A DNA stretch of 64,000 bases. It comes from Salinivibrio sp. ES.052. Its GTDB lineage: Bacteria > Pseudomonadota > Gammaproteobacteria > Enterobacterales > Vibrionaceae. The notes under the pieces were generated by a model that worked only from the letters and a program-made list of their open reading frames with translations, had not been told where the DNA came from and ran no database searches. This document shows positions 1 to 64,000 of the stretch, in pieces (the stretch's first letter is position 1; every line of letters starts with the position of its first letter). The stretch lies in contig NZ_FSRI01000003.1 of NCBI RefSeq assembly GCF_900141775.1, positions 186,001-250,000 on the forward strand, in the 5' to 3' direction. The position numbers and the translations under genes were made by a program.

Positions 1-293
1 AGGGCCTGAATCGAGAGCGGACCAAATACTTCTTCGGGGGTGGAAAAGCGAGTCATCAAGTATTCAAAAAACTGGCTGTTATCAAACGCCTCTATTAAAC
101 GTTTGGCGATATAACTTTTTGCAATCCCGGGGGGGCCGAGCAAGAAGACACTTTCGCCAGCAAGCGCAGCTAGCAGACACATTTTGATCGTGTGTTCGCG
201 TTCGTAAACCCCACTAGATAGCGCATCAATAAGGCTAGCGATACGTTCCGGCAATAAAGCGCGGCGACTGACGGTGGCAAGGTTTTGAGGCAA
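1..293 (-). CDS. ravA: RavA, MoxR-family AAA+ ATPase (N-terminal part, cut by window start)
   Basis: Reading leftward, the frame stays open to the window edge and gives the first 97 or so residues of RavA. The Walker A region is visible as [10 protein letters not shown], followed by the conserved [22 protein letters not shown] stretch (from about residue 74) that continues past the edge; both match E. coli RavA closely. RavA is a hexameric ATPase working with the VWA-domain protein ViaA, whose gene would be expected beyond the window. No ATG or GTG lies between the upstream in-frame TAG and the Walker region. The best start is the TTG at 291-293, preceded by GCGGAG six bases upstream. Family assignment is strong; the TTG start is inferred. 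Confidence 0.86.
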
Positions 294-351
294 GTGGTAC
301 TCCGCTTTTAATGGCTAGGTATCGTATTCAACACGCTTGATCAAACAAAAC

Positions 352-403
352 GCCCCTCTGTTCGTTAACCATGGCAAATATGCTTTGTTTTGCCATTAGG
401 GGC
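352..403. repeat. Nested inverted repeat in the ravA leader
   Basis: GCCCCT (352-357) pairs with AGGGGC (398-403), and inside it ATGGCAAA (371-378) pairs with TTTGCCAT (389-396). The structure lies 59-110 bases upstream of the ravA start, in the 253-base gap between sseA and ravA. There is no T-run after it, so it is not a classic terminator on either strand. It could be an operator or an mRNA leader structure. Role unknown. Confidence 0.45.
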
Positions 404-485
404 TGACACTCCGTATGAAAAAAGCGCAATTCTGTAACCTAATATTACTTAATGTATGGATATATCATTAGCACACCTGCCAAAT

Positions 486-501
486 AGTGACATAGATCAC
501 C
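486..501. promoter_or_regulatory. CRP-like site upstream of ravA (weak)
   Basis: AGTGA-N6-TCACC matches the CRP half-site pattern TGTGA-N6-TCACA at 8 of 10 positions. It lies between the end of sseA and the start of ravA, about 190 bases from the ravA start. That is far for a direct activator, so the call is tentative. Confidence 0.28.
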
Positions 502-546
502 ATCAAGTCAATCTTGCGACACACCTCTTACTTAACTGGATACATG

Positions 547-1377
547 TTAACCCACTTTCACAACCGGCCAGTGTGCGTGACTTCCCCACTCGGCCCATGA
601 TCCATCGTAAACAGCAACAGGATAGGCAAAGTAATGCTCAGCGACGGCAGCCAAAATACACGCGGTTACCCCCGAGCCACAGCTCGCCACGTTGATCCGC
701 GTATCACTTAAGTGCGGTAACACAGTTAATCGCGCCTCATTCTCATTTATCACAAAGCCACGTGGGTCGGTTAACGTGGCAAAGGGAAGATTCGTGGCGC
801 CAGGCATATGGCCACTACGAATCCCCTCTCTCGGTTCAGGGACGTCGCCATAAAAGCGCGTTTCAGGGCGAACATCTATCACATTAATCGCGGCGAGCTT
901 ATCTGCCAACGTCGCACCATCGATGTAGCGATAAGGCTTAAACTGTGTCTGATAGGTGGCTTCTACGCGCGGCTGAGGCGGCGTATTATCAACCCCTCCC
1001 TCTGAGGCCATCCATGCCGGTAGTCCGCCATCGAGGATAAACACATTCTGATGGCCCATGACTTTACACATCCACCAAGCACGAGCAGCGGAGAAGAGTC
1101 CTTGGGTGTCATACACCACCAAGGTATCTTGTGAGGCAATACCTAGCTCTCCCAGGTGTTGGGCGAAACTTTCTTCATCGGGCAACATGTGAGGCAGGCT
1201 AGAAGACAGATCTTTAATACGCCCGTCAAAGTCAAAATAGACCGCGCCCGGTATTCGTCGTTGTTGCCATTCTTGAAAGCTGTCTCGAGAAACATCTGGC
1301 ATAAACCAACTGGCGTCTACGGGGATCACGGTATCGAGGCGCTGAGCCAGCCATTCGGCGGTTACAAACACTGACAT
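547..1377 (-). CDS. sseA: 3-mercaptopyruvate/thiosulfate sulfurtransferase (tandem rhodanese)
   Basis: A 276-residue protein of two rhodanese domains (roughly residues 8-130 and 155-272), the normal length for SseA. The active-site loop CGSGVTA, with the persulfide-carrying cysteine at about residue 233, is intact. Linker features such as GIRSGHMPGATNLPF and the C-terminal YDGSWAEWG match SseA/TUM1 proteins. These enzymes move sulfane sulfur from 3-mercaptopyruvate or thiosulfate to cyanide or thiols in the cytoplasm. The ATG is preceded by AGGAACCGTCAAA. The gene is divergent from the lipid A deacylase-like gene; the 138 bases between them must hold both promoters. Confidence 0.9.
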   Translation of the reverse strand: MSVFVTAEWLAQRLDTVIPVDASWFMPDVSRDSFQEWQQRRIPGAVYFDFDGRIKDLSSSLPHMLPDEESFAQHLGELGIASQDTLVVYDTQGLFSAARAWWMCKVMGHQNVFILDGGLPAWMASEGGVDNTPPQPRVEATYQTQFKPYRYIDGATLADKLAAINVIDVRPETRFYGDVPEPREGIRSGHMPGATNLPFATLTDPRGFVINENEARLTVLPHLSDTRINVASCGSGVTACILAAVAEHYFAYPVAVYDGSWAEWGSHAHWPVVKVG

Positions 1378-1515
1378 TTTGACGGTTCCTTTTCATCGTT
1401 GATTGACGGCTTACCACCCTTTCACAAGATATTGACCTTTCTCATCTGGTGTCAGCCTGCGTTTTTACTCATACTGAGAGCCTCGCATTGAAGATGCAAC
1501 TAAATGAGGATGTGA

Positions 1516-2499
1516 ATGACACCGTCTCGCGTGATCAGTGGCACTATTTTACTGTTTCCCACTATGCTACTTGCACCTAGCGCGGCCTTGGCGGCCGGCT
1601 TTGGGGTAACGATTGAAAACGACAGTCCATTGGGAGTCGACAACCAATACACCAGTGGCGTTTATGCGCACTGGCATGCAGATTGGTCGGACGATCTCAC
1701 TACTTCGTCAGTCACGCCTATCCGTTGGTTTGCCGAACAGCTCTCGCTCAATGAAGCGGCAAGGCAAGGTTGGAGTGTCGATATGGGGCAAATGATGTGG
1801 ACCCCTAACGATATTACCTATACCACGCCTCAACCCGAAGAGCGTCCCTATGCGGGGTTAATTTTTGTCGAGCCCGGTATCTACCAGCAAACGCCAGAAC
1901 GGGTTGATAAATGGTCACTGATGCTCGGTATGGTTGGCCCCGCCTCGCAAACGGAAGAAGGGCAATCTTACGTTCACGATTTGATTGACTCTCCCGATCC
2001 CAAAGGCTGGGACTACCAAGTAGAAAATACGCCAGTGGCGCAATTTGCTTATGAGCGCCATCAGCTCTTGCACCGTAGCGAGCATCAAGAATGGGGAGTC
2101 ACCGGGCGCGCGGATATTGGCAACTTCCGCAGTGAGCTTTCAGCCGGCCTTAGCTACCGTATTGGCCTTGACCTTGCCAATACTTTCGGCGGAATAAGCT
2201 TTGAGCCAGGTCGACACCTCGACAGCCGCTTGTTTGAAGCAAGTAAAAAAGGGGCATTCCTATACACCGCTGTTCAGGGGCGCTACCGCGCTAATGACAT
2301 CACCATCAATGGCGATAAGCCACCTGAGAATGCCGATATTGATATGACACACTGGCAAGCCAGTATCGCCGCGGGTCTCGCTTTTTATCAGCCTCGCTGG
2401 GGCACTGATGTGAGCGTAGTAATGCATTCTAAAGATTATGAGCAAGCTATTGATGATACGTATAGCTATGTGTCTTGGACAATGCATTACCGCTATTAA
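1516..2499 (+). CDS. lpxR: Lipid A deacylase LpxR-family outer membrane protein
   Basis: A 327-residue protein with a signal peptide (hydrophobic core about 9-25, cleavage after ALA) and many alternating beta-strand segments ending in an aromatic residue (HYRY at the C-terminus), as in a 12-strand outer-membrane barrel. Family hallmarks are present: GVTIENDS near the mature N-terminus, RPYAGLIF, and the YVHD...PKGWDYQ...YERH segment that carries the catalytic histidine region in LpxR. Known members remove the 3'-acyloxyacyl group of lipid A in a Ca-dependent reaction. The ATG is preceded by GAGGATGTGA. Function in this organism is inferred from family; the DUF2219 fold is clear. Confidence 0.8.
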   Translation: MTPSRVISGTILLFPTMLLAPSAALAAGFGVTIENDSPLGVDNQYTSGVYAHWHADWSDDLTTSSVTPIRWFAEQLSLNEAARQGWSVDMGQMMWTPNDITYTTPQPEERPYAGLIFVEPGIYQQTPERVDKWSLMLGMVGPASQTEEGQSYVHDLIDSPDPKGWDYQVENTPVAQFAYERHQLLHRSEHQEWGVTGRADIGNFRSELSAGLSYRIGLDLANTFGGISFEPGRHLDSRLFEASKKGAFLYTAVQGRYRANDITINGDKPPENADIDMTHWQASIAAGLAFYQPRWGTDVSVVMHSKDYEQAIDDTYSYVSWTMHYRY

Positions 2500-2526
2500 A
2501 TACGCCCCCTGATATGGCCACTATTG

Positions 2527-3390
2527 TTACGTGGCCGTCTCCATCTTCTCTACGAACTGAGACTTCGGTTTGTCTGTTAATTTCATCAATACTAAGGACG
2601 CTAAGATCATCGCTATCCCAACCCATTGGAGTGGCTGTAAGGTTTCATTGATCCACAATACACCGAGCGTCACCGCCGTGAGTGGATTAAGAAACATAAT
2701 GATGGACTGACGGTTAGGGCCAAGCACGGTGATTGACCGTATATAAGCCCAATAACCCACCGCGGTATTAAGTAAAATAACCCATACGAGTCCAGGTAAA
2801 GCCTGCACGGTGATCGCTTGAGGTGGACCCGCCACGAGCCAAGCAAACGGAATCAGCATCAACCCTCCCAACACTAACTGCCACGCGGTTAAGCCAAAAA
2901 TATCTTTCGCTTCCCAACGCTTCATCCACAGTGTCGATTGTGCAACAAAGAAGGTCGCTAGTAACATCGCTCCCGCCCCGATCCAGTCAATATCTGTGGA
3001 CGGATTCAGCAACAAACCCACCCCCAATAGCCCGAGTAATGCCAAGCTAAGCAGCTTAGGCTCTGGCCGTTTTCCCTCGGTTAACCACTGCAATAACATC
3101 AGGACTAGCGGCAAGGTGGCGCCTAAGGTGCCGGCCACAGCCCCCGGTAGGCGATATGCCGCGATAAATAGCAGTAAAAAGAACGCCGCAATATTGAAAA
3201 AACTCACCGCCAGCATTCTCGGTAAACTCAGCGGTAAACCACGACGACTAATCACTAACATCAGCAAGCCTGCAGGCAACGCGCGCCAAACGGCCATCCA
3301 ATAGGGCGAGAGGTCACCAAGGAATAAGGCCACGGCTGAATACGTACTTCCCCAAAAAATAGGTGCGAGAATGGCAATAAAATAGTGCAT
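2527..3390 (-). CDS. EamA/DMT-superfamily exporter
   Basis: A 287-residue integral membrane protein with about ten hydrophobic helices arranged as two EamA repeats. FWGSTYSAVALFLGDLSPYWMAVWRALPAG starts the first repeat, and the second ends in NPLTAVTLGVLWINETLQPLQWVGIAMI. Members export small metabolites or amino acids across the inner membrane; substrate cannot be told here. The start at 3388-3390 is chosen because GGAGAG lies six bases upstream; a longer frame begins 60 bases earlier without a good site. It converges on the lipid A deacylase-like gene with a 27-base gap. Confidence 0.82.
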   Translation of the reverse strand: MHYFIAILAPIFWGSTYSAVALFLGDLSPYWMAVWRALPAGLLMLVISRRGLPLSLPRMLAVSFFNIAAFFLLLFIAAYRLPGAVAGTLGATLPLVLMLLQWLTEGKRPEPKLLSLALLGLLGVGLLLNPSTDIDWIGAGAMLLATFFVAQSTLWMKRWEAKDIFGLTAWQLVLGGLMLIPFAWLVAGPPQAITVQALPGLVWVILLNTAVGYWAYIRSITVLGPNRQSIIMFLNPLTAVTLGVLWINETLQPLQWVGIAMILASLVLMKLTDKPKSQFVEKMETAT

Positions 3391-3549
3391 TGTGGCTCTC
3401 CATTTGTCTTCATATGAAGATACATTAGCCGTCAAATTGATCAACATCAAGTATCTTTATTGAAAGATAAATATCTACAGAGGGTAAAAGCCCGTTCAAT
3501 GGCAAGGAACTGCTATTCTTATTGATTGGTAAAACAGAGGGATACTAAA

Positions 3550-4089
3550 ATGATAAACACCGAAAATGCAGTCGTCTTATTGGTTGATGTGCAAGGTAAG
3601 TTGGCGCAAAAAGTAGCAGGCAGTGAAGACCTACACCAAAAAATCGCGCAGTTACTGCGTGCATGCCAGCACTTTGATGTGCCCGTGGTTTGGGTTGAAC
3701 AGCTGCCCAATAAGCTCGGTCCAACGACCTCATCCTTGGCTGACTTAATGCCAAATAATACACCCATTGCGAAGCAAACGTTCAGCGCTTACGCCCATCC
3801 TGAGGTAGAAAAAAACCTGACAGAGCTTAACCGCAAACAAGTCATACTGTGCGGAATTGAAACACATATTTGTGTCTATCAAACCGCCTGCGACTTACTG
3901 AGAGAACACTATCATGTCCACGTAGTCACCGATGCAACCTCATCTTGCCAATCCTCGCATTATCACAGCGGTATTACGATGATGCGACAACATGGTGCCT
4001 GGATAACCGTGGTTGAAGCCTTGTTATTTGAATGGCAACAACAGGCAGGCGAACCAGACTTCAAATCATTTCTCTCATTGATTAACTAA
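3550..4089 (+). CDS. Isochorismatase-family cysteine hydrolase
   Basis: A 179-residue cytoplasmic hydrolase of the isochorismatase fold. The catalytic Asp is in VVLLVDVQGKLA near the N-terminus, and the nucleophilic Cys is in LCGIETHICVYQTACDLL, near residue 110. The size and motifs resemble YcaC-type single-domain members, whose substrates are mostly unknown. The ATG at 3550 follows AGAGGGATACTAAA; an in-frame TTG 24 bases upstream is less likely. It stands alone, divergent from the EamA gene and 167 bases ahead of proX. Confidence 0.8.
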   Translation: MINTENAVVLLVDVQGKLAQKVAGSEDLHQKIAQLLRACQHFDVPVVWVEQLPNKLGPTTSSLADLMPNNTPIAKQTFSAYAHPEVEKNLTELNRKQVILCGIETHICVYQTACDLLREHYHVHVVTDATSSCQSSHYHSGITMMRQHGAWITVVEALLFEWQQQAGEPDFKSFLSLIN

Positions 4090-4168
4090 CGGGCATATCG
4101 CCTCTTAGATCTCGACGGCACATCGGGATAACCAGCCACCATAACCCCAATGATGAACATAAAGTTTG

Positions 4169-4184
4169 TGTGGTTCGTATCACA
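4169..4184. promoter_or_regulatory. Candidate CRP site upstream of proX
   Basis: TGTGG-TTCGTA-TCACA matches the CRP consensus at 9 of 10 half-site bases, with the usual six-base spacer. It sits 72 bases before the proX ATG, with a TAATAT -10-like element in between (about 4215), a plausible activator or repressor position. The same bases also form a seven-pair hairpin, so an RNA role is not excluded. Confidence 0.45.
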
Positions 4185-4256
4185 CTACCAGCCCTAACAT
4201 TTTCATTAGTGGTCTAATATTATTTGTGACACATGTTTGAAAAGGAAAGGAAGCAT

Positions 4257-5252
4257 ATGTACAAACGATTACTTTCTGCCGCTGTTCTCTCGCTCTCGGC
4301 GTTATCGGCCAGTGCGGACGATCATAACTGTGGCAAAGTCACCATCGCTGACATGAATTGGAACTCTGCCAGCCTGATTGCCAACATCGATCAGTTTATT
4401 TTGGAGCATGGCTACGGCTGTGATGCCGAGCTTGTCCCTGGCGATACCATGCCAACGGGCACCTCGATGATCGAAAAAGGTGAGCCGGATATTGCGCCAG
4501 AGTACTGGAGTAACTCCATGCGTAAAGGCCTACAAAGAGGCATTGACGAAGGCCGTATTCGCTATGCAGGGAAAGCGTTTGTGGAAGGCGGTGAAGAGGG
4601 ATTTTGGATACCAAAATACATGGTAGAACAACACCCTGAGCTGAAAACCATTTCGGGCATCAAAGCCAATGCTGATTTATTCCCTCATCCAGAAGATGCC
4701 TCCAAGTCCGCATTTTATGGCTGCCCTGCTGGTTGGAGCTGCCAAATAACGTCAGAGAACCAGTTTGAAGCACTCAACCTTGCTGACAGTGGGTTTGAAA
4801 TTGTCGATCCGGGTTCAGGTGCTGGCTTAGCGGGCTCGATTGCGAAGGCTTATGAGCGCGAAGAAGCGTGGTTCGGTTACTATTGGGCACCGACTGCTGT
4901 ACTAGGTAAATATGACATGGTAAAAGTGGACTTTGAGACCGGTACGGACGTACAGCATTACAAGGATTGTATTACCTCAAATGATTGTATGACACCTAAA
5001 GCGACTATGTATCCGGCAGCTGACGTTGATACCGTGGTGACTGAGCGCTTCGCTACGCGTGCACCAGACGCACTTACCTATATAGAAACCCGTGGTTTTA
5101 CCAACGACCAGATGAACCGTTTATTGGCATGGATGGAAAACAATCAAGCTGATGGTGAATATGCCATGACCAACTTCCTCATTAATCATGAAGAGATTTG
5201 GACCCAATGGGTGCCCAGTGATGTCGCAGAAAAAGTAAAAAACGCGTTATAA
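4257..5252 (+). CDS. proX: Glycine betaine/proline ABC transporter periplasmic binding protein
   Basis: A 331-residue protein with a clear signal peptide (MYKRLLSAAVLSLSALSASA, cleavage before DD). The mature part is an OpuAC-type binding protein. Tryptophan and tyrosine segments expected to form the aromatic cage for quaternary ammonium groups are seen as MNWNS, EYWSNSM and WFGYYW. Several cysteine pairs (e.g. GCPAGWSC, DCITSNDC) suggest periplasmic disulfides. The ATG follows AAGGAAAGGAAG. First gene of proX-proW-proV, the reverse of the E. coli proVWX order. Product delivers compatible solutes to the ProWV permease. Confidence 0.9.
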   Translation: MYKRLLSAAVLSLSALSASADDHNCGKVTIADMNWNSASLIANIDQFILEHGYGCDAELVPGDTMPTGTSMIEKGEPDIAPEYWSNSMRKGLQRGIDEGRIRYAGKAFVEGGEEGFWIPKYMVEQHPELKTISGIKANADLFPHPEDASKSAFYGCPAGWSCQITSENQFEALNLADSGFEIVDPGSGAGLAGSIAKAYEREEAWFGYYWAPTAVLGKYDMVKVDFETGTDVQHYKDCITSNDCMTPKATMYPAADVDTVVTERFATRAPDALTYIETRGFTNDQMNRLLAWMENNQADGEYAMTNFLINHEEIWTQWVPSDVAEKVKNAL

Positions 5253-5261
5253 CCCAAAATG

Positions 5262-5289
5262 GCCAGCGCAGAGCTGCCGCTGCGCTGGC
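5262..5289 (+). promoter_or_regulatory. Intercistronic hairpin between proX and proW
   Basis: GCCAGCGCAG (5262-5271) and CTGCGCTGGC (5280-5289) form a perfect ten-pair stem with an eight-base loop, ten bases after the proX stop. There is no T-run, so transcription can continue. Such stems often protect the upstream mRNA and keep a binding protein in excess over its permease. It also argues against starting proW inside this region. Confidence 0.7.
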
Positions 5290-5318
5290 TCTCCTTAAGC
5301 AGTATAGGAATAATAACA

Positions 5319-6215
5319 ATGGCTGATTCTTGGCTAACGGATGTGCCAGAAATGAGCAGGCGCGACTTGCTCACAATACGACAAACGCTTGATGGTGCTT
5401 ACCGTAACTTTTCCCGCGAATATGGTGAAGGCATCGAAGCCTTCTTTGACCCTCTCCTCCACTTTCTTGTTTGGTTCGAAGACTTACTCCTCGCCACACC
5501 TTGGTGGCTGGTCATTGCTGTACTCGCTGGTATTGCCTATCTCGCCAGTCGTTCTTGGAAACTCCCCGCGGCTGTAGTGATCTCTTTCACTCTCATTGGT
5601 TACCTTGGGATGTGGGAAGACACCATGAGCACCATGAGTATCATTTTGGTCTGTACCCTAGTCGCTATTGGTGTGGGGGTGCCGATAGGCATTGCGATGT
5701 CAAAGTCCAATCGTACTCAGGCTGTCGTCACACCATTGCTCGATATCATGCAAACCATGCCCGCCTTTGTGTACTTAATTCCGGTGGTCATGTTATTAGG
5801 TATTGGCAAGATCCCGGGGGTTATTGCCGTGGTCATTTATGCCATTCCGCCGGTTATTCGCTTGACGAATCTTGGTATCCGGTTAGTCGACAAAGATGTG
5901 TTAGAGGCAGCAACAGCCTACGGCGCTAATGGTTTTCAGCGTTTATTCCAGATCCAGCTACCACTGGCAATGCCAACGATTATGGCGGGCATTAACCAAA
6001 CCATCATGATGGCACTGGCAATGGTAGTCATCGCATCGATGATTGGCGTCTCGGGTCTTGGGCAACCTGTACTTAAGTCAATAACCAACCAATACTTTAC
6101 CTTAGGTCTTCTCAACGGCCTCGCGATTGTCGTGATTGCGATTATTTTCGACCGCGTGTCGCAAAGCTACGCCAAACGCTCTCAGCTGCATCTCAAAGGA
6201 GGTGACCATGACTAA
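5319..6215 (+). CDS. proW: Glycine betaine/proline ABC transporter permease
   Basis: A 298-residue permease with an N-terminal soluble/amphipathic segment and about six or seven membrane helices from roughly residue 65 onward. The EAA loop that docks on the ATPase is seen as EAATAYGANGFQRLFQIQLP, followed by PTIMAGINQTIMMALAMVV as in ProW/OpuAB. The ATG at 5319 is chosen because AGGA lies upstream and the hairpin at 5262-5289 occupies the alternative start at 5259. It overlaps proV by eight bases, indicating translational coupling. Confidence 0.88.
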   Translation: MADSWLTDVPEMSRRDLLTIRQTLDGAYRNFSREYGEGIEAFFDPLLHFLVWFEDLLLATPWWLVIAVLAGIAYLASRSWKLPAAVVISFTLIGYLGMWEDTMSTMSIILVCTLVAIGVGVPIGIAMSKSNRTQAVVTPLLDIMQTMPAFVYLIPVVMLLGIGKIPGVIAVVIYAIPPVIRLTNLGIRLVDKDVLEAATAYGANGFQRLFQIQLPLAMPTIMAGINQTIMMALAMVVIASMIGVSGLGQPVLKSITNQYFTLGLLNGLAIVVIAIIFDRVSQSYAKRSQLHLKGGDHD

Positions 6216-7446
6216 GCCAGCTCAATATACCTTAATTGAGATCCAAGGTCTGTATAAAGTCTTTGGCGACCATCCGCAAAAAGTCATGCCAGACGTCAAG
6301 GCAGGGAAAAGTAAAGACGCTCTGTTACACGAAACGGGACACACCATTGGGCTCAGTGACATTAACCTGTCTATTCGACGTGGCGAGGTATTTGTGATCA
6401 TGGGGCTATCGGGTTCGGGAAAATCGACCTTAATTCGTCATTTCAACCGTTTGATCGATCCCACCGAGGGTGAAATCCGCGTCGAAGGTACCGATATCAT
6501 GAAGCACGCGCAAAAAGAGCTGCAGACGTTTCGACGCCATAAGATGTCCATGGTGTTCCAGCGCTTTGGCCTACTCCCGCACCGTACAGTGAAAGAGAAC
6601 GTTGGCTTCGGTTTACGTATTCAAGGCGAAGGGAAAGCGCAACGCGATAAAAAAGCGGAGCAATGGCTGTCGACTGTGGGTCTCGACGGCTACGCCGATC
6701 AGTACCCGGCGCAATTATCTGGCGGCCAACAACAACGTGTCGGCCTTGCACGCGCCCTCTGCACGGATGCGGAAATATTGCTGATGGATGAAGCATTCTC
6801 TGCGCTTGACCCCCTGATTCGTAGCGAGATGCAAGACCAGTTGATTGAATTGCAGGAAAAGCTGCACAAAACCATCATTTTTATCACTCACGATCTCGAC
6901 GAGGCGCTGAGGCTTGGTGACCGTATTGCCATTTTACGTGATGGTAAGCTGGTACAAATGGGTGAGCCTGTCGATATCTTGCTCCAACCGGCCGATGACT
7001 ATGTCGAAGCCTTCGTTAAAGACGTTAACCGTGCTCGAGCACTCACTGTGGAAACCGTGATGCAGCCACAAATCTGTCGTATCAGTGCCCACACCATTGG
7101 CGATGCGATCCAGCAGATGCGTCAGCAAAAAACCAATTATGGCTACTACATCACTGAAAAGGGCTATCAAGGCACCTTGAGTGAGAAAGCATTGAGTGAC
7201 AAAGACCCAAGCGGCGATATCGAGGCAAGCTTACTCGAAAACGTTCCCGCCATTGACCAAGACTCTTTATTAGAAACCGTGATCCCAGATACGTTGGAGT
7301 CAAAATGGCCGCTGCCCGTCTTTGATAATCAAGGGGAGCTGATCGGGCATCTATCAAGACAAACCGTGGCAAACATCCTCAGTGAGAGTGGTCAAAAATC
7401 TTCTGCGATATCGGACGATCCAGACTCGCCCAAAAAAGCCAGTTAA
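6208..7446 (+). CDS. proV: Glycine betaine/proline ABC transporter ATP-binding subunit
   Basis: A 412-residue ATPase. Walker A GLSGSGKST is at residues 66-74, the Q-loop is in VFQRFGL, the signature is LSGGQQQRVGLARAL, Walker B is ILLMDEAFSALDP, and the switch histidine is in THDLDEA. After the ATPase domain there is a C-terminal region with two CBS-like halves (about 270-395), the osmosensing module of OpuA/ProU ATPases. The ATG is preceded by AAAGGAGGTGACC, a near-perfect ribosome binding site that lies inside the end of proW. The protein energises betaine uptake with ProX and ProW under salt stress. Confidence 0.92.
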   Translation: MTKPAQYTLIEIQGLYKVFGDHPQKVMPDVKAGKSKDALLHETGHTIGLSDINLSIRRGEVFVIMGLSGSGKSTLIRHFNRLIDPTEGEIRVEGTDIMKHAQKELQTFRRHKMSMVFQRFGLLPHRTVKENVGFGLRIQGEGKAQRDKKAEQWLSTVGLDGYADQYPAQLSGGQQQRVGLARALCTDAEILLMDEAFSALDPLIRSEMQDQLIELQEKLHKTIIFITHDLDEALRLGDRIAILRDGKLVQMGEPVDILLQPADDYVEAFVKDVNRARALTVETVMQPQICRISAHTIGDAIQQMRQQKTNYGYYITEKGYQGTLSEKALSDKDPSGDIEASLLENVPAIDQDSLLETVIPDTLESKWPLPVFDNQGELIGHLSRQTVANILSESGQKSSAISDDPDSPKKAS

Positions 7447-7475
7447 CAGGCAACGCGACGTCATTGTCTGTGAAA

Positions 7476-7503
7476 GCGTCCCGTTCAGTCGGGGCGTTTT
7501 TTT
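7476..7503 (+). terminator. Rho-independent terminator of proXWV
   Basis: GCGTCCCG pairs with CGGGGCGT (two G-T wobbles) around the loop TTCAGT, followed by seven T residues. It lies 30 bases after the proV stop. Confidence 0.8.
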
Positions 7504-7666
7504 CTTCTCGTCGCTGTTTTTCTGCTCTTTTTCATCACAACCCCTGTCCGCCTCCGCGCGATGTGTTCACTCCCACATCACACTACTGATACACCTGTCA
7601 TTCTTCTGAAACAGTGACACCCTAACCTGCGGCGCATCATTGGATTGGCAGTTAACAGGAAGTATC

Positions 7667-9265
7667 ATGAGCGTAAGACAGCGATTACTGATCGCCTTCA
7701 CCCTCTTCATCGCCTCAACCATCGGACTAGGCAGTCTCGCACTTTGGATATCGGCTCGCTCCGCGGACGCCTCAGCCGAATATGTAAATCATCAACTTCC
7801 CGAAGTATGGGCGCTTTTAGCCCTTGAGCGTGATCACCGCGATCTCGTCAATCTGTCGCAAAAAATCAAAGCACAAGTCTTGTTCTGGAACGAGATCACC
7901 CCTGAATTTGAAAAGCTTCAGCAGCGTTATCAACAGGGCTGGCAAGCCTTGTCACAGTATCCGTCTTTGTCGGACTGGCGCGCCGAACAGCGAGAAGGCA
8001 AAAAGAAGTTCGACCAATATCTCACCAAGCTTGCTAAAACGGTCGACAGTAAGAGCTTTTACGATGCGGGGCGTCTCGTGGACTTTGACCTCTACCCTGC
8101 CGTTGACCCCATGTTAGCGGCCATCAACGACAAGCTGACCGAGCGTCAAGATAACGCGAAAAGCTCTGCCGGCGCGCTTATTACCTTTTTGAATCAGCAA
8201 TCGAATATTGTCTATGTTGGCTGTGGGATAACCCTATTACTTGCCTTGGTGCTCATGACCTGGCTACGAAAAACCGTGGTGGTACGCCTGGATCATATTG
8301 CCACGTCCCTGACGGATATCGACCAGCGCTCCGATCTCTCCATGCGTTTGTCCGATAAATATCGAGATGAGGTCAGTGCCGTCGCTCGGGCATCAAATAA
8401 CTTGCTCGATAAGTTCAGTTACTTTGTCACCGATATACAATCGCGAACATCAGCGCTGGATCAACAGTCAGATACGTTAGACCAGCAAAGCACGCAAGTG
8501 GCGACGATCAACAAGCAAACACGCAAAAACGTCAACGATGTCGCGCAGTCACTCACGGTGATGGAAGGCGCAACCACAGAAATCGCCAACGCCATTCATG
8601 ACACCCGTGAATACATCGGCAAAGTCTCTCAGGACAACGATGAAATTCAAACGCAAATGAGCGCGACAGAAGCCTCAATTGCCCATAGCGTTAAAGTCGT
8701 TGAAAACGTGTCGAGTACCATGGCAACGTTGAAACAAACCAGCAACCAAATTGCTGGCGTCATGGATGTGATCGAGAGCATTGCCGAGCAAACCAACTTG
8801 CTTGCCCTCAATGCCGCGATTGAAGCAGCTCGCGCCGGTGAGTATGGCCGGGGTTTTGCGGTTGTCGCCGATGAAGTAAGAGGCTTATCTCAACGTACAG
8901 CACAATCGACGGGAGATATCCGTAACTGGATTAACGATCTGCTAGGCCAAGTTGATACCGCCAGCACTCTCCTCAAGGAGACTCAATCTGCCAGTGCCGA
9001 TAACCACCAAGCCAGCATCCGGCTGCAAAGCTATCTGGGTGACATGCACACTACCTTCCAAGGGCTGGAACAGCTCAGCGCAGAAGTTGAAGCCGCATTG
9101 GATTCACAACACAAAGAAATCGCCCATCTCACTGAGCAGCGTCGCGCGCTCAAGCAGGGTAGCCAATCGCTCACCGATGCCATCGATACCACCAGCGATG
9201 TGAGTGGTCAGTTGAGCCAGCAATCCAGCGCATTGACGCAATTAACTGATCAATTTCAAACCTAG
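7667..9265 (+). CDS. Methyl-accepting chemotaxis protein with helical-bundle type periplasmic domain
   Basis: A 532-residue chemoreceptor. One membrane helix is near residues 7-28 and a second near 178-200 ([19 protein letters not shown]). Between them is an all-helical, Gln/Lys/Asp-rich periplasmic domain of about 150 residues, suggesting a four-helix-bundle sensor. A HAMP segment follows, then a long coiled coil whose hairpin tip is [32 protein letters not shown]. No C-terminal pentapeptide for CheR is seen. The ATG at 7667 follows CAGGAAGTATC. Ligand unknown. Single-gene unit. Confidence 0.9.
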
Positions 9266-9310
9266 AGGCATGTTGTGATAACGCGATCTCACGCCCTTCA
9301 TCGAGTCTAA

Positions 9311-9338
9311 GAAAGAAAGCGCCCTCGCTGAAGGGGCT
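9311..9338 (-). terminator. Likely terminator of metC
   Basis: Read on the minus strand, AGCCCCT pairs with AGGGCGCT (one bulged base) around TCAGCG, followed by TTCTTTCTT. It lies 14 bases past the metC stop, so it fits metC rather than the chemoreceptor gene. Confidence 0.5.
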
Positions 9339-9351
9339 CCTTCCCTCTTAA

Positions 9352-10545
9352 TCAGGCGTTCTTGATACGCTCGAAACCGGCGGCCAGATCGGCAATCAGA
9401 TCGTCGACTTGCTCTAACCCGATATGTAGCCTCACCAGTGTACCAGAAAACTCTACCTTACCAACCGGTCGGATACGGTTGAGCTGTTCAGGCTGATTGG
9501 CCAAAAGTAACGACTCAAAACCTCCCCATGAGTAAGCCATACTGAAATACTGCATATGATCACAAAACGCTTCTAGCTGAGCATCGGACAAACGCTGATG
9601 AAAGACAAACGAGAAAAGCCCGTTACTGCCGCTAAAATCACGCGCAAAATAACGATGTCCGGGACAATCAGTAAAGCTCGGATGCAGAATTTTCGCGACT
9701 TCAGACTGCTCATTCAACCAGTTCGCCACTTGCAATGCATTATCTTGATGCTGAGCGAGACGCACATCGAGAGTGCGCAACCCTCTTGTTGCTTGGTAAG
9801 CGGTGTCAGGGTCAACGGTTTGTCCCATTAAGTAGACACGCTCTCGTAACGTTGGCCAACATCGTGCATTGGCAACGGCAGTACCCAGCATATTGTCTGA
9901 ATGGCCGATAATGTATTTGGTTCCTGATTGGATAGAAATATCTACCCCTTGTGCGAGTGGTTGATACAAGCGACCTGCCGCCCAGGTATTATCCATCATG
10001 ATCACCGCATCCGGTGCTCTTTCACGCACGGCTTCAACAATAGCGGGCGTGTCATGCACCTCCATCGTATACGATCCCGGAGACTCTAAGAAAACAATAC
10101 GCGTATTGGTTTTTATCCGCTTACTGATTTCTTTGCCCTCAAGTGGATCAAAATATTCGGTATCAACCTGCATATCAGCCAAGATTTTCTGGCAAAAGTC
10201 TTGGGTTGGCTCATACGCCGATCCTGAGACCAAAATGTGGTCGCCTGTTTTCACAAACGCGAGAATACTGTTTGCGATTGCCGCTGCACCACACGGAAAT
10301 AATGCACACCCCGTTCCTTGCTCGAGCTCTGTCATTGCATCTTGCAAGGCAAAATGTGTCGTCGTCCCGCGCCTGCCATAGAACAACGTTTGTTGGTGGC
10401 GATGAGCAATCGCATGCTTTTTCTCTGCTAATGAATCGAAAATAATTGAAGAAGTACGCTGCACAACCGGGTTGACTCCCCCCAGGGTATAGCTTCTTCG
10501 GCGTCCCGCATGAATTAGCTGTGTACGGCTTTGTTTCTTTTCCAT
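9352..10545 (-). CDS. metC: Cystathionine beta-lyase
   Basis: A 397-residue PLP enzyme of the Cys/Met metabolism family. The PLP lysine is in [11 protein letters not shown] (about residue 210), phosphate-binding elements are in [15 protein letters not shown], and the C-terminal half carries the [11 protein letters not shown] and [10 protein letters not shown] motifs typical of MetC. It cleaves cystathionine to homocysteine, pyruvate and ammonia in methionine synthesis. The start is ATG 10545; a GTG directly before it is the alternative, and AAAGGA lies about ten bases upstream. A tandem MetJ box lies 60 bases upstream, supporting the methionine-pathway role. Confidence 0.92.
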
Positions 10546-10604
10546 CACTCACCCATCCTTTATTGGCCTCTTTTCTAGACTAAGCCCTCAACGATAAGCA
10601 GTAA

Positions 10605-10620
10605 AGACATTTAGACGTCC
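10605..10620. promoter_or_regulatory. Tandem met boxes (MetJ operator) for metC
   Basis: Two adjacent eight-base elements, AGACATTT (6 of 8 to AGACGTCT) and AGACGTCC (7 of 8), are abutted exactly as in known MetJ operators. They lie 60-75 bases upstream of the metC start. Repression by MetJ with S-adenosylmethionine is inferred. Confidence 0.7.
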
Positions 10621-10764
10621 AAAATGGATTTTTTGGCCTCTATTTAACAATATGTCATAGCGATCAGCACTAAGTCATTCAGTGGCTCATCGATGGCTGT
10701 CATTATCATTTGAACACTAAACAGATCACAATTCCGTCATCTTCTACTAGAAACAACTAAAAAA

Positions 10765-10789
10765 TGTATATACATTGTATATCTATAAT
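10765..10789 (+). promoter_or_regulatory. Palindrome, direct repeat and -10 element before the small RHH-like gene
   Basis: TGTATATACA (10765-10774) is a perfect ten-base palindrome. Its half TGTATAT recurs at 10776-10782, exactly 11 bases later, one helical turn on. A perfect TATAAT -10 lies at 10784-10789, and no good -35 is seen. The arrangement is what a ribbon-helix-helix repressor controlling its own promoter would need; that link is inferred. Confidence 0.5.
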
Positions 10790-10803
10790 ATGGGCATTAA
10801 GAC

Positions 10804-10977
10804 ATGGCAAAAAAAGAAAAAAATAATAAAGACAGCCAATTACTAATACGAATAAGCAGCGAGCAACGCAATGCATTCGTGCAGGCATGTGAAGAATCTG
10901 ACACATCAGCCGCACGAGAAATAAGGCGCTTTATCAAACAATTTTTGAAAGACCACGAAACAAAAAAAGAGTCCTGA
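10804..10977 (+). CDS. Small ribbon-helix-helix-like DNA-binding protein
   Basis: A 57-residue basic protein. After a Lys/Asn-rich tail it has a short beta-like segment (DSQLLIRISSEQ) followed by two predicted helices (RNAFVQACEESDTSAAREIR, then RRFIKQFLKDHE). This is the strand-helix-helix plan of Arc/MetJ/CopG proteins. It starts at ATG 10804 and has no strong ribosome binding site. It sits behind a palindromic promoter element and ahead of the lysine-rich small gene. No toxin gene of recognisable type follows. The family call rests on pattern alone. Confidence 0.6.
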   Translation: MAKKEKNNKDSQLLIRISSEQRNAFVQACEESDTSAAREIRRFIKQFLKDHETKKES

Positions 10978-11074
10978 ATACGTTTAAGGTGCACATTGCC
11001 GGCACCAGACCACAGCATGATGCTGTATTGCAGTGGCACACGCTTCGGCAATAAATACTCAAGGAGAAATATCC

Positions 11075-11188
11075 ATGGCGAAAGTATCTAAGAAAGATCT
11101 GAAAAAATCGATTAAGAAGACAAAAGCGAAAGTCGAGAAACAACAAGGCAAGCTTAAAAAGCTTGAAAAGAAACTAAAAAAAGCCTAA
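11075..11188 (+). CDS. Lysine-rich 37-residue coiled-coil peptide, function unknown
   Basis: Starts at ATG 11075 with CAAGGAGAAAT eight bases upstream and ends just before a strong terminator, so it has all the marks of a real expressed gene despite its size. About half of its residues are Lys; the rest are mostly Ala, Glu, Gln, Leu, Val and Ser. Hydrophobic residues recur in a helical pattern (V, L, I, V, L, L, L), suggesting an amphipathic helix. It could bind nucleic acid or an acidic partner. I recognise no family. Confidence 0.6.
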   Translation: MAKVSKKDLKKSIKKTKAKVEKQQGKLKKLEKKLKKA

Positions 11189-11215
11189 ATCACACACGCG
11201 CGTAGGCGATATAAT

Positions 11216-11246
11216 AAAAAGCTCGGGCCGATGCCCGAGCTTTTTT
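11216..11246 (+). terminator. Rho-independent terminator after the lysine-rich gene
   Basis: GCTCGGGC (11221-11228), loop CGAT, GCCCGAGC (11233-11240), then six T residues; the A-run before the stem extends the pairing and makes it usable from the other strand too. Confidence 0.88.
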
Positions 11247-11303
11247 ATATCCATTTTTTTGATGTTCATATTGGTTGCGCCAATGGCATCATCTACAACG
11301 TGT

Positions 11304-11783
11304 TTATGCTGTATCTGGAGAGGATACAGGCTCAACGGTAAAACGCCCGACATCCACCCCACTCACTCGTACTTGCTCGCCGGGCTGAAGGACAATATCA
11401 CCTGCATTTGCATCCAGCTGCAATTGCCATGTGATCCCTGAGTATTTAGCTGATGACGGCTGCTCACGGCTTAATGGGGCTGTCAGTGTCAACGTCAACC
11501 CAATAAAATCGCTATGCCGGTTGTCTGGACGACGGCCTCCACGTTGCAGTCGTTTTAGCGGTCGCCATAATAATAGGGTTAATAACCCCGCACCAATCCC
11601 AGTACCACTAAACAACGCTGTCACGGTTTCGGGCAACACACCGACCATGGCCAACAGGCCGACCAAAATAGCAGCACTGCCTGTTGCGAGTAAGACGATC
11701 GTCGATAGGCCTAGCAACCAAACCTCGACGGCCAACAACAATAATCCAATAATAATGGTTAATTCTGCGAGATAGTGACCCAA
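11304..11783 (-). CDS. NfeD-family membrane protein, partner of QmcA
   Basis: A 159-residue protein with three or four membrane helices in residues 5-75, then a basic linker and a C-terminal beta-rich OB-like domain (about 90-150, ending GEQVRVSGVDVGRFTVEPV). This is the short YbbJ/NfeD1b form. Such proteins are paired with SPFH proteins in membrane microdomains. The start is a TTG at 11783 with ATAGGA upstream; no ATG fits. It is 14 bases downstream of qmcA, so the two form an operon. The tail reaches to about 60 bases from the opposing small-gene terminator. Confidence 0.82.
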   Translation of the reverse strand: MGHYLAELTIIIGLLLLAVEVWLLGLSTIVLLATGSAAILVGLLAMVGVLPETVTALFSGTGIGAGLLTLLLWRPLKRLQRGGRRPDNRHSDFIGLTLTLTAPLSREQPSSAKYSGITWQLQLDANAGDIVLQPGEQVRVSGVDVGRFTVEPVSSPDTA

Positions 11784-11797
11784 GTTATTTATCCTAT

Positions 11798-12748
11798 TTA
11801 ACCTTTAGCTTTATTCAACGTCTCGATAATCGTCATCGCTTCTGCAACAACATTCGCTGCTCCCGTCCCCGAATCTGGCAACAACACAACAGAAGACTCT
11901 TTCGCAATCGCTTGTTTCGCGCTAATCGCCTTCTCTGCCAGTTCGAGCTGAATCGCTTTTTGCCCTTCCTCAGTGATGGCTCGTGTACCAACAATTTCAA
12001 GCGCTTCGGCTTGTGCTTCCGCTACAGCAATAATAGCTTGAGCTTCACCCTGAGCTTTCAGTATTTGCTCCGATTTCTCAGCTTCCGCGGCTAAAACGCG
12101 CGCCTGCTTCTGCCCCTCTGCCACATTGATATCAGATTGACGCGCCCCTTCAGACTCAAGGATCACCGCACGTTTCTCACGCTCAGCTTTCATTTGACGC
12201 TCCATAGCATCGAGAACAGAGCGCGGTGGATCGATATCCTTAATTTCATAGCGGAGTACTTGCACACCCCAAGGCTGGGCAGCCTCATTGATTGCAGAAA
12301 CAATCGCTGTGTTCAAGCTTTCACGTTCTTCAAACGTTTTATCTAACTCCATTTTACCCACTTCACTACGCATCGTTGTTTGCGCAAGCTGTGTCACTGA
12401 GTAAACATAGTCATTCACGCCATAGCAAGCTTTGAAGGGATCCAGGACTTTGATATAAAGGACGCCGTCCACCACCAACGATATATTGTCACGTGTAATC
12501 GCAGATTGACTGGGAACATCATATGCTTGCTCTTTGAGGGTTCGCGTATATGCCACACGATCAATAAAAGGAACGATGACATTAAGCCCCGCTTCCATTG
12601 TTTTGTAGTACTTGCCAAACCGTTCTACCACATAGGCAGTGTTTTGCGGGACAAATGTGATGGCGCCTCGAAGCACAACAACCACTAAGATGGCTAGTAC
12701 TATCCACACACCAATAAAACTCGATATTTCAAAAAAGACGTTATCCAT
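11798..12748 (-). CDS. qmcA: SPFH/band 7 (stomatin-like) membrane protein QmcA
   Basis: A 316-residue protein with one N-terminal membrane helix (about 10-30), an SPFH domain starting at FVPQNTAYVVERFGKYY, and an Ala/Glu/Gln-rich coiled coil (AEAEKSEQILKAQGEAQAI) ending in a flexible tail. Close in layout to E. coli QmcA, which associates with FtsH and forms large ring assemblies in the membrane. The ATG follows GGATCCCTCC on the coding strand. First gene of the qmcA-nfeD operon. Confidence 0.88.
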   Translation of the reverse strand: MDNVFFEISSFIGVWIVLAILVVVVLRGAITFVPQNTAYVVERFGKYYKTMEAGLNVIVPFIDRVAYTRTLKEQAYDVPSQSAITRDNISLVVDGVLYIKVLDPFKACYGVNDYVYSVTQLAQTTMRSEVGKMELDKTFEERESLNTAIVSAINEAAQPWGVQVLRYEIKDIDPPRSVLDAMERQMKAEREKRAVILESEGARQSDINVAEGQKQARVLAAEAEKSEQILKAQGEAQAIIAVAEAQAEALEIVGTRAITEEGQKAIQLELAEKAISAKQAIAKESSVVLLPDSGTGAANVVAEAMTIIETLNKAKG

Positions 12749-13326
12749 GGAGGGATCCTACTTACTGTCGCTAATACGACCAATATAGATGATGTTAAGA
12801 GCTCAGGCATGAGTAACGATTCGTGAACACCTGAGCAATTAGGATACGTCAATGTCAGCGTAAAAAGACAGATAACAATAACAAATTTGACACTCCTCTT
12901 AATCTAGATCGCTTTTTTCAATATGATTTTGCTCTATAACGACACAGCCCTCCGTGCTTGATCCCATTTTTTAAAACTCTTTATGAAGATCGCGATTTCA
13001 TCAGCAAAAGAGATTTACCTCGCATTATTTTGGGTGTATTCTCGTTAATGATCATCCGTAATGGTTGACATCACTGGCGGTTGACGCGCGCATCGTGCGG
13101 CAACCATCGGTAAATTGATACGCAAACTACGCGTAGTTCTGTTGAAGCTGTTTAGTAGCTTCTGGAATCGGAAATTTATGCAGCAATTGAATATAGTTAC
13201 ATCGAAACACCCCACCGCTAGGCTGGAAAGTTAGTTGTCCTGAAGATATTCGCTACATTTGCCCATAGAGTCGATTAACGGCACTCGCGTCACTGCAACA
13301 CCTAGATAATATATTCAGGAGACACC
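12749..13326. other. 578-base gap: qmcA upstream region and long cold-shock leader
   Basis: No gene is visible in any frame. GCTCAGG (12801-12807) and CCTGAGC (12830-12836) form an inverted repeat 50-90 bases upstream of qmcA and may be an operator. GAAGCT/AGCTTC (near 13145-13163) is a short hairpin. The last 90 bases hold an SD-sequestering duplex (separate entry). Most of the right half is likely the transcribed leader of the cold-shock gene. I could not fix a promoter with confidence. Confidence 0.5.
13238..13320 (+). promoter_or_regulatory. Cold-shock gene leader: strand complementary to the ribosome binding site
   Basis: TCCTGAAGATATT (13238-13250) is complementary to AATATATTCAGGA (13308-13320) at 12 of 13 positions. 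The second strand includes the AGGA of the ribosome binding site AGGAGA in front of the cold-shock ATG. The pairing would close a 57-base loop and block initiation. A fold that opens or rearranges with temperature is a known principle for cspA mRNA; its use here is inferred. Confidence 0.55.
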
Positions 13327-13533
13327 ATGTCCAAAGCTAATGGTACCGTTAAGTGGTTTAACGAAGAGAAAGGTTTCGGTTTTATCCAGCAAGAGAACGG
13401 TCCAGACGTATTCGTTCACTTCCGTGCTATCGTTGGTGACGGCTTCCGCACACTTGCGGAAGGCCAACAGGTTGAGTTCGATATCGAGCAAGGTCAGAAA
13501 GGCCCTCAGGCTGCGAACGTTGTTCGCCTGTAA
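13327..13533 (+). CDS. CspA-family cold-shock protein
   Basis: A 68-residue single cold-shock domain, the normal size. RNP1 is seen as KGFGFI and RNP2 as VFVHF; aromatic residues W10 and the F residues around them form the nucleic acid face. The sequence VFVHFRAI, instead of VFVHFSAI, marks a subgroup seen in Vibrio. It binds single-stranded RNA and DNA and melts RNA structure in the cold. The ATG follows CAGGAGACACC. The long upstream gap and the structured leader suggest post-transcriptional temperature control. Confidence 0.93.
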
Positions 13534-13555
13534 GCCAAACCAAATTTAATAAGAA

Positions 13556-13580
13556 AGGCGCCCTAATGGGCGCTTTTTTT
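13556..13580 (+). terminator. Terminator of the cold-shock gene
   Basis: GCGCCC, loop TAAT, GGGCGC, then seven T residues, 23 bases after the stop. Confidence 0.88.
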
Positions 13581-13700
13581 ATCTTTATAATCCTTTGCCT
13601 TCCTGTAAACCTCGTCAATATCGCATTCAATCATGATGTTAGTAGACGCTATTCTTACCATCCACTAGGCTGACAAGATAGGAAATTGTCGGGAGGACGT

Positions 13701-14699
13701 ATGCTATCTCCGTGCTTAATTGTCGATGATCATGAAATGATTCGTGACACCATAGGGTTAATGGCACAAGCACTCGGTATTAAGTCGGTGATCACAGCAG
13801 CGGACGGGGCTGAGGCTATCTCGCGCGCTTACCATGATGAACCCAGTCTTATCATCACAGATCTGCAAATGGACCCCATTGATGGTTTGGAAATGTTGCG
13901 CCTGATGAGAAGCGGGCGGTACCACCTGCGTCATGATATGCCCATTATTATTTTAACCGCTAACGCCTCTCAAGCAGTGATCAGCGAATGTATCCGGTAC
14001 GACGTTGATGCCTTTATGGTAAAGCCAGTTAAAAAACAAGACTTGGAAAATCGCGTTAAGCAGTTATCGAAACAAACCAAAGCCAAAAAACCCCCCAAGT
14101 TTTACTTTGAGATGTATCAGTCAGATCCGGCTAAATCAACGGACTTTGAGCACAATGGTGCCATTGTGTTTACGGAAGAAGAGCAACAAAAGATTGAGGG
14201 GATTCATGCTCCCGAAGGCGAAGTAGCACCGGATCTCGCGAAAAAAGAACCGGCAGTGCCAGCTCCTCCTATGGGAGAGCCCAAAGATCGTAAATTCATT
14301 CGCTGGCAAGATAAGTATACGGTTGGTCACCAAGATCTTGATGACAGTAACAAGCAACTGCTCTCAATCATTAACGATACGTATGAAGCCATTGCTTATC
14401 ACCATGAGGGGGAAGATAAAACGGATTTCGATGCCCTCGCTCAGCGCTTTCGTGATTACATCGATTCACATTTTCAGTTAGAGGAAGATATTCTCGAAGC
14501 ACACACCTACCCAAAATACAAAGAGCACACTGCAGTCCACCAGCGCCTGGCTCGGCAAGCGCAATATGTACTGCTGCAATGCCAAGCCGACCCCGAACTC
14601 TATCGCTCAGAGTTTTTCAAGTTTTTACGCTATTGGTGGATTCATCACGTGGTTCGAGAAGATACACAATACCGAGATTTTTTATTACAAGGACCCTAA
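13701..14699 (+). CDS. Response-regulator receiver domain fused to bacteriohemerythrin
   Basis: A 332-residue two-domain protein. Residues 1-125 are a CheY-like receiver: acid pair D9/D10, phospho-acceptor D54 (IITDLQM), T86 and K108. A roughly 60-residue charged, proline-rich linker follows. From about residue 197 there is a hemerythrin domain (IRWQDKYTVGHQDLD, then HFQLEE, H-rich TYPKYKEHTAVHQRL and WWIHHVVREDTQY), with His and acidic residues in the spacing of an O2-binding di-iron site. There is no DNA-binding or enzymatic output. The ATG follows GGGAGGACGT. It stands alone with no kinase gene next to it. It may link O2 or NO sensing to a phosphorelay or motility switch; that is inference. 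Confidence 0.87.
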   Translation: MLSPCLIVDDHEMIRDTIGLMAQALGIKSVITAADGAEAISRAYHDEPSLIITDLQMDPIDGLEMLRLMRSGRYHLRHDMPIIILTANASQAVISECIRYDVDAFMVKPVKKQDLENRVKQLSKQTKAKKPPKFYFEMYQSDPAKSTDFEHNGAIVFTEEEQQKIEGIHAPEGEVAPDLAKKEPAVPAPPMGEPKDRKFIRWQDKYTVGHQDLDDSNKQLLSIINDTYEAIAYHHEGEDKTDFDALAQRFRDYIDSHFQLEEDILEAHTYPKYKEHTAVHQRLARQAQYVLLQCQADPELYRSEFFKFLRYWWIHHVVREDTQYRDFLLQGP

Positions 14700-15017
14700 A
14701 TCCAACCTCCCTCCTTATCAGACAGCCCTATTCTAGGGCTGCTTGCATTCACAAACCACGCCATTCAAGTAAGCTGTCACCACGCGCCTTAAACCTACTT
14801 AGCAACACATCATTTGTATTGAGATCCCTCTCACACCTTTAGGCCAGTAAATGTTACGCCTCGAAACACTTACTTTAATAAAAAATTTAACAATATAAAA
14901 ACCCAACAAAAACAGAGCATTACCTAAAAATGATAAATCAACCACTAAAATTTGGGGTTGATTAACCAAATTCATCGCCTATTATATAAAACGAATTCGT
15001 TAGAGCACAAAACAATT
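14700..15017. other. 318-base gap: ect control region
   Basis: No coding frame is supported. The left 180 bases show nothing that I can name. The right part is A/T-rich and carries the candidate ect promoter and inverted repeat given as a separate entry. Confidence 0.5.
14936..14985 (+). promoter_or_regulatory. Candidate ectA promoter with overlapping inverted-repeat operator
   Basis: The -35-like TTGATT (14958-14963) and -10-like TATTAT (14980-14985) are 16 bases apart, ending 32 bases before the ectA ATG. AATCAACC (14936-14943) and GGTTGATT (14956-14963) form a perfect eight-base inverted repeat with a 12-base spacer, and its right arm covers the -35. A repressor binding here would block the promoter. 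MarR-type regulators (CosR/EctR) control ect genes in related bacteria, but no such gene is in this window. Confidence 0.5.
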
Positions 15018-15575
15018 ATGTGGCGATCAAAAACGACAGATACGGCAGTGCTGGACTCTGAAGTACTCGACCGTAAACAAACAAAACCAAACACGCAGTT
15101 TGTGTTTCGTAAGCCTGCCATCAAGGATGGCGGCGACATCTATCGATTAATTACTCAGTGCCCACCGTTGGATGTGAACTCCGCTTATTGCAACTTTTTG
15201 CAAGCGACGCACTTTAAAGAAACTTGCGTCGTCGCAGAGCGTGATGGCGATGTACAAGGCTTTATATCAGGCTATATCCGTCCTGAGCAGCCAAACGCTT
15301 TCTTCGTTTGGCAGGTCGCTGTGTCGCCAAAAGCACGTGGTGAAGGGCTTGCCCTCTCAATGATTGAAGCACTGCTGGCGCGTAAAGTCGCGCAAGACAT
15401 TCAATTCATTGAAACCACGATTACAGAAGACAACGCTGGTTCATGGGCGCTGTTTAAAAAGGTAGACCGCCTATACGGTAAGGGCGGTCAACGCTCAGTG
15501 TTCCTCGACGAACAAGAGCACTTCAACGGTGAACACGACACCGAATACCTTTTCCGAATTCCACTCAAAAAATAA
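15018..15575 (+). CDS. ectA: L-2,4-diaminobutyrate acetyltransferase (ectoine synthesis)
   Basis: A 185-residue GNAT-fold enzyme. The acetyl-CoA loop is in VSPKARGEGLALSMIEAL, and ITEDNAGSWALFKKV follows as in EctA. It transfers acetyl from acetyl-CoA to L-2,4-diaminobutyrate, the second ectoine step. The ATG at 15018 has only a weak ribosome binding site; longer in-frame starts upstream would run through the promoter. Eleven bases separate it from ectB. First gene of ectA-ectB-ectC-ask. Confidence 0.93.
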   Translation: MWRSKTTDTAVLDSEVLDRKQTKPNTQFVFRKPAIKDGGDIYRLITQCPPLDVNSAYCNFLQATHFKETCVVAERDGDVQGFISGYIRPEQPNAFFVWQVAVSPKARGEGLALSMIEALLARKVAQDIQFIETTITEDNAGSWALFKKVDRLYGKGGQRSVFLDEQEHFNGEHDTEYLFRIPLKK

Positions 15576-15586
15576 CAGGATGAGTT

Positions 15587-16864
15587 ATGGATATCTTTAA
15601 ATCGCAGGAGTCAAACGTTCAATGTTACGCCAACAACTTCCCGGTTGTGTTCGAAAGCGCAAAGGGTTGTTGGATCACTGACGTAGACGGCAAGCGCTAC
15701 CTCGATTTTCTTGCTGGCGCCGGTTCGCTTAACTATGGACACAATAATCCAACGCTAAAAAAGGCGTTAATTGAGTACATCGAGAAAGATGGCATTACTC
15801 ACGGCCTTGACATGCATACAAGCGCGAAAAAACGCTTTCTCGAAGTATTTAAAGAGCAAATCTTAGCACCACGTGACCTGGACTATAAGCTTCAGTTCAC
15901 TGGCCCAACAGGCACCAACGCTGTCGAAGCAGCGATGAAGTTAGCGCGTAAAGTTACGGGACGTTCGAATATTGTCTCATTCACTAATGGCTTTCACGGC
16001 TGTACCTATGGTGCCTTGGCTGTAACAGGCAATCATCACCACCGTGGCGGTGGCGGTATTCCTGTCAATAACTCAGTGACCCGCATCCCGTATGACGGCT
16101 ACGCGAATGTTGACGGTCTTACTTTGTTTGAAACCATGTTAAATGACGCTTCAAGCGGGCTGACAGGTGGCGACAAGCCTGCTGCAGTATTGCTGGAAGT
16201 TGTCCAAGGTGAAGGCGGCTTGAATGTTGCCTCAAACGAGTGGCTGCAGCGTCTACAAGACATCTGTAAGGCCCACGATATTCTCGTCATTGTGGATGAT
16301 ATCCAAGCTGGGTGTGGCCGTACGGGTACTTTCTTTAGTTTCGAGCCTTCAGGTATCAAACCTGACATCGTGACCTTATCCAAATCAATTGGTGGTTATG
16401 GCCTACCGATGGCGGTAGTGCTACTAAAACCTGAGCTGGATCAATGGGCACCGGGTGAGCATAACGGTACATTCCGTGGTAACAACCATGCATTTGTCGC
16501 CGCGACTGAAGCTATCGAAACCTATTGGCGCGATGAGCAATTCCAAACGCATGTTCAAGACAGAGCGACTCAGCTTAATAAAGTCTTGCAAGAGATGCTG
16601 GCTAAAAACAGTGATCTTTTTGAGACCATTAAAGGACGTGGTCTGATGCAAGGGATTGCATGTCAAAACGGTGATATTTCTGATGCCATCACTGGTCTTT
16701 GTTTTGATAACGGCATGATCATCGAAACCGCAGGTCCAGATGACGAAGTGATTAAATTCTTCGCACCACTGACAGTCAGTGAAGCTGAGATGGAAAAAGG
16801 CTTACAGATTTTCGTTAAATCCGTTGAGCAGTATAAAAAAGAGAAGCTCAAAAAAGCATCATAA
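15587..16864 (+). CDS. ectB: L-2,4-diaminobutyrate transaminase (ectoine synthesis)
   Basis: A 425-residue class III aminotransferase. The PLP lysine is in [19 protein letters not shown], the Asp that holds the pyridine nitrogen is in [14 protein letters not shown], and the N-terminal [15 protein letters not shown] is an EctB hallmark. It makes L-2,4-diaminobutyrate from aspartate semialdehyde and glutamate. The ATG follows ACAGGATGAGTT. Length is normal for EctB. Confidence 0.96.
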
Positions 16865-16916
16865 TGACGCGAGTCTTACGATAGCCATTTAACGAATCGA
16901 TGTATAAGGAATAACA

Positions 16917-17306
16917 ATGATTGTCCGCACATTAGAAGAATGTCAGAACAGTGAACGCCGCGTTACAGCTGAAAACTGGGAAAGCGTACGCATGCTGCTA
17001 CGCGATGACAATATGGGTTTTTCGTTCCATATTACAACTATATACGCAAATACAGACACGCATATCCACTATCAGAACCATCTAGAATCAGTGTATTGCA
17101 TGTCTGGTGAGGGCGAGATTGAAACCACCGACGACGGTAAGGTTTACCCTATCAAACCCGGTACGCTGTATGTCTTAGACAAGCATGACGAGCACCAGCT
17201 TCGTGCAAATAAAGGTGTCGATATGGTCATGGCCTGTGTGTTTAACCCGCCCATTACAGGGCAAGAAACACATGATGAAAACGGTGTTTATCCATTAGTC
17301 GATTAA
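16917..17306 (+). CDS. ectC: Ectoine synthase
   Basis: A 129-residue cupin, full length for EctC. Characteristic stretches are MIVRTLEE at the start, the metal-site region with Glu and His residues ([15 protein letters not shown], and the later [10 protein letters not shown]), and [17 protein letters not shown]. It closes N-gamma-acetyl-diaminobutyrate to ectoine by loss of water. The ATG follows ATAAGGAATAACA. Third gene in the operon. No ectD hydroxylase gene follows, so 5-hydroxyectoine is not predicted from this locus. Confidence 0.97.
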
Positions 17307-17312
17307 CCGTCA

Positions 17313-17335
17313 AGGGGCAGCCGGATGCTGCCCCT
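17313..17335 (+). promoter_or_regulatory. Hairpin between ectC and ask
   Basis: AGGGGCAGC (17313-17321), loop CGGAT, GCTGCCCCT (17327-17335): a perfect nine-pair stem seven bases after the ectC stop. There is no T-run, so it is probably a read-through or mRNA-protecting element that sets ask expression below ectABC. Confidence 0.6.
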
Positions 17336-17382
17336 GTAAACCCAATCGGCCTTCTAATTCATAAAGCCCACAAGGAGCTCAC

Positions 17383-18810
17383 ATGAATCATACCGTTGAA
17401 AAGATCGGCGGTACATCGATGTCAGCCTATGACGCTGTCATGGATAATATCTTTTTGTACCCGTCAAACCCGTACAACCGCATTTTTGTCGTTTCTGCTT
17501 ACGCTGGCATCACGGATGCATTGCTGGAGTGTAAGCGTTCGGGTAAACCAGGCATTTATCGCCTTCTTGCCGCGAACAATCCAAAGTGGCGTGATGCGAT
17601 GGACGAGCTGGAACAGCGTATGTTGCTTATTAACAGCAATATGTTTCCTGATCCTGTATACCGTGAGCGTGCCGATAACTTTATTCGCCAGCGAATGGAA
17701 AAAGCGCACAGCTGTATCGAAGGTATACTCGAAACCTGTAACTATGGGCAGTTTTCTCTGGAAAGCTATTTACCACAAGTTCGTGAGTTCCTTTCATCAA
17801 TTGGTGAAGCACACAGTGCACATAACTCGACTCTGCTGCTTGAGAGTGTGGGAATTAACTCACGATTTGTTGACCTATCAGGCTGGGACAACCCAGATGA
17901 AGGCAAAGGCGACCTCAATACGGTGATTGCCAATGCCATGGAAGACATTGATTTCAGTAATGAGCTGCCCATCGTTACCGGCTACGTCTATTGTGATGAA
18001 GGTCTGATGAAGACTTATGATCGCGGTTACAGTGAAATGACATTTAGCCGGATTGCCGTATTGACCAAAGCAAGCAGCGCGGTGATCCACAAGGAATATC
18101 ACCTAAGTAGCGCAGACCCACGCATTGTTGGGCCAGAACGTGTACAGCCAATGGGATTGAGTAACTACGATGTTGCAGATCAACTTGCCAACCTTGGGAT
18201 GGAAGCGATCCACCCTAACGCCGCATCAGGTATGCGTGCTGTAGGTATTGAATTGGTTGTTAAAAACACATTTGAGCCCGACCATGATGGGACAGTCATT
18301 TCTCATAAATACCGCCCTAAAGACAATGAAATTGAAATCATTGCCGGTCGAGACAAAGTACTAGCGCTACATATTTTCGACCAATCGATGGTTGGACTCG
18401 TCGACCGCGTGAGTTACGACGTGATGGAAATCATTCGCGAAGAAAACGTTCAGCTCATCAGTAAGGAGATGAACGCAAACTCAATCACCTACTACTTGGA
18501 TGGCAAAACGGCGAGCCAAGACAAGGTGATTAACCGTGTTGAAAAGCTCTATCCGAAAGCGAAGATTACCGGCGAGATGGTCGCACTGATTTCTGTCATT
18601 GGTAGCCGTATTGACTCAAACCAGACGATGAGTAAAGGCATGCTGGCGCTACTTGATGCAGAGATAAATCCGAAAGCGGCACACTCCTCAATGCGTGATG
18701 TTGATGTTCAATACGTTGTGCTTGATAAGTTTTATCATGCTTCGATCTGCGCACTACACGCATGTTTCATTGAAAAACCAACACCGAAGCCAACAATTCG
18801 TGCGGCATAA
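17383..18810 (+). CDS. ask: Ectoine-operon aspartate kinase
   Basis: A 475-residue aspartokinase. The N-terminal VEKIGGTSMSAYDAV is the ATP/aspartate motif in its Ask_Ect form, where the usual KFGGTS reads KIGGTS. The C-terminal third (from about residue 325) has two ACT-like regulatory halves. It phosphorylates aspartate, feeding aspartate semialdehyde to EctB. Ask_Ect enzymes are known to be less sensitive to lysine/threonine feedback. The ATG follows AAGGAGCTCAC. Last gene of the operon, followed by a strong terminator. Confidence 0.94.
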   Translation: MNHTVEKIGGTSMSAYDAVMDNIFLYPSNPYNRIFVVSAYAGITDALLECKRSGKPGIYRLLAANNPKWRDAMDELEQRMLLINSNMFPDPVYRERADNFIRQRMEKAHSCIEGILETCNYGQFSLESYLPQVREFLSSIGEAHSAHNSTLLLESVGINSRFVDLSGWDNPDEGKGDLNTVIANAMEDIDFSNELPIVTGYVYCDEGLMKTYDRGYSEMTFSRIAVLTKASSAVIHKEYHLSSADPRIVGPERVQPMGLSNYDVADQLANLGMEAIHPNAASGMRAVGIELVVKNTFEPDHDGTVISHKYRPKDNEIEIIAGRDKVLALHIFDQSMVGLVDRVSYDVMEIIREENVQLISKEMNANSITYYLDGKTASQDKVINRVEKLYPKAKITGEMVALISVIGSRIDSNQTMSKGMLALLDAEINPKAAHSSMRDVDVQYVVLDKFYHASICALHACFIEKPTPKPTIRAA

Positions 18811-18839
18811 CAATGCGACGACGCGCTATGCGGATAATA

Positions 18840-18868
18840 AAATGCCTCCTATATTGGAGGCATTTTTT
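18840..18868 (+). terminator. Terminator of ectABC-ask
   Basis: AATGCCTCC (18841-18849), loop TATATT, GGAGGCATT (18856-18864), then a run of T residues to 18868, 30 bases after the ask stop. Confidence 0.9.
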
Positions 18869-19020
18869 ATTGACCACTCACACTATGTATTGATCACTAA
18901 CACTAGCTGTAAAGATTCAACTTGTATAACAAACCAATCCATTAGCCAATCAGTATTGATAATGCCTAGATAGCGGGTAAAATGCCGCACTTTCTTTGGT
19001 TAGTAATATCTTGTGCATTT

Positions 19021-19653
19021 ATGATCGATCCTAATTTACTCCCCGTTTATTTAACGGCTGTTATCGCACTATTACTGGTCCCTGGCCCAGACATGTTACT
19101 GATTATAAGTGCAAGCATCAGTTATGGTCGACGAGTCGGGGTCGCAGCAAGCCTAGGCAATGCCACATCTGGGCTGATCCTTACAGCGCTCGCAGCAACG
19201 GGCGTATCGGCAATGATTGCAATGTCCCCCCTTGCATTAACACTGCTTCAATACGTAGGAGCCGCCTACCTTCTCAAAATGAGTGTAGATACCTGGCGCG
19301 CTTCACCAACTGATAGTGCGACACTGGAGCATCAACAGCGTATGGGCCGGCATCTTTATAAGCGTGCGGTCATGACGAATCTTCTTAACCCCAAGGCATT
19401 GCTCTTTTTTGTCTTGTTTTTACCGCAATTTATCTCGCAACAAATTCAAGCGTCCTCAAGCACCCAACTATTAACGCTAGGCCTACTTCTCAACCTTCTT
19501 GGTCTTGCCTTTAATATTTTACTGGTTGCTATTGTAGGGAAATTGGGTAACGCGATATTAACGAACCCTAATGTTCAAAGGTATCAACATAAAGTGATGG
19601 CCGCAGTGTTTGCTTTACTCGCTATTTGGCTTTTTACCCAACAGACGTTATAG
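19021..19653 (+). CDS. LysE/RhtB-family amino acid exporter
   Basis: A 210-residue membrane protein with about six hydrophobic helices. The family motif is at the N-terminus (LLVPGPDMLLIISASISYGRRVGVAASLGNA), followed by GAAYLLKMSVDTWR and TNLLNPKALLFFVLFLPQF. Members export threonine, homoserine, lysine or similar metabolites. ATG 19021 gives the usual length; a frame 39 bases longer is possible, and neither has a strong ribosome binding site. It lies after the ect terminator, so it is not clearly part of that operon. Confidence 0.85.
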   Translation: MIDPNLLPVYLTAVIALLLVPGPDMLLIISASISYGRRVGVAASLGNATSGLILTALAATGVSAMIAMSPLALTLLQYVGAAYLLKMSVDTWRASPTDSATLEHQQRMGRHLYKRAVMTNLLNPKALLFFVLFLPQFISQQIQASSSTQLLTLGLLLNLLGLAFNILLVAIVGKLGNAILTNPNVQRYQHKVMAAVFALLAIWLFTQQTL

Positions 19654-19735
19654 ATCACTCTTCATTCCCTAAACGTTATCTTGAGCGCCAATCTTTGTCA
19701 TAATATCCGTTCAGCCCTTAATAGGAGAACGTGTA

Positions 19736-21265
19736 ATGGATGAGAACACCGCCACGCTACTGAATTTGCGTGTTATCGAAGTGAGCGACTATCAACCCTT
19801 GGCAGAGTTGATGGATCTCGTCTTCCCAGATGTCGGCGGTGCTTGGCCCAAGAGCACGATCATGCAACTCATCACTGCCTTCCCCGATGGCCAGATATGT
19901 ATTGAAGACAACGGGAAAATTGTTGCCGCGGCATTAACACTGAAAGTGTCTTACAATCGCTTTTCGCTGCCGCATACTTATGCCGATATTATCACCGATG
20001 ACGGTGTGGTATTTCACGACACGAAAGGGGATGCGCTATATGGCCTTGATGTTTTTGTGCACCCAGATTATCGCGGTCATCGTCTTGGTCGACGGCTCTA
20101 CGAAGCAAGAAAAGATCTGTGTCAGGCTCTGAACTTAAAAGCAATCCTCGCCGGCGGACGCATTCCTGGTTATCACAAACACAATGATGTTTCAGTCACT
20201 GATTACATCAATAAAGTCAGAAGAAAAGAGATCCACGACCCCATCCTCTCTTTTCAGCTTTCCAATGATTTTGACGTCAAACGACTGATGAACCGCTATT
20301 TACCCGAAGACGATAAATCGGCGGGCTATGCGACACTGCTGGAATGGGATAACTTCTTCTATGAAGAGGATGCATCTTCAGTCCACGATATTGAAAAAAC
20401 CATCGTCCGTCTCGGGGTCGTGCAATGGCAAATGCGTCATGTTCTCTCGGTCGATGACCTATTGAACCAGGCTGAGTTTTTCGTCTCCTCATTAGCCAAC
20501 TATCAATCAGACTTTGCGTTATTTCCAGAGTTTTTCTGTGCACCATTGATGGGGTTAGCGCCCGACAAACGATCCGTCGAAGCGATCCGTTTTCTCAGTG
20601 AATTTACCCAAGCAATTAAGCAACGGTTTTCGCAGTTGGCGGTCACCTATAACATTAATATTATTGCTGGCAGTATGCCGGTACTCGAAGATGGAAAACT
20701 TTATAATGTTTCCTACTTAATGCACCGCGACGGGAGCATTGATGAACAATATAAAATCCATATTACACCCCATGAACAGCGTGATTGGGTCATTGATGGT
20801 GGCGACTCCGTCAACGTCATCGAAACCGACGCGGGGCGGATTGGGATCCTAACTTGTTACGACGCTGAATTTCCAGAGTTAGGACGAATCCTTGCTGAAC
20901 AGGGAGTCCAAATACTGTTTGTCCCCTTCTGGACCGATACCAAAAATGGTTACCTACGTGTTCGCTTATGCGCGCAAGCTAGGGCGATTGAAAATGAGTG
21001 CTATGTGGCCATTGGCGGAAGTGTTGGCAACCTCCCTCGGGTGGATAACGTTGACATTCAGTATGCGGAATCAGCCGTGTTCTCGCCATCAGATGTGTAT
21101 TTCCCGCATGACGCTATCCTTGCAGAAGCCAATGCGAATACTGAGATGATGATCTTTGCAGATGTCGATTTAGACAAACTTAAAATGCTACACGAACGAG
21201 GTTCAGTCACCAACCTCAAGCATCGTCGACCGAAACTGTATGCCAATCACTTGAGTCAGGAGTAA
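19736..21265 (+). CDS. GNAT acetyltransferase fused to carbon-nitrogen hydrolase
   Basis: A 509-residue fusion. Residues about 10-200 are a GNAT domain, with the acetyl-CoA loop in VHPDYRGHRLGRRLYEAR. Residues about 225-500 are a nitrilase-superfamily domain with Glu in FPEFF, Lys in EQYKIHITPHE and Cys in LTCYDAEFPE, so the triad is complete. This exact fusion is widespread in bacteria, but its substrate is not known to me; coupled acetylation and amide hydrolysis of the same compound is a reasonable guess. The ATG follows AATAGGAGAACGT. Single gene followed by a stem-loop. Confidence 0.87.
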   Translation: MDENTATLLNLRVIEVSDYQPLAELMDLVFPDVGGAWPKSTIMQLITAFPDGQICIEDNGKIVAAALTLKVSYNRFSLPHTYADIITDDGVVFHDTKGDALYGLDVFVHPDYRGHRLGRRLYEARKDLCQALNLKAILAGGRIPGYHKHNDVSVTDYINKVRRKEIHDPILSFQLSNDFDVKRLMNRYLPEDDKSAGYATLLEWDNFFYEEDASSVHDIEKTIVRLGVVQWQMRHVLSVDDLLNQAEFFVSSLANYQSDFALFPEFFCAPLMGLAPDKRSVEAIRFLSEFTQAIKQRFSQLAVTYNINIIAGSMPVLEDGKLYNVSYLMHRDGSIDEQYKIHITPHEQRDWVIDGGDSVNVIETDAGRIGILTCYDAEFPELGRILAEQGVQILFVPFWTDTKNGYLRVRLCAQARAIENECYVAIGGSVGNLPRVDNVDIQYAESAVFSPSDVYFPHDAILAEANANTEMMIFADVDLDKLKMLHERGSVTNLKHRRPKLYANHLSQE

Positions 21266-21271
21266 AGGCGT

Positions 21272-21296
21272 TTTGCCCCGTAAACGGCGGGGCAAA
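21272..21296 (+). terminator. Stem-loop after the GNAT-nitrilase gene
   Basis: TTTGCCCCG (21272-21280) and CGGGGCAAA (21288-21296) form nine pairs with a seven-base loop, seven bases after the stop. The T-run is missing, so efficiency as an intrinsic terminator is uncertain. Confidence 0.4.
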
Positions 21297-21458
21297 TCAC
21301 TGCAATTTATCGGCACCGATCACACTGTGAACAAAAAAAAACACAACGCTCGCCCAACTTTTATGACACACCTGCCAATCACTAACTACCATTGATTAAA
21401 AAGCAACCAATTCGGTTTGCCTATCTAATCGGCTAATTAATCATTGAGGTGAAAGGCC

Positions 21459-23693
21459 ATGAAGCTCAAACATAGAATGCTCGTCAGCTTGCTTGGCGTG
21501 GGCATCGTGCCTGCATTGGTGATCACACTGCTATCACTCAATACAGCATCTTCCTCGCTCGAGACCCAAACGTTTAACCAGTTAGAGGCACTGCGAGAGG
21601 TGAAAAAATCCGCGGTAGAGCGCTATTTTAAAACCGCAGAGGGGCAGATCATTACCACAGCGGAAATCCCTTCCATCGCTGATGCCATGGCTTCCATGAC
21701 TCAAGCCTTTACCAACTTAGCTCCAGCACAAAACGCCACGTCATCGTCGTTAGTCCGCTATTATCAGCAGAACCTAACCAGTAAGTTACAAACGACTAAC
21801 AACAAAACCTTACCCAGCGCACAAGCACTCGTCGCACAGCTTTCTCCGCAAACCATGGCACTGCAAAACGCGTATTTGGTGAATAACCCCAGCCCCGTCG
21901 GCGAAAAAGGAAACTATCAAACCAGTCGCCAATTGCCCGCTTACGATCGCGCTCATCAAGCTATCCATTCCTTTTTAAGAGATGTCCAAGCGAAATTTGG
22001 CTATTACGATATTTTCTTAATTGAAGCGCAGAGGGGCACGGTGGTTTATTCCGCCTCTAAAGAAGTCGATTTTGGCACCTCGCTACTCACGGGGCCGTTT
22101 CAACGCTCAGGGCTTGCCGAAGCCTTTAAACAAGGCCGACAGCTTACCGATGGCGATGCCGTGATTGTCGACTTCTCGCCCTACTCCGCATCCGCCAATG
22201 CACCCGCAGGCTTTATGGCCTCGCCCGTCTATCGCAATAATCAATTGCTGGGGGTATTAGCGTACCAATTCCCTATCGACCGATTAAGCGAAATCATGAC
22301 TGAGCGTGATGGATTAGGCCAAACCGGCGAGACCTACTTGGTAGGCAGTGACGGCTTAATGCGCTCCAACTCATTTTTAGACCCAGAACACCGCACCGTA
22401 TTTGCTTCTTTTATGAATCCCTCTGAAGGTACCGTCAATACTCAAGCCGTCCAGCGCGCAATTAACGGCGAAAAAGGCATTGATATCATCAGCGACTATA
22501 ACGGAAACCCTGTTTTATCCGCGTATGCACCGTTGACTGCTGGAGGGCTGACATGGGCGATCATTGCAGAAATGGATGTTAAAGAGGCCTTTGCTGCATT
22601 GAATGCGCTCGAGCTCTCTGTCGCAGTGATTTTTGTGATAGCTGTGATTGGCATTGTTGCGACCGCCATTATCTTTGCCCGCAAAATTACCCGTCCGATT
22701 GGCGGGGAACCTGAAGAAATGGAAAAAATTGTGCAAACCATCGCCGATGGCGATCTCACCGTCTCTTTTAATCAAGATCCGAACGCGACTGGGGTTTATC
22801 GCTCAATGCGAGAGATGACAAAAAACCTCACTGCGATGGTGAGTGATATTATCGGCGCCACCAGCCAGCAAGCTGCAGCGGCAGAGCAGCTTTCAGCGTC
22901 AACCGTTGAGACCTTAACCAACTTCGAAGCGCAAAACGCACACACTGAACAGGTCGCAGCGGCCATGGAGCAGATGACTGCGACCGCCAATCAAATCTCA
23001 TCAAGTACGTCATCCACAGCCGATGCAGCGGAAAAAGCCCGAGAGATGATCCACGATGGTGACAGTCAGGTCTCACTCGCCGTCGATTCGATGCGTGACC
23101 TAGTGGCGCGATTACAAAGCGCACGAACAAAATCGGACTCTTTGGTGCGCAGTGCGGAAGATATTTCTGGCATTTTACAAACCATTGGACAAATTGCTGA
23201 TCAGACGAATCTACTCGCGCTTAATGCGGCCATTGAAGCAGCACGCGCGGGTGATCAAGGTCGTGGGTTCGCCGTGGTTGCCGACGAGGTGAGAACCCTT
23301 GCGCAAAGCACGCAAGACGCGACAGGTGAAATTGCCCAATTGATCGAAAACTTGCAGCGCGATTCCAGCGATACAACACAGGCGATGGTAGACAGTGCTG
23401 ATGCGGCAGGCAATGTCTCTGAACGGGCAGAATCCAGTATTTCATCGCTTAAACAAGCAGTGATGGCCGTTGAAGAGATTGCTGATATGTCGTTACAGAT
23501 GGCCAGCGCTTCTGAAGAACAATCCTTGGTCGCGACGGAGATCAATCAAAACCTTGAGGAAATTAACACCATGACAGGTGAAAACCGTCAAGCCATGGAC
23601 CAGATCACACAAGCGACGCAAGATTTGAGTGCCCTTTCTCAAGTGCTCAAAGGCCACACCAGTAGATTTCATTGTCAAGGAAAGCTCGCCTAA
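21459..23693 (+). CDS. Methyl-accepting chemotaxis protein with large Cache-like sensor
   Basis: A 744-residue chemoreceptor. The first helix spans about residues 8-28, and a large periplasmic domain of about 350 residues ends with [19 protein letters not shown] and ILSAYAPL-type elements seen in double-Cache sensors. The second helix is near 384-408 ([20 protein letters not shown]), then a HAMP domain ([24 protein letters not shown]). The signalling hairpin tip is [31 protein letters not shown] near residues 577-608. The ATG follows GAGGTGAAAGGCC. Ligand unknown; single-gene unit. Confidence 0.9.
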
Positions 23694-23700
23694 CCCTCAG

Positions 23701-23723
23701 GCTCGGCACACAAGGTGCCGAGC
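23701..23723 (+). terminator. Stem-loop terminator after the chemoreceptor
   Basis: GCTCGGCAC, loop ACAAG, GTGCCGAGC: nine perfect pairs seven bases after the stop, followed by ATCACCTTTCCCC rather than a clean T-run. Confidence 0.5.
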
Positions 23724-23845
23724 ATCACCTTTCCCCAAAACAATCGCCTGACCTCGCGCAAACTCTCAACATTCGCTAGCACATAGAATGGCTATCTTGA
23801 TAGAATCAGCGCATTTCTGCGTAAGCGTAACAAGAGAGATTCCGA

Positions 23846-24565
23846 ATGGGACGAAGTTTTGAAGTGCGTAAAGCGTCAATGGCGAAAACCCAAGGCGCAA
23901 AAATTAAGGTTTACTCAAAGTACGGTAAAGAGATTTATGTCTGCGCCAAGAACGGCGGACCAGACCCAGATAGCAACTTGTCTCTGCGTCGATTGATTGA
24001 AAAAGCCAAAAAAGATCAAGTTCCTGGACATATCATCGATAAGGCGATTGATAAAGCTAACGGCTCAGGTGGTGAGAACTACGAAGTTGCCCGTTATGAA
24101 GGATTTGGCCCTGGCAGCTGTGCCGTCATCGTCGATTGCTTGACCGATAATAACAATCGAACCTATATGGATGTCCGCCAGTGCTTTGTCAAAAACGACG
24201 CTAAAATTGGTTCACCTGGCGCTGTTTCTCATATGTTTGAGCACCAAGCTGTTTTTCAGTTCCAGGGAACTGATGAGGAAGGCACGCTCGAGGCATTAGT
24301 AATGGCGGATGCGGATGTATCAGATATTGAAGCGGATGAAGGTGTCATTACTGTTTTTGCTCCGCACACAGAGTTTTTCAAAGTGAAAAATGCGCTAAGT
24401 GACTTTCTTGGCGACGCGCCGATTGATCTCGAGGAGATCACTTTTGTACCTCAAACCTATACAGAGGTCAGTGGCGATGACGTTGAACGTTTTGAAAAAT
24501 TCCTCGATATGCTTAACGACTGCGATGACGTGCAAAACGTCTATCACAACGCTGAGCTAGCCTAA
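23846..24565 (+). CDS. YebC/PmpR-family protein, YeeN-like
   Basis: A 239-residue member of the YebC family. It starts [19 protein letters not shown] and has [44 protein letters not shown] and VQNVYHN near the end. This matches the YeeN subgroup ([17 protein letters not shown] in E. coli) more than YebC itself. Family members act as transcription regulators or, as recently proposed for YebC2, as ribosome-associated factors easing proline-rich stalling. Which applies here is open. The ATG follows AAGAGAGATTCCGA. Confidence 0.9.
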
Positions 24566-24602
24566 GGTATTGTCGCTAGGGTGCCTCACTGTGTGTGGCC
24601 CC

Positions 24603-25193
24603 CTACTTTTCATCCAGCTGAGTGAGTAGCATTTGTGAAAATAGCGCCCAGTTCTGGCGGAACCTATCGTCACCTTGCAATAAGTAACTCTGTAGACCCG
24701 CACCAAGAAAGAAAGCATCGACCACACGAATAGCGGTATCGATCTGATACTGTGGAACCCTTCCTTGATAAAAGTATTCAATCGCCCGCGTATATTCCGT
24801 TAAACCGTGCTGAGAAAAGCGCTGAATCGCGGTACGAAATTGCTCATCAAATAATGCCTGAGTCGTGAAGCTATACATCGCTCTCATCGCATAGGGCTCA
24901 CATTGCATAGTAAAATACAGTGTATCGCCTGTCACCGCTAAATAGCTTTCAAAATCATCAAAATTAGCAGGCTCAGCGACTGCCAAAAACATTGAGATTA
25001 ACTCATCGACTGCAGCATGTTTCACTGCATTGAGGTTATCAAAATGATGATAAAGCGCGCCTTTGCTAATCCCCGCTTTTTTCCCCAACTTCGTTGCTGT
25101 TAGTGCGGCAAGCCCCTCATTTCCAACAATTTCTAAAGTGGTTGAAAGAATATGTCGGCGCATCGCACGCGATGCAATTTCATTTTTATTCAT
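24603..25193 (-). CDS. TetR-family transcriptional regulator
   Basis: A 196-residue regulator. The N-terminal helix-turn-helix is canonical (GLAALTATKLGKKAGISKGALYHHFDN), and the rest is an all-helical ligand domain of unknown specificity. ATG 25193 gives the usual start, about a turn ahead of helix 1; the frame is open 75 bases further up, but that part looks non-coding and carries a palindrome. It is divergent from the solute-binding protein gene 239 bases away, a possible target. Confidence 0.86.
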   Translation of the reverse strand: MNKNEIASRAMRRHILSTTLEIVGNEGLAALTATKLGKKAGISKGALYHHFDNLNAVKHAAVDELISMFLAVAEPANFDDFESYLAVTGDTLYFTMQCEPYAMRAMYSFTTQALFDEQFRTAIQRFSQHGLTEYTRAIEYFYQGRVPQYQIDTAIRVVDAFFLGAGLQSYLLQGDDRFRQNWALFSQMLLTQLDEK

Positions 25194-25242
25194 CGTTATT
25201 TGATCAAAAAGTGAAGGTCTAGATGAAAAAATAAAACATACC

Positions 25243-25254
25243 GAATGTTCATTC
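25243..25254. promoter_or_regulatory. Inverted repeat resembling a TetR-family operator
   Basis: GAATG-TT-CATTC lies 50 bases upstream of the TetR start, within the spacer shared with the divergent binding-protein gene. TetR regulators commonly bind such ATTC/GAAT palindromes at their own promoters. Autoregulation is inferred. Confidence 0.42.
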
Positions 25255-25431
25255 AAATATTTACGCACAAAATGTGACCAGCAACCGAATGATTTTTCAC
25301 CACCTCATTAATTAAGTGGAAAATGGTTTGAAAGTAAGTGTTGTAAAATAACAGTTGTCCGTGCCAAGACAGCCACAGTGACTGTGTCTACACTAATAGA
25401 AGGAAGAACTAACAAGAGTCGGATCAGTACG

Positions 25432-26166
25432 ATGAAAGGATTATGGGCTTTATTGCTGATAATAAGTGTCACGATACCTGTGCATGCCAAGACAACCTAT
25501 GTGGTCGGTGTGCAGAGCTTTTCCCAATATTATCCTTATTCGGCCTATTCCAATCGCAATTATTCCGGTTTCAACCGGGAATTGCTCGATATGTTCGCCA
25601 ATGAATACCACTATCGATTCGTGTACAAAGCGTTGCCGCTGAGAAGGCTCTATCATCGTTTTGTCGATGGGGTTGTTGATCTTAAATACCCAGACAGTCC
25701 AGACTGGAGCCCTGACATAAAAAAAGATAGCGAGGTGATATACAGCGATCCCGTGGTCGACTATATCGATGGGGTCATGGTGATTGACCAACATTATGGT
25801 CAACCTCTCAATACCTTACGGACCCTTGGGACTGTCTCTGGCTTTACGCCTAAGCCTTATCAATCTCGTATCAGTGCCGGCACAATACGCCTTGATGAAA
25901 GCTACAAATACGATTCCCTCATGATGAAAGTCGTCAGTGGTCGTGTTGACGGTGGTTATGCGAATATCGCTGTAGCACAGTTCTACTTGGACCAAATGGG
26001 CTTTAAAAAAGGCTCTGTGCGCTTTGACGATACGTTGCCTCATGTAAAAGGAACGCGACGGCTGTCAACCATTCATTACCCAAAAGTCATCAAAGAGTTC
26101 AATCAGTTTCTAGCCGAAAGCGAAGAAAAAGTTTCGGCTTTGAAAGCCCGTTACGGGTTCGAGTAG
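25432..26166 (+). CDS. Periplasmic family-3 type solute-binding protein
   Basis: A 244-residue secreted protein with a signal peptide (WALLLIISVTIPVHA, cleaved before KT). The mature part reads as a type II periplasmic fold: VVGVQSFSQYYPYSAY, then FNRELLDMFANEYHYRFVY and a later VVSGRVDGGYANIAVAQFYLDQMG hinge/lobe region. No permease or ATPase gene is near, so it may be an orphan sensor or feed another system. ATG 25432 gives a proper signal peptide; the GTG frame 54 bases upstream does not improve it. Confidence 0.75.
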   Translation: MKGLWALLLIISVTIPVHAKTTYVVGVQSFSQYYPYSAYSNRNYSGFNRELLDMFANEYHYRFVYKALPLRRLYHRFVDGVVDLKYPDSPDWSPDIKKDSEVIYSDPVVDYIDGVMVIDQHYGQPLNTLRTLGTVSGFTPKPYQSRISAGTIRLDESYKYDSLMMKVVSGRVDGGYANIAVAQFYLDQMGFKKGSVRFDDTLPHVKGTRRLSTIHYPKVIKEFNQFLAESEEKVSALKARYGFE

Positions 26167-26266
26167 TCTCGGGATTTATCTCTTCAATTCAATGTTCTGT
26201 ATTGTATACTCGTACCGCCACTTAAGGCAGGATCAGTACATTGAGTCAACACAGTGAAGGGTACTC

Positions 26267-26767
26267 TTGAATAATCAGCTTATTAGTTTGGACTTATTTT
26301 ATGCTATCGAGCACTTAATGCCCGGTAAGCGCACGGCTGCATTGTTTCGTCGCTCCATTAAACATCTTCCGATCACCACGTTAACGCTGGCTCACTATGA
26401 TTCTGCGGCGGGGTTGCAGCTTGCTCTATTCCGTCATTGCCGAAACTATGTCGCGTTTACTCAAGGTAAACCCATCTCACCAGATTTTGATTTCTCCGGC
26501 ACAGCTGAGCAAATATTAGCCGCAGAGTCAGTGATGAAGGCATTTATTCGCGGTGCTTACTGGTGGGTTGAATACCATATGAGCCTTTATCGCGAGGACT
26601 GGAGTCAAGAGCAAATCCAACGTTGGTTGAAAGATTTACGTCTTTTAGTGCAAGTGATTATTGGCATCGGGAATTGCACCAATGCCAAATTTTTAATCAC
26701 GCATCGGGGCCCGATCCAAGCACTCACTTATGACACACACCTTGAACCGTTCCTGACCAATTATTGA
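26267..26767 (+). CDS. Unknown 166-residue protein
   Basis: The frame starts at TTG 26267, with GTGAAGGG about seven bases upstream, which is the best supported start. The protein is cytoplasmic-looking and largely helical, rich in Leu, His and aromatic residues (FIRGAYWWVEYHMSLYREDWSQEQIQRWLKDL). I recognise no family or active-site motif. It lies between the solute-binding protein and the lipase gene in the same direction, with about 100 bases on each side. Confidence 0.6.
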   Translation: MNNQLISLDLFYAIEHLMPGKRTAALFRRSIKHLPITTLTLAHYDSAAGLQLALFRHCRNYVAFTQGKPISPDFDFSGTAEQILAAESVMKAFIRGAYWWVEYHMSLYREDWSQEQIQRWLKDLRLLVQVIIGIGNCTNAKFLITHRGPIQALTYDTHLEPFLTNY

Positions 26768-26890
26768 GCCGCCTCACTGAATGAGCTTTAGAAATCACGG
26801 CTCATACAACCTACTAATTATTTGTCGGTTTCGCTATTTCGTCATGTTTTACCGATAACCTGTCCCGACAATAATGAATCAGGCTACAGC

Positions 26891-27742
26891 ATGAAACGAT
26901 TAAAAAGGTATCAATATGAGCGATACGCTATTCTCTGTCGTGCCTCATACCCCACCTATTTTGATCATACCCATTATGGATTCAGTCCTAATGGGCGGCA
27001 CGATATCTACGACCGGTGGGGACGCTGCATTATTCGTGTGCTTTGGCGAGAGAATGATGATGCCGTCGTCGTCTTCCGGGGCTCACAAACAACCTGGGAT
27101 TGGCTCATTAATTGTGCATGCATTCCGAAAAGCATCATGGTCGATGACAAACGCTGTCACGTCCATTGGGGATTTCACTATCTTCTCACACAGACAAGTC
27201 TGTCTTGGCAACCGCACAAGCGACATTACCGACAAATGACAAACAGTCAATTTGCTGATATTGCTCAAGCCGCTGATCATGCTGTGCTTGAAGGGGAGAC
27301 AGTGCTTACAAAATTGGTATCAGCGTTATCTCCCTTTTTAACGACCGGTAAACACGTTTCCTTTATTGGTCATTCATCAGGGGGCGCCATGGCTATCATC
27401 GCAGCCGCGATGTTGAGCAAGCAATTTGGCGGCGCGATTAAACGTATCGTCACTTTCGGACAGCCCGCTGCAGGCATGTGGCGTTTTAAGCGATTGTATC
27501 CGTTCCCGACTCGGACCTATCGTATCTGTTGTGATGTCGATATGGTGACGTTCTTGCCCGCGCTCCCACTACTTTATTGGCATGTCGGGCGGCTACTATG
27601 GTTACATGAAAATAAAATCTACACTGATACACCCTCATTGATGCGTATCTTCCGCGTACTATTTAGCTGGCTGACACGCCCCATTGCTTACCATTACATG
27701 GATAAATACATCCGGCGTAAAGACTATTTCGATCAGCATTAA
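26891..27742 (+). CDS. Class 3 lipase-family alpha/beta hydrolase
   Basis: A 283-residue hydrolase. The nucleophile elbow is FIGHSSGGAMAIIAAAML (GHSSG, serine at the centre), preceded by DAVVVFRGSQTTWDWLINC, the oxyanion-side motif of Lipase_3 proteins. The C-terminal part contains DVDMVTFLPALPLLYWHVG, which supplies the catalytic Asp in this family. No signal peptide is seen with ATG 26891, so it is probably cytoplasmic or membrane-associated. Substrate unknown. A 69-base longer frame is possible but lacks a better ribosome binding site. Confidence 0.8.
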   Translation: MKRLKRYQYERYAILCRASYPTYFDHTHYGFSPNGRHDIYDRWGRCIIRVLWRENDDAVVVFRGSQTTWDWLINCACIPKSIMVDDKRCHVHWGFHYLLTQTSLSWQPHKRHYRQMTNSQFADIAQAADHAVLEGETVLTKLVSALSPFLTTGKHVSFIGHSSGGAMAIIAAAMLSKQFGGAIKRIVTFGQPAAGMWRFKRLYPFPTRTYRICCDVDMVTFLPALPLLYWHVGRLLWLHENKIYTDTPSLMRIFRVLFSWLTRPIAYHYMDKYIRRKDYFDQH

Positions 27743-27877
27743 CAACCTATACCCTCACTCTTGGTCTTATCGTCTAAGCACTTAACGGAATTAACACTAT
27801 TTGCAAAGTTTGCGTTTTATTTTTGTTCGCTTAGGGGCAGAATAGCGCCATCACTCGGGGAGGCGTTGACGGAAACC

Positions 27878-28801
27878 ATGGAGATAGCTTTGTTGTCTGA
27901 GTTAAGAAATATTGCCCAACTACTGTTAGAAAACAAATTATTAACCACCGTCGGAGTGGTCGTCGTTGTCAGCCTCGTTCGCCGACTGATCCTACGTCAC
28001 ATCCGTGGTGACAGTAATTTCCTTAGCGAAGATCAGCGAAAATGGATGTCTCGGACAAAAAACGGTGCATTCACTACCCTACTACTCTTTCTGTTCCTCT
28101 TTTGGAACACCGAAATCAATGAATTTGCGTTATCACTGACCGCCATCGCCGTTGCCGTTGTGGTCGCCTCAAAAGAGATCATCCTATGCTTCACCGGCTC
28201 GATCCAACGTGCAAGTTCTCGTTCTTTCCGGATTGGTGACTGGATAGAAGTCGGTAATACGTGCGGCGAAGTCATCGAGCACAATTTAATGGCCACCAAA
28301 ATTCAAGAGATAGACACTCATAGTGGTCACTATTGTTATACGGGAAAAACCGCCACGCTGCCGAATAGCTTGTTCTTTGCGACCACAGTCAAAAACCTGA
28401 ATTTTATGAAGCGTTATGTGTATCACCATTTTCACTTAGTGATCCGAGGCGATATTAATTTATACCCACATATTCCGGCACTGCTGGCACGTATTGACGA
28501 TCACAGCGAAGATTTTATGGACATTGCTCGACGTTACAACCATGTAATTGAACGTCATGCAGGCGTTGATTTGCCAGGGCCAGAGCCACACTTGTATTTA
28601 TCCCATACAGAGACCGGTGAGCAGCTTGTTCACATTCGGCTGTTTTGCCCTACTGAGCGGGCAGCAGAGCTTGAACAGTTGATCCGAGAAGACATTATGA
28701 TCTTATATTGCGATAAACTGCTGCCCACAGCGGGCGGTAAACTCGGAGAAAGAGTTGAGCAACCAGCGGTAGACGTCTCACCCCCACCGTCAAGCACTTG
28801 A
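27878..28801 (+). CDS. MscS-family mechanosensitive ion channel-like protein
   Basis: A 307-residue protein. One membrane helix lies near 20-40 and two more near 65-105 (FTTLLLFLFLFWNTEINEFALSLTAIAVAVVVASKEIILCFTGS), the last acting as the pore helix. The beta domain follows as RSFRIGDWIEVGNTCGEVIEHNLMATKIQEID, the classic MscS motif. Unlike E. coli MscS the pore helix lacks the Gly/Ala zipper and the soluble domain has an insertion around CYTGKTATLPNSLFF. ATG 27878 is the best start; a TTG 117 bases upstream is open but has no ribosome binding site. Confidence 0.82.
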   Translation: MEIALLSELRNIAQLLLENKLLTTVGVVVVVSLVRRLILRHIRGDSNFLSEDQRKWMSRTKNGAFTTLLLFLFLFWNTEINEFALSLTAIAVAVVVASKEIILCFTGSIQRASSRSFRIGDWIEVGNTCGEVIEHNLMATKIQEIDTHSGHYCYTGKTATLPNSLFFATTVKNLNFMKRYVYHHFHLVIRGDINLYPHIPALLARIDDHSEDFMDIARRYNHVIERHAGVDLPGPEPHLYLSHTETGEQLVHIRLFCPTERAAELEQLIREDIMILYCDKLLPTAGGKLGERVEQPAVDVSPPPSST

Positions 28802-28806
28802 TACAT

Positions 28807-28840
28807 AAGAGCGCGCGTAGTCATTATTACGAGCGCTCTT
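28807..28840. terminator. Stem-loop between convergent mscS-like and mgtE genes
   Basis: AAGAGCGC (28807-28814) and GCGCTCTT (28833-28840) pair perfectly across an 18-base loop, in the gap between two convergent genes. It is followed by CTTAG rather than a T-run; likely a bidirectional terminator. Confidence 0.42.
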
Positions 28841-28873
28841 CTTAGCAAGGAGCGATTTACAGCAAAAACAGCG

Positions 28874-30214
28874 TTACAGCAGGAACAAGGTTCCCAAGCC
28901 TAAAAAGGCAACAAAGCCAACAATATCGGTCACTGTTGTTAAAATCACAGAACCAGACAATGCGGGATCAATCTTCAATTTACCGAGCAGCACAGGCACA
29001 AATATCCCCGCCAGTGCTGCACTGATAATATTGGCAACAATCGCAGCACCAATCACGATGCCTAACCCCCAACTCTCAAACCAATATCCTGCAATAACGC
29101 CAATCACCAACGCCCACAATATCCCATTGAGCAACCCAACCTTAAACTCTTTATTCAATAATGGCTTTAAGTTGGTCTTAGAGATTTGCCCAAGGGCTAA
29201 GCCACGCACAATCAGCGTGAGCGTTTGGCTACCCGCAATCCCACCCATCGATGCGACCACAGGCATTAATACAGCTAACGCCACCACTTGTTGTAGCGTG
29301 GCTTCAAACAAACCAATAAACCAGGAAGCCAGGAAAGCGGTCATCAAGTTAATACCCAACCACAATGCACGATTTCGAGCACTTTTCATTACCGGGGAGA
29401 ACAAGTCTTCATCTTCATCCAGACCCGCCGTTGCCATGATCTGCGCTTCCGCTCGCTCCGTTTGCATCTCATACGCCGTACCAAGATCGAGACGACCAAT
29501 CAACATGCCACCATCGTCGAGTACTGGCAAGGCAATCTCTTCACTGCTTGCGACCTTGTCTGCACTGACATAGATGTCATCACGGGCATTCAAGCTCGGG
29601 AATTGCTCCCGCACCAGTTCACTGATTTTGAGAATGCCATCCGCGCCAAAAAGCTTATGAATAGGTACCGCGCCCACCCAAATCCCACGACTATCTACCA
29701 CAAATACATGATCGCAATATTTTGGCATCACACGACGAAGCAAACGAAGCACCACTGTCACTTTGGTTTTTGCCGGCACCACTAAAGGTTGATGATCACA
29801 CCAATGACCCACTTCGCTATCCGCATATTGCTGCGCCGAGGCATAACGTTGCTTTTGTTCCGAGTCCATGCGGCCGAGCGCTTCCTCTAACAGAGGCTCG
29901 GTCAACACATCTTGCAGCTCCAACAAGGTGTCAGCATCAAGATCAGCAAATAACGTATGTAGCTGCGCTTCATCCACCGCACGAATGATCGCTTCACTCG
30001 CGTCATCGCGCATTTCTGCCAGCACCGGAAGCTGTATCGGAGAGGAAAGCTGCTCCCAAAAGCCCACACGATCGTTAACGGGCAAGGCTTCTAATAACAG
30101 AGCAAGACTATCAACACCATGCGCTTGCTCTATCTCTTGTATCGTCTCGGGCGCACCTTGATCAACTTTTGAGAGCAGATCATCAATCACTTCTTGTCTA
30201 TCACTGGTTTGCAT
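28874..30214 (-). CDS. mgtE: MgtE-family magnesium transporter
   Basis: A 446-residue Mg channel. The N-terminal helical MgtE domain covers about 1-125, with LLEALPVNDRVGFWEQL and LLEEALGRMDSEQKQ. A CBS pair follows (about 130-255), then five membrane helices with the conserved PVVASMGGIAGSQTLTLIVRGLALGQI pore signature. The N domain and CBS pair close the channel when cytoplasmic Mg is high. ATG 30214 follows AAAGGAAGTAAC; an open frame 129 bases longer is not supported. Confidence 0.93.
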   Translation of the reverse strand: MQTSDRQEVIDDLLSKVDQGAPETIQEIEQAHGVDSLALLLEALPVNDRVGFWEQLSSPIQLPVLAEMRDDASEAIIRAVDEAQLHTLFADLDADTLLELQDVLTEPLLEEALGRMDSEQKQRYASAQQYADSEVGHWCDHQPLVVPAKTKVTVVLRLLRRVMPKYCDHVFVVDSRGIWVGAVPIHKLFGADGILKISELVREQFPSLNARDDIYVSADKVASSEEIALPVLDDGGMLIGRLDLGTAYEMQTERAEAQIMATAGLDEDEDLFSPVMKSARNRALWLGINLMTAFLASWFIGLFEATLQQVVALAVLMPVVASMGGIAGSQTLTLIVRGLALGQISKTNLKPLLNKEFKVGLLNGILWALVIGVIAGYWFESWGLGIVIGAAIVANIISAALAGIFVPVLLGKLKIDPALSGSVILTTVTDIVGFVAFLGLGTLFLL

Positions 30215-30423
30215 GTTACTTCCTTTATGATGATCACCGTTTGCATGCAGTCTCATTGGCCAAGCCCTACAGGCCCCCTTCCGCCTCTGCTCAAAATGGC
30301 ATGATATCGCCGCAGTCGATATGCGATAGTTATCACATATCATCGCTGATTTTTCAGATTCTTACCACGGATAATCGTTATCACCTCTATGGTGAAACAA
30401 GGGCTAAATAATGACGAGTAATA

Positions 30424-30870
30424 ATGACAATGTCTGTCAAATCAAAAGATAAGGTCTGTGTCGGCTGGCGTGAATGGGTTAGCCTGCCTGACCTCGATAT
30501 CTCCCGTATAAAGGCGAAAATCGACACAGGGGCTCGCACGTCTTGCCTACATACCTTTAAAATCGAAGAATTCGAGAAAAATGGCCACGCTTGGATCAGA
30601 TTCTGGGTCCATCCAAACCAAGGTGATTCTGAGGCCGCCGTGCAGGCAGAAGCACCGATTCTAGCTCGGCGAATGGTACGTGACTCTGGTGGCCATGAGC
30701 AGCTGCGGTATGTGATAAAAACAACAATTAAAGCCGGTGAATTGTGTTATCCCATCGAGATGACTCTCACTGCACGCGATAACATGCGATTTCGTATGTT
30801 ACTGGGACGCACGGCAATGGCTGGTAAAATTATCGTTGATCCCATGTCTTCATTCCTACTCGGAAAATAG
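30424..30870 (+). CDS. RimB-like retropepsin-fold protease (ATP-dependent zinc protease family)
   Basis: A 148-residue protein whose hallmark is [15 protein letters not shown], an aspartic-protease-like DTGA loop, with [19 protein letters not shown] near the end. Annotation names it 'ATP-dependent zinc protease' (PF05618), but the motif is retropepsin-like. In Pseudomonas the equivalent gene (rimB) is next to rimK and its product trims glutamates that RimK adds to ribosomal protein S6. It is 13 bases ahead of rimK here. The start is ATG 30424 or 30430. Confidence 0.82.
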
Positions 30871-30883
30871 GAGCCCAACTGCA

Positions 30884-31789
30884 ATGAAAATAGGTATCCT
30901 GTCACGCAACAAAAATCTTTATTCTACGCGCCGTCTTATCGAGGCCTGCGAAGCGCGTGGCCACGAATATAGAATCATTGACGCATTACGCTGCTATATG
31001 AGCATTAACTCAACCCAACCGTCCATTCATTTAGCCGGAGAAGATCTTGGTGGATTCGATGCGATCATTCCACGCATTGGCGCATCTGTTACCTATTATG
31101 GCTGCGCTGTCTTGCGTCAGTTTGAAATGATGGGGGTCTTTCCAATGAACGAATCGGTCGCCATTACGCGCTCGCGAGATAAACTGCGTTCTATGCAGCT
31201 GTTGTCGCGTAAAGGTATCGGCATGCCACACACTGGTTTTGCCAGTAAACCCGGTGATATTGCCGACTTACTGACCATGGTTGGCGGCACCCCAGTCGTG
31301 GTAAAACTGCTTGAGGGGACACAAGGTATTGGCGTTGTCCTCGCTGAAACCAAAAAAGCGGCAGAAAGTGTGATCGAAGCTTTTATGGGCCTCAAAGCCG
31401 ATATCCTAGTGCAAGAATATATAAAAGAATCGAGCGGTGCCGACATCCGCTGCTTTGTGATTGGTGACAAGGTGATTGCGGCGATGAAACGCCAAGCTCA
31501 ACCCGGGGAGTTTCGCTCCAACCTGCATCGCGGCGGCACGGCTACCTTAATCAGGATCACGCCGACAGAGCGAAGAACTGCTATCGCAGCGGCAAAGTCT
31601 ATGGGTCTCAATGTCGCAGGGGTCGATCTGCTGCGCTCAGAGCGAGGGCCACTGGTCATGGAAGTCAACTCATCGCCCGGTTTAGAGGGGATAGAACGAG
31701 CAACAGGCAAAGACGTTGCCGGACTAGTGATTGATTATATAGAAAAAAATGCAAAACCTCAGAGGACACGCACACGTGGTAAGGGCTAA
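30884..31789 (+). CDS. rimK: RimK, ribosomal protein S6 glutamate ligase
   Basis: A 301-residue ATP-grasp ligase. It starts [18 protein letters not shown], with [20 protein letters not shown], the ATP-binding [19 protein letters not shown] loop, the [17 protein letters not shown] strand and the metal-binding [23 protein letters not shown] motif. It adds glutamate residues to the C-terminus of ribosomal S6. ATG 30884 follows TAGGAGCCCAACTGC. The downstream gene overlaps its end. Confidence 0.94.
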
Positions 31790-32843
31790 AAAAAGCGATG
31801 CCATCGAGATCGGTGGGCAAACCATCCATGCAGGCCACCGAGCCAGCCTAGAGCTTGAAATTGCGCGTTTGTATACTCATGCACCGCTCAACGTCAGTAT
31901 CGAAGTATTGCATGGGACATTAAAAGGGCCCGTTCTGCTTATATGTGCCGCCATACATGGCGATGAACTCAATGGCATTGAAGTTGTTCGTCAAGTCATG
32001 GCCAAAATCAACCCAAAAAAATTACATGGTACTGTCATTGCGATCCCTGTCGTGAATGTCTTTGGCTTTATTCATAAATCACGTTATTTACCCGATCGTC
32101 GAGATCTGAACCGCTCTTTCCCCGGATCAGAGCGGGGCTCCATTGCGGGGAGGATGGCGTATCAGCTCTTTAACCAAGTGATTAGCCAGTCTACTCATAT
32201 TATTGACCTCCACACGGCCGCGATACATCGCACTAACTTGCCACAAATTAGAGCGAACTTGGATAATCAAGACGCTGAAGCGATGGCGACAGCATTTGGT
32301 GCCCCCGTGGTTGTCGACGCGGCCTTGCGCGAAGGATCCCTTCGTGCCGAAGCGGAACGTATTGATATTCCAGTGATCACGTACGAAGCCGGTGAAGCGC
32401 TTCGCTTTGAGCCTTATGCCATTAATGCCGGCGTACGCGGGGTGATCCGTGTCATGCGCTACCTCGGGATGATGCGCCAAACACGGCGAAAAGCCACTTA
32501 TAAGCCGGTCACAGCTAGAGCCACTAAATGGGTCCGTGCAGAAGCGGATGGGCTTTTAAGAAGCCATGTTGCGCTCGGGGAAATTGTTAATGACGGGCAA
32601 ACCATTGGCATTATCAGCGACCCAGCTGGCACCACAGAAACAGAAATCAAAGCCGTCAAAAGTGGCATTGTGATTGGTCAGCATACATTACCTGTGGTTA
32701 ATGAGGGAGATGCTATTTTTCATATTGCGTTTTTCTCGCAACCCGATGATTTGATTGAACAACATATGGAAGACTATCGTGATCAAATTAAAGACGATCA
32801 AGATGATGAAATAAAGTGGGGGATTGGCACGCTATCAAGTTGA
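31776..32843 (+). CDS. Succinylglutamate desuccinylase/aspartoacylase-family metallo-enzyme in the rim cluster
   Basis: A 355-residue member of the AstE/AspA branch of M14-type zinc hydrolases. The zinc ligands are His and Glu in [10 protein letters not shown] and a later His in [13 protein letters not shown]; the general base region is [16 protein letters not shown]-terminal beta-rich segment (about 265-330, [17 protein letters not shown]) resembles a lipoyl-like fold. It overlaps the end of rimK by 14 bases if the GTG at 31776 (AGAGGA upstream) is used; an ATG at 31749 with no ribosome binding site is the alternative. Its substrate is unknown; the context suggests glutamyl chemistry. Confidence 0.83.
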
Positions 32844-32950
32844 TCCTACCGAGGAAATTATGCCGTATTGCTTGCATGAGCCGATAAGATTCATAACACT
32901 ATGCGTTTTGTAGCACGGGCAACCGCCCGCTAAACAAGAGGAACGACATC

Positions 32951-33394
32951 ATGCTGACCTGGCAAGACATCGTCGCCCGAAGTGAAAAAGGCAACGTCGC
33001 GCCACCATCGCGAGTAGAAAAAACCGAGCAAGAGTGGCAAGCGCAGCTAAGCGATGAGGCATTTCGAGTCACCCGCCAAAAAGGCACGGAACGGGCATTT
33101 AGCTCGGGCATGTGTACATTATTTGAACCCGGCCGTTATGGCTGTACATGTTGCGGTACATTGCTGTTTGATGGAGGAGAAAAATTTGATTCAGGAACGG
33201 GCTGGCCTTCTTTTACTCAGCCTGCTGAAGATAGTGCGATCGCGTATCATAAAGATACCAGCCACAGTATGACGCGCGTTGAAACTACCTGTGCAACCTG
33301 TGATGCGCACCTCGGACATGTTTTCCCAGATGGCCCACCCCCGTCTGGCTTGCGGTTTTGTATGAATGCCGTCGCTTTGAAAAAGCTCGATTAA
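32951..33394 (+). CDS. msrB: Peptide methionine-(R)-S-oxide reductase
   Basis: A 147-residue MsrB. Two CxxC pairs bind structural zinc (GCTCCG and TTCATCDAH), and the catalytic Cys is in LRFCMNAVAL near the C-terminus. The active-site region FDSGTGWPSFTQP and HLGHVFPDGP are intact. It reduces methionine-R-sulfoxide in proteins and free amino acid after oxidative damage. The ATG follows AAGAGGAACGACATC. No msrA lies next to it. Confidence 0.95.
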   Translation: MLTWQDIVARSEKGNVAPPSRVEKTEQEWQAQLSDEAFRVTRQKGTERAFSSGMCTLFEPGRYGCTCCGTLLFDGGEKFDSGTGWPSFTQPAEDSAIAYHKDTSHSMTRVETTCATCDAHLGHVFPDGPPPSGLRFCMNAVALKKLD

Positions 33395-33409
33395 AGCATC
33401 TATCCCGCG

Positions 33410-33438
33410 AAAAATACAGAGCCGCACTCCGGCTCTGT
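33410..33438 (-). terminator. Terminator of fumC (possibly shared with msrB)
   Basis: ACAGAGCCG (33416-33424) and CGGCTCTGT (33430-33438) form nine pairs. On the minus strand the stem is followed by ATTTTT, so it best fits fumC, whose stop is 63 bases away. On the plus strand it follows msrB without a T-run. Confidence 0.72.
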
Positions 33439-33500
33439 TAAACTCTCGTCAACGTGTAATACTCAGCACTAACCCCGTTTATTTCCTATCGCATCACCCT

Positions 33501-34883
33501 CTACTCTGCAATGCCGCCTTTTGTCAGCTTAGTTGGATCAAGCAATTGCGAAAGTTTTTCTCGACCAAGCTCAGTCTCTTCTTCCGCAACATCCAGGATT
33601 GGGCGTCCTTGTTGATAGGCTTTCTTGGCAATCTCAGCCGCTTTCAAGTATCCCACAACAGGGTTAAGCGCGGTGACCAGAATAGGGTTACGAGATAGCG
33701 CCGCTTGCAAGTTATCTTCTCTCACTTTAAAGCTCCGAATTGCTTTATCAGCAAGCAGTCGACTTGCTCCAGCCAGCAAGTTGATGCTTTGCAACACATT
33801 CGCGGCAATCACCGGCAACATAACGTTAAGCTCAAAGTTCCCCGACTGACCCGCCACCGTCACCGTGGTGTCATTCCCCATGACTTGCGCCGACACCATC
33901 GCTGCCGACTCAGGGATCACTGGGTTAACCTTGCCAGGCATAATTGATGACCCTGGCTGCAACCCTTCCAACTCAATCTCACCCAACCCCGCTAAAGGGC
34001 CAGAATTCATCCAGCGCAAATCATTGCTTAGCTTCATGGTCGCCACAGCGGTAGTTTTTAACTGGCCGTGAAGGGCAACCAACGCATCTTGGCTACCAAT
34101 GGCAAAAAATGGGTTCTCACTGGCGGAAAAGCTCGTCTTGGTCAATTCTGCTATCGCATCAGCGAAACGTTCGGCAAACAATGGATGAGCATTGATCCCA
34201 GTTCCCACCGCGGTGCCACCCTGAGCGAGTGCGCGTACTGATGATAAACTTTGTATGATTTGTACCATGACATGCTCAATTTGTTGCGACCAGGCATCTA
34301 ACTCTTGAGCCAAGGTCACGGGCATAGCATCCATCAAGTGAGTGCGCCCTGTTTTTACGATATGGCCGACTGACTGTTTCTTTTCCTGTAACGCATCACG
34401 TAAATGCGCAAGTGCAGGTAACAGCTTTTGCTCACAGCCTAAGGTGGTACTGATCTGAATGGCCGTTGGCACCGCGTCATTGCTACTTTGGCTCATATTG
34501 ACATGATCATTAGGGCTGACTGTTTCCCCACATTTCTCTGACGCTAAGGTGGCAAGCACTTCATTCATGTTCATATTAGAACTCGTACCAGAGCCAGTCT
34601 GAAAAACATCAACGGGGAACTGATCCAGGTGGTTTTCTGCCATGATTTCTTGTGCACTCTCACGAATTGCACTGGCCACCTTACTCTCCAGCAACCCGAG
34701 CGACTCGTTCGCCTGTGCTGCACCGTATTTCACCATGGCCAACGCGCGGATGAAGTCCACAGGCATCGTTTGATCACTAACCGCGAAATTGTTAACCGCA
34801 CGCTGGGTTTGCGCCTGATACAGCGCCTGTGCAGGCACCTCAATATCGCCCATACTGTCTTTTTCAATACGTGTTTTTGTCAT
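33501..34883 (-). CDS. fumC: Fumarate hydratase class II
   Basis: A 460-residue iron-independent fumarase. The family signature GSSIMPGKVNP is present, along with TGSGTSSNMNMNEV and KTGRTHLMDAMPVTL, and the catalytic serine lies in the GSSIMPGK loop. It hydrates fumarate to malate in the TCA cycle without an Fe-S cluster, so it works under iron shortage and oxidative stress. ATG 34883 follows GGGAAGGTATCAAA; the longer open frame runs through the promoter and Fur box and is not used. Confidence 0.95.
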   Translation of the reverse strand: MTKTRIEKDSMGDIEVPAQALYQAQTQRAVNNFAVSDQTMPVDFIRALAMVKYGAAQANESLGLLESKVASAIRESAQEIMAENHLDQFPVDVFQTGSGTSSNMNMNEVLATLASEKCGETVSPNDHVNMSQSSNDAVPTAIQISTTLGCEQKLLPALAHLRDALQEKKQSVGHIVKTGRTHLMDAMPVTLAQELDAWSQQIEHVMVQIIQSLSSVRALAQGGTAVGTGINAHPLFAERFADAIAELTKTSFSASENPFFAIGSQDALVALHGQLKTTAVATMKLSNDLRWMNSGPLAGLGEIELEGLQPGSSIMPGKVNPVIPESAAMVSAQVMGNDTTVTVAGQSGNFELNVMLPVIAANVLQSINLLAGASRLLADKAIRSFKVREDNLQAALSRNPILVTALNPVVGYLKAAEIAKKAYQQGRPILDVAEEETELGREKLSQLLDPTKLTKGGIAE

Positions 34884-34907
34884 TTTGATACCTTCCCTTA
34901 ACGTTTC

Positions 34908-34926
34908 GATAATGGTTATCATTAAC
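34908..34926. promoter_or_regulatory. Fur box upstream of fumC
   Basis: The sequence from 34908 to 34926 (GATAATGGTTATCATTAAC) matches the 19-base Fur consensus GATAATGATAATCATTATC at 16 positions. It begins 25 bases upstream of the fumC start, a position where bound Fe-Fur would block transcription. FumC is derepressed in iron-poor cells in other bacteria, which supports the call. Confidence 0.8.
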
Positions 34927-35039
34927 ATATTGAGCGTGGTAAATGAAACGCTGCTATCGCATTGGAATAAAAAAACCCCGTGCTTGAGCATCTGCTATGT
35001 CCTACTATGGCGCCAGCGTCACAATCAACGAGTAATAAT

Positions 35040-35324
35040 ATGCAAGATGAAACCAGTACCAGTATCACTAACTTGATTGAAGTGGTTGAGAACCAGATCA
35101 CCGACCAAGACCCTAAAAAGGTAGCAGAAACCTTGATGCGTCTGCGTATGACCGGCTACTCACGCGACGAAGCTATCGAGTACATTGCCTGTGCGTTAAT
35201 GGTTGAAATTTATGATGTTAGCCATCACAACGGGCAATTTACCCTGTCCCGCTATGAAGCCAATTTAGACACCCTGCCAGACATGCCATGGGCCGATGAG
35301 ATTAATTTGAATATCGGTGAGTAA
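35040..35324 (+). CDS. Small unknown acidic protein
   Basis: A 94-residue acidic, helical protein. Recognisable words are NLIEVVENQITDQDPKKVAETL, LRMTGYSRDEAIEYIACALMVEIYD and FTLSRYEANLDTLPDMPW. I do not know the family. ATG 35040 follows AACGAGTAATAAT; an in-frame ATG at 35007 would add 11 residues. It is divergent from fumC with the Fur box between them, so Fur might affect it, and it is followed by a shared terminator. Confidence 0.65.
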   Translation: MQDETSTSITNLIEVVENQITDQDPKKVAETLMRLRMTGYSRDEAIEYIACALMVEIYDVSHHNGQFTLSRYEANLDTLPDMPWADEINLNIGE

Positions 35325-35349
35325 ACCTATAGTACTGATGTTCGTCATT

Positions 35350-35380
35350 AAAAAAGCCGCTCAGCGCGGCTTTGATTTTT
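35350..35380. terminator. Bidirectional terminator
   Basis: AAAGCCGC, loop TCAGC, GCGGCTTT, with A residues before and TTTGATTTTT after, so it can end the small unknown gene on one strand and the ASCH gene on the other. It lies between their stops. Confidence 0.8.
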
Positions 35381-35846
35381 AGAGTGGGTAGACTTTCTCA
35401 AACTCTTCAAGCACCACATCCGAGTGCTCATCAAAATGTAGGCCGTGTGTTTTAGCGTACTGGGAAAAGTAACCCCAATGCGCTTCGTGCCAACACTGGT
35501 AAGAGCCATCTCCCTCTCCTTCACATGCCGCAAATTCAGCACTGACTTGGTTAAACGGGCAATAGCTCACCTGTGTGGTTTTGACGATACACACGGGTCG
35601 TTGGTGACCATTAAGGACGATCTTGTAATGTCCTTTTTGTGGGATCACCGCATTTTTCTCTTCCAAAGAGCTGCGCAGTCGGCAGTGAGCTTTCTTTTTA
35701 TTCAAACTCACCAATGTCGCAACTTCGTTCGCTCTCACCGTGTGATGACTTAAGGTGTCCACCACCACTTGATCATCAGTTGGCCGTTGGTCCGCGGGAA
35801 GGGTCGCAAGATATTGGTGCCAAAAGGCGTTTTGTTCTTCAGTCAT
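35379..35846 (-). CDS. ASCH-domain protein
   Basis: A 155-residue protein with the ASCH fold: HYKIVLNGHQRPVCIVKTTQVSYCPFNQVSAEFAACEGEGDGSYQCWHEAHWGYFSQ, in which the charged Gly-Glu-Gly-Asp loop and the aromatic residues around it mark the pocket. ASCH proteins bind RNA or modified nucleosides, and some (YqfB) hydrolyse N4-acetylcytidine. Which activity applies here is unknown. The ATG at 35846 is the natural N-terminal start. Confidence 0.8.
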   Translation of the reverse strand: MTEEQNAFWHQYLATLPADQRPTDDQVVVDTLSHHTVRANEVATLVSLNKKKAHCRLRSSLEEKNAVIPQKGHYKIVLNGHQRPVCIVKTTQVSYCPFNQVSAEFAACEGEGDGSYQCWHEAHWGYFSQYAKTHGLHFDEHSDVVLEEFEKVYPL

Positions 35847-36030
35847 GGGTCTCGCCTTGATTATTATTGGTTTCGTTTTTAAATGATTTCTTTCTGAACA
35901 GGTTCTTGGACAGCAGTAACGATGGTGATCATAACGTGCAGCCGCACATTCGCCTATGCGCTAGCTAACGTTTCTAGGTTGCATTGTGAATAAATTCACA
36001 CTTAAACATCAACCGAAGCCAATTTTGATC

Positions 36031-36057
36031 AAAAAAAAGCGGCCTTTTTGGCCGCTT
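36031..36057 (-). terminator. Terminator of the dioxygenase-PLP operon
   Basis: On the minus strand AAGCGGCC, loop AAAAA, GGCCGCTT are followed by a long T-run (36031-36038). It lies 17 bases past the stop of the PLP gene. Confidence 0.9.
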
Positions 36058-36073
36058 GAGAGATTGATTAACC

Positions 36074-37321
36074 TTAATCGCTAATAAATGGCAATAAGGC
36101 TTGGTGAAGCCGGTCAATTTCATCAATTGTGTTGTAATGCATCATTCCAATGCGGACCACACCGCCTTTGTCTAAGATATCAAGCTGCTCGCACAAGCCT
36201 TGGGCATAAAAGTGCCCATTCCAGACACACAAATTTTGCTCGCCAAGTGCTTGAGCAACCTCTGCCGGCTCTGTTCCCTCTATGCGGATCGCAAACGTTG
36301 GAGTGCGTTTATCGAGCTGATTATCATCGGTAATACCATAAATACGTACTTTGGGATAAGCGCGCATCAACTGGATAAAGTGTGCTGACAATGCTTGCTC
36401 ATGCGCTTGATACTGCGTATAGCTTGCCGCTAGTCTTTCTCGCAGTGAGGACGTGGGATCGCCCCATTGCGCAAGATAGTCAACCGCCGCAATAAAGCCC
36501 GCTATCGCCTCAAAGCTTTGGGTGCCCGTTTCAAATCGACCGGGGCCTTGATTAGTCGCAGGTTCCACTTTGTACGGTTTTAACGTCTGTACCCACTCAG
36601 GCGCGACATAGGCAAAACCAACATGAGGCCCAAAAAACTTATACGCTGAGCAGGCAAGAAAATCGCACCCGAGTGCTTGCACATCCACCAAGTGATGGGG
36701 CGCGTAATGCACGGCATCCACATACACTTTGGCGCCCACTTGTTTCGCCATCTCCACCACTTTTGCCACATCCACCAAACTGCCTGTGGTATTTGAGGCT
36801 AACGTCACCGCAATCAACTTGGTTTTGTCGGTAATTAAGCTAGCAAGGTGTGTCATATCGATAGAATACGTCGACTCATCAACACGCACCTTCTTCACAG
36901 TCACGCCTTTGTCGTGCGCCGCTTGTTGCCAGCTAGATACATTTGAATAGTGATCGAGTGCCGAAACAATCACTTCATCTCCGGCCTGCCAGTCGCGACT
37001 GATTGCGCGGCTGAGTGAAAAGGTCAAGGTGGTCATATTGGGGCCGAACACCATGGACTCTGGCGACGATGCATTCACAAAGGTGGCCGCCACATTGCGC
37101 GCGCGCTGCATCAGCTCAGTGGTGTAACGACCAGAAAAGAACTGACCACCCAGATTAGCATTGTAGTGCCCTAAATAATCGACCATGGCGTCAAGCACCG
37201 CGCGGGGCACTTGCGCGCCCCCAGGCCCATCAAAAAATGCGACGGGTTTGCCTTCAATGATTTGAGCGAGTGCGGGAAAGTGGCCCCGAACAGCATGGGG
37301 TGAAAAAACTGCCGGTCTCAT
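36074..37321 (-). CDS. Cysteine-desulfurase-like PLP protein, VC1184 subfamily
   Basis: A 415-residue class V aminotransferase-fold protein. The PLP lysine is in CSAYKFFGPHVGFAYV, the Asp and His that support the cofactor are in VYVDAVHYAPHH, and GPNMTTLTFSLSRAI is the phosphate loop. It belongs to the VC1184 subfamily, distinct from IscS/SufS/CsdA; no mobile-loop cysteine of the IscS type is obvious. Its ATG overlaps the dioxygenase stop (TAATGATG), with AAGGAAG just upstream, so the two are translationally coupled. Substrate unknown. Confidence 0.85.
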   Translation of the reverse strand: MRPAVFSPHAVRGHFPALAQIIEGKPVAFFDGPGGAQVPRAVLDAMVDYLGHYNANLGGQFFSGRYTTELMQRARNVAATFVNASSPESMVFGPNMTTLTFSLSRAISRDWQAGDEVIVSALDHYSNVSSWQQAAHDKGVTVKKVRVDESTYSIDMTHLASLITDKTKLIAVTLASNTTGSLVDVAKVVEMAKQVGAKVYVDAVHYAPHHLVDVQALGCDFLACSAYKFFGPHVGFAYVAPEWVQTLKPYKVEPATNQGPGRFETGTQSFEAIAGFIAAVDYLAQWGDPTSSLRERLAASYTQYQAHEQALSAHFIQLMRAYPKVRIYGITDDNQLDKRTPTFAIRIEGTEPAEVAQALGEQNLCVWNGHFYAQGLCEQLDILDKGGVVRIGMMHYNTIDEIDRLHQALLPFISD

Positions 37322-37323
37322 CA

Positions 37324-37959
37324 TTACTTCCTTGTTGCAGTGAGTACAAATACATCCATGGTGCCCGGTTTCTCGTTATCAACGGGCGTAATCGGCTCAG
37401 CGTAATGCCATAACGTACGGTCATCAAGTGCCGCCATTTGCCCAGGGGCTAGCGGTAAACTAAATAAAGGGGCACTGGTTTTGTGGCGGAATACTTGAAA
37501 ATCGCCCCCATTGATATTACCGCGGCCAATGCTCACAATCGCGATATGATCGAAGCCATCTTGGTGAACCCCCTCTGGTGCAACTTGCACGGACTGGTCC
37601 TCCGCCTGAATGCGAATTTGGTGGATTTCAATATCGTTATCATCACTGAGCTGATACACATCGCGGAAAGTGCGACACATGGCATGAAAGCCGGGCTTTT
37701 GCACGGTTTCCGGCTCAATATCTTCAAACGTCCGCGCCACATCCCCTTGAAATTCGTTAATGTCCGAGGTTTGCATAAACGGCCGCGGTGGAAGCTTCTC
37801 AACACCACCATCAAAAACATGCACGATGGAGTAACGGCGAAGTCGATAGCCGCCATCCGCATGTGATGTTCCGGGAAGGTTGTCAAACGAGGGTTGAAGT
37901 TGTTTGATGTGATTGTCGTCCAGTTGATTAAGCTGCATGAGTAGTGTTGATGTATTCAT
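37324..37959 (-). CDS. 2-oxoglutarate/Fe(II) dioxygenase family protein (PF10014-like)
   Basis: A 211-residue protein with the iron-binding triad: HQD in APEGVHQDGFDHIAIVSIGRGN, and a distal His in RTLWHYAEPITP. MDVFVLTATRK closes the double-stranded beta-helix. The family includes amino-acid hydroxylases acting on free branched-chain or other amino acids. First gene of the two-gene operon ending in the VC1184-type PLP enzyme, so its product may be the PLP enzyme's substrate. ATG 37959 follows AAAGGAGAAAGCC. Confidence 0.85.
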   Translation of the reverse strand: MNTSTLLMQLNQLDDNHIKQLQPSFDNLPGTSHADGGYRLRRYSIVHVFDGGVEKLPPRPFMQTSDINEFQGDVARTFEDIEPETVQKPGFHAMCRTFRDVYQLSDDNDIEIHQIRIQAEDQSVQVAPEGVHQDGFDHIAIVSIGRGNINGGDFQVFRHKTSAPLFSLPLAPGQMAALDDRTLWHYAEPITPVDNEKPGTMDVFVLTATRK

Positions 37960-38385
37960 GGCTTTCTCCTTTTATCGCACCGAAGTACGAATTGATGCCA
38001 GGCCAAATGGCAAGACATGGAAATTAACAAATACGTTACACATTATAATCAACCAAACATCCTTTTTTTTCCAGACATAGCCTTATATTCATCGAACCAT
38101 GAACACCTAATCAGAACTTTCATCTAATGAAAACCATTAAGCTATTGAAACCCTCCACCCCAATAATTAACATTTATTAAACATTGGAATTAATCACTAT
38201 TAAATATGCAATAAGACATATTTTAAACAACAATAAAGCCTATTCTCTGTCACGAAAAGTTGCCATAAAGAGAAAATCGAGACATCCCATCCTCATTAAT
38301 CACTTCGCATTATCGGTATAACGCCTGTTTCAACACACACCCTCTATACTCATAGACAGAATGCCGTGTTTTAGGGAGAGACAAT
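37960..38385. other. 426-base A/T-rich gap
   Basis: No gene is visible in any frame. The region separates divergent units: the dioxygenase operon to the left and the DUF6151-like gene to the right. It is noticeably richer in A and T than its flanks, with several poly-T and TTAA stretches. A TATAAT-like element on the minus strand near 38043 may serve the dioxygenase operon, but its -35 is poor. I see no operator I can name. Confidence 0.4.
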
Positions 38386-38988
38386 ATGGCACGCTTAGCC
38401 ATTCAATGTGCATGCGGACAAATAACGGGCGAGATTATTGATGCGCAGCAGAGTCAACGCTGTGTATGCTTTTGCCAAGACTGCCAAGCTTATGCACAAA
38501 TACTCGGCTATCATACTGAATTGCACCCAGGAGGCGGAACGGAGATACTTCAGATCACGCCGGCTCAGCTACGCATTTATCGAGGTCGAGACCAACTGAC
38601 CTGCGCCAAGCTATCGGAACAGGGGATTTACCGATGGTATGCGAACTGTTGCCAAACCCCCATCGCTAACACTATCAATGCCAATATTCCTTTCGTTGGT
38701 ATGCACAGTGCGTGTTACCGCATTGACGGGGAGAATGAAGAAGAGATAGGACCAGTGCGCTGGTATGTGCAAGGGCAAGACGCGCGCTCCACACCAGTCA
38801 ACCACTCGGTTCATCCTCGTTTTCCTATTCGATTGATGGTAAAAACAGCACTAAAAGCCCTGTGGGCGCGACTGTTGGGTAAGCACCGTCCCAATGTGTT
38901 TTTCGACCGACAAGGCCGCCCTCGCGGTATAGTACATCATGTCGATCCGCCCGGTTCAGGCTCAAATGATCACCAGCCACAGTCTTGA
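38386..38988 (+). CDS. DUF6151-like cysteine-rich protein
   Basis: A 200-residue protein with cysteine motifs typical of GFA-like zinc folds: QCACGQITG at the N-terminus, CVCFCQDCQAY next, and WYANCCQTPI later. These would bind one or two zinc ions. The basic C-terminal region (about 145-200) lies outside the fold. GFA-fold enzymes act on glutathione adducts, but nothing here shows such a substrate. The ATG follows AGGGAGAGACAAT. Confidence 0.7.
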   Translation: MARLAIQCACGQITGEIIDAQQSQRCVCFCQDCQAYAQILGYHTELHPGGGTEILQITPAQLRIYRGRDQLTCAKLSEQGIYRWYANCCQTPIANTINANIPFVGMHSACYRIDGENEEEIGPVRWYVQGQDARSTPVNHSVHPRFPIRLMVKTALKALWARLLGKHRPNVFFDRQGRPRGIVHHVDPPGSGSNDHQPQS

Positions 38989-39163
38989 AATAAAAGGAAG
39001 CATCAATGACAGTGATGGGTTATATCGTGATAACGAACCTTTAACTTCATCAAAACCCCATTTACAATAACGCTGTAAAAACAAGCAATCCCCCGAGCGA
39101 AGCGGCAACTCAACAAACCATGTCGCTTCTCTTACTCACAATAACGGACAAGGGGAGGCATCC

Positions 39164-41902
39164 GTGAGCAACCCATCTCAACACCCAGATAGTTTCAATA
39201 CCCGACGGACCCTACACGTCAATGGTGAAACCTACGACTACTACCGGCTGGACGCACTGTCCGATAAATTCGAAATAAGCCGTTTGCCTTACTGCCTGAA
39301 AGTACTGTTAGAAAATTTGCTACGTAAAGAAGACGGCAAAAATGTCTCTGACGATGACATACGTACACTTTGCCAGTGGCAAGCTGATAAAGCAGGACAA
39401 GATCAGGTGAACTTCACCCCCGCTCGCGTCGTACTTCAAGACTTCACGGGCGTACCCGCGGTGGTTGATTTAGCCGCCATGCGCGCTGCCATGCGAGAGC
39501 TAAAAGGAGACCCGGCTAAAATCAACCCGCTTGGCGCGGTCGATCTGGTCATTGACCATTCGGTCATGGTGGATGACTACGGCAGCTCAGACTCGTTGCA
39601 GAAAAACACCGAGATTGAGTTTGAGCGCAACAGCGAGCGCTACCAATTTTTGCGCTGGGGCCAACAAGCCTTCTCAAATTTCCGCGTCGTACCACCTGGC
39701 ACTGGGATCGTCCACCAAGTGAACCTCGAGTATTTAGCACCCGGTGTGTTAGTGGAAGAGCAAGGCGGTAACAAGTTAGCCATGCCAGATACGCTGGTAG
39801 GCACAGACTCACACACCACCATGATTAACGGCTTGGGTGTGCTGGGATGGGGTGTGGGGGGCATTGAAGCGGAAGCGGCGATGCTCGGCCAGCCGATTAC
39901 TATGCTGATCCCTGAAGTCGTCGGCTTTGAGCTAAAAGGCGAACTGCCCGCGTCCGCTACTGCCACTGACCTCGTACTCACCGTCACCCAAATGCTGCGT
40001 GAACGCGGTGTGGTGGGTAAATTTGTTGAGTTTTATGGCCCGGGTCTCGCCAAATTGCCGCTGGCTGACCGCGCGACCATTGCCAACATGGCACCCGAAT
40101 ATGGTGCAACCTGTGGCATCTTCCCGATTGATGAAGAAACGCTTAGCTACATGCGCCTAACAGGACGCACCGACGATCAAATCACACTGGTCGAAACTTA
40201 TGCCAAAGCACAAGGCTTGTGGCGTGATGACGACGCACCCGTTGCTGATTATAGTGATACGCTCCATCTCGATCTGGGTGATGTGGTGCCAAGCCTGGCG
40301 GGCCCCAAACGTCCACAGGATAGAATTGCATTAACCGATGCCAAAACCCAATTCGATCAGCTGTTAGAAAAAGAACAAGCGGCGTCTAATAATGTGATTG
40401 CCAGCTTTGCCAGTGAAGGCGGACAAACCGCGGTCGATAACCCCAACCTGCGCGAACAAGGAAAAGTAGAGGTCGACTATAAGGGCGATCGATTTACGCT
40501 TGAACATGGTGCGGTTGTGATTGCCGCAATCACCTCCTGCACCAACACCTCGAACCCTGCCGTGCTTGTCGCCGCTGGGCTGGTGGCACAGAAAGCACAC
40601 GAACGAGGCTTAAAAACCAAACCTTGGGTCAAAACATCATTTGCCCCTGGTTCACAAGTGGTGCCAGCCTATCTAGAAAACGTCGGTCTACTCGAACCGC
40701 TCGCGGCGCTTGGCTTTAATATTGTCGGCTTTGGCTGTACCACCTGTATTGGTAACTCAGGGCCACTGCCTGAGCCAATCACTGAAGCCATTCGCTCTGC
40801 TGACCTGCTCGCGACCAGCGTGCTCTCCGGTAACCGCAACTTTGAAGGCCGTATTCACCAAGATGTGAAAGCCAACTATTTGGCATCGCCCCCATTAGTG
40901 GTTGCCTATGCACTGGCAGGTAATATGAATGTGGATGTCCTTAAGGAGCCATTAGGACAAGATGAAAGCGGCAAGCCGGTCTACCTCAGAGACATTTGGC
41001 CAACCCCGCAGGAAGTCGCGCAAACCATTCAATCCGCGATGACGGAAGGGCTGTACCAAGACAAGTATGCGGATGTATTTGCCGGGACAGACGCTTGGCG
41101 TAAATTACCGGTGCCTGAAGATGAGATTTACTCATGGCCCGACTCCACGTACGTTAAAAAACCAACGTACTTTGACGGCATGACCATGGCGCTCCCCGAG
41201 ATGAAACCCATCAAGGGCGCACGCTGTGTGGTTAAGGTGAGTGATTCCATCACCACTGACCATATATCGCCAGCCGGTGCAATTAAACCGGATAGCCCAG
41301 CGGGCGAGTATTTGAAATCTAAAGGGGTTGAACCGAAAGATTTCAACAGCTATGGCTCGCGCCGTGGTAACCACGAGGTGATGGTGCGCGGCACCTTTGC
41401 CAACGTGCGCTTGAAAAATCAAATGGCGCCGGGCACCGAGGGCGGCATGACTACCTACTTGCCGACCAATGAGCAAATGAGCATCTATGAAGCGGCTCAA
41501 CGCTACCAATCGGACGAGACACCATTAGTAGTGCTTGCGGGTAAAGAGTATGGAACAGGTTCAAGCCGTGACTGGGCAGCCAAAGGCACTAACCTACTAG
41601 GCATTAAAGCGGTGATCGCGGAAAGCTTTGAGCGTATTCACCGCTCTAACTTAGTAGGCTTTGGCGTGTTGCCGTTGCAATTTAAAGACGGCGATTCCGT
41701 CGAATCACTAGAGTTGGATGGCACGGAAACGTTCGATTTTGAGGAGGTCAACGGCGAACCGTCCACCCTCAAAGTGTGTGCGGTGCGGGATGATAAAACC
41801 ATTGAGTTTGACGTTAACGTCCGCATCGACACCGCCGTCGAGTGGGATTACTACCGCCACGGCGGCATTCTCCACTACGTACTGCGCCAACTCGCCAGCT
41901 AA
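39164..41902 (+). CDS. acnA: Aconitate hydratase A
   Basis: A 912-residue aconitase of full AcnA/IRP1 length. The cluster-binding cysteines are in SCTNTSNP and [14 protein letters not shown]. The C-terminal swivel domain contains [37 protein letters not shown]. AcnA interconverts citrate and isocitrate, is more oxidation-resistant than AcnB, and is the stationary-phase or stress form in E. coli. The start is GTG 39164 with GGGGAGG six bases upstream. Single gene followed by a strong terminator. Confidence 0.96.
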
Positions 41903-41920
41903 TATTGGCATCGATACCAC

Positions 41921-41944
41921 AAAGGCCCCGCGGGGCCTTTTTTG
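41921..41944 (+). terminator. Terminator of acnA
   Basis: AAAGGCCCC and GGGGCCTTT pair across a two-base centre (effective loop larger) and run into TTT, 18 bases after the acnA stop. Confidence 0.85.
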
Positions 41945-42045
41945 TTATCTATCCCACAGCTTGCAGGCTTCTCAGGCAACCCAGTCATGACAGCGAGCTA
42001 AACAGTGTTATAGTGCAAAAAAATCATAAAGTATAAGTACAAGGT

Positions 42046-44073
42046 ATGTATCAATATCGCTTTCGTTTTTTATTTATAATGAGTCTTCGCTATATATTGC
42101 CAGGACTTGCCATTCTCACTCTTGGGCGGCTGGCATTATTGTGGTTTGTGAATACTGACATCGAACTGGACACACGCGTTCAAGATTTACTCCGGGCACT
42201 ATGGGTTGGTTTCAGATTTGATGCAAAAGTAGTGGCTATAGGCTTTGCTCCATTAATACTCGCTGGCTTATTAAGCCTCACCTCGTCACGTCTTTTCCAA
42301 AAAATAACAAATATCTCGAGCTGGTATGCCACTATCATCTATTTTTTAATGATTCTAGCCTCCGCGATAAATACTTACTATTTTTTAGCATACGGGAATC
42401 ATCTTGATGTATTCCTATTTGGTTTGTTTGACGATGACAGCCAAGCAATAGTGGATACGCTTTGGCAAAGCTATCCATTATTATCAGGCATTACGGCCAC
42501 GATTATTATCGCATTTTTTCTCGGGCATACTTTTTGTGTGAACTACAAACCATGGGGCTCAAATAAACGTTATCAATCACAGTCAATAAAATCACATATC
42601 ATGTATTGCATGGCAATAGTAGCATTTTCGGCCGCTTATTTTATCATCGCTCGCGGTTCGATAGGGTCACTACCACTTAAGCGTTATCATGCTAGCGTAT
42701 CCGAGCTGCCATTACTGAATGCAACAGTACCCAATGCTTTTATGGCCCTTGATTGGGCACACAGTGATTATCAAAAACAAGAAAACCTCTCCTCGATAGA
42801 AGAAAAAGAATTAAGAGAACAAATGTTTGCTGTGCTTGGCAAACCCACTCCCTATGAGAGCACATTAAATAACAACTATTTAAAAAATAACCCGCCTCAT
42901 GTCGTTATGACTTTGATGGAGGGAATGGGGATGAATATGTTGGTTGAGGATAATAAAGAGACTAATGACTTGTTGGGAAGACTGCGCCCTTACTTCCAAA
43001 AAGAGTTCGTTTTTACGCGTTTCTTAGCCGGTACTTCTGCCACCATTGATAGCATCGTCATGATGCTCTTTCACAGTGACGTCCCCACAATTAGCCACTC
43101 AACTTATAGTGCGAAATCTCTATCAGATAGTGCCCTAGAGCCTTATAATCATGCAGGCTACCAAACCATTTTTATCTATGGTGGCAATGCAATGTGGAGA
43201 AATCTATCACGTTACCTTCCGTTGCAAGGCTTTGACCACGTTTACGACGAAAATACAATCATCGACACATTCCCCGAAGCGAAAAAAAGTGCCGGAACAT
43301 GGGGGGTCGCAGATGAATATACTTTCAAGTTGGCTCAAGAAATTCTTGAAAAAGCATCCAAACCAACCTTTATCTATATCATGACGGTGACTAACCACTC
43401 TCCTTTTTATGTACCAGATAACTATCAAGCGAAACCAGTCGCTGCGAGCCCCCGATTAAAAAGTAGAGTCCACGGTGAAACAGTTGAAGTAAGTACTATG
43501 TTAAAAGCCTACCAATATGCTAGCGATGCTTTAGGCGGTTTCATAGAGGCCATTGATGACTCAGCACTTTCTGAGCGCACTATTATTGCTGCAACAGGGG
43601 ATCATCATTTACGATTTTTATCAAAAGGTGCACAGAACGAAATTGCACTGAATTATGCTGTTCCATTTTTTCTTAAAGTACCAAAAAAAATTCTAACTCA
43701 AACATCTTATTATTATGATCCAACGCATATCGGCTCACACCGTGATATTTTCCCTACGCTCTATCACTTTAGCTTATCCAACTCGCCATACTCGAGCTTA
43801 GGCGGAGAAAACTTGCTGCAAAAGCAACCTGTCTCTAATTATGGCTACAATAGCTCTGTTGTTATCAATTCGCAGGGTGTATATCGCCTCTCGTCCCCTA
43901 AAAAACTCTATCCTTGGCGTACATTACTAACCAACGAACCCGAGGCGATCACAAATTCAGAGCCAAATTGGGGTAGAAACTATCAAAAGCTTCAACATAA
44001 CTTTCTAAGATTTAGGGTCAACGCCAACAGTGAAAAACATGCGCTGATACGTCCCACTACGACGAATAAGTAA
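42046..44073 (+). CDS. LtaS-like membrane phosphotransferase (sulfatase fold)
   Basis: A 675-residue protein. Five N-terminal membrane helices (about 10-210) precede a sulfatase-fold periplasmic domain. Metal and nucleophile positions are seen as TLMEGMGMN (Glu), GTSATIDSIVMM (Thr nucleophile) and ATGDHHLRFL (Asp-His), the pattern of lipoteichoic-acid-synthase-like transferases. These move phosphoglycerol or phosphoethanolamine from a phospholipid to an envelope glycan, leaving diacylglycerol. Codon use is visibly richer in A/T than in its neighbours, suggesting transfer. The start is uncertain: ATG 42046, or ATG 42079. Confidence 0.82.
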   Translation: MYQYRFRFLFIMSLRYILPGLAILTLGRLALLWFVNTDIELDTRVQDLLRALWVGFRFDAKVVAIGFAPLILAGLLSLTSSRLFQKITNISSWYATIIYFLMILASAINTYYFLAYGNHLDVFLFGLFDDDSQAIVDTLWQSYPLLSGITATIIIAFFLGHTFCVNYKPWGSNKRYQSQSIKSHIMYCMAIVAFSAAYFIIARGSIGSLPLKRYHASVSELPLLNATVPNAFMALDWAHSDYQKQENLSSIEEKELREQMFAVLGKPTPYESTLNNNYLKNNPPHVVMTLMEGMGMNMLVEDNKETNDLLGRLRPYFQKEFVFTRFLAGTSATIDSIVMMLFHSDVPTISHSTYSAKSLSDSALEPYNHAGYQTIFIYGGNAMWRNLSRYLPLQGFDHVYDENTIIDTFPEAKKSAGTWGVADEYTFKLAQEILEKASKPTFIYIMTVTNHSPFYVPDNYQAKPVAASPRLKSRVHGETVEVSTMLKAYQYASDALGGFIEAIDDSALSERTIIAATGDHHLRFLSKGAQNEIALNYAVPFFLKVPKKILTQTSYYYDPTHIGSHRDIFPTLYHFSLSNSPYSSLGGENLLQKQPVSNYGYNSSVVINSQGVYRLSSPKKLYPWRTLLTNEPEAITNSEPNWGRNYQKLQHNFLRFRVNANSEKHALIRPTTTNK

Positions 44074-44081
44074 AACAGAAG

Positions 44082-44113
44082 CGCGTAGGTGGCACCTTAT
44101 CATAACCTACGCG
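44082..44113. terminator. Stem-loop between convergent LtaS-like and glycosyltransferase genes
   Basis: CGCGTAGGT (44082-44090) and ACCTACGCG (44105-44113) form nine pairs with a 14-base loop in the 46-base gap between convergent genes. No T-run on either side; a bidirectional terminator is likely but not certain. Confidence 0.42.
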
Positions 44114-44119
44114 TTAACC

Positions 44120-45169
44120 TCAGTGATATTGCTTCGCCATCATGGTTTCAAACGCGTCGATCACCTGCTGTGTATCAATGGCAGCCATCACATGATCGCC
44201 TTTCACCCGCGTGCTCCATGCCAATTGCTCAACGGGCTTTCCATGTTGCTGTTCAGCAAAGGTTTCATAAACACTGACCACATCCGCGAGGTTGTTGTAA
44301 GGGCCGGTCCGCTTCGGGTTGCTATGGCCATAAAGGCCTAAGACAGGCGTGCCTTGGGTGGTCGCCATGTGCGCAGGGCCGGAATCGGGGGCCAGCACCG
44401 CATCGGCGCGTGCGAGCACCGCAGCTAATTGCTTGAGGTTGGTTTGTCCTACCAAGTTAGCCAGTGGCACGTTAGCAGCGGCAATAATACGCGCAGCCAG
44501 CGTTTTTTCACTCGCAGCCGGTGAACCACAAAGTACCACCTGATAACCTTTACCGACCGCGTAGTCGGCAAATTCGGCGTAGCGCTCTGGCAGCCAGTTG
44601 CGCTCATCTTTACTCGCGGCGGGACTAATCACGATAGTAGGCTTATCACCAAGTTGCGCGTTGGCAAAGGCATGATCGTCTTCAGAAAGTGGTAGTTGCC
44701 ACTGCGGCGGCGTAACCGGCACGCCCAAATATTGAGTGAAGGCGAAAAAGCTATCTAACACATGGCAAGATTGGGTATCGGGGATCCGTTTATTGGTAAA
44801 CAGCCACTGTCCCTCTTTCGCTCGGTGGCGATGAAACCCCACACGATGGCGCGCAGCGATCCCCATAGTCAATAAACTGGCACGCAAAGCAAGCTGCATA
44901 TGTACTAACGCATCAAACCGGCGTCCTTTCAGCTGCCGCCAGACGTGACGCATGCCTGCCAAGCCTGCTTTTTTATCAAACACCACCAGCTCCACCCCTT
45001 CCAGCCCGGCCAAAAGCTGGGCTTCGACTTTACCAACCACCCAAGTGATCTGTGTCTGCGGCCAATGGCGCTGCACAGCTTGAATCGCCGCGACCGCATG
45101 ACAAACATCGCCAATTGCAGATAGGCGTAAAAAACACAGGGAGCGTGGGGCGTGGGTAAACAGAGGCAT
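44120..45169 (-). CDS. Family 9 glycosyltransferase (heptosyltransferase-like)
   Basis: A 349-residue GT-B enzyme. The N-terminal RLSAIGDVCHAVAAIQAV and the C-terminal LIGQTNLKQLAAVLARADAVLAPDSGPAHMATTQGTPVLGLYG donor-site motif (here starting LVGQ) are those of WaaC/WaaF/WaaQ-type lipopolysaccharide heptosyltransferases; PAASKDERNWLPERYAEF is also typical. It would add a heptose to the LPS core at the inner membrane. ATG 45169 has GGA upstream. It is divergent from dgkA. Confidence 0.85.
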   Translation of the reverse strand: MPLFTHAPRSLCFLRLSAIGDVCHAVAAIQAVQRHWPQTQITWVVGKVEAQLLAGLEGVELVVFDKKAGLAGMRHVWRQLKGRRFDALVHMQLALRASLLTMGIAARHRVGFHRHRAKEGQWLFTNKRIPDTQSCHVLDSFFAFTQYLGVPVTPPQWQLPLSEDDHAFANAQLGDKPTIVISPAASKDERNWLPERYAEFADYAVGKGYQVVLCGSPAASEKTLAARIIAAANVPLANLVGQTNLKQLAAVLARADAVLAPDSGPAHMATTQGTPVLGLYGHSNPKRTGPYNNLADVVSVYETFAEQQHGKPVEQLAWSTRVKGDHVMAAIDTQQVIDAFETMMAKQYH

Positions 45170-45265
45170 AACAAATTCCAATTAAGTTATCGCGCCGATT
45201 ATGCAGTTGGCTCGGTTAAATGTAAAATGCCACCCTATCGATCAAATTGTTACGAGAATGTATTT

Positions 45266-45667
45266 ATGGGCGCTAATACATCCCCCTCAGAAAAGCCGCG
45301 AGGGCTGATACGTATCATTAAAGCCACTGGCTATTCTTGGGCTGGATTAAAAGCGGCATATCACCATGAAGCCGCGATCCGTCAAGAAGTTGTATTATTG
45401 GCAACGGCGCTAGCCGTATTACTCTGGCTACAATTGCCTGTGATGGAATCTTTGATGATGTTCGGCGTCATTGTGTTAGTCATCATCGTCGAGCTGCTTA
45501 ACTCCGCCATTGAAGCCGTGGTCGACAGAGTGGGTGAAGAGCGCCATGAGCTCAGCGGCAGAGCAAAGGACATCGGCTCTGCGGCGGTGTTTGTCAGTTT
45601 GCTTTTAGCGGGTGTGGTCTGGATTACCATCTTATGGCATCACTTTGGTGTCCAATTGATTCAATGA
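45266..45667 (+). CDS. dgkA: Diacylglycerol kinase
   Basis: A 133-residue integral membrane enzyme with three helices. The catalytic signature is VELLNSAIEAVVDRVGEERHELSGRAKDIGSAAV, matching DgkA throughout. It recycles diacylglycerol to phosphatidic acid at the inner membrane. The N-terminal 15 residues are a poorly conserved leader. ATG 45266 is preferred; the much longer open frame would run into the divergent glycosyltransferase. The LtaS-like gene nearby would be a natural source of diacylglycerol. Confidence 0.93.
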   Translation: MGANTSPSEKPRGLIRIIKATGYSWAGLKAAYHHEAAIRQEVVLLATALAVLLWLQLPVMESLMMFGVIVLVIIVELLNSAIEAVVDRVGEERHELSGRAKDIGSAAVFVSLLLAGVVWITILWHHFGVQLIQ

Positions 45668-45740
45668 CACATGTCGTCATACAACCCGGCAACGCGTCCA
45701 TTATGTTGCCGATTGATTAACTTAACTGTGATGAGAAATC

Positions 45741-47570
45741 ATGTCTTTTAAATCGCGACTTCAAACACACAACTGGTTCATCGCCATTAACGCCCTGGTG
45801 TTGATGGCAATAGCCAGCCGCTACTTTGCGTTTCTACCTAGCTTTCCCACTGAGCCACTTGGCATCACCTTTATCGTGGTCAGTACCTTTAGCCAAATGG
45901 CCTTACTTGCCGCCATTGTTGGCTTAGTAACACTGCCACTGCTATTGCTGCCAACCAAGGTGCGCCAACCGTTGCTCGCCTTGATTGCCTCGGTGGGTGT
46001 GATCACGCTTTTCATCGATACCATCGTATTTGCCCAGTACCGATTCCATATTAATGCCATGGTGCTAGATTTGATCCTCGCCGGGCAGATTGTCAGCTTC
46101 CCGCTCATTACTTGGCTGATGGTCATCGGTGGCGTGATGGCCTGCCTCGCCGCGCAATGGGGGCTACTGGCTGCGTTGTCGCGGACACGGTTTTCTTCCC
46201 AGCACAAAGTCGGCAAAAAGTTTGCGCTGCTCACGTTTCTTACCTTGCTTGCCACCCACGGGATTCATATTTGGGCCGCTGCCTACGCATACCAGCCCGT
46301 GACAACGGTGAAACGTTATTTGCCACTTTTCTATCCAGCCACCGCCAACAGTATGATGCGCAAAAACGGCTGGATTGATGAACAAGCTCTAGCGCGCCAA
46401 AAGGCGATGGATGTAGATCGCGAAGCCGACCTTAACTACCCGCTTTCACCATTAGAAACCATCCAGGTTGAACAACCGGTAAATATCATGTTTCTGGTGG
46501 TTGATTCATGGCGTGCGGATACCTTCAACGCCGACAACACCCCTAACCTTTGGGCGTTGGCACAAAATGGCCGTACCTATTCACATCATCTTGCGACGGG
46601 GAACGCCACCCGTACCGGCATTTTTGGCCTGTTTTATGGCATGCCTGGCACCTATTGGCACAGCTTTCTTGCCAATCAGCAATCACCGGTACTGATAGAC
46701 CGCCTGCAGGCGCTCGATTATCAATTGGGTATATTTACCGCCGCGCAATTGGAAAAGCCGGAATTCAACCAAACCGTGTTTGCCAAGGTGTCCGATTTAC
46801 GTAACGGCTCTGAGGGGGACTCTCCCGCCGAGCTCGACGCAGATCTCACTCAAGATTGGATCCGCTGGCACCAAAAGCGTGACCCCAATCGTCCCACTTT
46901 CTCGTTTTTGTTTTACGATGCGCCCCATGGCTATGATTTTCCTGCGGACTTTACCCCCAAGTATCAGCCGATGCTGGACGAAATTAACTATCTCAAGCTA
47001 AATAACGAGACAGACCCGACACCGTTTTTCAATCGCTACAAGACCAGCGTGCGTTACGTTGATAGTTTGGTTGCCCAAGTGGTTGAAGAGCTGAAACAAA
47101 GCGGAGAGTTCGACAATACTCTGCTGGTTATCACTGGCGATCACGGCCAAGAAATGAATGACAACCAACTGAATTTTTGGGGGCATAACAGTAACTTTAC
47201 TGACCCACAAATTCACGTACCTTTCGCAATGATAGGCCCCGGCATCGAGGCAAAACAGGTCGATACCGGCAAACAACTCACCAGCCACCAAGATGTTGCG
47301 CCTACGCTGATGAAGCATTATTTAGGTGTAACGTCCGATCCAGCCAGTTACGCGATTGGTCATGACTTGCTTGCACCAAATCCCGGTCAAGATTGGGTGT
47401 TATCGTCAAACTACAGCGGCTATGCGTTAGTGACCGACGACACTATTTTAGAAGTGGGTGCGGGGGGGCAATATCAATACATGGATAACACCAACCGACC
47501 CATAGAAAACGCGTCACCTGACTTTGCACAAATGGAAAAAGCCCTCGAGCAAATCAGCCGTTTCCGCTAG
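45741..47570 (+). CDS. DUF3413/sulfatase-domain membrane protein (YejM/PbgA-like)
   Basis: A 609-residue protein with five N-terminal helices (to about residue 190), a linker and a sulfatase-fold periplasmic domain. Sulfatase positions are seen as VVDSWRADTF, NATRTGIFGLFYG and VITGDHGQEMND. The layout matches YejM/PbgA/LapC, which in E. coli senses LPS and controls LpxC stability through LapB. E. coli yejM lies beside yejL and yejK, but neither is here, so this may be a paralogue. The ATG follows ACTGTGATGAGAAATC. Confidence 0.86.
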   Translation: MSFKSRLQTHNWFIAINALVLMAIASRYFAFLPSFPTEPLGITFIVVSTFSQMALLAAIVGLVTLPLLLLPTKVRQPLLALIASVGVITLFIDTIVFAQYRFHINAMVLDLILAGQIVSFPLITWLMVIGGVMACLAAQWGLLAALSRTRFSSQHKVGKKFALLTFLTLLATHGIHIWAAAYAYQPVTTVKRYLPLFYPATANSMMRKNGWIDEQALARQKAMDVDREADLNYPLSPLETIQVEQPVNIMFLVVDSWRADTFNADNTPNLWALAQNGRTYSHHLATGNATRTGIFGLFYGMPGTYWHSFLANQQSPVLIDRLQALDYQLGIFTAAQLEKPEFNQTVFAKVSDLRNGSEGDSPAELDADLTQDWIRWHQKRDPNRPTFSFLFYDAPHGYDFPADFTPKYQPMLDEINYLKLNNETDPTPFFNRYKTSVRYVDSLVAQVVEELKQSGEFDNTLLVITGDHGQEMNDNQLNFWGHNSNFTDPQIHVPFAMIGPGIEAKQVDTGKQLTSHQDVAPTLMKHYLGVTSDPASYAIGHDLLAPNPGQDWVLSSNYSGYALVTDDTILEVGAGGQYQYMDNTNRPIENASPDFAQMEKALEQISRFR

Positions 47571-47602
47571 TCCGTCGCTTGCGCGTTAAAGCCTATCCGT
47601 TT

Positions 47603-47629
47603 ATGAGCCTCTGTCTTCCAGAGGCTCAT
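47603..47629. terminator. Stem-loop between convergent yejM-like and pxpC genes
   Basis: ATGAGCCTCTG (47603-47613), loop TCTTC, CAGAGGCTCAT (47619-47629): eleven perfect pairs. It sits in the 77-base gap between two convergent genes and has no T-run. Confidence 0.5.
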
Positions 47630-47647
47630 CTATCCATTTTCTACAGG

Positions 47648-48598
47648 CTAGATCCAGTCAAAAAACTGCACAAACTCCTGCCATTGCGCCGATGCATCCG
47701 CCAGCCGCGCTGGATAAATACGCACGGCCTGACCGGGTGGCGTTTGCGCCAACATGCTCAAGCTGGCACGGGTTAAACAGCCAAGCTTAGGATAACCACC
47801 GAGTGTTTGCCGATCGTTGAGCAACACAATTGGCTGACCATCCGGGGGCACTTGCACGGCCCCGAGCGCAATGCCTTCGGAAACAATGCCCGGTTGCTTG
47901 CTCACGACGCTCGGTCCATTGAGCCGCACGCCCATACGATCACTGTGCTGATCGACCGTGTATTCACCCTCAAAAAATGCCGTAAGCGCCTCGGAGCTGA
48001 AGCTATCAAACTGATACCCCGGCAAAAGGGCTAGCGGCGTCAGGGCATTGTAGTCAGGAATAAAACGGGTCGGCACACCGCGCACCCTCGGCAACAGCGC
48101 ATGCGGTCGACAAGGCAACACCTCTCCTTTGGTGAGCGCCATGCCTCCCGCCTGTTCACCTAATCCGGAATGCAGGCCGCCGAGTTGATTGCGCATCACC
48201 GTCGCGGCACTGCCAAATGCGCCATCTACCGCCAACCCGCCACGCACCGCGAGATAGGCGCGCAAGCCACGGCGCGCGTAGCGTAAACTCAGTTCATCAC
48301 CCGTATTTAGCGTTAACGTCTGCCACATACCCACACGTTGACCATTGATACAAGGTTGCATGTCTGCACCGGTGATAGCGATCGAAAGGGCGTGATCAGC
48401 ACGAAAACGTGCCTGACCCATGGTTATCTCGACAAGCGGTGTATTGGCGGGGTTATCGAGTAAATAATTCGCCCAAGCAAAAGCGTGGCAATCGACCGGC
48501 CCGCCTTGACTTAAGCCAAGCTGGCCCACCCCGTAGCGACCTGTGTCTTGCACCAAGCTCAATACGCCGGGGTCAAGCACCGTTAATCCTGCCACCAT
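47648..48598 (-). CDS. pxpC: 5-oxoprolinase subunit C (biotin-dependent-carboxylase-like)
   Basis: A 316-residue protein of the urea-amidolyase/PxpC family: VLDPGVLSLVQDTGRYGVGQLGLSQGGPVD, ITGADMQPCINGQ, RMGVRLNGPSV and IVSEGIALGAVQVPPDGQPIVLLNDRQTLGGYPKLGCL. With PxpA and PxpB it hydrolyses 5-oxoproline to glutamate in an ATP-dependent way. The start at 48598 follows AGGAGGTCA and overlaps the end of pxpB by 16 bases. Last gene of the pxpA-pxpB-pxpC operon. Confidence 0.93.
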   Translation of the reverse strand: MVAGLTVLDPGVLSLVQDTGRYGVGQLGLSQGGPVDCHAFAWANYLLDNPANTPLVEITMGQARFRADHALSIAITGADMQPCINGQRVGMWQTLTLNTGDELSLRYARRGLRAYLAVRGGLAVDGAFGSAATVMRNQLGGLHSGLGEQAGGMALTKGEVLPCRPHALLPRVRGVPTRFIPDYNALTPLALLPGYQFDSFSSEALTAFFEGEYTVDQHSDRMGVRLNGPSVVSKQPGIVSEGIALGAVQVPPDGQPIVLLNDRQTLGGYPKLGCLTRASLSMLAQTPPGQAVRIYPARLADASAQWQEFVQFFDWI

Positions 48599-49278
48599 TG
48601 ACCTCCTGCCGCGCGGTAATCAGACTCTGACATTGGCTCAAAACGGACGGTATCACCTACATCAAACGGCATCATGGGCGATTGACGGGGATTGAATAGC
48701 ACCTTGGGACAGTTACCAATAATTTGCCAGCCTGCGGGCGACGCCGCCGGATACACCGCGGTTTGCTGTTGTGCAATGCCCACACTGCCGGCGGGGATCT
48801 GATGGCGAGGCGTGGTATGCCGCGGCATGGCTATCGTCTCATCCACCGACGCAAGAAAGGCAAAGCCGGGCGCGAAACCAATCGCACAGACGGTGTAAGT
48901 TCGTTGGCTGTGTCGCGCAATCACCTCTTGCTCACTCACGCCTGCAAACTCGGCGACCGCAGCCAGATCGGGCCCAACCGAAGGGTGATAATACACCGGC
49001 AATATCACGTGTTTTCCGCCCACGGCGTCGTCGGTGACTCGCAGTGATTCGCCTTGGTTCATCACCCACGTTTTCAACCTGTCTGGTGACAGTAAGCGAA
49101 CATTCACTTCTACCAGAACGCTGGTGTAGGCAGGAATTAATTCAACCACACCACGGCCAAAGTGTTGGCGGATTCGCTCACACAGCGCAGATAACTGTGG
49201 AACTAAGGCAAGATCGATCTTATTGCCCAACCGGATCATTACCGTGGTTTCACTGACCTGCTCAACCTTGAGTGTCAT
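48583..49278 (-). CDS. pxpB: 5-oxoprolinase subunit B
   Basis: A 231-residue KipI/PxpB protein. Recognisable parts are VVELIPAYTSVLVE, VYYHPSVGPDLAAVAEFAG, HSQRTYTVCAIGFAPGFAFLASV and AGSVGIAQQQTAVYPAASPAGWQIIGNC. It forms the catalytic complex with PxpC. Its ATG overlaps the pxpA stop by four bases (ATGA), so translation is coupled. The start at 49278 is fixed by that overlap. Confidence 0.93.
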   Translation of the reverse strand: MTLKVEQVSETTVMIRLGNKIDLALVPQLSALCERIRQHFGRGVVELIPAYTSVLVEVNVRLLSPDRLKTWVMNQGESLRVTDDAVGGKHVILPVYYHPSVGPDLAAVAEFAGVSEQEVIARHSQRTYTVCAIGFAPGFAFLASVDETIAMPRHTTPRHQIPAGSVGIAQQQTAVYPAASPAGWQIIGNCPKVLFNPRQSPMMPFDVGDTVRFEPMSESDYRAAGGQWWQD

Positions 49279-50006
49279 GGTGTTAAGGCCTTTCTGAGTT
49301 GTTTTATCGCCTCGACCGATTGTGGATTATCTCCATGCACACACACCGTATCCGGCGATAGGGTGAGCGTTTGCCCCTCAAGGGTTGTCACCGTGCCATG
49401 TTGAGATAGCTGCAACACCTGCGCAATCATCGCGTTAGTGTCATCTAACACCGCGCCCAGTTGACCGCGTGGCGCTAATTGCCCTGACGCCAGATAGGCT
49501 CTATCAGCAAAGGCCTCAAAAATCAGCGGCACACCGGCTTGTTGAGCAAGCTGGCGATGCTGACGGTTATCAGGCAGTGCCAGCACCATTAATGGTGTAT
49601 TGGGCAGCGTATCAGCCACCGCAGCCAACACCGCTTCAAAGCAATCATTGTCCACCATCATGGTGTTATACAGCGCACCATGGGGCTTCACATAATCAAG
49701 GCTCGCATTAAATCGCGCACAGATCCCTTGTAGCGCACCGATTTGATAGCGAACGAGGTGACTAATTTGTGCTGGGGTATGATCAATATGACGACGGCCA
49801 AAGCCCTGCTTATCGGCGTAACCGGGATGAGCACCAATACTCACATTGTGCTTTACTGCGAGTGCCACCGTGGCCGCCATCACATCAGGGTCAGAGGCAT
49901 GAAAACCACACGCGATATTAGCCATATCAATCCACGGCATTAGCGCGCTATCCACCCCCATCGTCCACGCACCAAAGCTTTCACCCATGTCTGCGTTTAG
50001 TTTCAT
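49275..50006 (-). CDS. pxpA: 5-oxoprolinase subunit A (LamB/YcsF family)
   Basis: A 243-residue LamB/YcsF protein: LNADMGESFGAW at the N-terminus, MANIACGFHASDP, VSIGAHPGYADKQGFGRR, VKPHGALYN and the C-terminal CVHGDNP. It is the third subunit needed for ATP-dependent opening of 5-oxoproline. First gene of the operon. ATG 50006 follows GAGGGAGTG; the GTG just before it is an alternative start. The operon salvages a spontaneous glutamine/glutamate breakdown product. Confidence 0.93.
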   Translation of the reverse strand: MKLNADMGESFGAWTMGVDSALMPWIDMANIACGFHASDPDVMAATVALAVKHNVSIGAHPGYADKQGFGRRHIDHTPAQISHLVRYQIGALQGICARFNASLDYVKPHGALYNTMMVDNDCFEAVLAAVADTLPNTPLMVLALPDNRQHRQLAQQAGVPLIFEAFADRAYLASGQLAPRGQLGAVLDDTNAMIAQVLQLSQHGTVTTLEGQTLTLSPDTVCVHGDNPQSVEAIKQLRKALTP

Positions 50007-50127
50007 CACTCCCTCGATTTCACTGACTTTGCTTTACCTTACGGCTTTTTAACCCGCGGATAAACCAACAAAATAGTTAGGATGTGAGTCTTGTGTCGTA
50101 CTCATAAGACTGATAGTTTTAACCACT

Positions 50128-50193
50128 ATGAAAACGGTATTTGATACACACACTCTATTGATTTTTCGCACCCAGTGGTGGCGCGCGCTTTAG
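50128..50193 (+). CDS. Tryptophan leader peptide of trpS (21 codons)
   Basis: ATG 50128 opens a 21-codon frame ending at TAG 50191-50193. Its codons 17 and 18 are tandem Trp (TGGTGG, 50176-50181), preceded by IFRTQ and followed by RAL. Two Trp codons in a peptide of this size are highly unlikely by chance, and they sit in the strand-1 position of the attenuator that follows. A weak ribosome binding site is the only soft spot. The peptide is not expected to act itself; ribosome position on it is the signal. Confidence 0.78.
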   Translation: MKTVFDTHTLLIFRTQWWRAL

Positions 50194-50278
50194 CGTGCCA
50201 TTGAGTCTGGGTATTTATTGGCCGCCGGTAGGCAGTCAATGAGTCGTTTTCAACTTCCCTGTCTCCGTCGGCTTTTAT
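50170..50278 (+). promoter_or_regulatory. Ribosome-mediated transcription attenuator before trpS
   Basis: Strand 1 (ACCCAG 50170-50175 and GGCGCGC 50180-50186) pairs with strand 2 (GCGTGCC 50193-50199 and CTGGGT 50207-50212). The 3:4 terminator is GCCGCCGG (50221-50228) plus GGCAG (50231-50235) against CTGTC (50259-50263) plus CCGTCGGC (50265-50272), then TTTT. The antiterminator pairs CATTGA (50199-50204) and CTG with CAG-TCAATG (50233-50241), which breaks the terminator arm. A ribosome stalled on the Trp codons (50176-50181) would free strand 2 and allow read-through into trpS. Confidence 0.75.
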
Positions 50279-50294
50279 CCTCAAGGAGACACCA

Positions 50295-51332
50295 ATGCAC
50301 ACCCCCTACTCTATCGACAAAAACGCTATCGACAAAAACGACGTTATTCTGACCGGCGATCGCGCCACTGGCCGCTTACATCTTGGTCATTACAGTGGCT
50401 CACTTAGCCAACGACTTGCTTTACAAGGACAATGTGCTCAAACCATTCTGGTCGCAGATATGCAGGGATTAACCGACAATGGTCATCAACCAGGTCACGT
50501 CGCCACGCATATTTTAGGCTTGGTCGCGGACTATCTCGCGGTTGGGCTTGACCCTGATAAGGTCACAATTTGTCAGCAATCCCAACTTCCCGCGCTCGCA
50601 GAACTCACCATGTTTTATAGTAATTTAGTGAGTTACGCACGACTGGTCCGCAACCCCACGGTAAAACACGAAATCAACGACAAACAGTTTGGACAGCAAG
50701 TCCCCGTCGGTTTTTTAACCTACCCAATCAGTCAAGCTGCCGACATCACCGCATTTGGCGCTAACCTCGTGCCAGTAGGCGATGATCAACTTCCTATGAT
50801 CGAGCAAACCAACGACATTGTGCGCAAATTTAATCACGTTGTCGGCGAGCCTGTATTACGCGAATGTCGTGCACTCACCAGCAAAGCATCGCGCTTGCCG
50901 GGTGTTGATGGTAAAAGCAAGATGTCAAAATCTTTGGGTAACGCCATCTATCTTAGCGATGACAATGACACAATACGTGACGCGGTACGATCCATGTACA
51001 CAGACCCTCAACACCTGCGCGTCTCAGATCCCGGCCGAGTTGAAGGCAATGTCGTTTTTACCTATTTGGACACTTTCCATCCTGACGCTCAACACATCGC
51101 CGAACTCAAAGCACATTATCAGCGTGGAGGTCTGGGGGATATGACAGTGAAAAACGTGCTGACCGATAGCTTAATCTCCCTGATATCGCCCATTCGAGAA
51201 CGGCGAAAAGCACTAATGAACGCCCCTGATTACTTGTCTAATGTCCTAAAAGATGGGCAAAAAAAGGCGCGTATACAGACAGACCAAACATGCCAGAGCA
51301 TTAAGCGTGCGTTGGGCCTGCTTGTGGGATAA
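50295..51332 (+). CDS. trpS: Tryptophanyl-tRNA synthetase
   Basis: A 345-residue class I synthetase. The HIGH motif is GRLHLGHYSG (H29-H32), the KMSKS loop is KMSKSLGN (K209-S213), and ILVADMQGLTDNG and FGQQVPVGFLTYPISQAADITAFGANLVPVGDDQLP are typical of TrpRS. It charges tRNA-Trp. The ATG follows AAGGAGACACC. This is probably an auxiliary copy: it lies far from the rpe-gph context usual for the housekeeping trpS of enteric bacteria, and it has its own Trp attenuator. Confidence 0.92.
   Translation: MHTPYSIDKNAIDKNDVILTGDRATGRLHLGHYSGSLSQRLALQGQCAQTILVADMQGLTDNGHQPGHVATHILGLVADYLAVGLDPDKVTICQQSQLPALAELTMFYSNLVSYARLVRNPTVKHEINDKQFGQQVPVGFLTYPISQAADITAFGANLVPVGDDQLPMIEQTNDIVRKFNHVVGEPVLRECRALTSKASRLPGVDGKSKMSKSLGNAIYLSDDNDTIRDAVRSMYTDPQHLRVSDPGRVEGNVVFTYLDTFHPDAQHIAELKAHYQRGGLGDMTVKNVLTDSLISLISPIRERRKALMNAPDYLSNVLKDGQKKARIQTDQTCQSIKRALGLLVG
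50311..50340 (+). repeat. In-frame 15-base tandem duplication in trpS
   Basis: CTATCGACAAAAACG occurs twice head to tail (50311-50325, 50326-50340), giving IDKNAIDKND at residues 7-16. Being 15 bases it keeps the frame. It lies before the catalytic core and probably reflects replication slippage. Confidence 0.9.
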
Positions 51333-51553
51333 AGAGGTAAGAGGAGTGAGTGATAAATGGCTTATACTTACTTACCAGTGATGAATCAGATAGTTATCGC
51401 AATCTCTTTTGCATAACGAGTTAGACAGATGTGAAAGATTGCAAGATGTTTCCCAATCCATATCAAATAAAAGGGCTTTTTGCGCGGCAAACGGAAAAAA
51501 TGTCTTCCATACTTTAGCGAAATCGAAACCACAATTAACACAAGGTATCCGGT

Positions 51554-53224
51554 ATGTTGAAGTTAATGCTACGCGGAAAGCTCTTAGTGCTTGCCATCGT
51601 ACCCTTGGTATTATCCATTCTCGTTACGTTGTTTATCACTACCTATTACGAGCGCGAGCTGGTCGAGGAGAACATTGCCACTTTTCGAACCAAATTGATT
51701 GATGAGCGAAAAATGCAGCTTCGCGAAGCCACAGAAATTGCCGCGACCGTTGTAAAAAATGCACAGCAAGCGGGCGGCGATGCTACGCAAAATGTCAAAG
51801 ACGCACTTCGCGAAGTGACCTTTGGTAAGGCTGGCTACTTTTATATCTACGATAAACAAGGCAACAACGTATTCCATGCCTTAAAGCCAGAGCTAGAAGG
51901 CCGGTCCTTGATCAATCTTACTGATCCCAAGGGCAACAAAATTATCGTGGGTCTGCTCGAAGCAGCGCAAAGCGGTGATGGCACCTTCACCTACCTCTAT
52001 CAAAAGCCGGGTACCGATGAACTGATCGAAAAGATTGGCTATGCCGATATGGTCAATAACGGCCAATGGATGTTAGGGACAGGGGCGTACATTGACGATA
52101 TTGAGGCGCGGGTTGCCGATTTCCGTGAAAATGCAGAGGAAGCATTGGCGGCACAAACTGCGCGCATGGTCATTGCGGGTATTCTTATTCTGATCATCAC
52201 TTTCGTTGCTGTCGCGCTTGTTGCCCAACGAATGTCGACGCCGGTAAAAGATATGCTGGACAACCTCAATGATATTGCCGACGGGGATGGCGACCTTACC
52301 CAGCGCCTGAAAATTAAAGGCGGTGACGAAATTGCCCTGCTGGGGGATGCATTTAACCGCTTTATTGACAAGCTTCAAACCACCATCCGCAGCGTGGTCG
52401 AGGTCACTGAAAAAGTAAGCCAATCTGCCAATGATATAGATAGCCAAGCCGCACAGTTTGCTAGCCAATTACAAACGCATGATAACGAGACCGAGCAAGT
52501 AGTGACTGCGGTGACCGAAATGAGCTCTGCCGCACAAGAAGTCTCTCAAAGTGCCACACAAGTTGCAGATGCCACCAGTGCCGCCACCGGTGATGCTCGT
52601 CAGGCACAAGACAAAGTCGAGTTTTCAATCAACTCAATGAAAACACTTGTGGAGCAAATGAATACATCGAGTAATAACGTTGATTCGCTCAACGAGCAGT
52701 CTCATAAAATCACCGGTGTGCTCTCTGTGATTGGTGACATTGCCGAACAAACCAATCTATTGGCATTGAATGCGGCGATTGAGGCTGCACGGGCCGGAGA
52801 ACAAGGCCGAGGCTTTGCGGTGGTCGCTGACGAGGTGAGAACACTCGCGAGCCGTACGCAAAAGAGCACTCACGAAATTCGAGAGATGTTGGATGAGCTG
52901 CAGTCTTATGTGAATCAGGCCGTAGAAGGTATGAAGCAAAGTAACGACACCTGTCAGCAAACCTCAGAGGCCTCAAACGAAATTGGTAGTGGGATCGATT
53001 CGGTGAGTAATGCGATCACCCAAATCAATGACATGACCACCCATATTGCTTCTGCTGCCGCAGAACAAACCACGGTTACCGAGGATATCCACCGTAATTT
53101 GATTTCTATCCGAGATATTGTTAGCCAATTACTTAGTGCCAGTAATGACTCCGCACACACTGCGTCAGACTTAAATAATTCAGGCGATGAGCTAAAACGC
53201 TTAGTCGGCCAGTTTAAGGTCTAG
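51554..53224 (+). CDS. Methyl-accepting chemotaxis protein with single Cache domain
   Basis: A 556-residue chemoreceptor. Helix 1 is near residues 8-30. The periplasmic part is a single-Cache (sCache_2) sensor: [37 protein letters not shown] and [13 protein letters not shown]. Helix 2 lies near 205-228, then a HAMP segment and the signalling coiled coil, with hairpin [32 protein letters not shown]. Such sensors bind small carboxylates or amines. The ATG follows CAAGGTATCCGGT. Single-gene unit with a stem-loop behind it. Confidence 0.92.
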
Positions 53225-53238
53225 CAGTGCATGTTCAC

Positions 53239-53271
53239 AATCAAGGCGCTGTGTTTACACACGCCTTGATT
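53239..53271. terminator. Stem-loop after the Cache chemoreceptor
   Basis: AATCAAGGCG (53239-53248) and CGCCTTGATT (53262-53271) pair perfectly; TGTG/CACA extends the stem to a TTTA loop. It is in the 75-base gap between this gene and the convergent MFS gene. Only ATTTAA follows, so a bidirectional terminator is inferred. Confidence 0.6.
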
Positions 53272-53299
53272 ATTTAAAGGAGAAGCACTAAATAGTCAT

Positions 53300-54604
53300 T
53301 TAGCGTTCGACTTCTGGGAGCATACGCGCCATATATGCCCCTAATAAGCCTAACACGGACAACACCGAAATCACGGCCATAACCCCCCATTGGCTCAACC
53401 ACGCAGTCACCGCGCCCATTAAGAGCAAGACCAAACCAATTAACGTATTACTCACCGACACATAGTCGGTACGCTGATTGCCCTCTGCCATATTCACGAT
53501 GTAAGTTTTGCGCCCCAACCTCACCCCTTCGTGGGCAATAGTGAGCACAAAATACACGCAAGGTAAGACAATAGCTGATGAGAACAAAGCGGGATACCAT
53601 TGACTGATACTGACCACCACCAGCCCCAATAACGCCGTCACCACGGCAGCCATTATCATCACTTGGCGGCTGGAGCGATCGGCAAACAGTCCCCAAAAAG
53701 GTGCCGACAACAAACTTGCAATACCGCTAATCGCAACAAAGCTTGCGGTGGTGATCGCCAGCGCTTGACTATGCTGACTGGCTAACAGCACATAATAGGG
53801 CGCGGATAGGGCCGAACAGAGTAACAGTGAACGGGTGATCACAAAGTGGCGTAGCCGCCTATCATCCACCAATAAACGCAGTTTAGAAAGCGCATGCGTG
53901 AGCGCATTGGCTCCGCCTTCTGTGGCCCCTTCGTATTCATCAACTTGGCTGTAAAACGCTGCGGCAATCCACCAAAGCACCGCACCGAACGCCAACAGCG
54001 CGCAATAGACCCACACATGTTGCTGATCCGAGACACTGAATAATCCGATACCGGCTGCAATCGTCACAGCCCCCGCCAAGCTTGACGACCATCCATTCAA
54101 ACGTCCTCGTTGCGGCTTAGGAATGGTTTTCCCTAACACATCTTTCGAAGCGACCGAGCACAAGCCTCGCGCCAGACTAAATACCACCAGCAAGCCAACA
54201 ATGCTCCAGCCGGCTACTTGACCGGTTAACAGCAACGCTGCGATGGCCATTGCTAGGATACACGCCCCTTGAATGACAGAGCCCGCCACCCATGCCCACT
54301 TACGTACCGCAAATTGGCGGACATAACCGGCGATACCCAACTGAGGCACTAACGAGCCCGCCTCTCGTATTGGCACCAATAAACCAATTAACGCCAAGGG
54401 GGCGCCAACCGCGGTGAGCAGCGCTGGCAAGACAATTTTCGGGTTAGATACCGCGTCGCCAATTTTGGTGAGTCCTTGGCTAACGATGATGCGGAAAAAA
54501 TTGCCCGGAACCTCACGACACGCACTGCCATCAATGTCTTTACAGGCACGCGCATCTTCTTCATTAAAAAGCTTTTGGTGTAAGTCATCCGCTAGTTTGT
54601 GCAC
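53300..54604 (-). CDS. Major facilitator superfamily transporter
   Basis: A 434-residue membrane protein with about 11-12 helices and an extended soluble N-terminus (about 45 residues, charged, three Cys). MFS signature-like pieces are SLARGLCSVASKDVLGKTIPKPQRGRLNGWSSSL in the first half and SAPFWGLFADRSSRQVMIMAAVV in the second. Substrate unknown. The start is GTG 54604 with GGGAG upstream. It lies 39 bases after the MepA-like gene stop; both run leftward, so they may share a transcript. Confidence 0.85.
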   Translation of the reverse strand: MHKLADDLHQKLFNEEDARACKDIDGSACREVPGNFFRIIVSQGLTKIGDAVSNPKIVLPALLTAVGAPLALIGLLVPIREAGSLVPQLGIAGYVRQFAVRKWAWVAGSVIQGACILAMAIAALLLTGQVAGWSIVGLLVVFSLARGLCSVASKDVLGKTIPKPQRGRLNGWSSSLAGAVTIAAGIGLFSVSDQQHVWVYCALLAFGAVLWWIAAAFYSQVDEYEGATEGGANALTHALSKLRLLVDDRRLRHFVITRSLLLCSALSAPYYVLLASQHSQALAITTASFVAISGIASLLSAPFWGLFADRSSRQVMIMAAVVTALLGLVVVSISQWYPALFSSAIVLPCVYFVLTIAHEGVRLGRKTYIVNMAEGNQRTDYVSVSNTLIGLVLLLMGAVTAWLSQWGVMAVISVLSVLGLLGAYMARMLPEVER

Positions 54605-54643
54605 ACTTTCTCCCAGTCTTTTCTTTTTGTTTTTATTCTGCCC

Positions 54644-55336
54644 TTATTGGCAAGGCACGGCAAAATCAACGTGATAATGTTCATCATGGCGAACCCAAGA
54701 CCGCCGCGTTAAAAACTGAATATGTTGCTTTAAATACTGCCCATACGGGGTATCGTACAGTGCCGGCTGAAGAGTTGGATCAAAGATAACACGCCAAAGA
54801 TCATAGCCACGACGCGTCGCTTCTCGGTGTAACGCCACTATGTGTGCGGCCATGGCGGTGTAATCAATGTGCTTGTCTTGGTATTGACCATTCCCATCAA
54901 ACTCAATGCTGTAGCCAAATTTATTGAGTAGATGAGTCGGCAGATGAACCGATCGCCCCTCGGCATCGACGACCGGTGTCATAAAATCAACCGATAAGCC
55001 ATTTCTATGGGTTTTATGCGGTTTGAACTGACCACCTGACTCAAAGCCCGTTTCAGCATATTGATATACTTTGTCTGGCTGCTCCGCCTCCAAAGACTGA
55101 TACGATGCCACGATGATGTCACGCACTGCGGAGTGAACATAGGTTCGCCCGGCCCAACGCGCAATCAAGCTGTAGCCTATGAAATTCGCCCCGTCACTGG
55201 GCAACTGTACCCCATTGGCTAAATGACCATTCGACGTAGTGCCATGACAGGTACTTTGCTGCGCAGTGCCCGCCAATGGAAACAACAAACAAAAAACGGA
55301 AAGAATGAACGATAGGTACCGGCGATTAATTAGCAT
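54644..55336 (-). CDS. MepA-like (LAS family) periplasmic murein peptidase
   Basis: A 230-residue secreted protein. The signal peptide is YLSFILSVFCLLFPLAGTA, cleaved before QQ. Zinc ligands of the LAS family are seen as HRNGLSVD (HxxGxxxD) and as HxH in DEHYHVDFAVPC. The motif TGFESGGQFKPHKTHRNG resembles MepA, a penicillin-insensitive endopeptidase cutting D-Ala-mDAP cross-links, though overall identity looks modest. ATG 55336 overlaps the end of the GNAT gene by 11 bases, indicating coupled translation. Confidence 0.78.
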   Translation of the reverse strand: MLINRRYLSFILSVFCLLFPLAGTAQQSTCHGTTSNGHLANGVQLPSDGANFIGYSLIARWAGRTYVHSAVRDIIVASYQSLEAEQPDKVYQYAETGFESGGQFKPHKTHRNGLSVDFMTPVVDAEGRSVHLPTHLLNKFGYSIEFDGNGQYQDKHIDYTAMAAHIVALHREATRRGYDLWRVIFDPTLQPALYDTPYGQYLKQHIQFLTRRSWVRHDEHYHVDFAVPCQ

Positions 55337-55880
55337 GGTCTGCCTGCCAGCTGGGCTTCGATATCGCGTATAAGACATGCGTTGCGAGCGGATGATCTGC
55401 CGCCAAATGAGGATGCGAAAAGGTAAAGGGGGCCGTTGGTGCCATCCCGAGTTTTTTCATCACTGCTTGTGAGGGCAGGTTACTCTCGGTGGTAAACGCA
55501 TAAATCGCCGGAAGCTCAACGTCCTCAAAGCCGATGGCGAGTGCTTTTTGTGCCGCTTCAGTGGCATAGCCTTTTCCCCAATGTGGCGACGCTAAACGCC
55601 AGCCAATTTCAACAAACGGCTGATGGCCGAGATCGAAGGTGGGACGGTTTAACCCCACAAAGCCAATGAATTCCCGTGTTTCCGTCAGTTCTACCGCCCA
55701 AAATCCGAACCCATTATCCGCCAGTTTGGATTGAATATGCGCCGCCATTGCATCGCTTTGGGCGGGTGAGAGCACACTGGGAAAATAGCGCATGACATCG
55801 GGGTCTTGATTGAGTGCCGCAAAAAGGGGCAAATCGGACGCTTGCCATGCGCGTAACGTCAGTCGCTTCGTTGAGTACAT
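55326..55880 (-). CDS. GNAT-family acetyltransferase (RimJ/RimL-like)
   Basis: A 184-residue GNAT protein: STKRLTLRAWQASDLPLFAALNQDPDVMRYF at the start, the acetyl-CoA loop in PHWGKGYATEAAQKALAIGF, and LPAIYAFTTESNLPSQAVMKKLGM near the end. This pattern is common to RimL-type enzymes that acetylate protein N-termini or small amines. The start is ATG 55880, with another ATG 12 bases upstream. Its stop overlaps the MepA-like start. Confidence 0.85.
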   Translation of the reverse strand: MYSTKRLTLRAWQASDLPLFAALNQDPDVMRYFPSVLSPAQSDAMAAHIQSKLADNGFGFWAVELTETREFIGFVGLNRPTFDLGHQPFVEIGWRLASPHWGKGYATEAAQKALAIGFEDVELPAIYAFTTESNLPSQAVMKKLGMAPTAPFTFSHPHLAADHPLATHVLYAISKPSWQADHAN

Positions 55881-55929
55881 CACCAATACCATTCCTCATT
55901 AACGATCATACTGCACACCATCGGGCCTG

Positions 55930-56286
55930 TTATTGTAAGTCTTTATGGCGCAAGCGCGTGAGCCAATATTCACGATAGCGAAAATAGCAATAGGTCGAGG
56001 CAAACAGGAAAAACAGATAGGAAAGCGAAAATACCAAGGGAGAGGAGATCAACGCATGTTTTAACCCGAGCAGTACACCCGCCACCGTCACTGCAATCTT
56101 AGCGACCACCCCGAGCAACAACAAAAACAACGCAAACTGCGGGTAATGACTGCTACGAAACGTGATCCAATAACAAGCGCCGACTGCCGTGCTGGCAACA
56201 CCCAGTCCAAGGAGATAAGAATGAAAGTGCTCACCCGCCAACACACCGCCGACGATGCTTAGCACGAGAAGAAGAATAAATGCCAT
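55930..56286 (-). CDS. Small membrane protein of unknown function
   Basis: A 118-residue protein with four likely membrane helices (about 2-18, 22-42, 50-72, 78-105) and a basic C-terminus (YRYEYW-like FRYREYWLTRLRHKDLQ). It has no motif I recognise. It lies 49 bases upstream of the GNAT gene in the same direction and could be the first gene of that short operon. The ATG at 56286 follows AAGGCAGGAAAT. Confidence 0.65.
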   Translation of the reverse strand: MAFILLLVLSIVGGVLAGEHFHSYLLGLGVASTAVGACYWITFRSSHYPQFALFLLLLGVVAKIAVTVAGVLLGLKHALISSPLVFSLSYLFFLFASTYCYFRYREYWLTRLRHKDLQ

Positions 56287-56342
56287 ATTTCCTGCCTTTT
56301 TCTCTATTATGCCACTGGTGGACTAAGGGTGAGAGTGAAGGC

Positions 56343-56795
56343 TTAAGAGAGTGCGATCTTGCTTGCAGGCTCTATGCATTCGGCTGAAACAGATGGTTGA
56401 CGCTTTGCCATCGGGGCGCCATAACGTTGATTGAGGGCATCAACAGTGACAACTTGGCCTTGGCGTCGTATACGTGCTCTGGTGCCTAAGTCGACATCGA
56501 TCAGGCTTATCTGGTTATCATTACCATCCATATAGTGAAAGCTTTCAATCGCCAAATCGACGATTCGAAACTCTCGGCGTCGTACACATAGGCAAGACAC
56601 CCAAATCTTGGCAGCTAGTACCTGCATTGGTGACTCCGCACGCACAGCAAAACGCCATCCCTCCCCGTCACCATAAAAGTCCATGGGGAAGTACCGTTTA
56701 AATTTCTTTTTATCGTTATAAGATTTCATCACATTGTCGTCGTTAAGTTGGCCACTATGAATGACATCATGTCCACCATTGCAATGATGCCGCAT
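56343..56795 (-). CDS. Unknown 150-residue protein
   Basis: The frame starts at ATG 56795, with AAGGAAAGACTG upstream; a later ATG (56729) lacks a good site. The protein is basic and mixed alpha/beta: KSYNDKKKFKRYFPMDFYGDGEGWRFAV, then AAKIWVSCLCVRRREFRIVDLAIESF and LIDVDLGTRARIRRQGQ. The last part resembles a small beta-barrel but is not diagnostic. No family recognised. It lies divergent from the binding-protein/cyclase operon. Confidence 0.6.
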   Translation of the reverse strand: MRHHCNGGHDVIHSGQLNDDNVMKSYNDKKKFKRYFPMDFYGDGEGWRFAVRAESPMQVLAAKIWVSCLCVRRREFRIVDLAIESFHYMDGNDNQISLIDVDLGTRARIRRQGQVVTVDALNQRYGAPMAKRQPSVSAECIEPASKIALS

Positions 56796-56942
56796 CAGTC
56801 TTTCCTTGCCTAATAAAATTTACGTGACGCTAGGCCAACACTCAAACGGATAAGACAATATGATAAAGCCACCACAATCAAACGTATACAAATGCGCTAT
56901 CCTAAATAGGTTCAATGAATAACATAGGCACAGTATCAAGAA

Positions 56943-58007
56943 ATGCGAAGAAGATTGTTTATTTGGCTTATGGTGTCGATGTGCATGATGATTAATATGA
57001 TAGCCAATGCGGATCAAAGCCCAACGCGAGTGCTGTTTATCAACCCTGGTTATGCCACTGAAAGCTTCTGGTACGACGTGGATGAATACACCAATGCTGC
57101 TGCCACCGCATTAGATATTGACTTGACGATCCGCCATGCAGACCGCAATCACTTCGTCGTGCGCCAAATCCTGGCTGCAACCTTGAGTAAGCCAAACCAT
57201 CCTGATTACATCATCCTTGTCAATGAGAAGCTGGCTGCTAAAAAGCTGTTACCAATACTGAAAAGATACCCGATTTATATCCAGTTTATTCTGAATGATG
57301 TGGATGAGCAGACTAAAACAGCGCTTTACCAAGACCCACATTGGCAACAGTACTTATTGCCAAGCATTATTCCTAACAACCACGCGATAGGCTACGCAAT
57401 CGCCCAAGCCATGGTGCAAGCAAGCGATAATGCGCCCGGCGAAGCTATCATGATTTCAGGTGATCTCACCACACCCGCATCGGTACAACGCGAAGCGGGT
57501 GGCAAGCGCTTTTTCATTGACCACTCAGACATTACCTTGCACCAAGTCGTTCATGGTCAGTGGGATGAATCCATCAGTTACGAGCAAATGGGTACATTGT
57601 TACAGCGCTACCCTGATGTTCGCTATGTATGGACCGCCAATGACCATATGGCATTTGGCGCAATAAAAGCAGCCAAAGAAGCGGGGAAAACACCCGGTGA
57701 TGACATTTTTTTTGCGACGGTGAATACGTCCAAGAAAGTACTCTCTCTACGTGAGCAAGGCGATATTTCAGCGCTTGGTGGCGGGCATTTTACGGCTGCA
57801 GGCCTTGCATTAAGCCATATCTATGCGCACGATAATGGCTGGGATATTCCGAAAAGATGCAAAGAGCAGCTATTTCGTTTAATCAAACCCAACTCTCTCT
57901 TTTTTTCACAATTGCGCAAACAGGCATGGCATGAGATCCCATTTCTAAAAATGGCCCAACAGACCGAAAATTATTGTGCATTCACATCAACCCCAATGGA
58001 TAACTAA
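56943..58007 (+). CDS. Periplasmic sugar-type binding protein paired with a diguanylate cyclase
   Basis: A 354-residue secreted protein: signal peptide MRRRLFIWLMVSMCMMINMIANA, then a type I periplasmic fold (TRVLFINPGYATESFWYDVDEYTNAAATAL, LVNEKLAAKKLL, VWTANDHMAFGAIKAAKEAGKTPGDDIFFATVN). This is the ribose/LacI-like layout. No ABC genes are near. The next gene starts directly after its stop and encodes a membrane diguanylate cyclase, so this protein is probably the ligand-binding half of that sensor, as NspS is for MbaA in Vibrio cholerae. Confidence 0.8.
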   Translation: MRRRLFIWLMVSMCMMINMIANADQSPTRVLFINPGYATESFWYDVDEYTNAAATALDIDLTIRHADRNHFVVRQILAATLSKPNHPDYIILVNEKLAAKKLLPILKRYPIYIQFILNDVDEQTKTALYQDPHWQQYLLPSIIPNNHAIGYAIAQAMVQASDNAPGEAIMISGDLTTPASVQREAGGKRFFIDHSDITLHQVVHGQWDESISYEQMGTLLQRYPDVRYVWTANDHMAFGAIKAAKEAGKTPGDDIFFATVNTSKKVLSLREQGDISALGGGHFTAAGLALSHIYAHDNGWDIPKRCKEQLFRLIKPNSLFFSQLRKQAWHEIPFLKMAQQTENYCAFTSTPMDN

Positions 58008-59843
58008 GTGACAAAACGCGATATAAACTTACATGGTCTTCAAACTCGCGTTGCCTGTATCGTGCTCGCGATCAGTTTATTGTTTGCGGTCGGGACCACC
58101 CTGACACAAATGTATATTAACTATCAGCGCGCACTCACCACCACGACGCAATTGGTAGAAAACCGAAGCCAAAACGCCACTCGCGTCATTAGCCATGCCC
58201 TCTGGGTCGTTGATTTAGAACTCGTGCGCCAGAGTGTAAAAGGGTTATCGATGATCCCCACCGTTTGCCGCGTCGCGGTGAAAGGGTTTGATGGGACTCA
58301 TATCACCGAGGTCAATCATAACGGTGAAGGCTGTGATGGCAACCAGCAGTCTTTATTGACGGTTCAAGACAATAATATCGGCACTCTGAATATTGTCATC
58401 GACCGCAGTGAAGTCAAGCGTGAAGCCTTGAGCAGTGCGTTACCGGTGGCTACTGTACATTTTGTCGAAACACTCACTATTACCTTGCTTATCCTCTGGA
58501 TTCTAAATCGCCTGTGCTCTCGGCCTCTTAAACAGCTTTCAAGCGCACTGGACTACTATCAAGCAGACAAAGCCAACCAAACCAGTGTTCCCATTCAATT
58601 GATCCAACGGAATGATGAAATTGGTAACGTATCGCGCTCGATCAATGCGATGCAATCACGCATCAGGGATGATCTATTACAAAAACGCAGTACGGAACGT
58701 GAACTTCGCCAACATCAAACGTTACTCGAAGAGCAGGTTGAGCAACGGACGAAAGCGCTGAATTGGCAATCTAACGCCAGCTCATTACTGGCTGATATCT
58801 CAATTCAATTTTTGCGCGCAGACTCTCAACATATCACCGAGGACGTGGAGCTTATTTTCCCCAAAATGGCCTCCCTACTGGGTGTTGAGGCAATCGGCTG
58901 GTATGCCTTTGATGCCTATCGCGCCAAACGTCGTTGCTATTGGCCTACAGACGTCGAATTTGCACCAGAGACGGTCGATTTAAGCGACATGCATATGATT
59001 AAACGATGGCTCGCGGATATAGACACGCTAGTGGTTCCCCATGTGGGACAACTGGGTGATGATGCCATCAACGAGCGCTCATGGTTACGCCAACGACACA
59101 TCCTTTCGTTTGCCGCATTCCCCCTGACAGATGGACGGAAAAGTTTTGGGATGATCACTGTTGCGAATCGTCAATTACCGTTTATTTGGGACAACAGCAA
59201 AACGCTGCTCCTCAAGCGTTTCGCGACCGCAATCAGTGAAGTCATGATCCGCGAGCGTAATCATTTTGCGATGGAAGAACTACAGGAAGAACTGATCATC
59301 GCCAACGAAAAACTAAAAGTACAAGCAGAAACCGATGATCTGACTCGCTTGAGCACCCGCCGACCCTTTAAACGCGAGCTGAAAAACCATATTTATGATG
59401 GCATTGAGAGTGGGTTACCCGTTGCAGTCATGATGATCGATATCGACCATTTTAAAGCGTACAACGATGAGTATGGACACCTGCAAGGCGATGAAGTACT
59501 TACGAAGATTGCGCGTGTCTTGCTCACACAAACCGAAGCCTATCAAGGCTCGGTAGCTCGATTTGGTGGTGAAGAGTTTGCTATCACGCTCCCGACACAG
59601 TATGCATCCCAGCTAAACACACTGGCCGACGGCATTCGCGATGACATCGCCGAACTTGCCCTGACTCATGTAAAAAATCCAGATGGTGATGTCATCACGG
59701 TCAGTATTGGCGGCATCGTGACATACCCCTCCAATGAGACCAGTGACTCTTATTTATTAGAAATGGCAGACCAACGGCTTTATCAAGCCAAAGAAGAAGG
59801 GCGTGACCGAATTAATATTCTTGATCAAAGAGAAGAAAAATAG
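58008..59843 (+). CDS. Membrane diguanylate cyclase (HAMP, GAF-like, GGDEF)
   Basis: A 611-residue sensor enzyme. Helix 1 is near 15-37, a periplasmic domain covers about 38-155, and helix 2 is near 156-178. A HAMP region and a coiled coil follow (about 180-255), then a GAF-like domain (about 262-430) and a GGDEF domain (about 445-605). The active site reads RFGGEEFAI, so catalysis is expected. The RxxD inhibitory site five residues upstream is absent, so product inhibition should be weak. The start is GTG 58008, directly after the upstream stop. The output is c-di-GMP. Confidence 0.87.
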   Translation: MTKRDINLHGLQTRVACIVLAISLLFAVGTTLTQMYINYQRALTTTTQLVENRSQNATRVISHALWVVDLELVRQSVKGLSMIPTVCRVAVKGFDGTHITEVNHNGEGCDGNQQSLLTVQDNNIGTLNIVIDRSEVKREALSSALPVATVHFVETLTITLLILWILNRLCSRPLKQLSSALDYYQADKANQTSVPIQLIQRNDEIGNVSRSINAMQSRIRDDLLQKRSTERELRQHQTLLEEQVEQRTKALNWQSNASSLLADISIQFLRADSQHITEDVELIFPKMASLLGVEAIGWYAFDAYRAKRRCYWPTDVEFAPETVDLSDMHMIKRWLADIDTLVVPHVGQLGDDAINERSWLRQRHILSFAAFPLTDGRKSFGMITVANRQLPFIWDNSKTLLLKRFATAISEVMIRERNHFAMEELQEELIIANEKLKVQAETDDLTRLSTRRPFKRELKNHIYDGIESGLPVAVMMIDIDHFKAYNDEYGHLQGDEVLTKIARVLLTQTEAYQGSVARFGGEEFAITLPTQYASQLNTLADGIRDDIAELALTHVKNPDGDVITVSIGGIVTYPSNETSDSYLLEMADQRLYQAKEEGRDRINILDQREEK

Positions 59844-60011
59844 CGAGCTTGCTCACGTCATACTCCCCGTGGCTCTGGAGAATCATGACAGCACGATGAC
59901 GGTATGCTACAACCCCAATACTGTGGCATGCAGGTAAGCATTGCCCTTCGCACACCGATCTCGCTGAATGAACATAATAAAAATCGCCTCGAATCTAGAA
60001 AAGGAAGCCCG

Positions 60012-60554
60012 ATGAAAGTCGTCTTTGTCCGCCATGGGAAAACCGATTACTCTTTGGCTGACGCCCGCCAAATGAGCCAGTTAGAAAAAGACTACGCACC
60101 GCTGCAACGCGCTTGTATTCCAGAGATCCAAGCGTTGGCAAACCACCCAAGTTTGCAACAAGCAGATATCATTCTTTCCTCTCCTTATACACGTGCCCTC
60201 CAGACGGCGGAAATCCTCAATCGACAACTGCAAAAAGATCTTTTTGTCGAACACGATTTGCGCGAATGGCAAGCAGACATAAAGGGTAGCTATATTCCTC
60301 TTTCGGAACGTGATCGACGCTGGGTCGAGTATAGAGAGTTGTTTGCCAACGGAAATGAAGTGACCAATGCAGGTTATGAGTCCGCCACCGCGTTGTATCG
60401 CCGAGTGACATCCGTGCTCGACACCTACCAAGACTACAATACAATTGCGGTTGTTGCCCATTTTAACGTCATTGAGAGCTTGGTCGGTTATCGTGAGCAG
60501 GGGATAGAGTATGGAGAAGTGATCGAAGTGGACTATCAGCCTAGCTTAGGCTAA
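60012..60554 (+). CDS. Histidine phosphatase family protein
   Basis: A 180-residue phosphoglycerate-mutase-like phosphatase. The catalytic RHG is in FVRHGKTDYSL, the second arginine in SSPYTRALQTAE, and the second histidine in VVAHFNVIESL. A Glu in the LREWQADIKGSY segment acts as proton donor. Targets range from sugar phosphates to phosphoproteins (SixA-like), and nothing here decides. ATG 60012 follows AAAAGGAAGCCCG. A longer open frame upstream is not used. Confidence 0.87.
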   Translation: MKVVFVRHGKTDYSLADARQMSQLEKDYAPLQRACIPEIQALANHPSLQQADIILSSPYTRALQTAEILNRQLQKDLFVEHDLREWQADIKGSYIPLSERDRRWVEYRELFANGNEVTNAGYESATALYRRVTSVLDTYQDYNTIAVVAHFNVIESLVGYREQGIEYGEVIEVDYQPSLG

Positions 60555-60555
60555 C

Positions 60556-60582
60556 AAAAATGGGACGGCAACACCGTCCCAT
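60556..60582 (-). terminator. Terminator of the family-1 glycosidase gene
   Basis: ATGGGACGG (60560-60568), loop CAACA, CCGTCCCAT (60574-60582); on the minus strand it is followed by TTTTTG. It lies 11 bases past the glycosidase stop, and six bases past the phosphatase stop, so it may serve both. Confidence 0.75.
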
Positions 60583-60593
60583 AACATCAACCG

Positions 60594-62030
<1,437 letters not shown>

Positions 62031-62250
62031 TCACCTCTTTGTATCGTCTCCCGCTAGGCTAACGATTTCCACTCAGCTGAAGTGTGAACTGACTCGAAAA
62101 AGCATAGGGGCTACACTATCAAACCAATACTGATTTGAATAAAAGAACATTAAAAACGAAAATTTATGCTGTTAACCTATCGAGTGGTTAGTGCTAAGCT
62201 GTCTGAATAGACAAGTCCATGCGATTATTCTTCACCTATCAGGAGCTTTC

Positions 62251-63135
62251 ATGAGTCGGTTTAGTAACGTTGCCATTGTTGGTGGCACCCACGGTAACGA
62301 GTTTAGCGGTATTTACGCACTGAAACAGTGGCAATCCAATCCAACAATCACAGCCCGCGATAGTTTTTCCACCGAACATGTGTTTGCTAACCCCTCTGCT
62401 TATAGCGCCAACAAACGCTATGTAGACTGCGACCTTAACCGCCAATTCGACCCTCAACTGCTGGCTGATTACAGCTTGGCAAACTACGAGCAAAGTCGCG
62501 CTAAAGCCCTAAACCAACAATTAGGCCCTAAAGGGGATCCGCGCGTCGATTTTATTATCGACCTGCATAACACCACCAGCAACATGGGACCCACACTGAT
62601 ACTCTTGACACTTGATACGTTCAATAAGCAGCTCGCCGCTTACATTAGTGAGCGTATGCCCGATGCAGTTATTTTAGTCGAAGATCATATAGAGCCTATT
62701 CAGCATGCATTTTTATGCTCGATCGGTAAACAAGGGGTGATCGTTGAGGTGGGTCCACAGCCCCAATCGGTGCTGCGTCATGATGTAATGGAATCGATGC
62801 AAGAAATGACGACACACATTTTGGACTTCGTGCATCTATTTAATATTGATAAGGTGCCAGCACTGCCTAAAAATGTCACCGCGTACCGTTACAAAGAGAC
62901 ACTACATTTACCACAAAATGAGCATGGAGAGCGGATTGGTATGGTTCACCAACACGTTCAAGACAAAGACTTTCAGCCGATAAAGCCCGGTGACCCACTG
63001 TTTATGTGTTTTGATGGCAACGAATTAACATGGCAAGGCGACTACACGGCCTATCCGCACTTCATTAATGAAGCCGCCTATTACGACAATAATATTGCGA
63101 TGTCGATGGCTGAAGTATTTACTTTCTCAGTATAA
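62251..63135 (+). CDS. Aspartoacylase (AspA family)
   Basis: A 294-residue zinc hydrolase. Zn ligands are His and Glu in VGGTHGNEFSG and a later His in IIDLHNTTSNMGPTLI, with the catalytic Glu in GVIVEVGPQP. VDCDLNRQFDP and PLFMCFDGNELTWQGDYTAYPHFINEAAYY are typical of aspartoacylase (EC 3.5.1.15), which releases acetate and aspartate from N-acetylaspartate. The ATG follows CAGGAGCTTTC. Single gene, divergent from the glycosidase. A relative with another substrate cannot be excluded. Confidence 0.87.
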   Translation: MSRFSNVAIVGGTHGNEFSGIYALKQWQSNPTITARDSFSTEHVFANPSAYSANKRYVDCDLNRQFDPQLLADYSLANYEQSRAKALNQQLGPKGDPRVDFIIDLHNTTSNMGPTLILLTLDTFNKQLAAYISERMPDAVILVEDHIEPIQHAFLCSIGKQGVIVEVGPQPQSVLRHDVMESMQEMTTHILDFVHLFNIDKVPALPKNVTAYRYKETLHLPQNEHGERIGMVHQHVQDKDFQPIKPGDPLFMCFDGNELTWQGDYTAYPHFINEAAYYDNNIAMSMAEVFTFSV

Positions 63136-63177
63136 TCCACGTCACAGCATGGCCGACTCAGCCACGGGGGGCACACT

Positions 63178-63231
63178 TGCTGGGATTTGTACTACGCTTA
63201 CTCTAGCTAAGTAGACGTATAGAGCCCAGCA
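63178..63231. repeat. Nested dyad just upstream of the PAS-GAF gene
   Basis: TGCTGGG (63178-63184) pairs with CCCAGCA (63225-63231), and inside it TACG/CGTA (63193-63196, 63216-63219) and CTTA/TAAG (63197-63200, 63208-63211) nest around CTCTAGC. The outer right arm ends right at the GTG start. It may be the aspartoacylase terminator or a structure hiding the start. Confidence 0.4.
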
Positions 63232-64000
63232 GTGAACGAGTCCACCGACCAATATCAGCATATTGCCACCATCCTGCCCTCACTTTTTCGCCATCTCGAT
63301 ACGGCGGTGGTTATCGCTGACACAGAGCGCCGTATCCAGTTTTTTAACCCACAAGCAGAAGCCCTGTTCGGTTGCGGCCTAGCGGATGTCAAAGGCGCTA
63401 GCACGCGTATTCTTTATGCTGAACAAGAGGACTTTATCGCAACAGGTAAAGACCGCTTTAACACAGAGGCCGTGCATACCTACTACGACACTTATGTGGT
63501 GAGGTATAAAACCGCTAATGGCCATGTATTTTTGGGTGAAACACATGGTGGCCCAGTATGCGATGAGCAGCAAGTCATCACCATGTATGTGGCTTTTATT
63601 CAAGACATTAGCACCCGCGTAGAAGTAGAGTCCACGCTCAACCAACTCCACTCAATCACTTCAGCACGCAATTTAGATTTTTGCCGGCGCGTCGAGCGCA
63701 TTCTCTCTCTCGGTTGTAAACACTTTAACTTACCTATTGGCATACTCAGCCAAATTCATGGTCAGCGCTACACCGTGCAATATGCACAGCACCCTGATAA
63801 TGCATTACATCCTGGCCAGGTGTTCGATTTAAAGAAAACATACTGTTGCCACGTTTACGAGGCCAATGAGGCGCAAGGGTTCCATCATGTTGCGCAGAGC
63901 AACATCAAAACGCACCCCTGCTACGAGCAGTTCGGCCTTGAGGCCTATATCGGCGCCCCAATCTTTATTGATGGCGAGCGCTATGGCACGTTAAATTTTT
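63232..64000 (+). CDS. PAS-GAF sensory protein (N-terminal part, cut by window end)
   Basis: A frame open from GTG 63232 to the window edge, at least 256 residues. Residues about 10-125 are a PAS domain: HLDTAVVIADTERRIQFFNPQAEALFGC, with VIQDI-like IQDISTRVE closing it. Residues about 135 onward form a GAF domain: HFNLPIGILSQIHGQRYTVQYAQ and YIGAPIFIDGERYGTLNFF. The output domain lies beyond the edge; GGDEF/EAL or histidine kinase are both plausible. The start is a guess: the ribosome binding site is weak. Confidence 0.75.
   Translation, partial: MNESTDQYQHIATILPSLFRHLDTAVVIADTERRIQFFNPQAEALFGCGLADVKGASTRILYAEQEDFIATGKDRFNTEAVHTYYDTYVVRYKTANGHVFLGETHGGPVCDEQQVITMYVAFIQDISTRVEVESTLNQLHSITSARNLDFCRRVERILSLGCKHFNLPIGILSQIHGQRYTVQYAQHPDNALHPGQVFDLKKTYCCHVYEANEAQGFHHVAQSNIKTHPCYEQFGLEAYIGAPIFIDGERYGTLNF

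Follow-up and report, generated by a model that had tools for sequence, protein, structure and literature searches.

A tryptophan-codon attenuator predicted to control an auxiliary tryptophanyl-tRNA synthetase gene in Salinivibrio and other Pseudomonadota

Here, we analysed a stretch of 64,000 nucleotides from the genome of Salinivibrio sp. ES.052 (contig NZ_FSRI01000003.1, positions 186,001 to 250,000; hereafter, the window), in which trpS2, a gene for an auxiliary tryptophanyl-tRNA synthetase (TrpRS), is preceded by a leader that most likely acts as a Trp-codon attenuator controlling this gene, a reading to which we assign a probability of about 0.85. The cell probably makes this spare TrpRS mainly when charged tRNA-Trp runs short. 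A sequence-only reading of the same DNA had proposed an attenuator in front of trpS; our analysis supports control of the Trp-codon, ribosome-mediated type and identifies the gene as the auxiliary trpS2, not the housekeeping-type trpS of this bacterium.

Results

The trpS2 gene (50295..51332, plus strand; 345 amino acids) was assigned by profile and sequence comparison. Its product is recognised as a TrpRS by TIGR00233 (231.8 bits against a cut-off of 176.75), the nearest named relatives come from Salinivibrio (96% identity in S. proteolyticus, 97.4% in S. kushneri), and the solved structures nearest to it by sequence are those of D. radiodurans TrpRS II, PDB 1yi8 (E 1.3e-105) and 2a4m (E 1.7e-105). 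The same genome encodes a second, canonical (housekeeping-type) TrpRS, which carries the motif DLHAIT and is 26% identical to the trpS2 product. By sequence, trpS2 is of the TrpRS II type and distinct from this canonical enzyme. The housekeeping-type trpS was ruled out as the attenuator target: it is a separate gene, and TGGTGG is absent from the 400 bases upstream of it. Divergent from trpS2, the gene order on the minus strand at 47648-50009 matches that of a carboxyltransferase (biotin-dependent family), pxpB and PxpA (5-oxoprolinase subunits) as annotated in S. kushneri.

The leader, on the plus strand like all elements described below, opens with an ORF of 21 codons, MKTVFDTHTLLIFRTQWWRAL (50128..50193), which starts at ATG 50128, is predicted to be leaderless or nearly so, and contains the tandem Trp codons TGGTGG (50176..50181), the putative sensor, within element 1. 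This ORF and its Trp codons had been correctly picked out before, as had stem 1:2, the anti-antiterminator (50170..50212), which is present in the minimum free energy (MFE) structure and is supported by RNAalifold and covariation. Element 2 (50193..50199; GCGTGCC here, AGCGGC in relatives) has element 3 as its partner in the antiterminator, according to folding and covariation. Hairpin B (3:4; 50213..50244), found in the MFE structure and the alignment, is the local alternative to the terminator hairpin T (50220..50276), a long hairpin in which elements 3 plus 4 pair with element 5 and which consists of the stem-loop at 50220-50273 and a U-tract, TTTT, at 50273-50276; folding, RNAalifold and covariation all support T, in agreement with the terminator and TTTT noted earlier at 50221-50276. 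The 5′ half of element 5, TGTCTCC (50260..50266), is a candidate anti-Shine-Dalgarno sequence, which in the MFE structure pairs with element 6, the trpS2 Shine-Dalgarno sequence GGAGACA (50285..50291), to form a helix, denoted 5:SD, that is also supported by covariation.

The MFE structure of the whole leader in the window combines 1:2, B and 5:SD, and the RNAalifold consensus of 56 sequences consists of 1:2 plus T, with 11/18 pairs changed on both sides. The earlier description holds for 1:2 and the terminator; it missed the hairpin at 50213-50244, the pairing of 50260-50266 with the Shine-Dalgarno sequence, and the predicted leaderless start. The antiterminator proposed earlier, 50199-50204 with 50236-50241, exists in the window and is not shared by relatives: all six pairs form in 1 of 56 sequences, the window's own, and 136/336 cells pair. 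The conserved antiterminator instead joins AGCGGC of element 2 with GCYGCY of element 3, and in the window GCGTGCC could form a helix, interrupted by one bulge, with GGCCGC of element 3. The window yielded no Rfam 15 family, T-box leaders included, at or above the gathering score, and a permissive Rfam search of 49900-50500 up to E 5 gave a single weak, irrelevant match. T is not listed by a generic terminator scan of 49700-50700, in which loop size is limited to 3-8 nt.

The predicted transcription start lies at or beside the leader AUG. The proximal promoter consists of a predicted -35 box, TTGTGT (50091..50096), a 17-nt spacer, and a predicted extended -10 element, TG-A-TAGTTT (50111..50119), with a -10 hexamer TAGTTT; it places +1 at 50126, 2 nt before the leader ATG, leaving a 2-nt 5′ UTR. 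The promoter scan is a generic sigma-70 scan, unanchored to any ATG, and its top-scoring site in the window is a different one (7.1 versus 6.6), with +1 located 44 nt upstream of the leader ATG. Among relatives, TGnTAnnTT is frequent at -15 to -7 from the leader ATG, and a tally relative to the nearest in-frame leader ATG in 169 leaders (one of 170 has no in-frame ATG) gives T at -35 and -34 in 72% each, G at -14 in 62%, T at -12 in 66% and T at -7 in 70%. In 111/169 leaders (71 of them exactly at it) and in 31/52 representatives, the predicted +1 lies no more than 3 nt from an in-frame leader ATG; 20 shuffles around the same ATGs averaged 11.6 and reached at most 16, and a comparable control scan of the trpS2 ATG gave 0/170. 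Outside the order, 12/14 loci have the predicted +1 within 2 nt of the leader ATG.

The leaders were drawn from a starting set of 205 loci, made up of 141 from the Vibrionaceae set, 63 from the order set and L004. Without 8 repeats and 10 loci lacking a TGGTGG leader, 187 remained; removal of identical leaders and of any without an accepted start left 171, and exclusion of the over-long L212 left 170. Alignment A1 comprises 56/66 representatives, all selected for TGGTGG, which is therefore invariant there by construction. It leaves out ten more divergent rows (L004, L234, L242, L251, L258, L259, L262, L264, L269 and L270), so that its pair counts lean toward Vibrionaceae-like sequences; swap tests draw on all 170 leaders.

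On A1, the fraction of cells paired was 95.8% for 1:2 (slid maximum 62.1%), 93.3% for T (66.9%), 89.3% for 2:3 (67.8%), 86.4% for 5:SD (54.3%) and 79.4% for B (47.6%). T has both-side changes in 8/11 pairs and, with a covariation score of 0.408, exceeds the other four helices counted. All five helices beat 500/500 shuffles in percentage paired, in cells changed on both sides and in covariation score. Two counting measures are weaker: among the 500 shuffles, the number of pairs changed on both sides was reached by 11 for 1:2, 1 for T, 9 for 2:3, 120 for 5:SD and 116 for B, and the number of pair types by 0, 92, 75, 13 and 235, respectively.

Relatedness was addressed by swap tests, in which elements were exchanged between disjoint nearest neighbours among the 170 leaders; pairs other than those scored worse or better were ties or uninformative. 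Below 95% identity (84 pairs), the swapped combination was worse/better in 7/1 cases for 1:2, 8/3 for 2:3, 22/4 for B, 16/6 for 3:5 and 20/9 for 5:SD; below 88% (80 pairs), the values were 24/1, 21/3, 28/9, 23/6 and 33/9, and below 80% (78 pairs), 32/1, 28/7, 47/6, 35/15 and 53/9, in the same order. The 2:3 result below 95% identity is not significant (p=0.11), and 5:SD with a wider element window gave 21/13 (p=0.11). Native pairing exceeded the row median in 43 of 53 representatives for 1:2, 28 for 2:3, 48 for 3:5 and 44 for 5:SD. Compensating changes in 5:SD are seen in L142 (CTTGCCTC:GAGGTAAG) and L004 (GCATTTCT:AGGAAATGC). Taken as sequence evidence, these data indicate that the mutually exclusive 1:2, 2:3 and terminator helices are supported by covariation, 2:3 being the weakest, and that the helix closing the trpS2 Shine-Dalgarno sequence is conserved. 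Both the Trp codons and the stems, on whose conservation the sequence-only reading had staked its case, are conserved in relatives.

The behaviour of these helices was modelled by folding the RNA with ribosome masks, the ends of which are an assumed ribosome edge; the mask for a ribosome at Trp-Trp covers element 1, and that for one at the stop codon covers elements 1 and 2. With element 3 made and element 4 not yet made, the mean probability of 2:3 is 0.12 with element 1 free, 0.97 with the ribosome at Trp-Trp and 0.16 at the stop codon (0.00, 1.00 and 0.49 in the window alone), and the Trp-Trp value exceeds the free value by >0.2 in 166/170 leaders. When RNA is folded up to the U-tract, the probability of T averages 0.74 free, 0.54 at Trp-Trp and 0.76 at the stop codon across 170 leaders, compared with 0.80, 0.07 and 0.79 in the window, where masking the leader as by a ribosome at Trp-Trp, a check suggested earlier, accordingly abolishes most of the predicted terminator; T is lower at Trp-Trp than at the stop codon by >0.2 in 66/170 leaders and higher in 0/170. 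In these models, the early 2:3 decision is sharp in nearly all leaders, while at equilibrium T responds strongly in the window but modestly when averaged over the leaders.

A U-rich tail (at least 5 U in 7 nt, within 11 nt) follows T in 68/123 Vibrionaceae leaders (200 shuffles: mean 18.3, maximum 28) and in 10/47 others, and follows B in 8/123 and 16/47, respectively. By another U-tract score, 41/170 leaders after T and 17/170 after B lie at or above the 90th percentile of the null, with 17 expected. Full-length RNA favours B plus 5:SD, which would make T a pairing of the ON state; this reading was rejected because T dominates folds that end at the U-tract, and the terminator proposed earlier therefore stands.

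In full-length RNA, the trpS2 Shine-Dalgarno sequence is mostly closed in all ribosome states (probability unpaired 0.18, 0.19 and 0.18). An ON-state fold with element 4 blocked also blocked the 4:5 pairing and was replaced by a fold with element 3 removed, which did not open the Shine-Dalgarno sequence (16 more open and 18 less open, of 170). Since equilibrium folding gives no such opening, any relief of sequestration must be kinetic or absent. If element 3 is kept from pairing, the probability that element 5 pairs upstream is 0.80 as long as the Shine-Dalgarno sequence has yet to be transcribed.

At a threshold of E <= 1e-60, trpS2 was found in 4/8 Salinivibrio genomes, 142/329 genomes of the family, 66/394 of the order, 17/369 of the class (the window's own included) and 42/398 of the phylum. 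A Trp-Trp (TGGTGG) leader precedes trpS2 at 138/141 loci of the Vibrionaceae set, which contains near-duplicates and the remnant L074 (the exceptions are L074, L101 and L187), and at 48/55 loci of other families of the order (exceptions L217, L237 and L271-L275). It occurs at 0/16 class-level loci and at 9/20 further phylum-level loci read, with twelve listed matches left out; three of the nine (L318, L320 and L322) are in genomes listed as the same class. By reading, L314 has a single-Trp version of the leader at the same place.

A covariance model of the leader, R1, searched against the family at E <= 0.01 and compared with trpS2 genome by genome, matched 145/329 genomes: 139 of the 142 with trpS2, four with strong matches and no trpS2 match, and two with weak matches only. 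The four (G039, G166, G214 and G267) carry pieces of trpS2 behind the leader, and the trpS2 genomes lacking an R1 match are those of L101 and L187, plus G299, in which the contig extends 204 bases upstream of the match. At loci without the leader, R1 found nothing up to E 1 in L002, L074, L101, L187, L237 and L271-L291, and a weak match (E 0.1) in L217. By this genome-level comparison, strong R1 matches coincide with trpS2 or its remnants. That the element regulates other genes was considered and rejected on the same grounds: among the matches listed, five weak ones that were inspected (E 0.001-0.007) are located upstream of other ORFs and are probably chance matches.

The gene has decayed in several genomes, and thus seems dispensable. 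In L074 (Salinivibrio siamensis), only a 3′ remnant of trpS2 is left; in L297, the trpS2 match ends near the contig end; in L298, a large unrelated ORF follows the first codons; L299 has an internal gap; and in L300, the match ends at residue 113. The leader RNA is still recognisable in L297-L300.

Discussion

We propose that the trpS2 mRNA begins with a ribosome-mediated attenuator, which would read the charging of tRNA-Trp. With transcription starting at or next to the leader AUG, ribosomes would initiate on a nearly leaderless ORF of 21 codons. When Trp-tRNA is sufficient, the ribosome would pass Trp-Trp, 1:2 would form or the ribosome would cover element 2, and element 3 would remain free, so that hairpin T could stop transcription at the U-tract; transcripts that escape would fold into 1:2, B and 5:SD and be poorly translated. 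When Trp-tRNA is scarce, the ribosome would stall at Trp-Trp and cover element 1, and 2:3 would pair before element 4 is made, blocking T, so that RNA polymerase would read through and trpS2 would be expressed as a second, perhaps inhibitor-insensitive, TrpRS. In the lineage of the window, we favour termination as the main output, because of the U-tract after T and a Shine-Dalgarno sequence that is mostly closed in all modelled ribosome states; sequestration would be a second, unproven layer.

Two alternatives share the core of this proposal and differ in the output, so that the odds on the output layer are split between them and the two-level form. Transcription attenuation alone, as put forward in the sequence-only reading, with 5:SD a by-product of selection on the terminator strand, is possible, albeit doubtful on balance: RNAalifold picks 1:2 and T, T leads the five helices in covariation, the window's terminator switches as expected, and folding shows no stall-driven opening of the Shine-Dalgarno sequence, whereas 5:SD displays compensating changes in L142 and L004 and is kept where T has no U-tract. 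Conversely, a purely translational attenuator, in which termination is minor and the formation of 2:3 and 4:5 during a stall exposes the trpS2 Shine-Dalgarno sequence, would explain why 5:SD is conserved and covaries even where neither hairpin has a U-tract, and would gain from the upstream pairing of element 5 prior to Shine-Dalgarno transcription; we nevertheless consider it unlikely, given the enrichment of U-tracts after T in Vibrionaceae and the equilibrium closure of the Shine-Dalgarno sequence whatever the ribosome state.

A further scenario departs from the core itself. The leader peptide or a short leader RNA could act in trans, cis control of trpS2 being secondary. Such action in trans is reported for trpL of Sinorhizobium meliloti, which has a comparable arrangement in that a leaderless Trp-rich ORF lies on an attenuator RNA (PMC7298713). 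This scenario appears highly improbable: leader peptides vary widely outside Trp-Trp, and strong model matches go with trpS2 or its remnants.

Cis attenuation of trpS2 follows the logic of the enterobacterial trp operon attenuator (trpL), which combines a tandem-Trp leader peptide with 1:2, 2:3 and terminator helices; trpL, however, controls biosynthesis and has a 5′ UTR with a Shine-Dalgarno sequence, whereas the leader described here precedes a gene for an aminoacyl-tRNA synthetase and is apparently leaderless. Among gammaproteobacteria, a synthetase gene under attenuation is known in E. coli pheST, which relies on Phe codons and encodes a housekeeping synthetase, unlike the Trp codons and auxiliary synthetase here. 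To our knowledge, leaderless ORFs are rare in gammaproteobacteria, and the leader ORF, if leaderless as predicted, would be one kept across families of this class. Vecchione and Sello worked on an indolmycin-resistant TrpRS and reportedly described attenuation in Streptomyces. In S. meliloti, trpL is an attenuator RNA with its 5′ end at the ATG of a Trp leader encoding a 14-aa peptide, and it controls trpE(G) (PMC7298713); the position of the leader ATG at the RNA 5′ end is shared with our prediction, and the host is an alphaproteobacterium.

The closest known system is the leaderless trpS leader of Streptomyces. The trpL2-trpS leader of S. lividans TK24 is reported to be leaderless and to have two hairpins and no uridine-enriched sequence (PMC8079986), and an attenuator has been predicted for S. 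avermitilis trpS2 (PMC1262725). Compared at the level of the leader, these systems are alike in having a Trp-codon leader directly before a TrpRS gene; the S. lividans leader has one Trp (MMTRTCTQLWRAA), whereas Trp-Trp, hairpins T and B, and 5:SD are features of the proteobacterial copies. No account of a trpS attenuator from Pseudomonadota turned up in our search of open-licence papers, and trpS has zero occurrences in the main text of PMC2965389 and PMC2659441. The present findings would extend TrpRS attenuation beyond Streptomyces and into many Pseudomonadota, through a conserved RNA for which the window gave no Rfam match, and would make it possible to separate, by mutation, the transcriptional from the translational control exerted by one stalled ribosome.

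His43 of the B. stearothermophilus-type TrpRS is tied to indolmycin sensitivity (PMC4899734), and an indolmycin cluster of Pseudoalteromonas is reported to include a tryptophan-tRNA ligase gene (PMC5069768). At the site of the His in the canonical DLHAIT motif, the trpS2 protein has Gln, as do 169/170 trpS2 loci, the remaining one being unread by the pattern. This position is probably that of His43, as judged from the B. stearothermophilus sequence and alignments to solved structures, and insensitivity of the trpS2 product to indolmycin is therefore only a suggestion. Gln in place of the indolmycin-linked His in a TrpRS II suggests that trpS2 is a natural, inducible reserve enzyme.

A broader proposal is that TrpRS II is accompanied by a mobile charge sensor, leaderless and acting at two levels, that controls both transcript completion and Shine-Dalgarno access of an inhibitor-resistant synthetase (resistant, e.g., to indolmycin); we regard it as tentative and, in this full form, rather unlikely. 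If it were true, any drop in charged tRNA-Trp, through starvation or an inhibitor, would turn on a bypass enzyme in many Pseudomonadota. A trpS2 homologue occurs in 91 plasmid records, labelled most commonly Staphylococcus (24) and Klebsiella (22), and 9 of the 12 records opened have the Trp-Trp leader, namely those of Klebsiella, E. coli, Salmonella, Rhizobium, Salinivibrio, Burkholderia pyrrocinia, Variovorax, Methylocystis and Deinococcus; the three without it are from Acinetobacter (L331), Staphylococcus (L335) and a Streptomyces-labelled record (L337). R1 recognises the copies of Klebsiella (E 6.5e-6), Rhizobium (6.6e-7), Salmonella (1.9e-6) and E. coli (0.0021), and a nucleotide search of plasmids with the leader returned Salinivibrio matches only. 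The likeness to Deinococcus radiodurans TrpRS II concerns the enzyme only; a plasmid of Deinococcus sp. KNUC1210 carries a related trpS with a Trp-Trp leader.

Two copies stand apart. The Streptomyces-labelled record, a 9.3-kb plasmid assigned to Streptomyces griseorubiginosus (NZ_CP107771.1), has a trpS 53.8% identical to that of the window beside a predicted mdeA efflux gene; the identity equals that of several Staphylococcus plasmid copies, and the record may be mislabelled. In Loigolactobacillus zhaoyuanensis (L065, 2707-2912), a related trpS is preceded by a T-box, that is, a related enzyme is joined to a different tRNA-sensing RNA.
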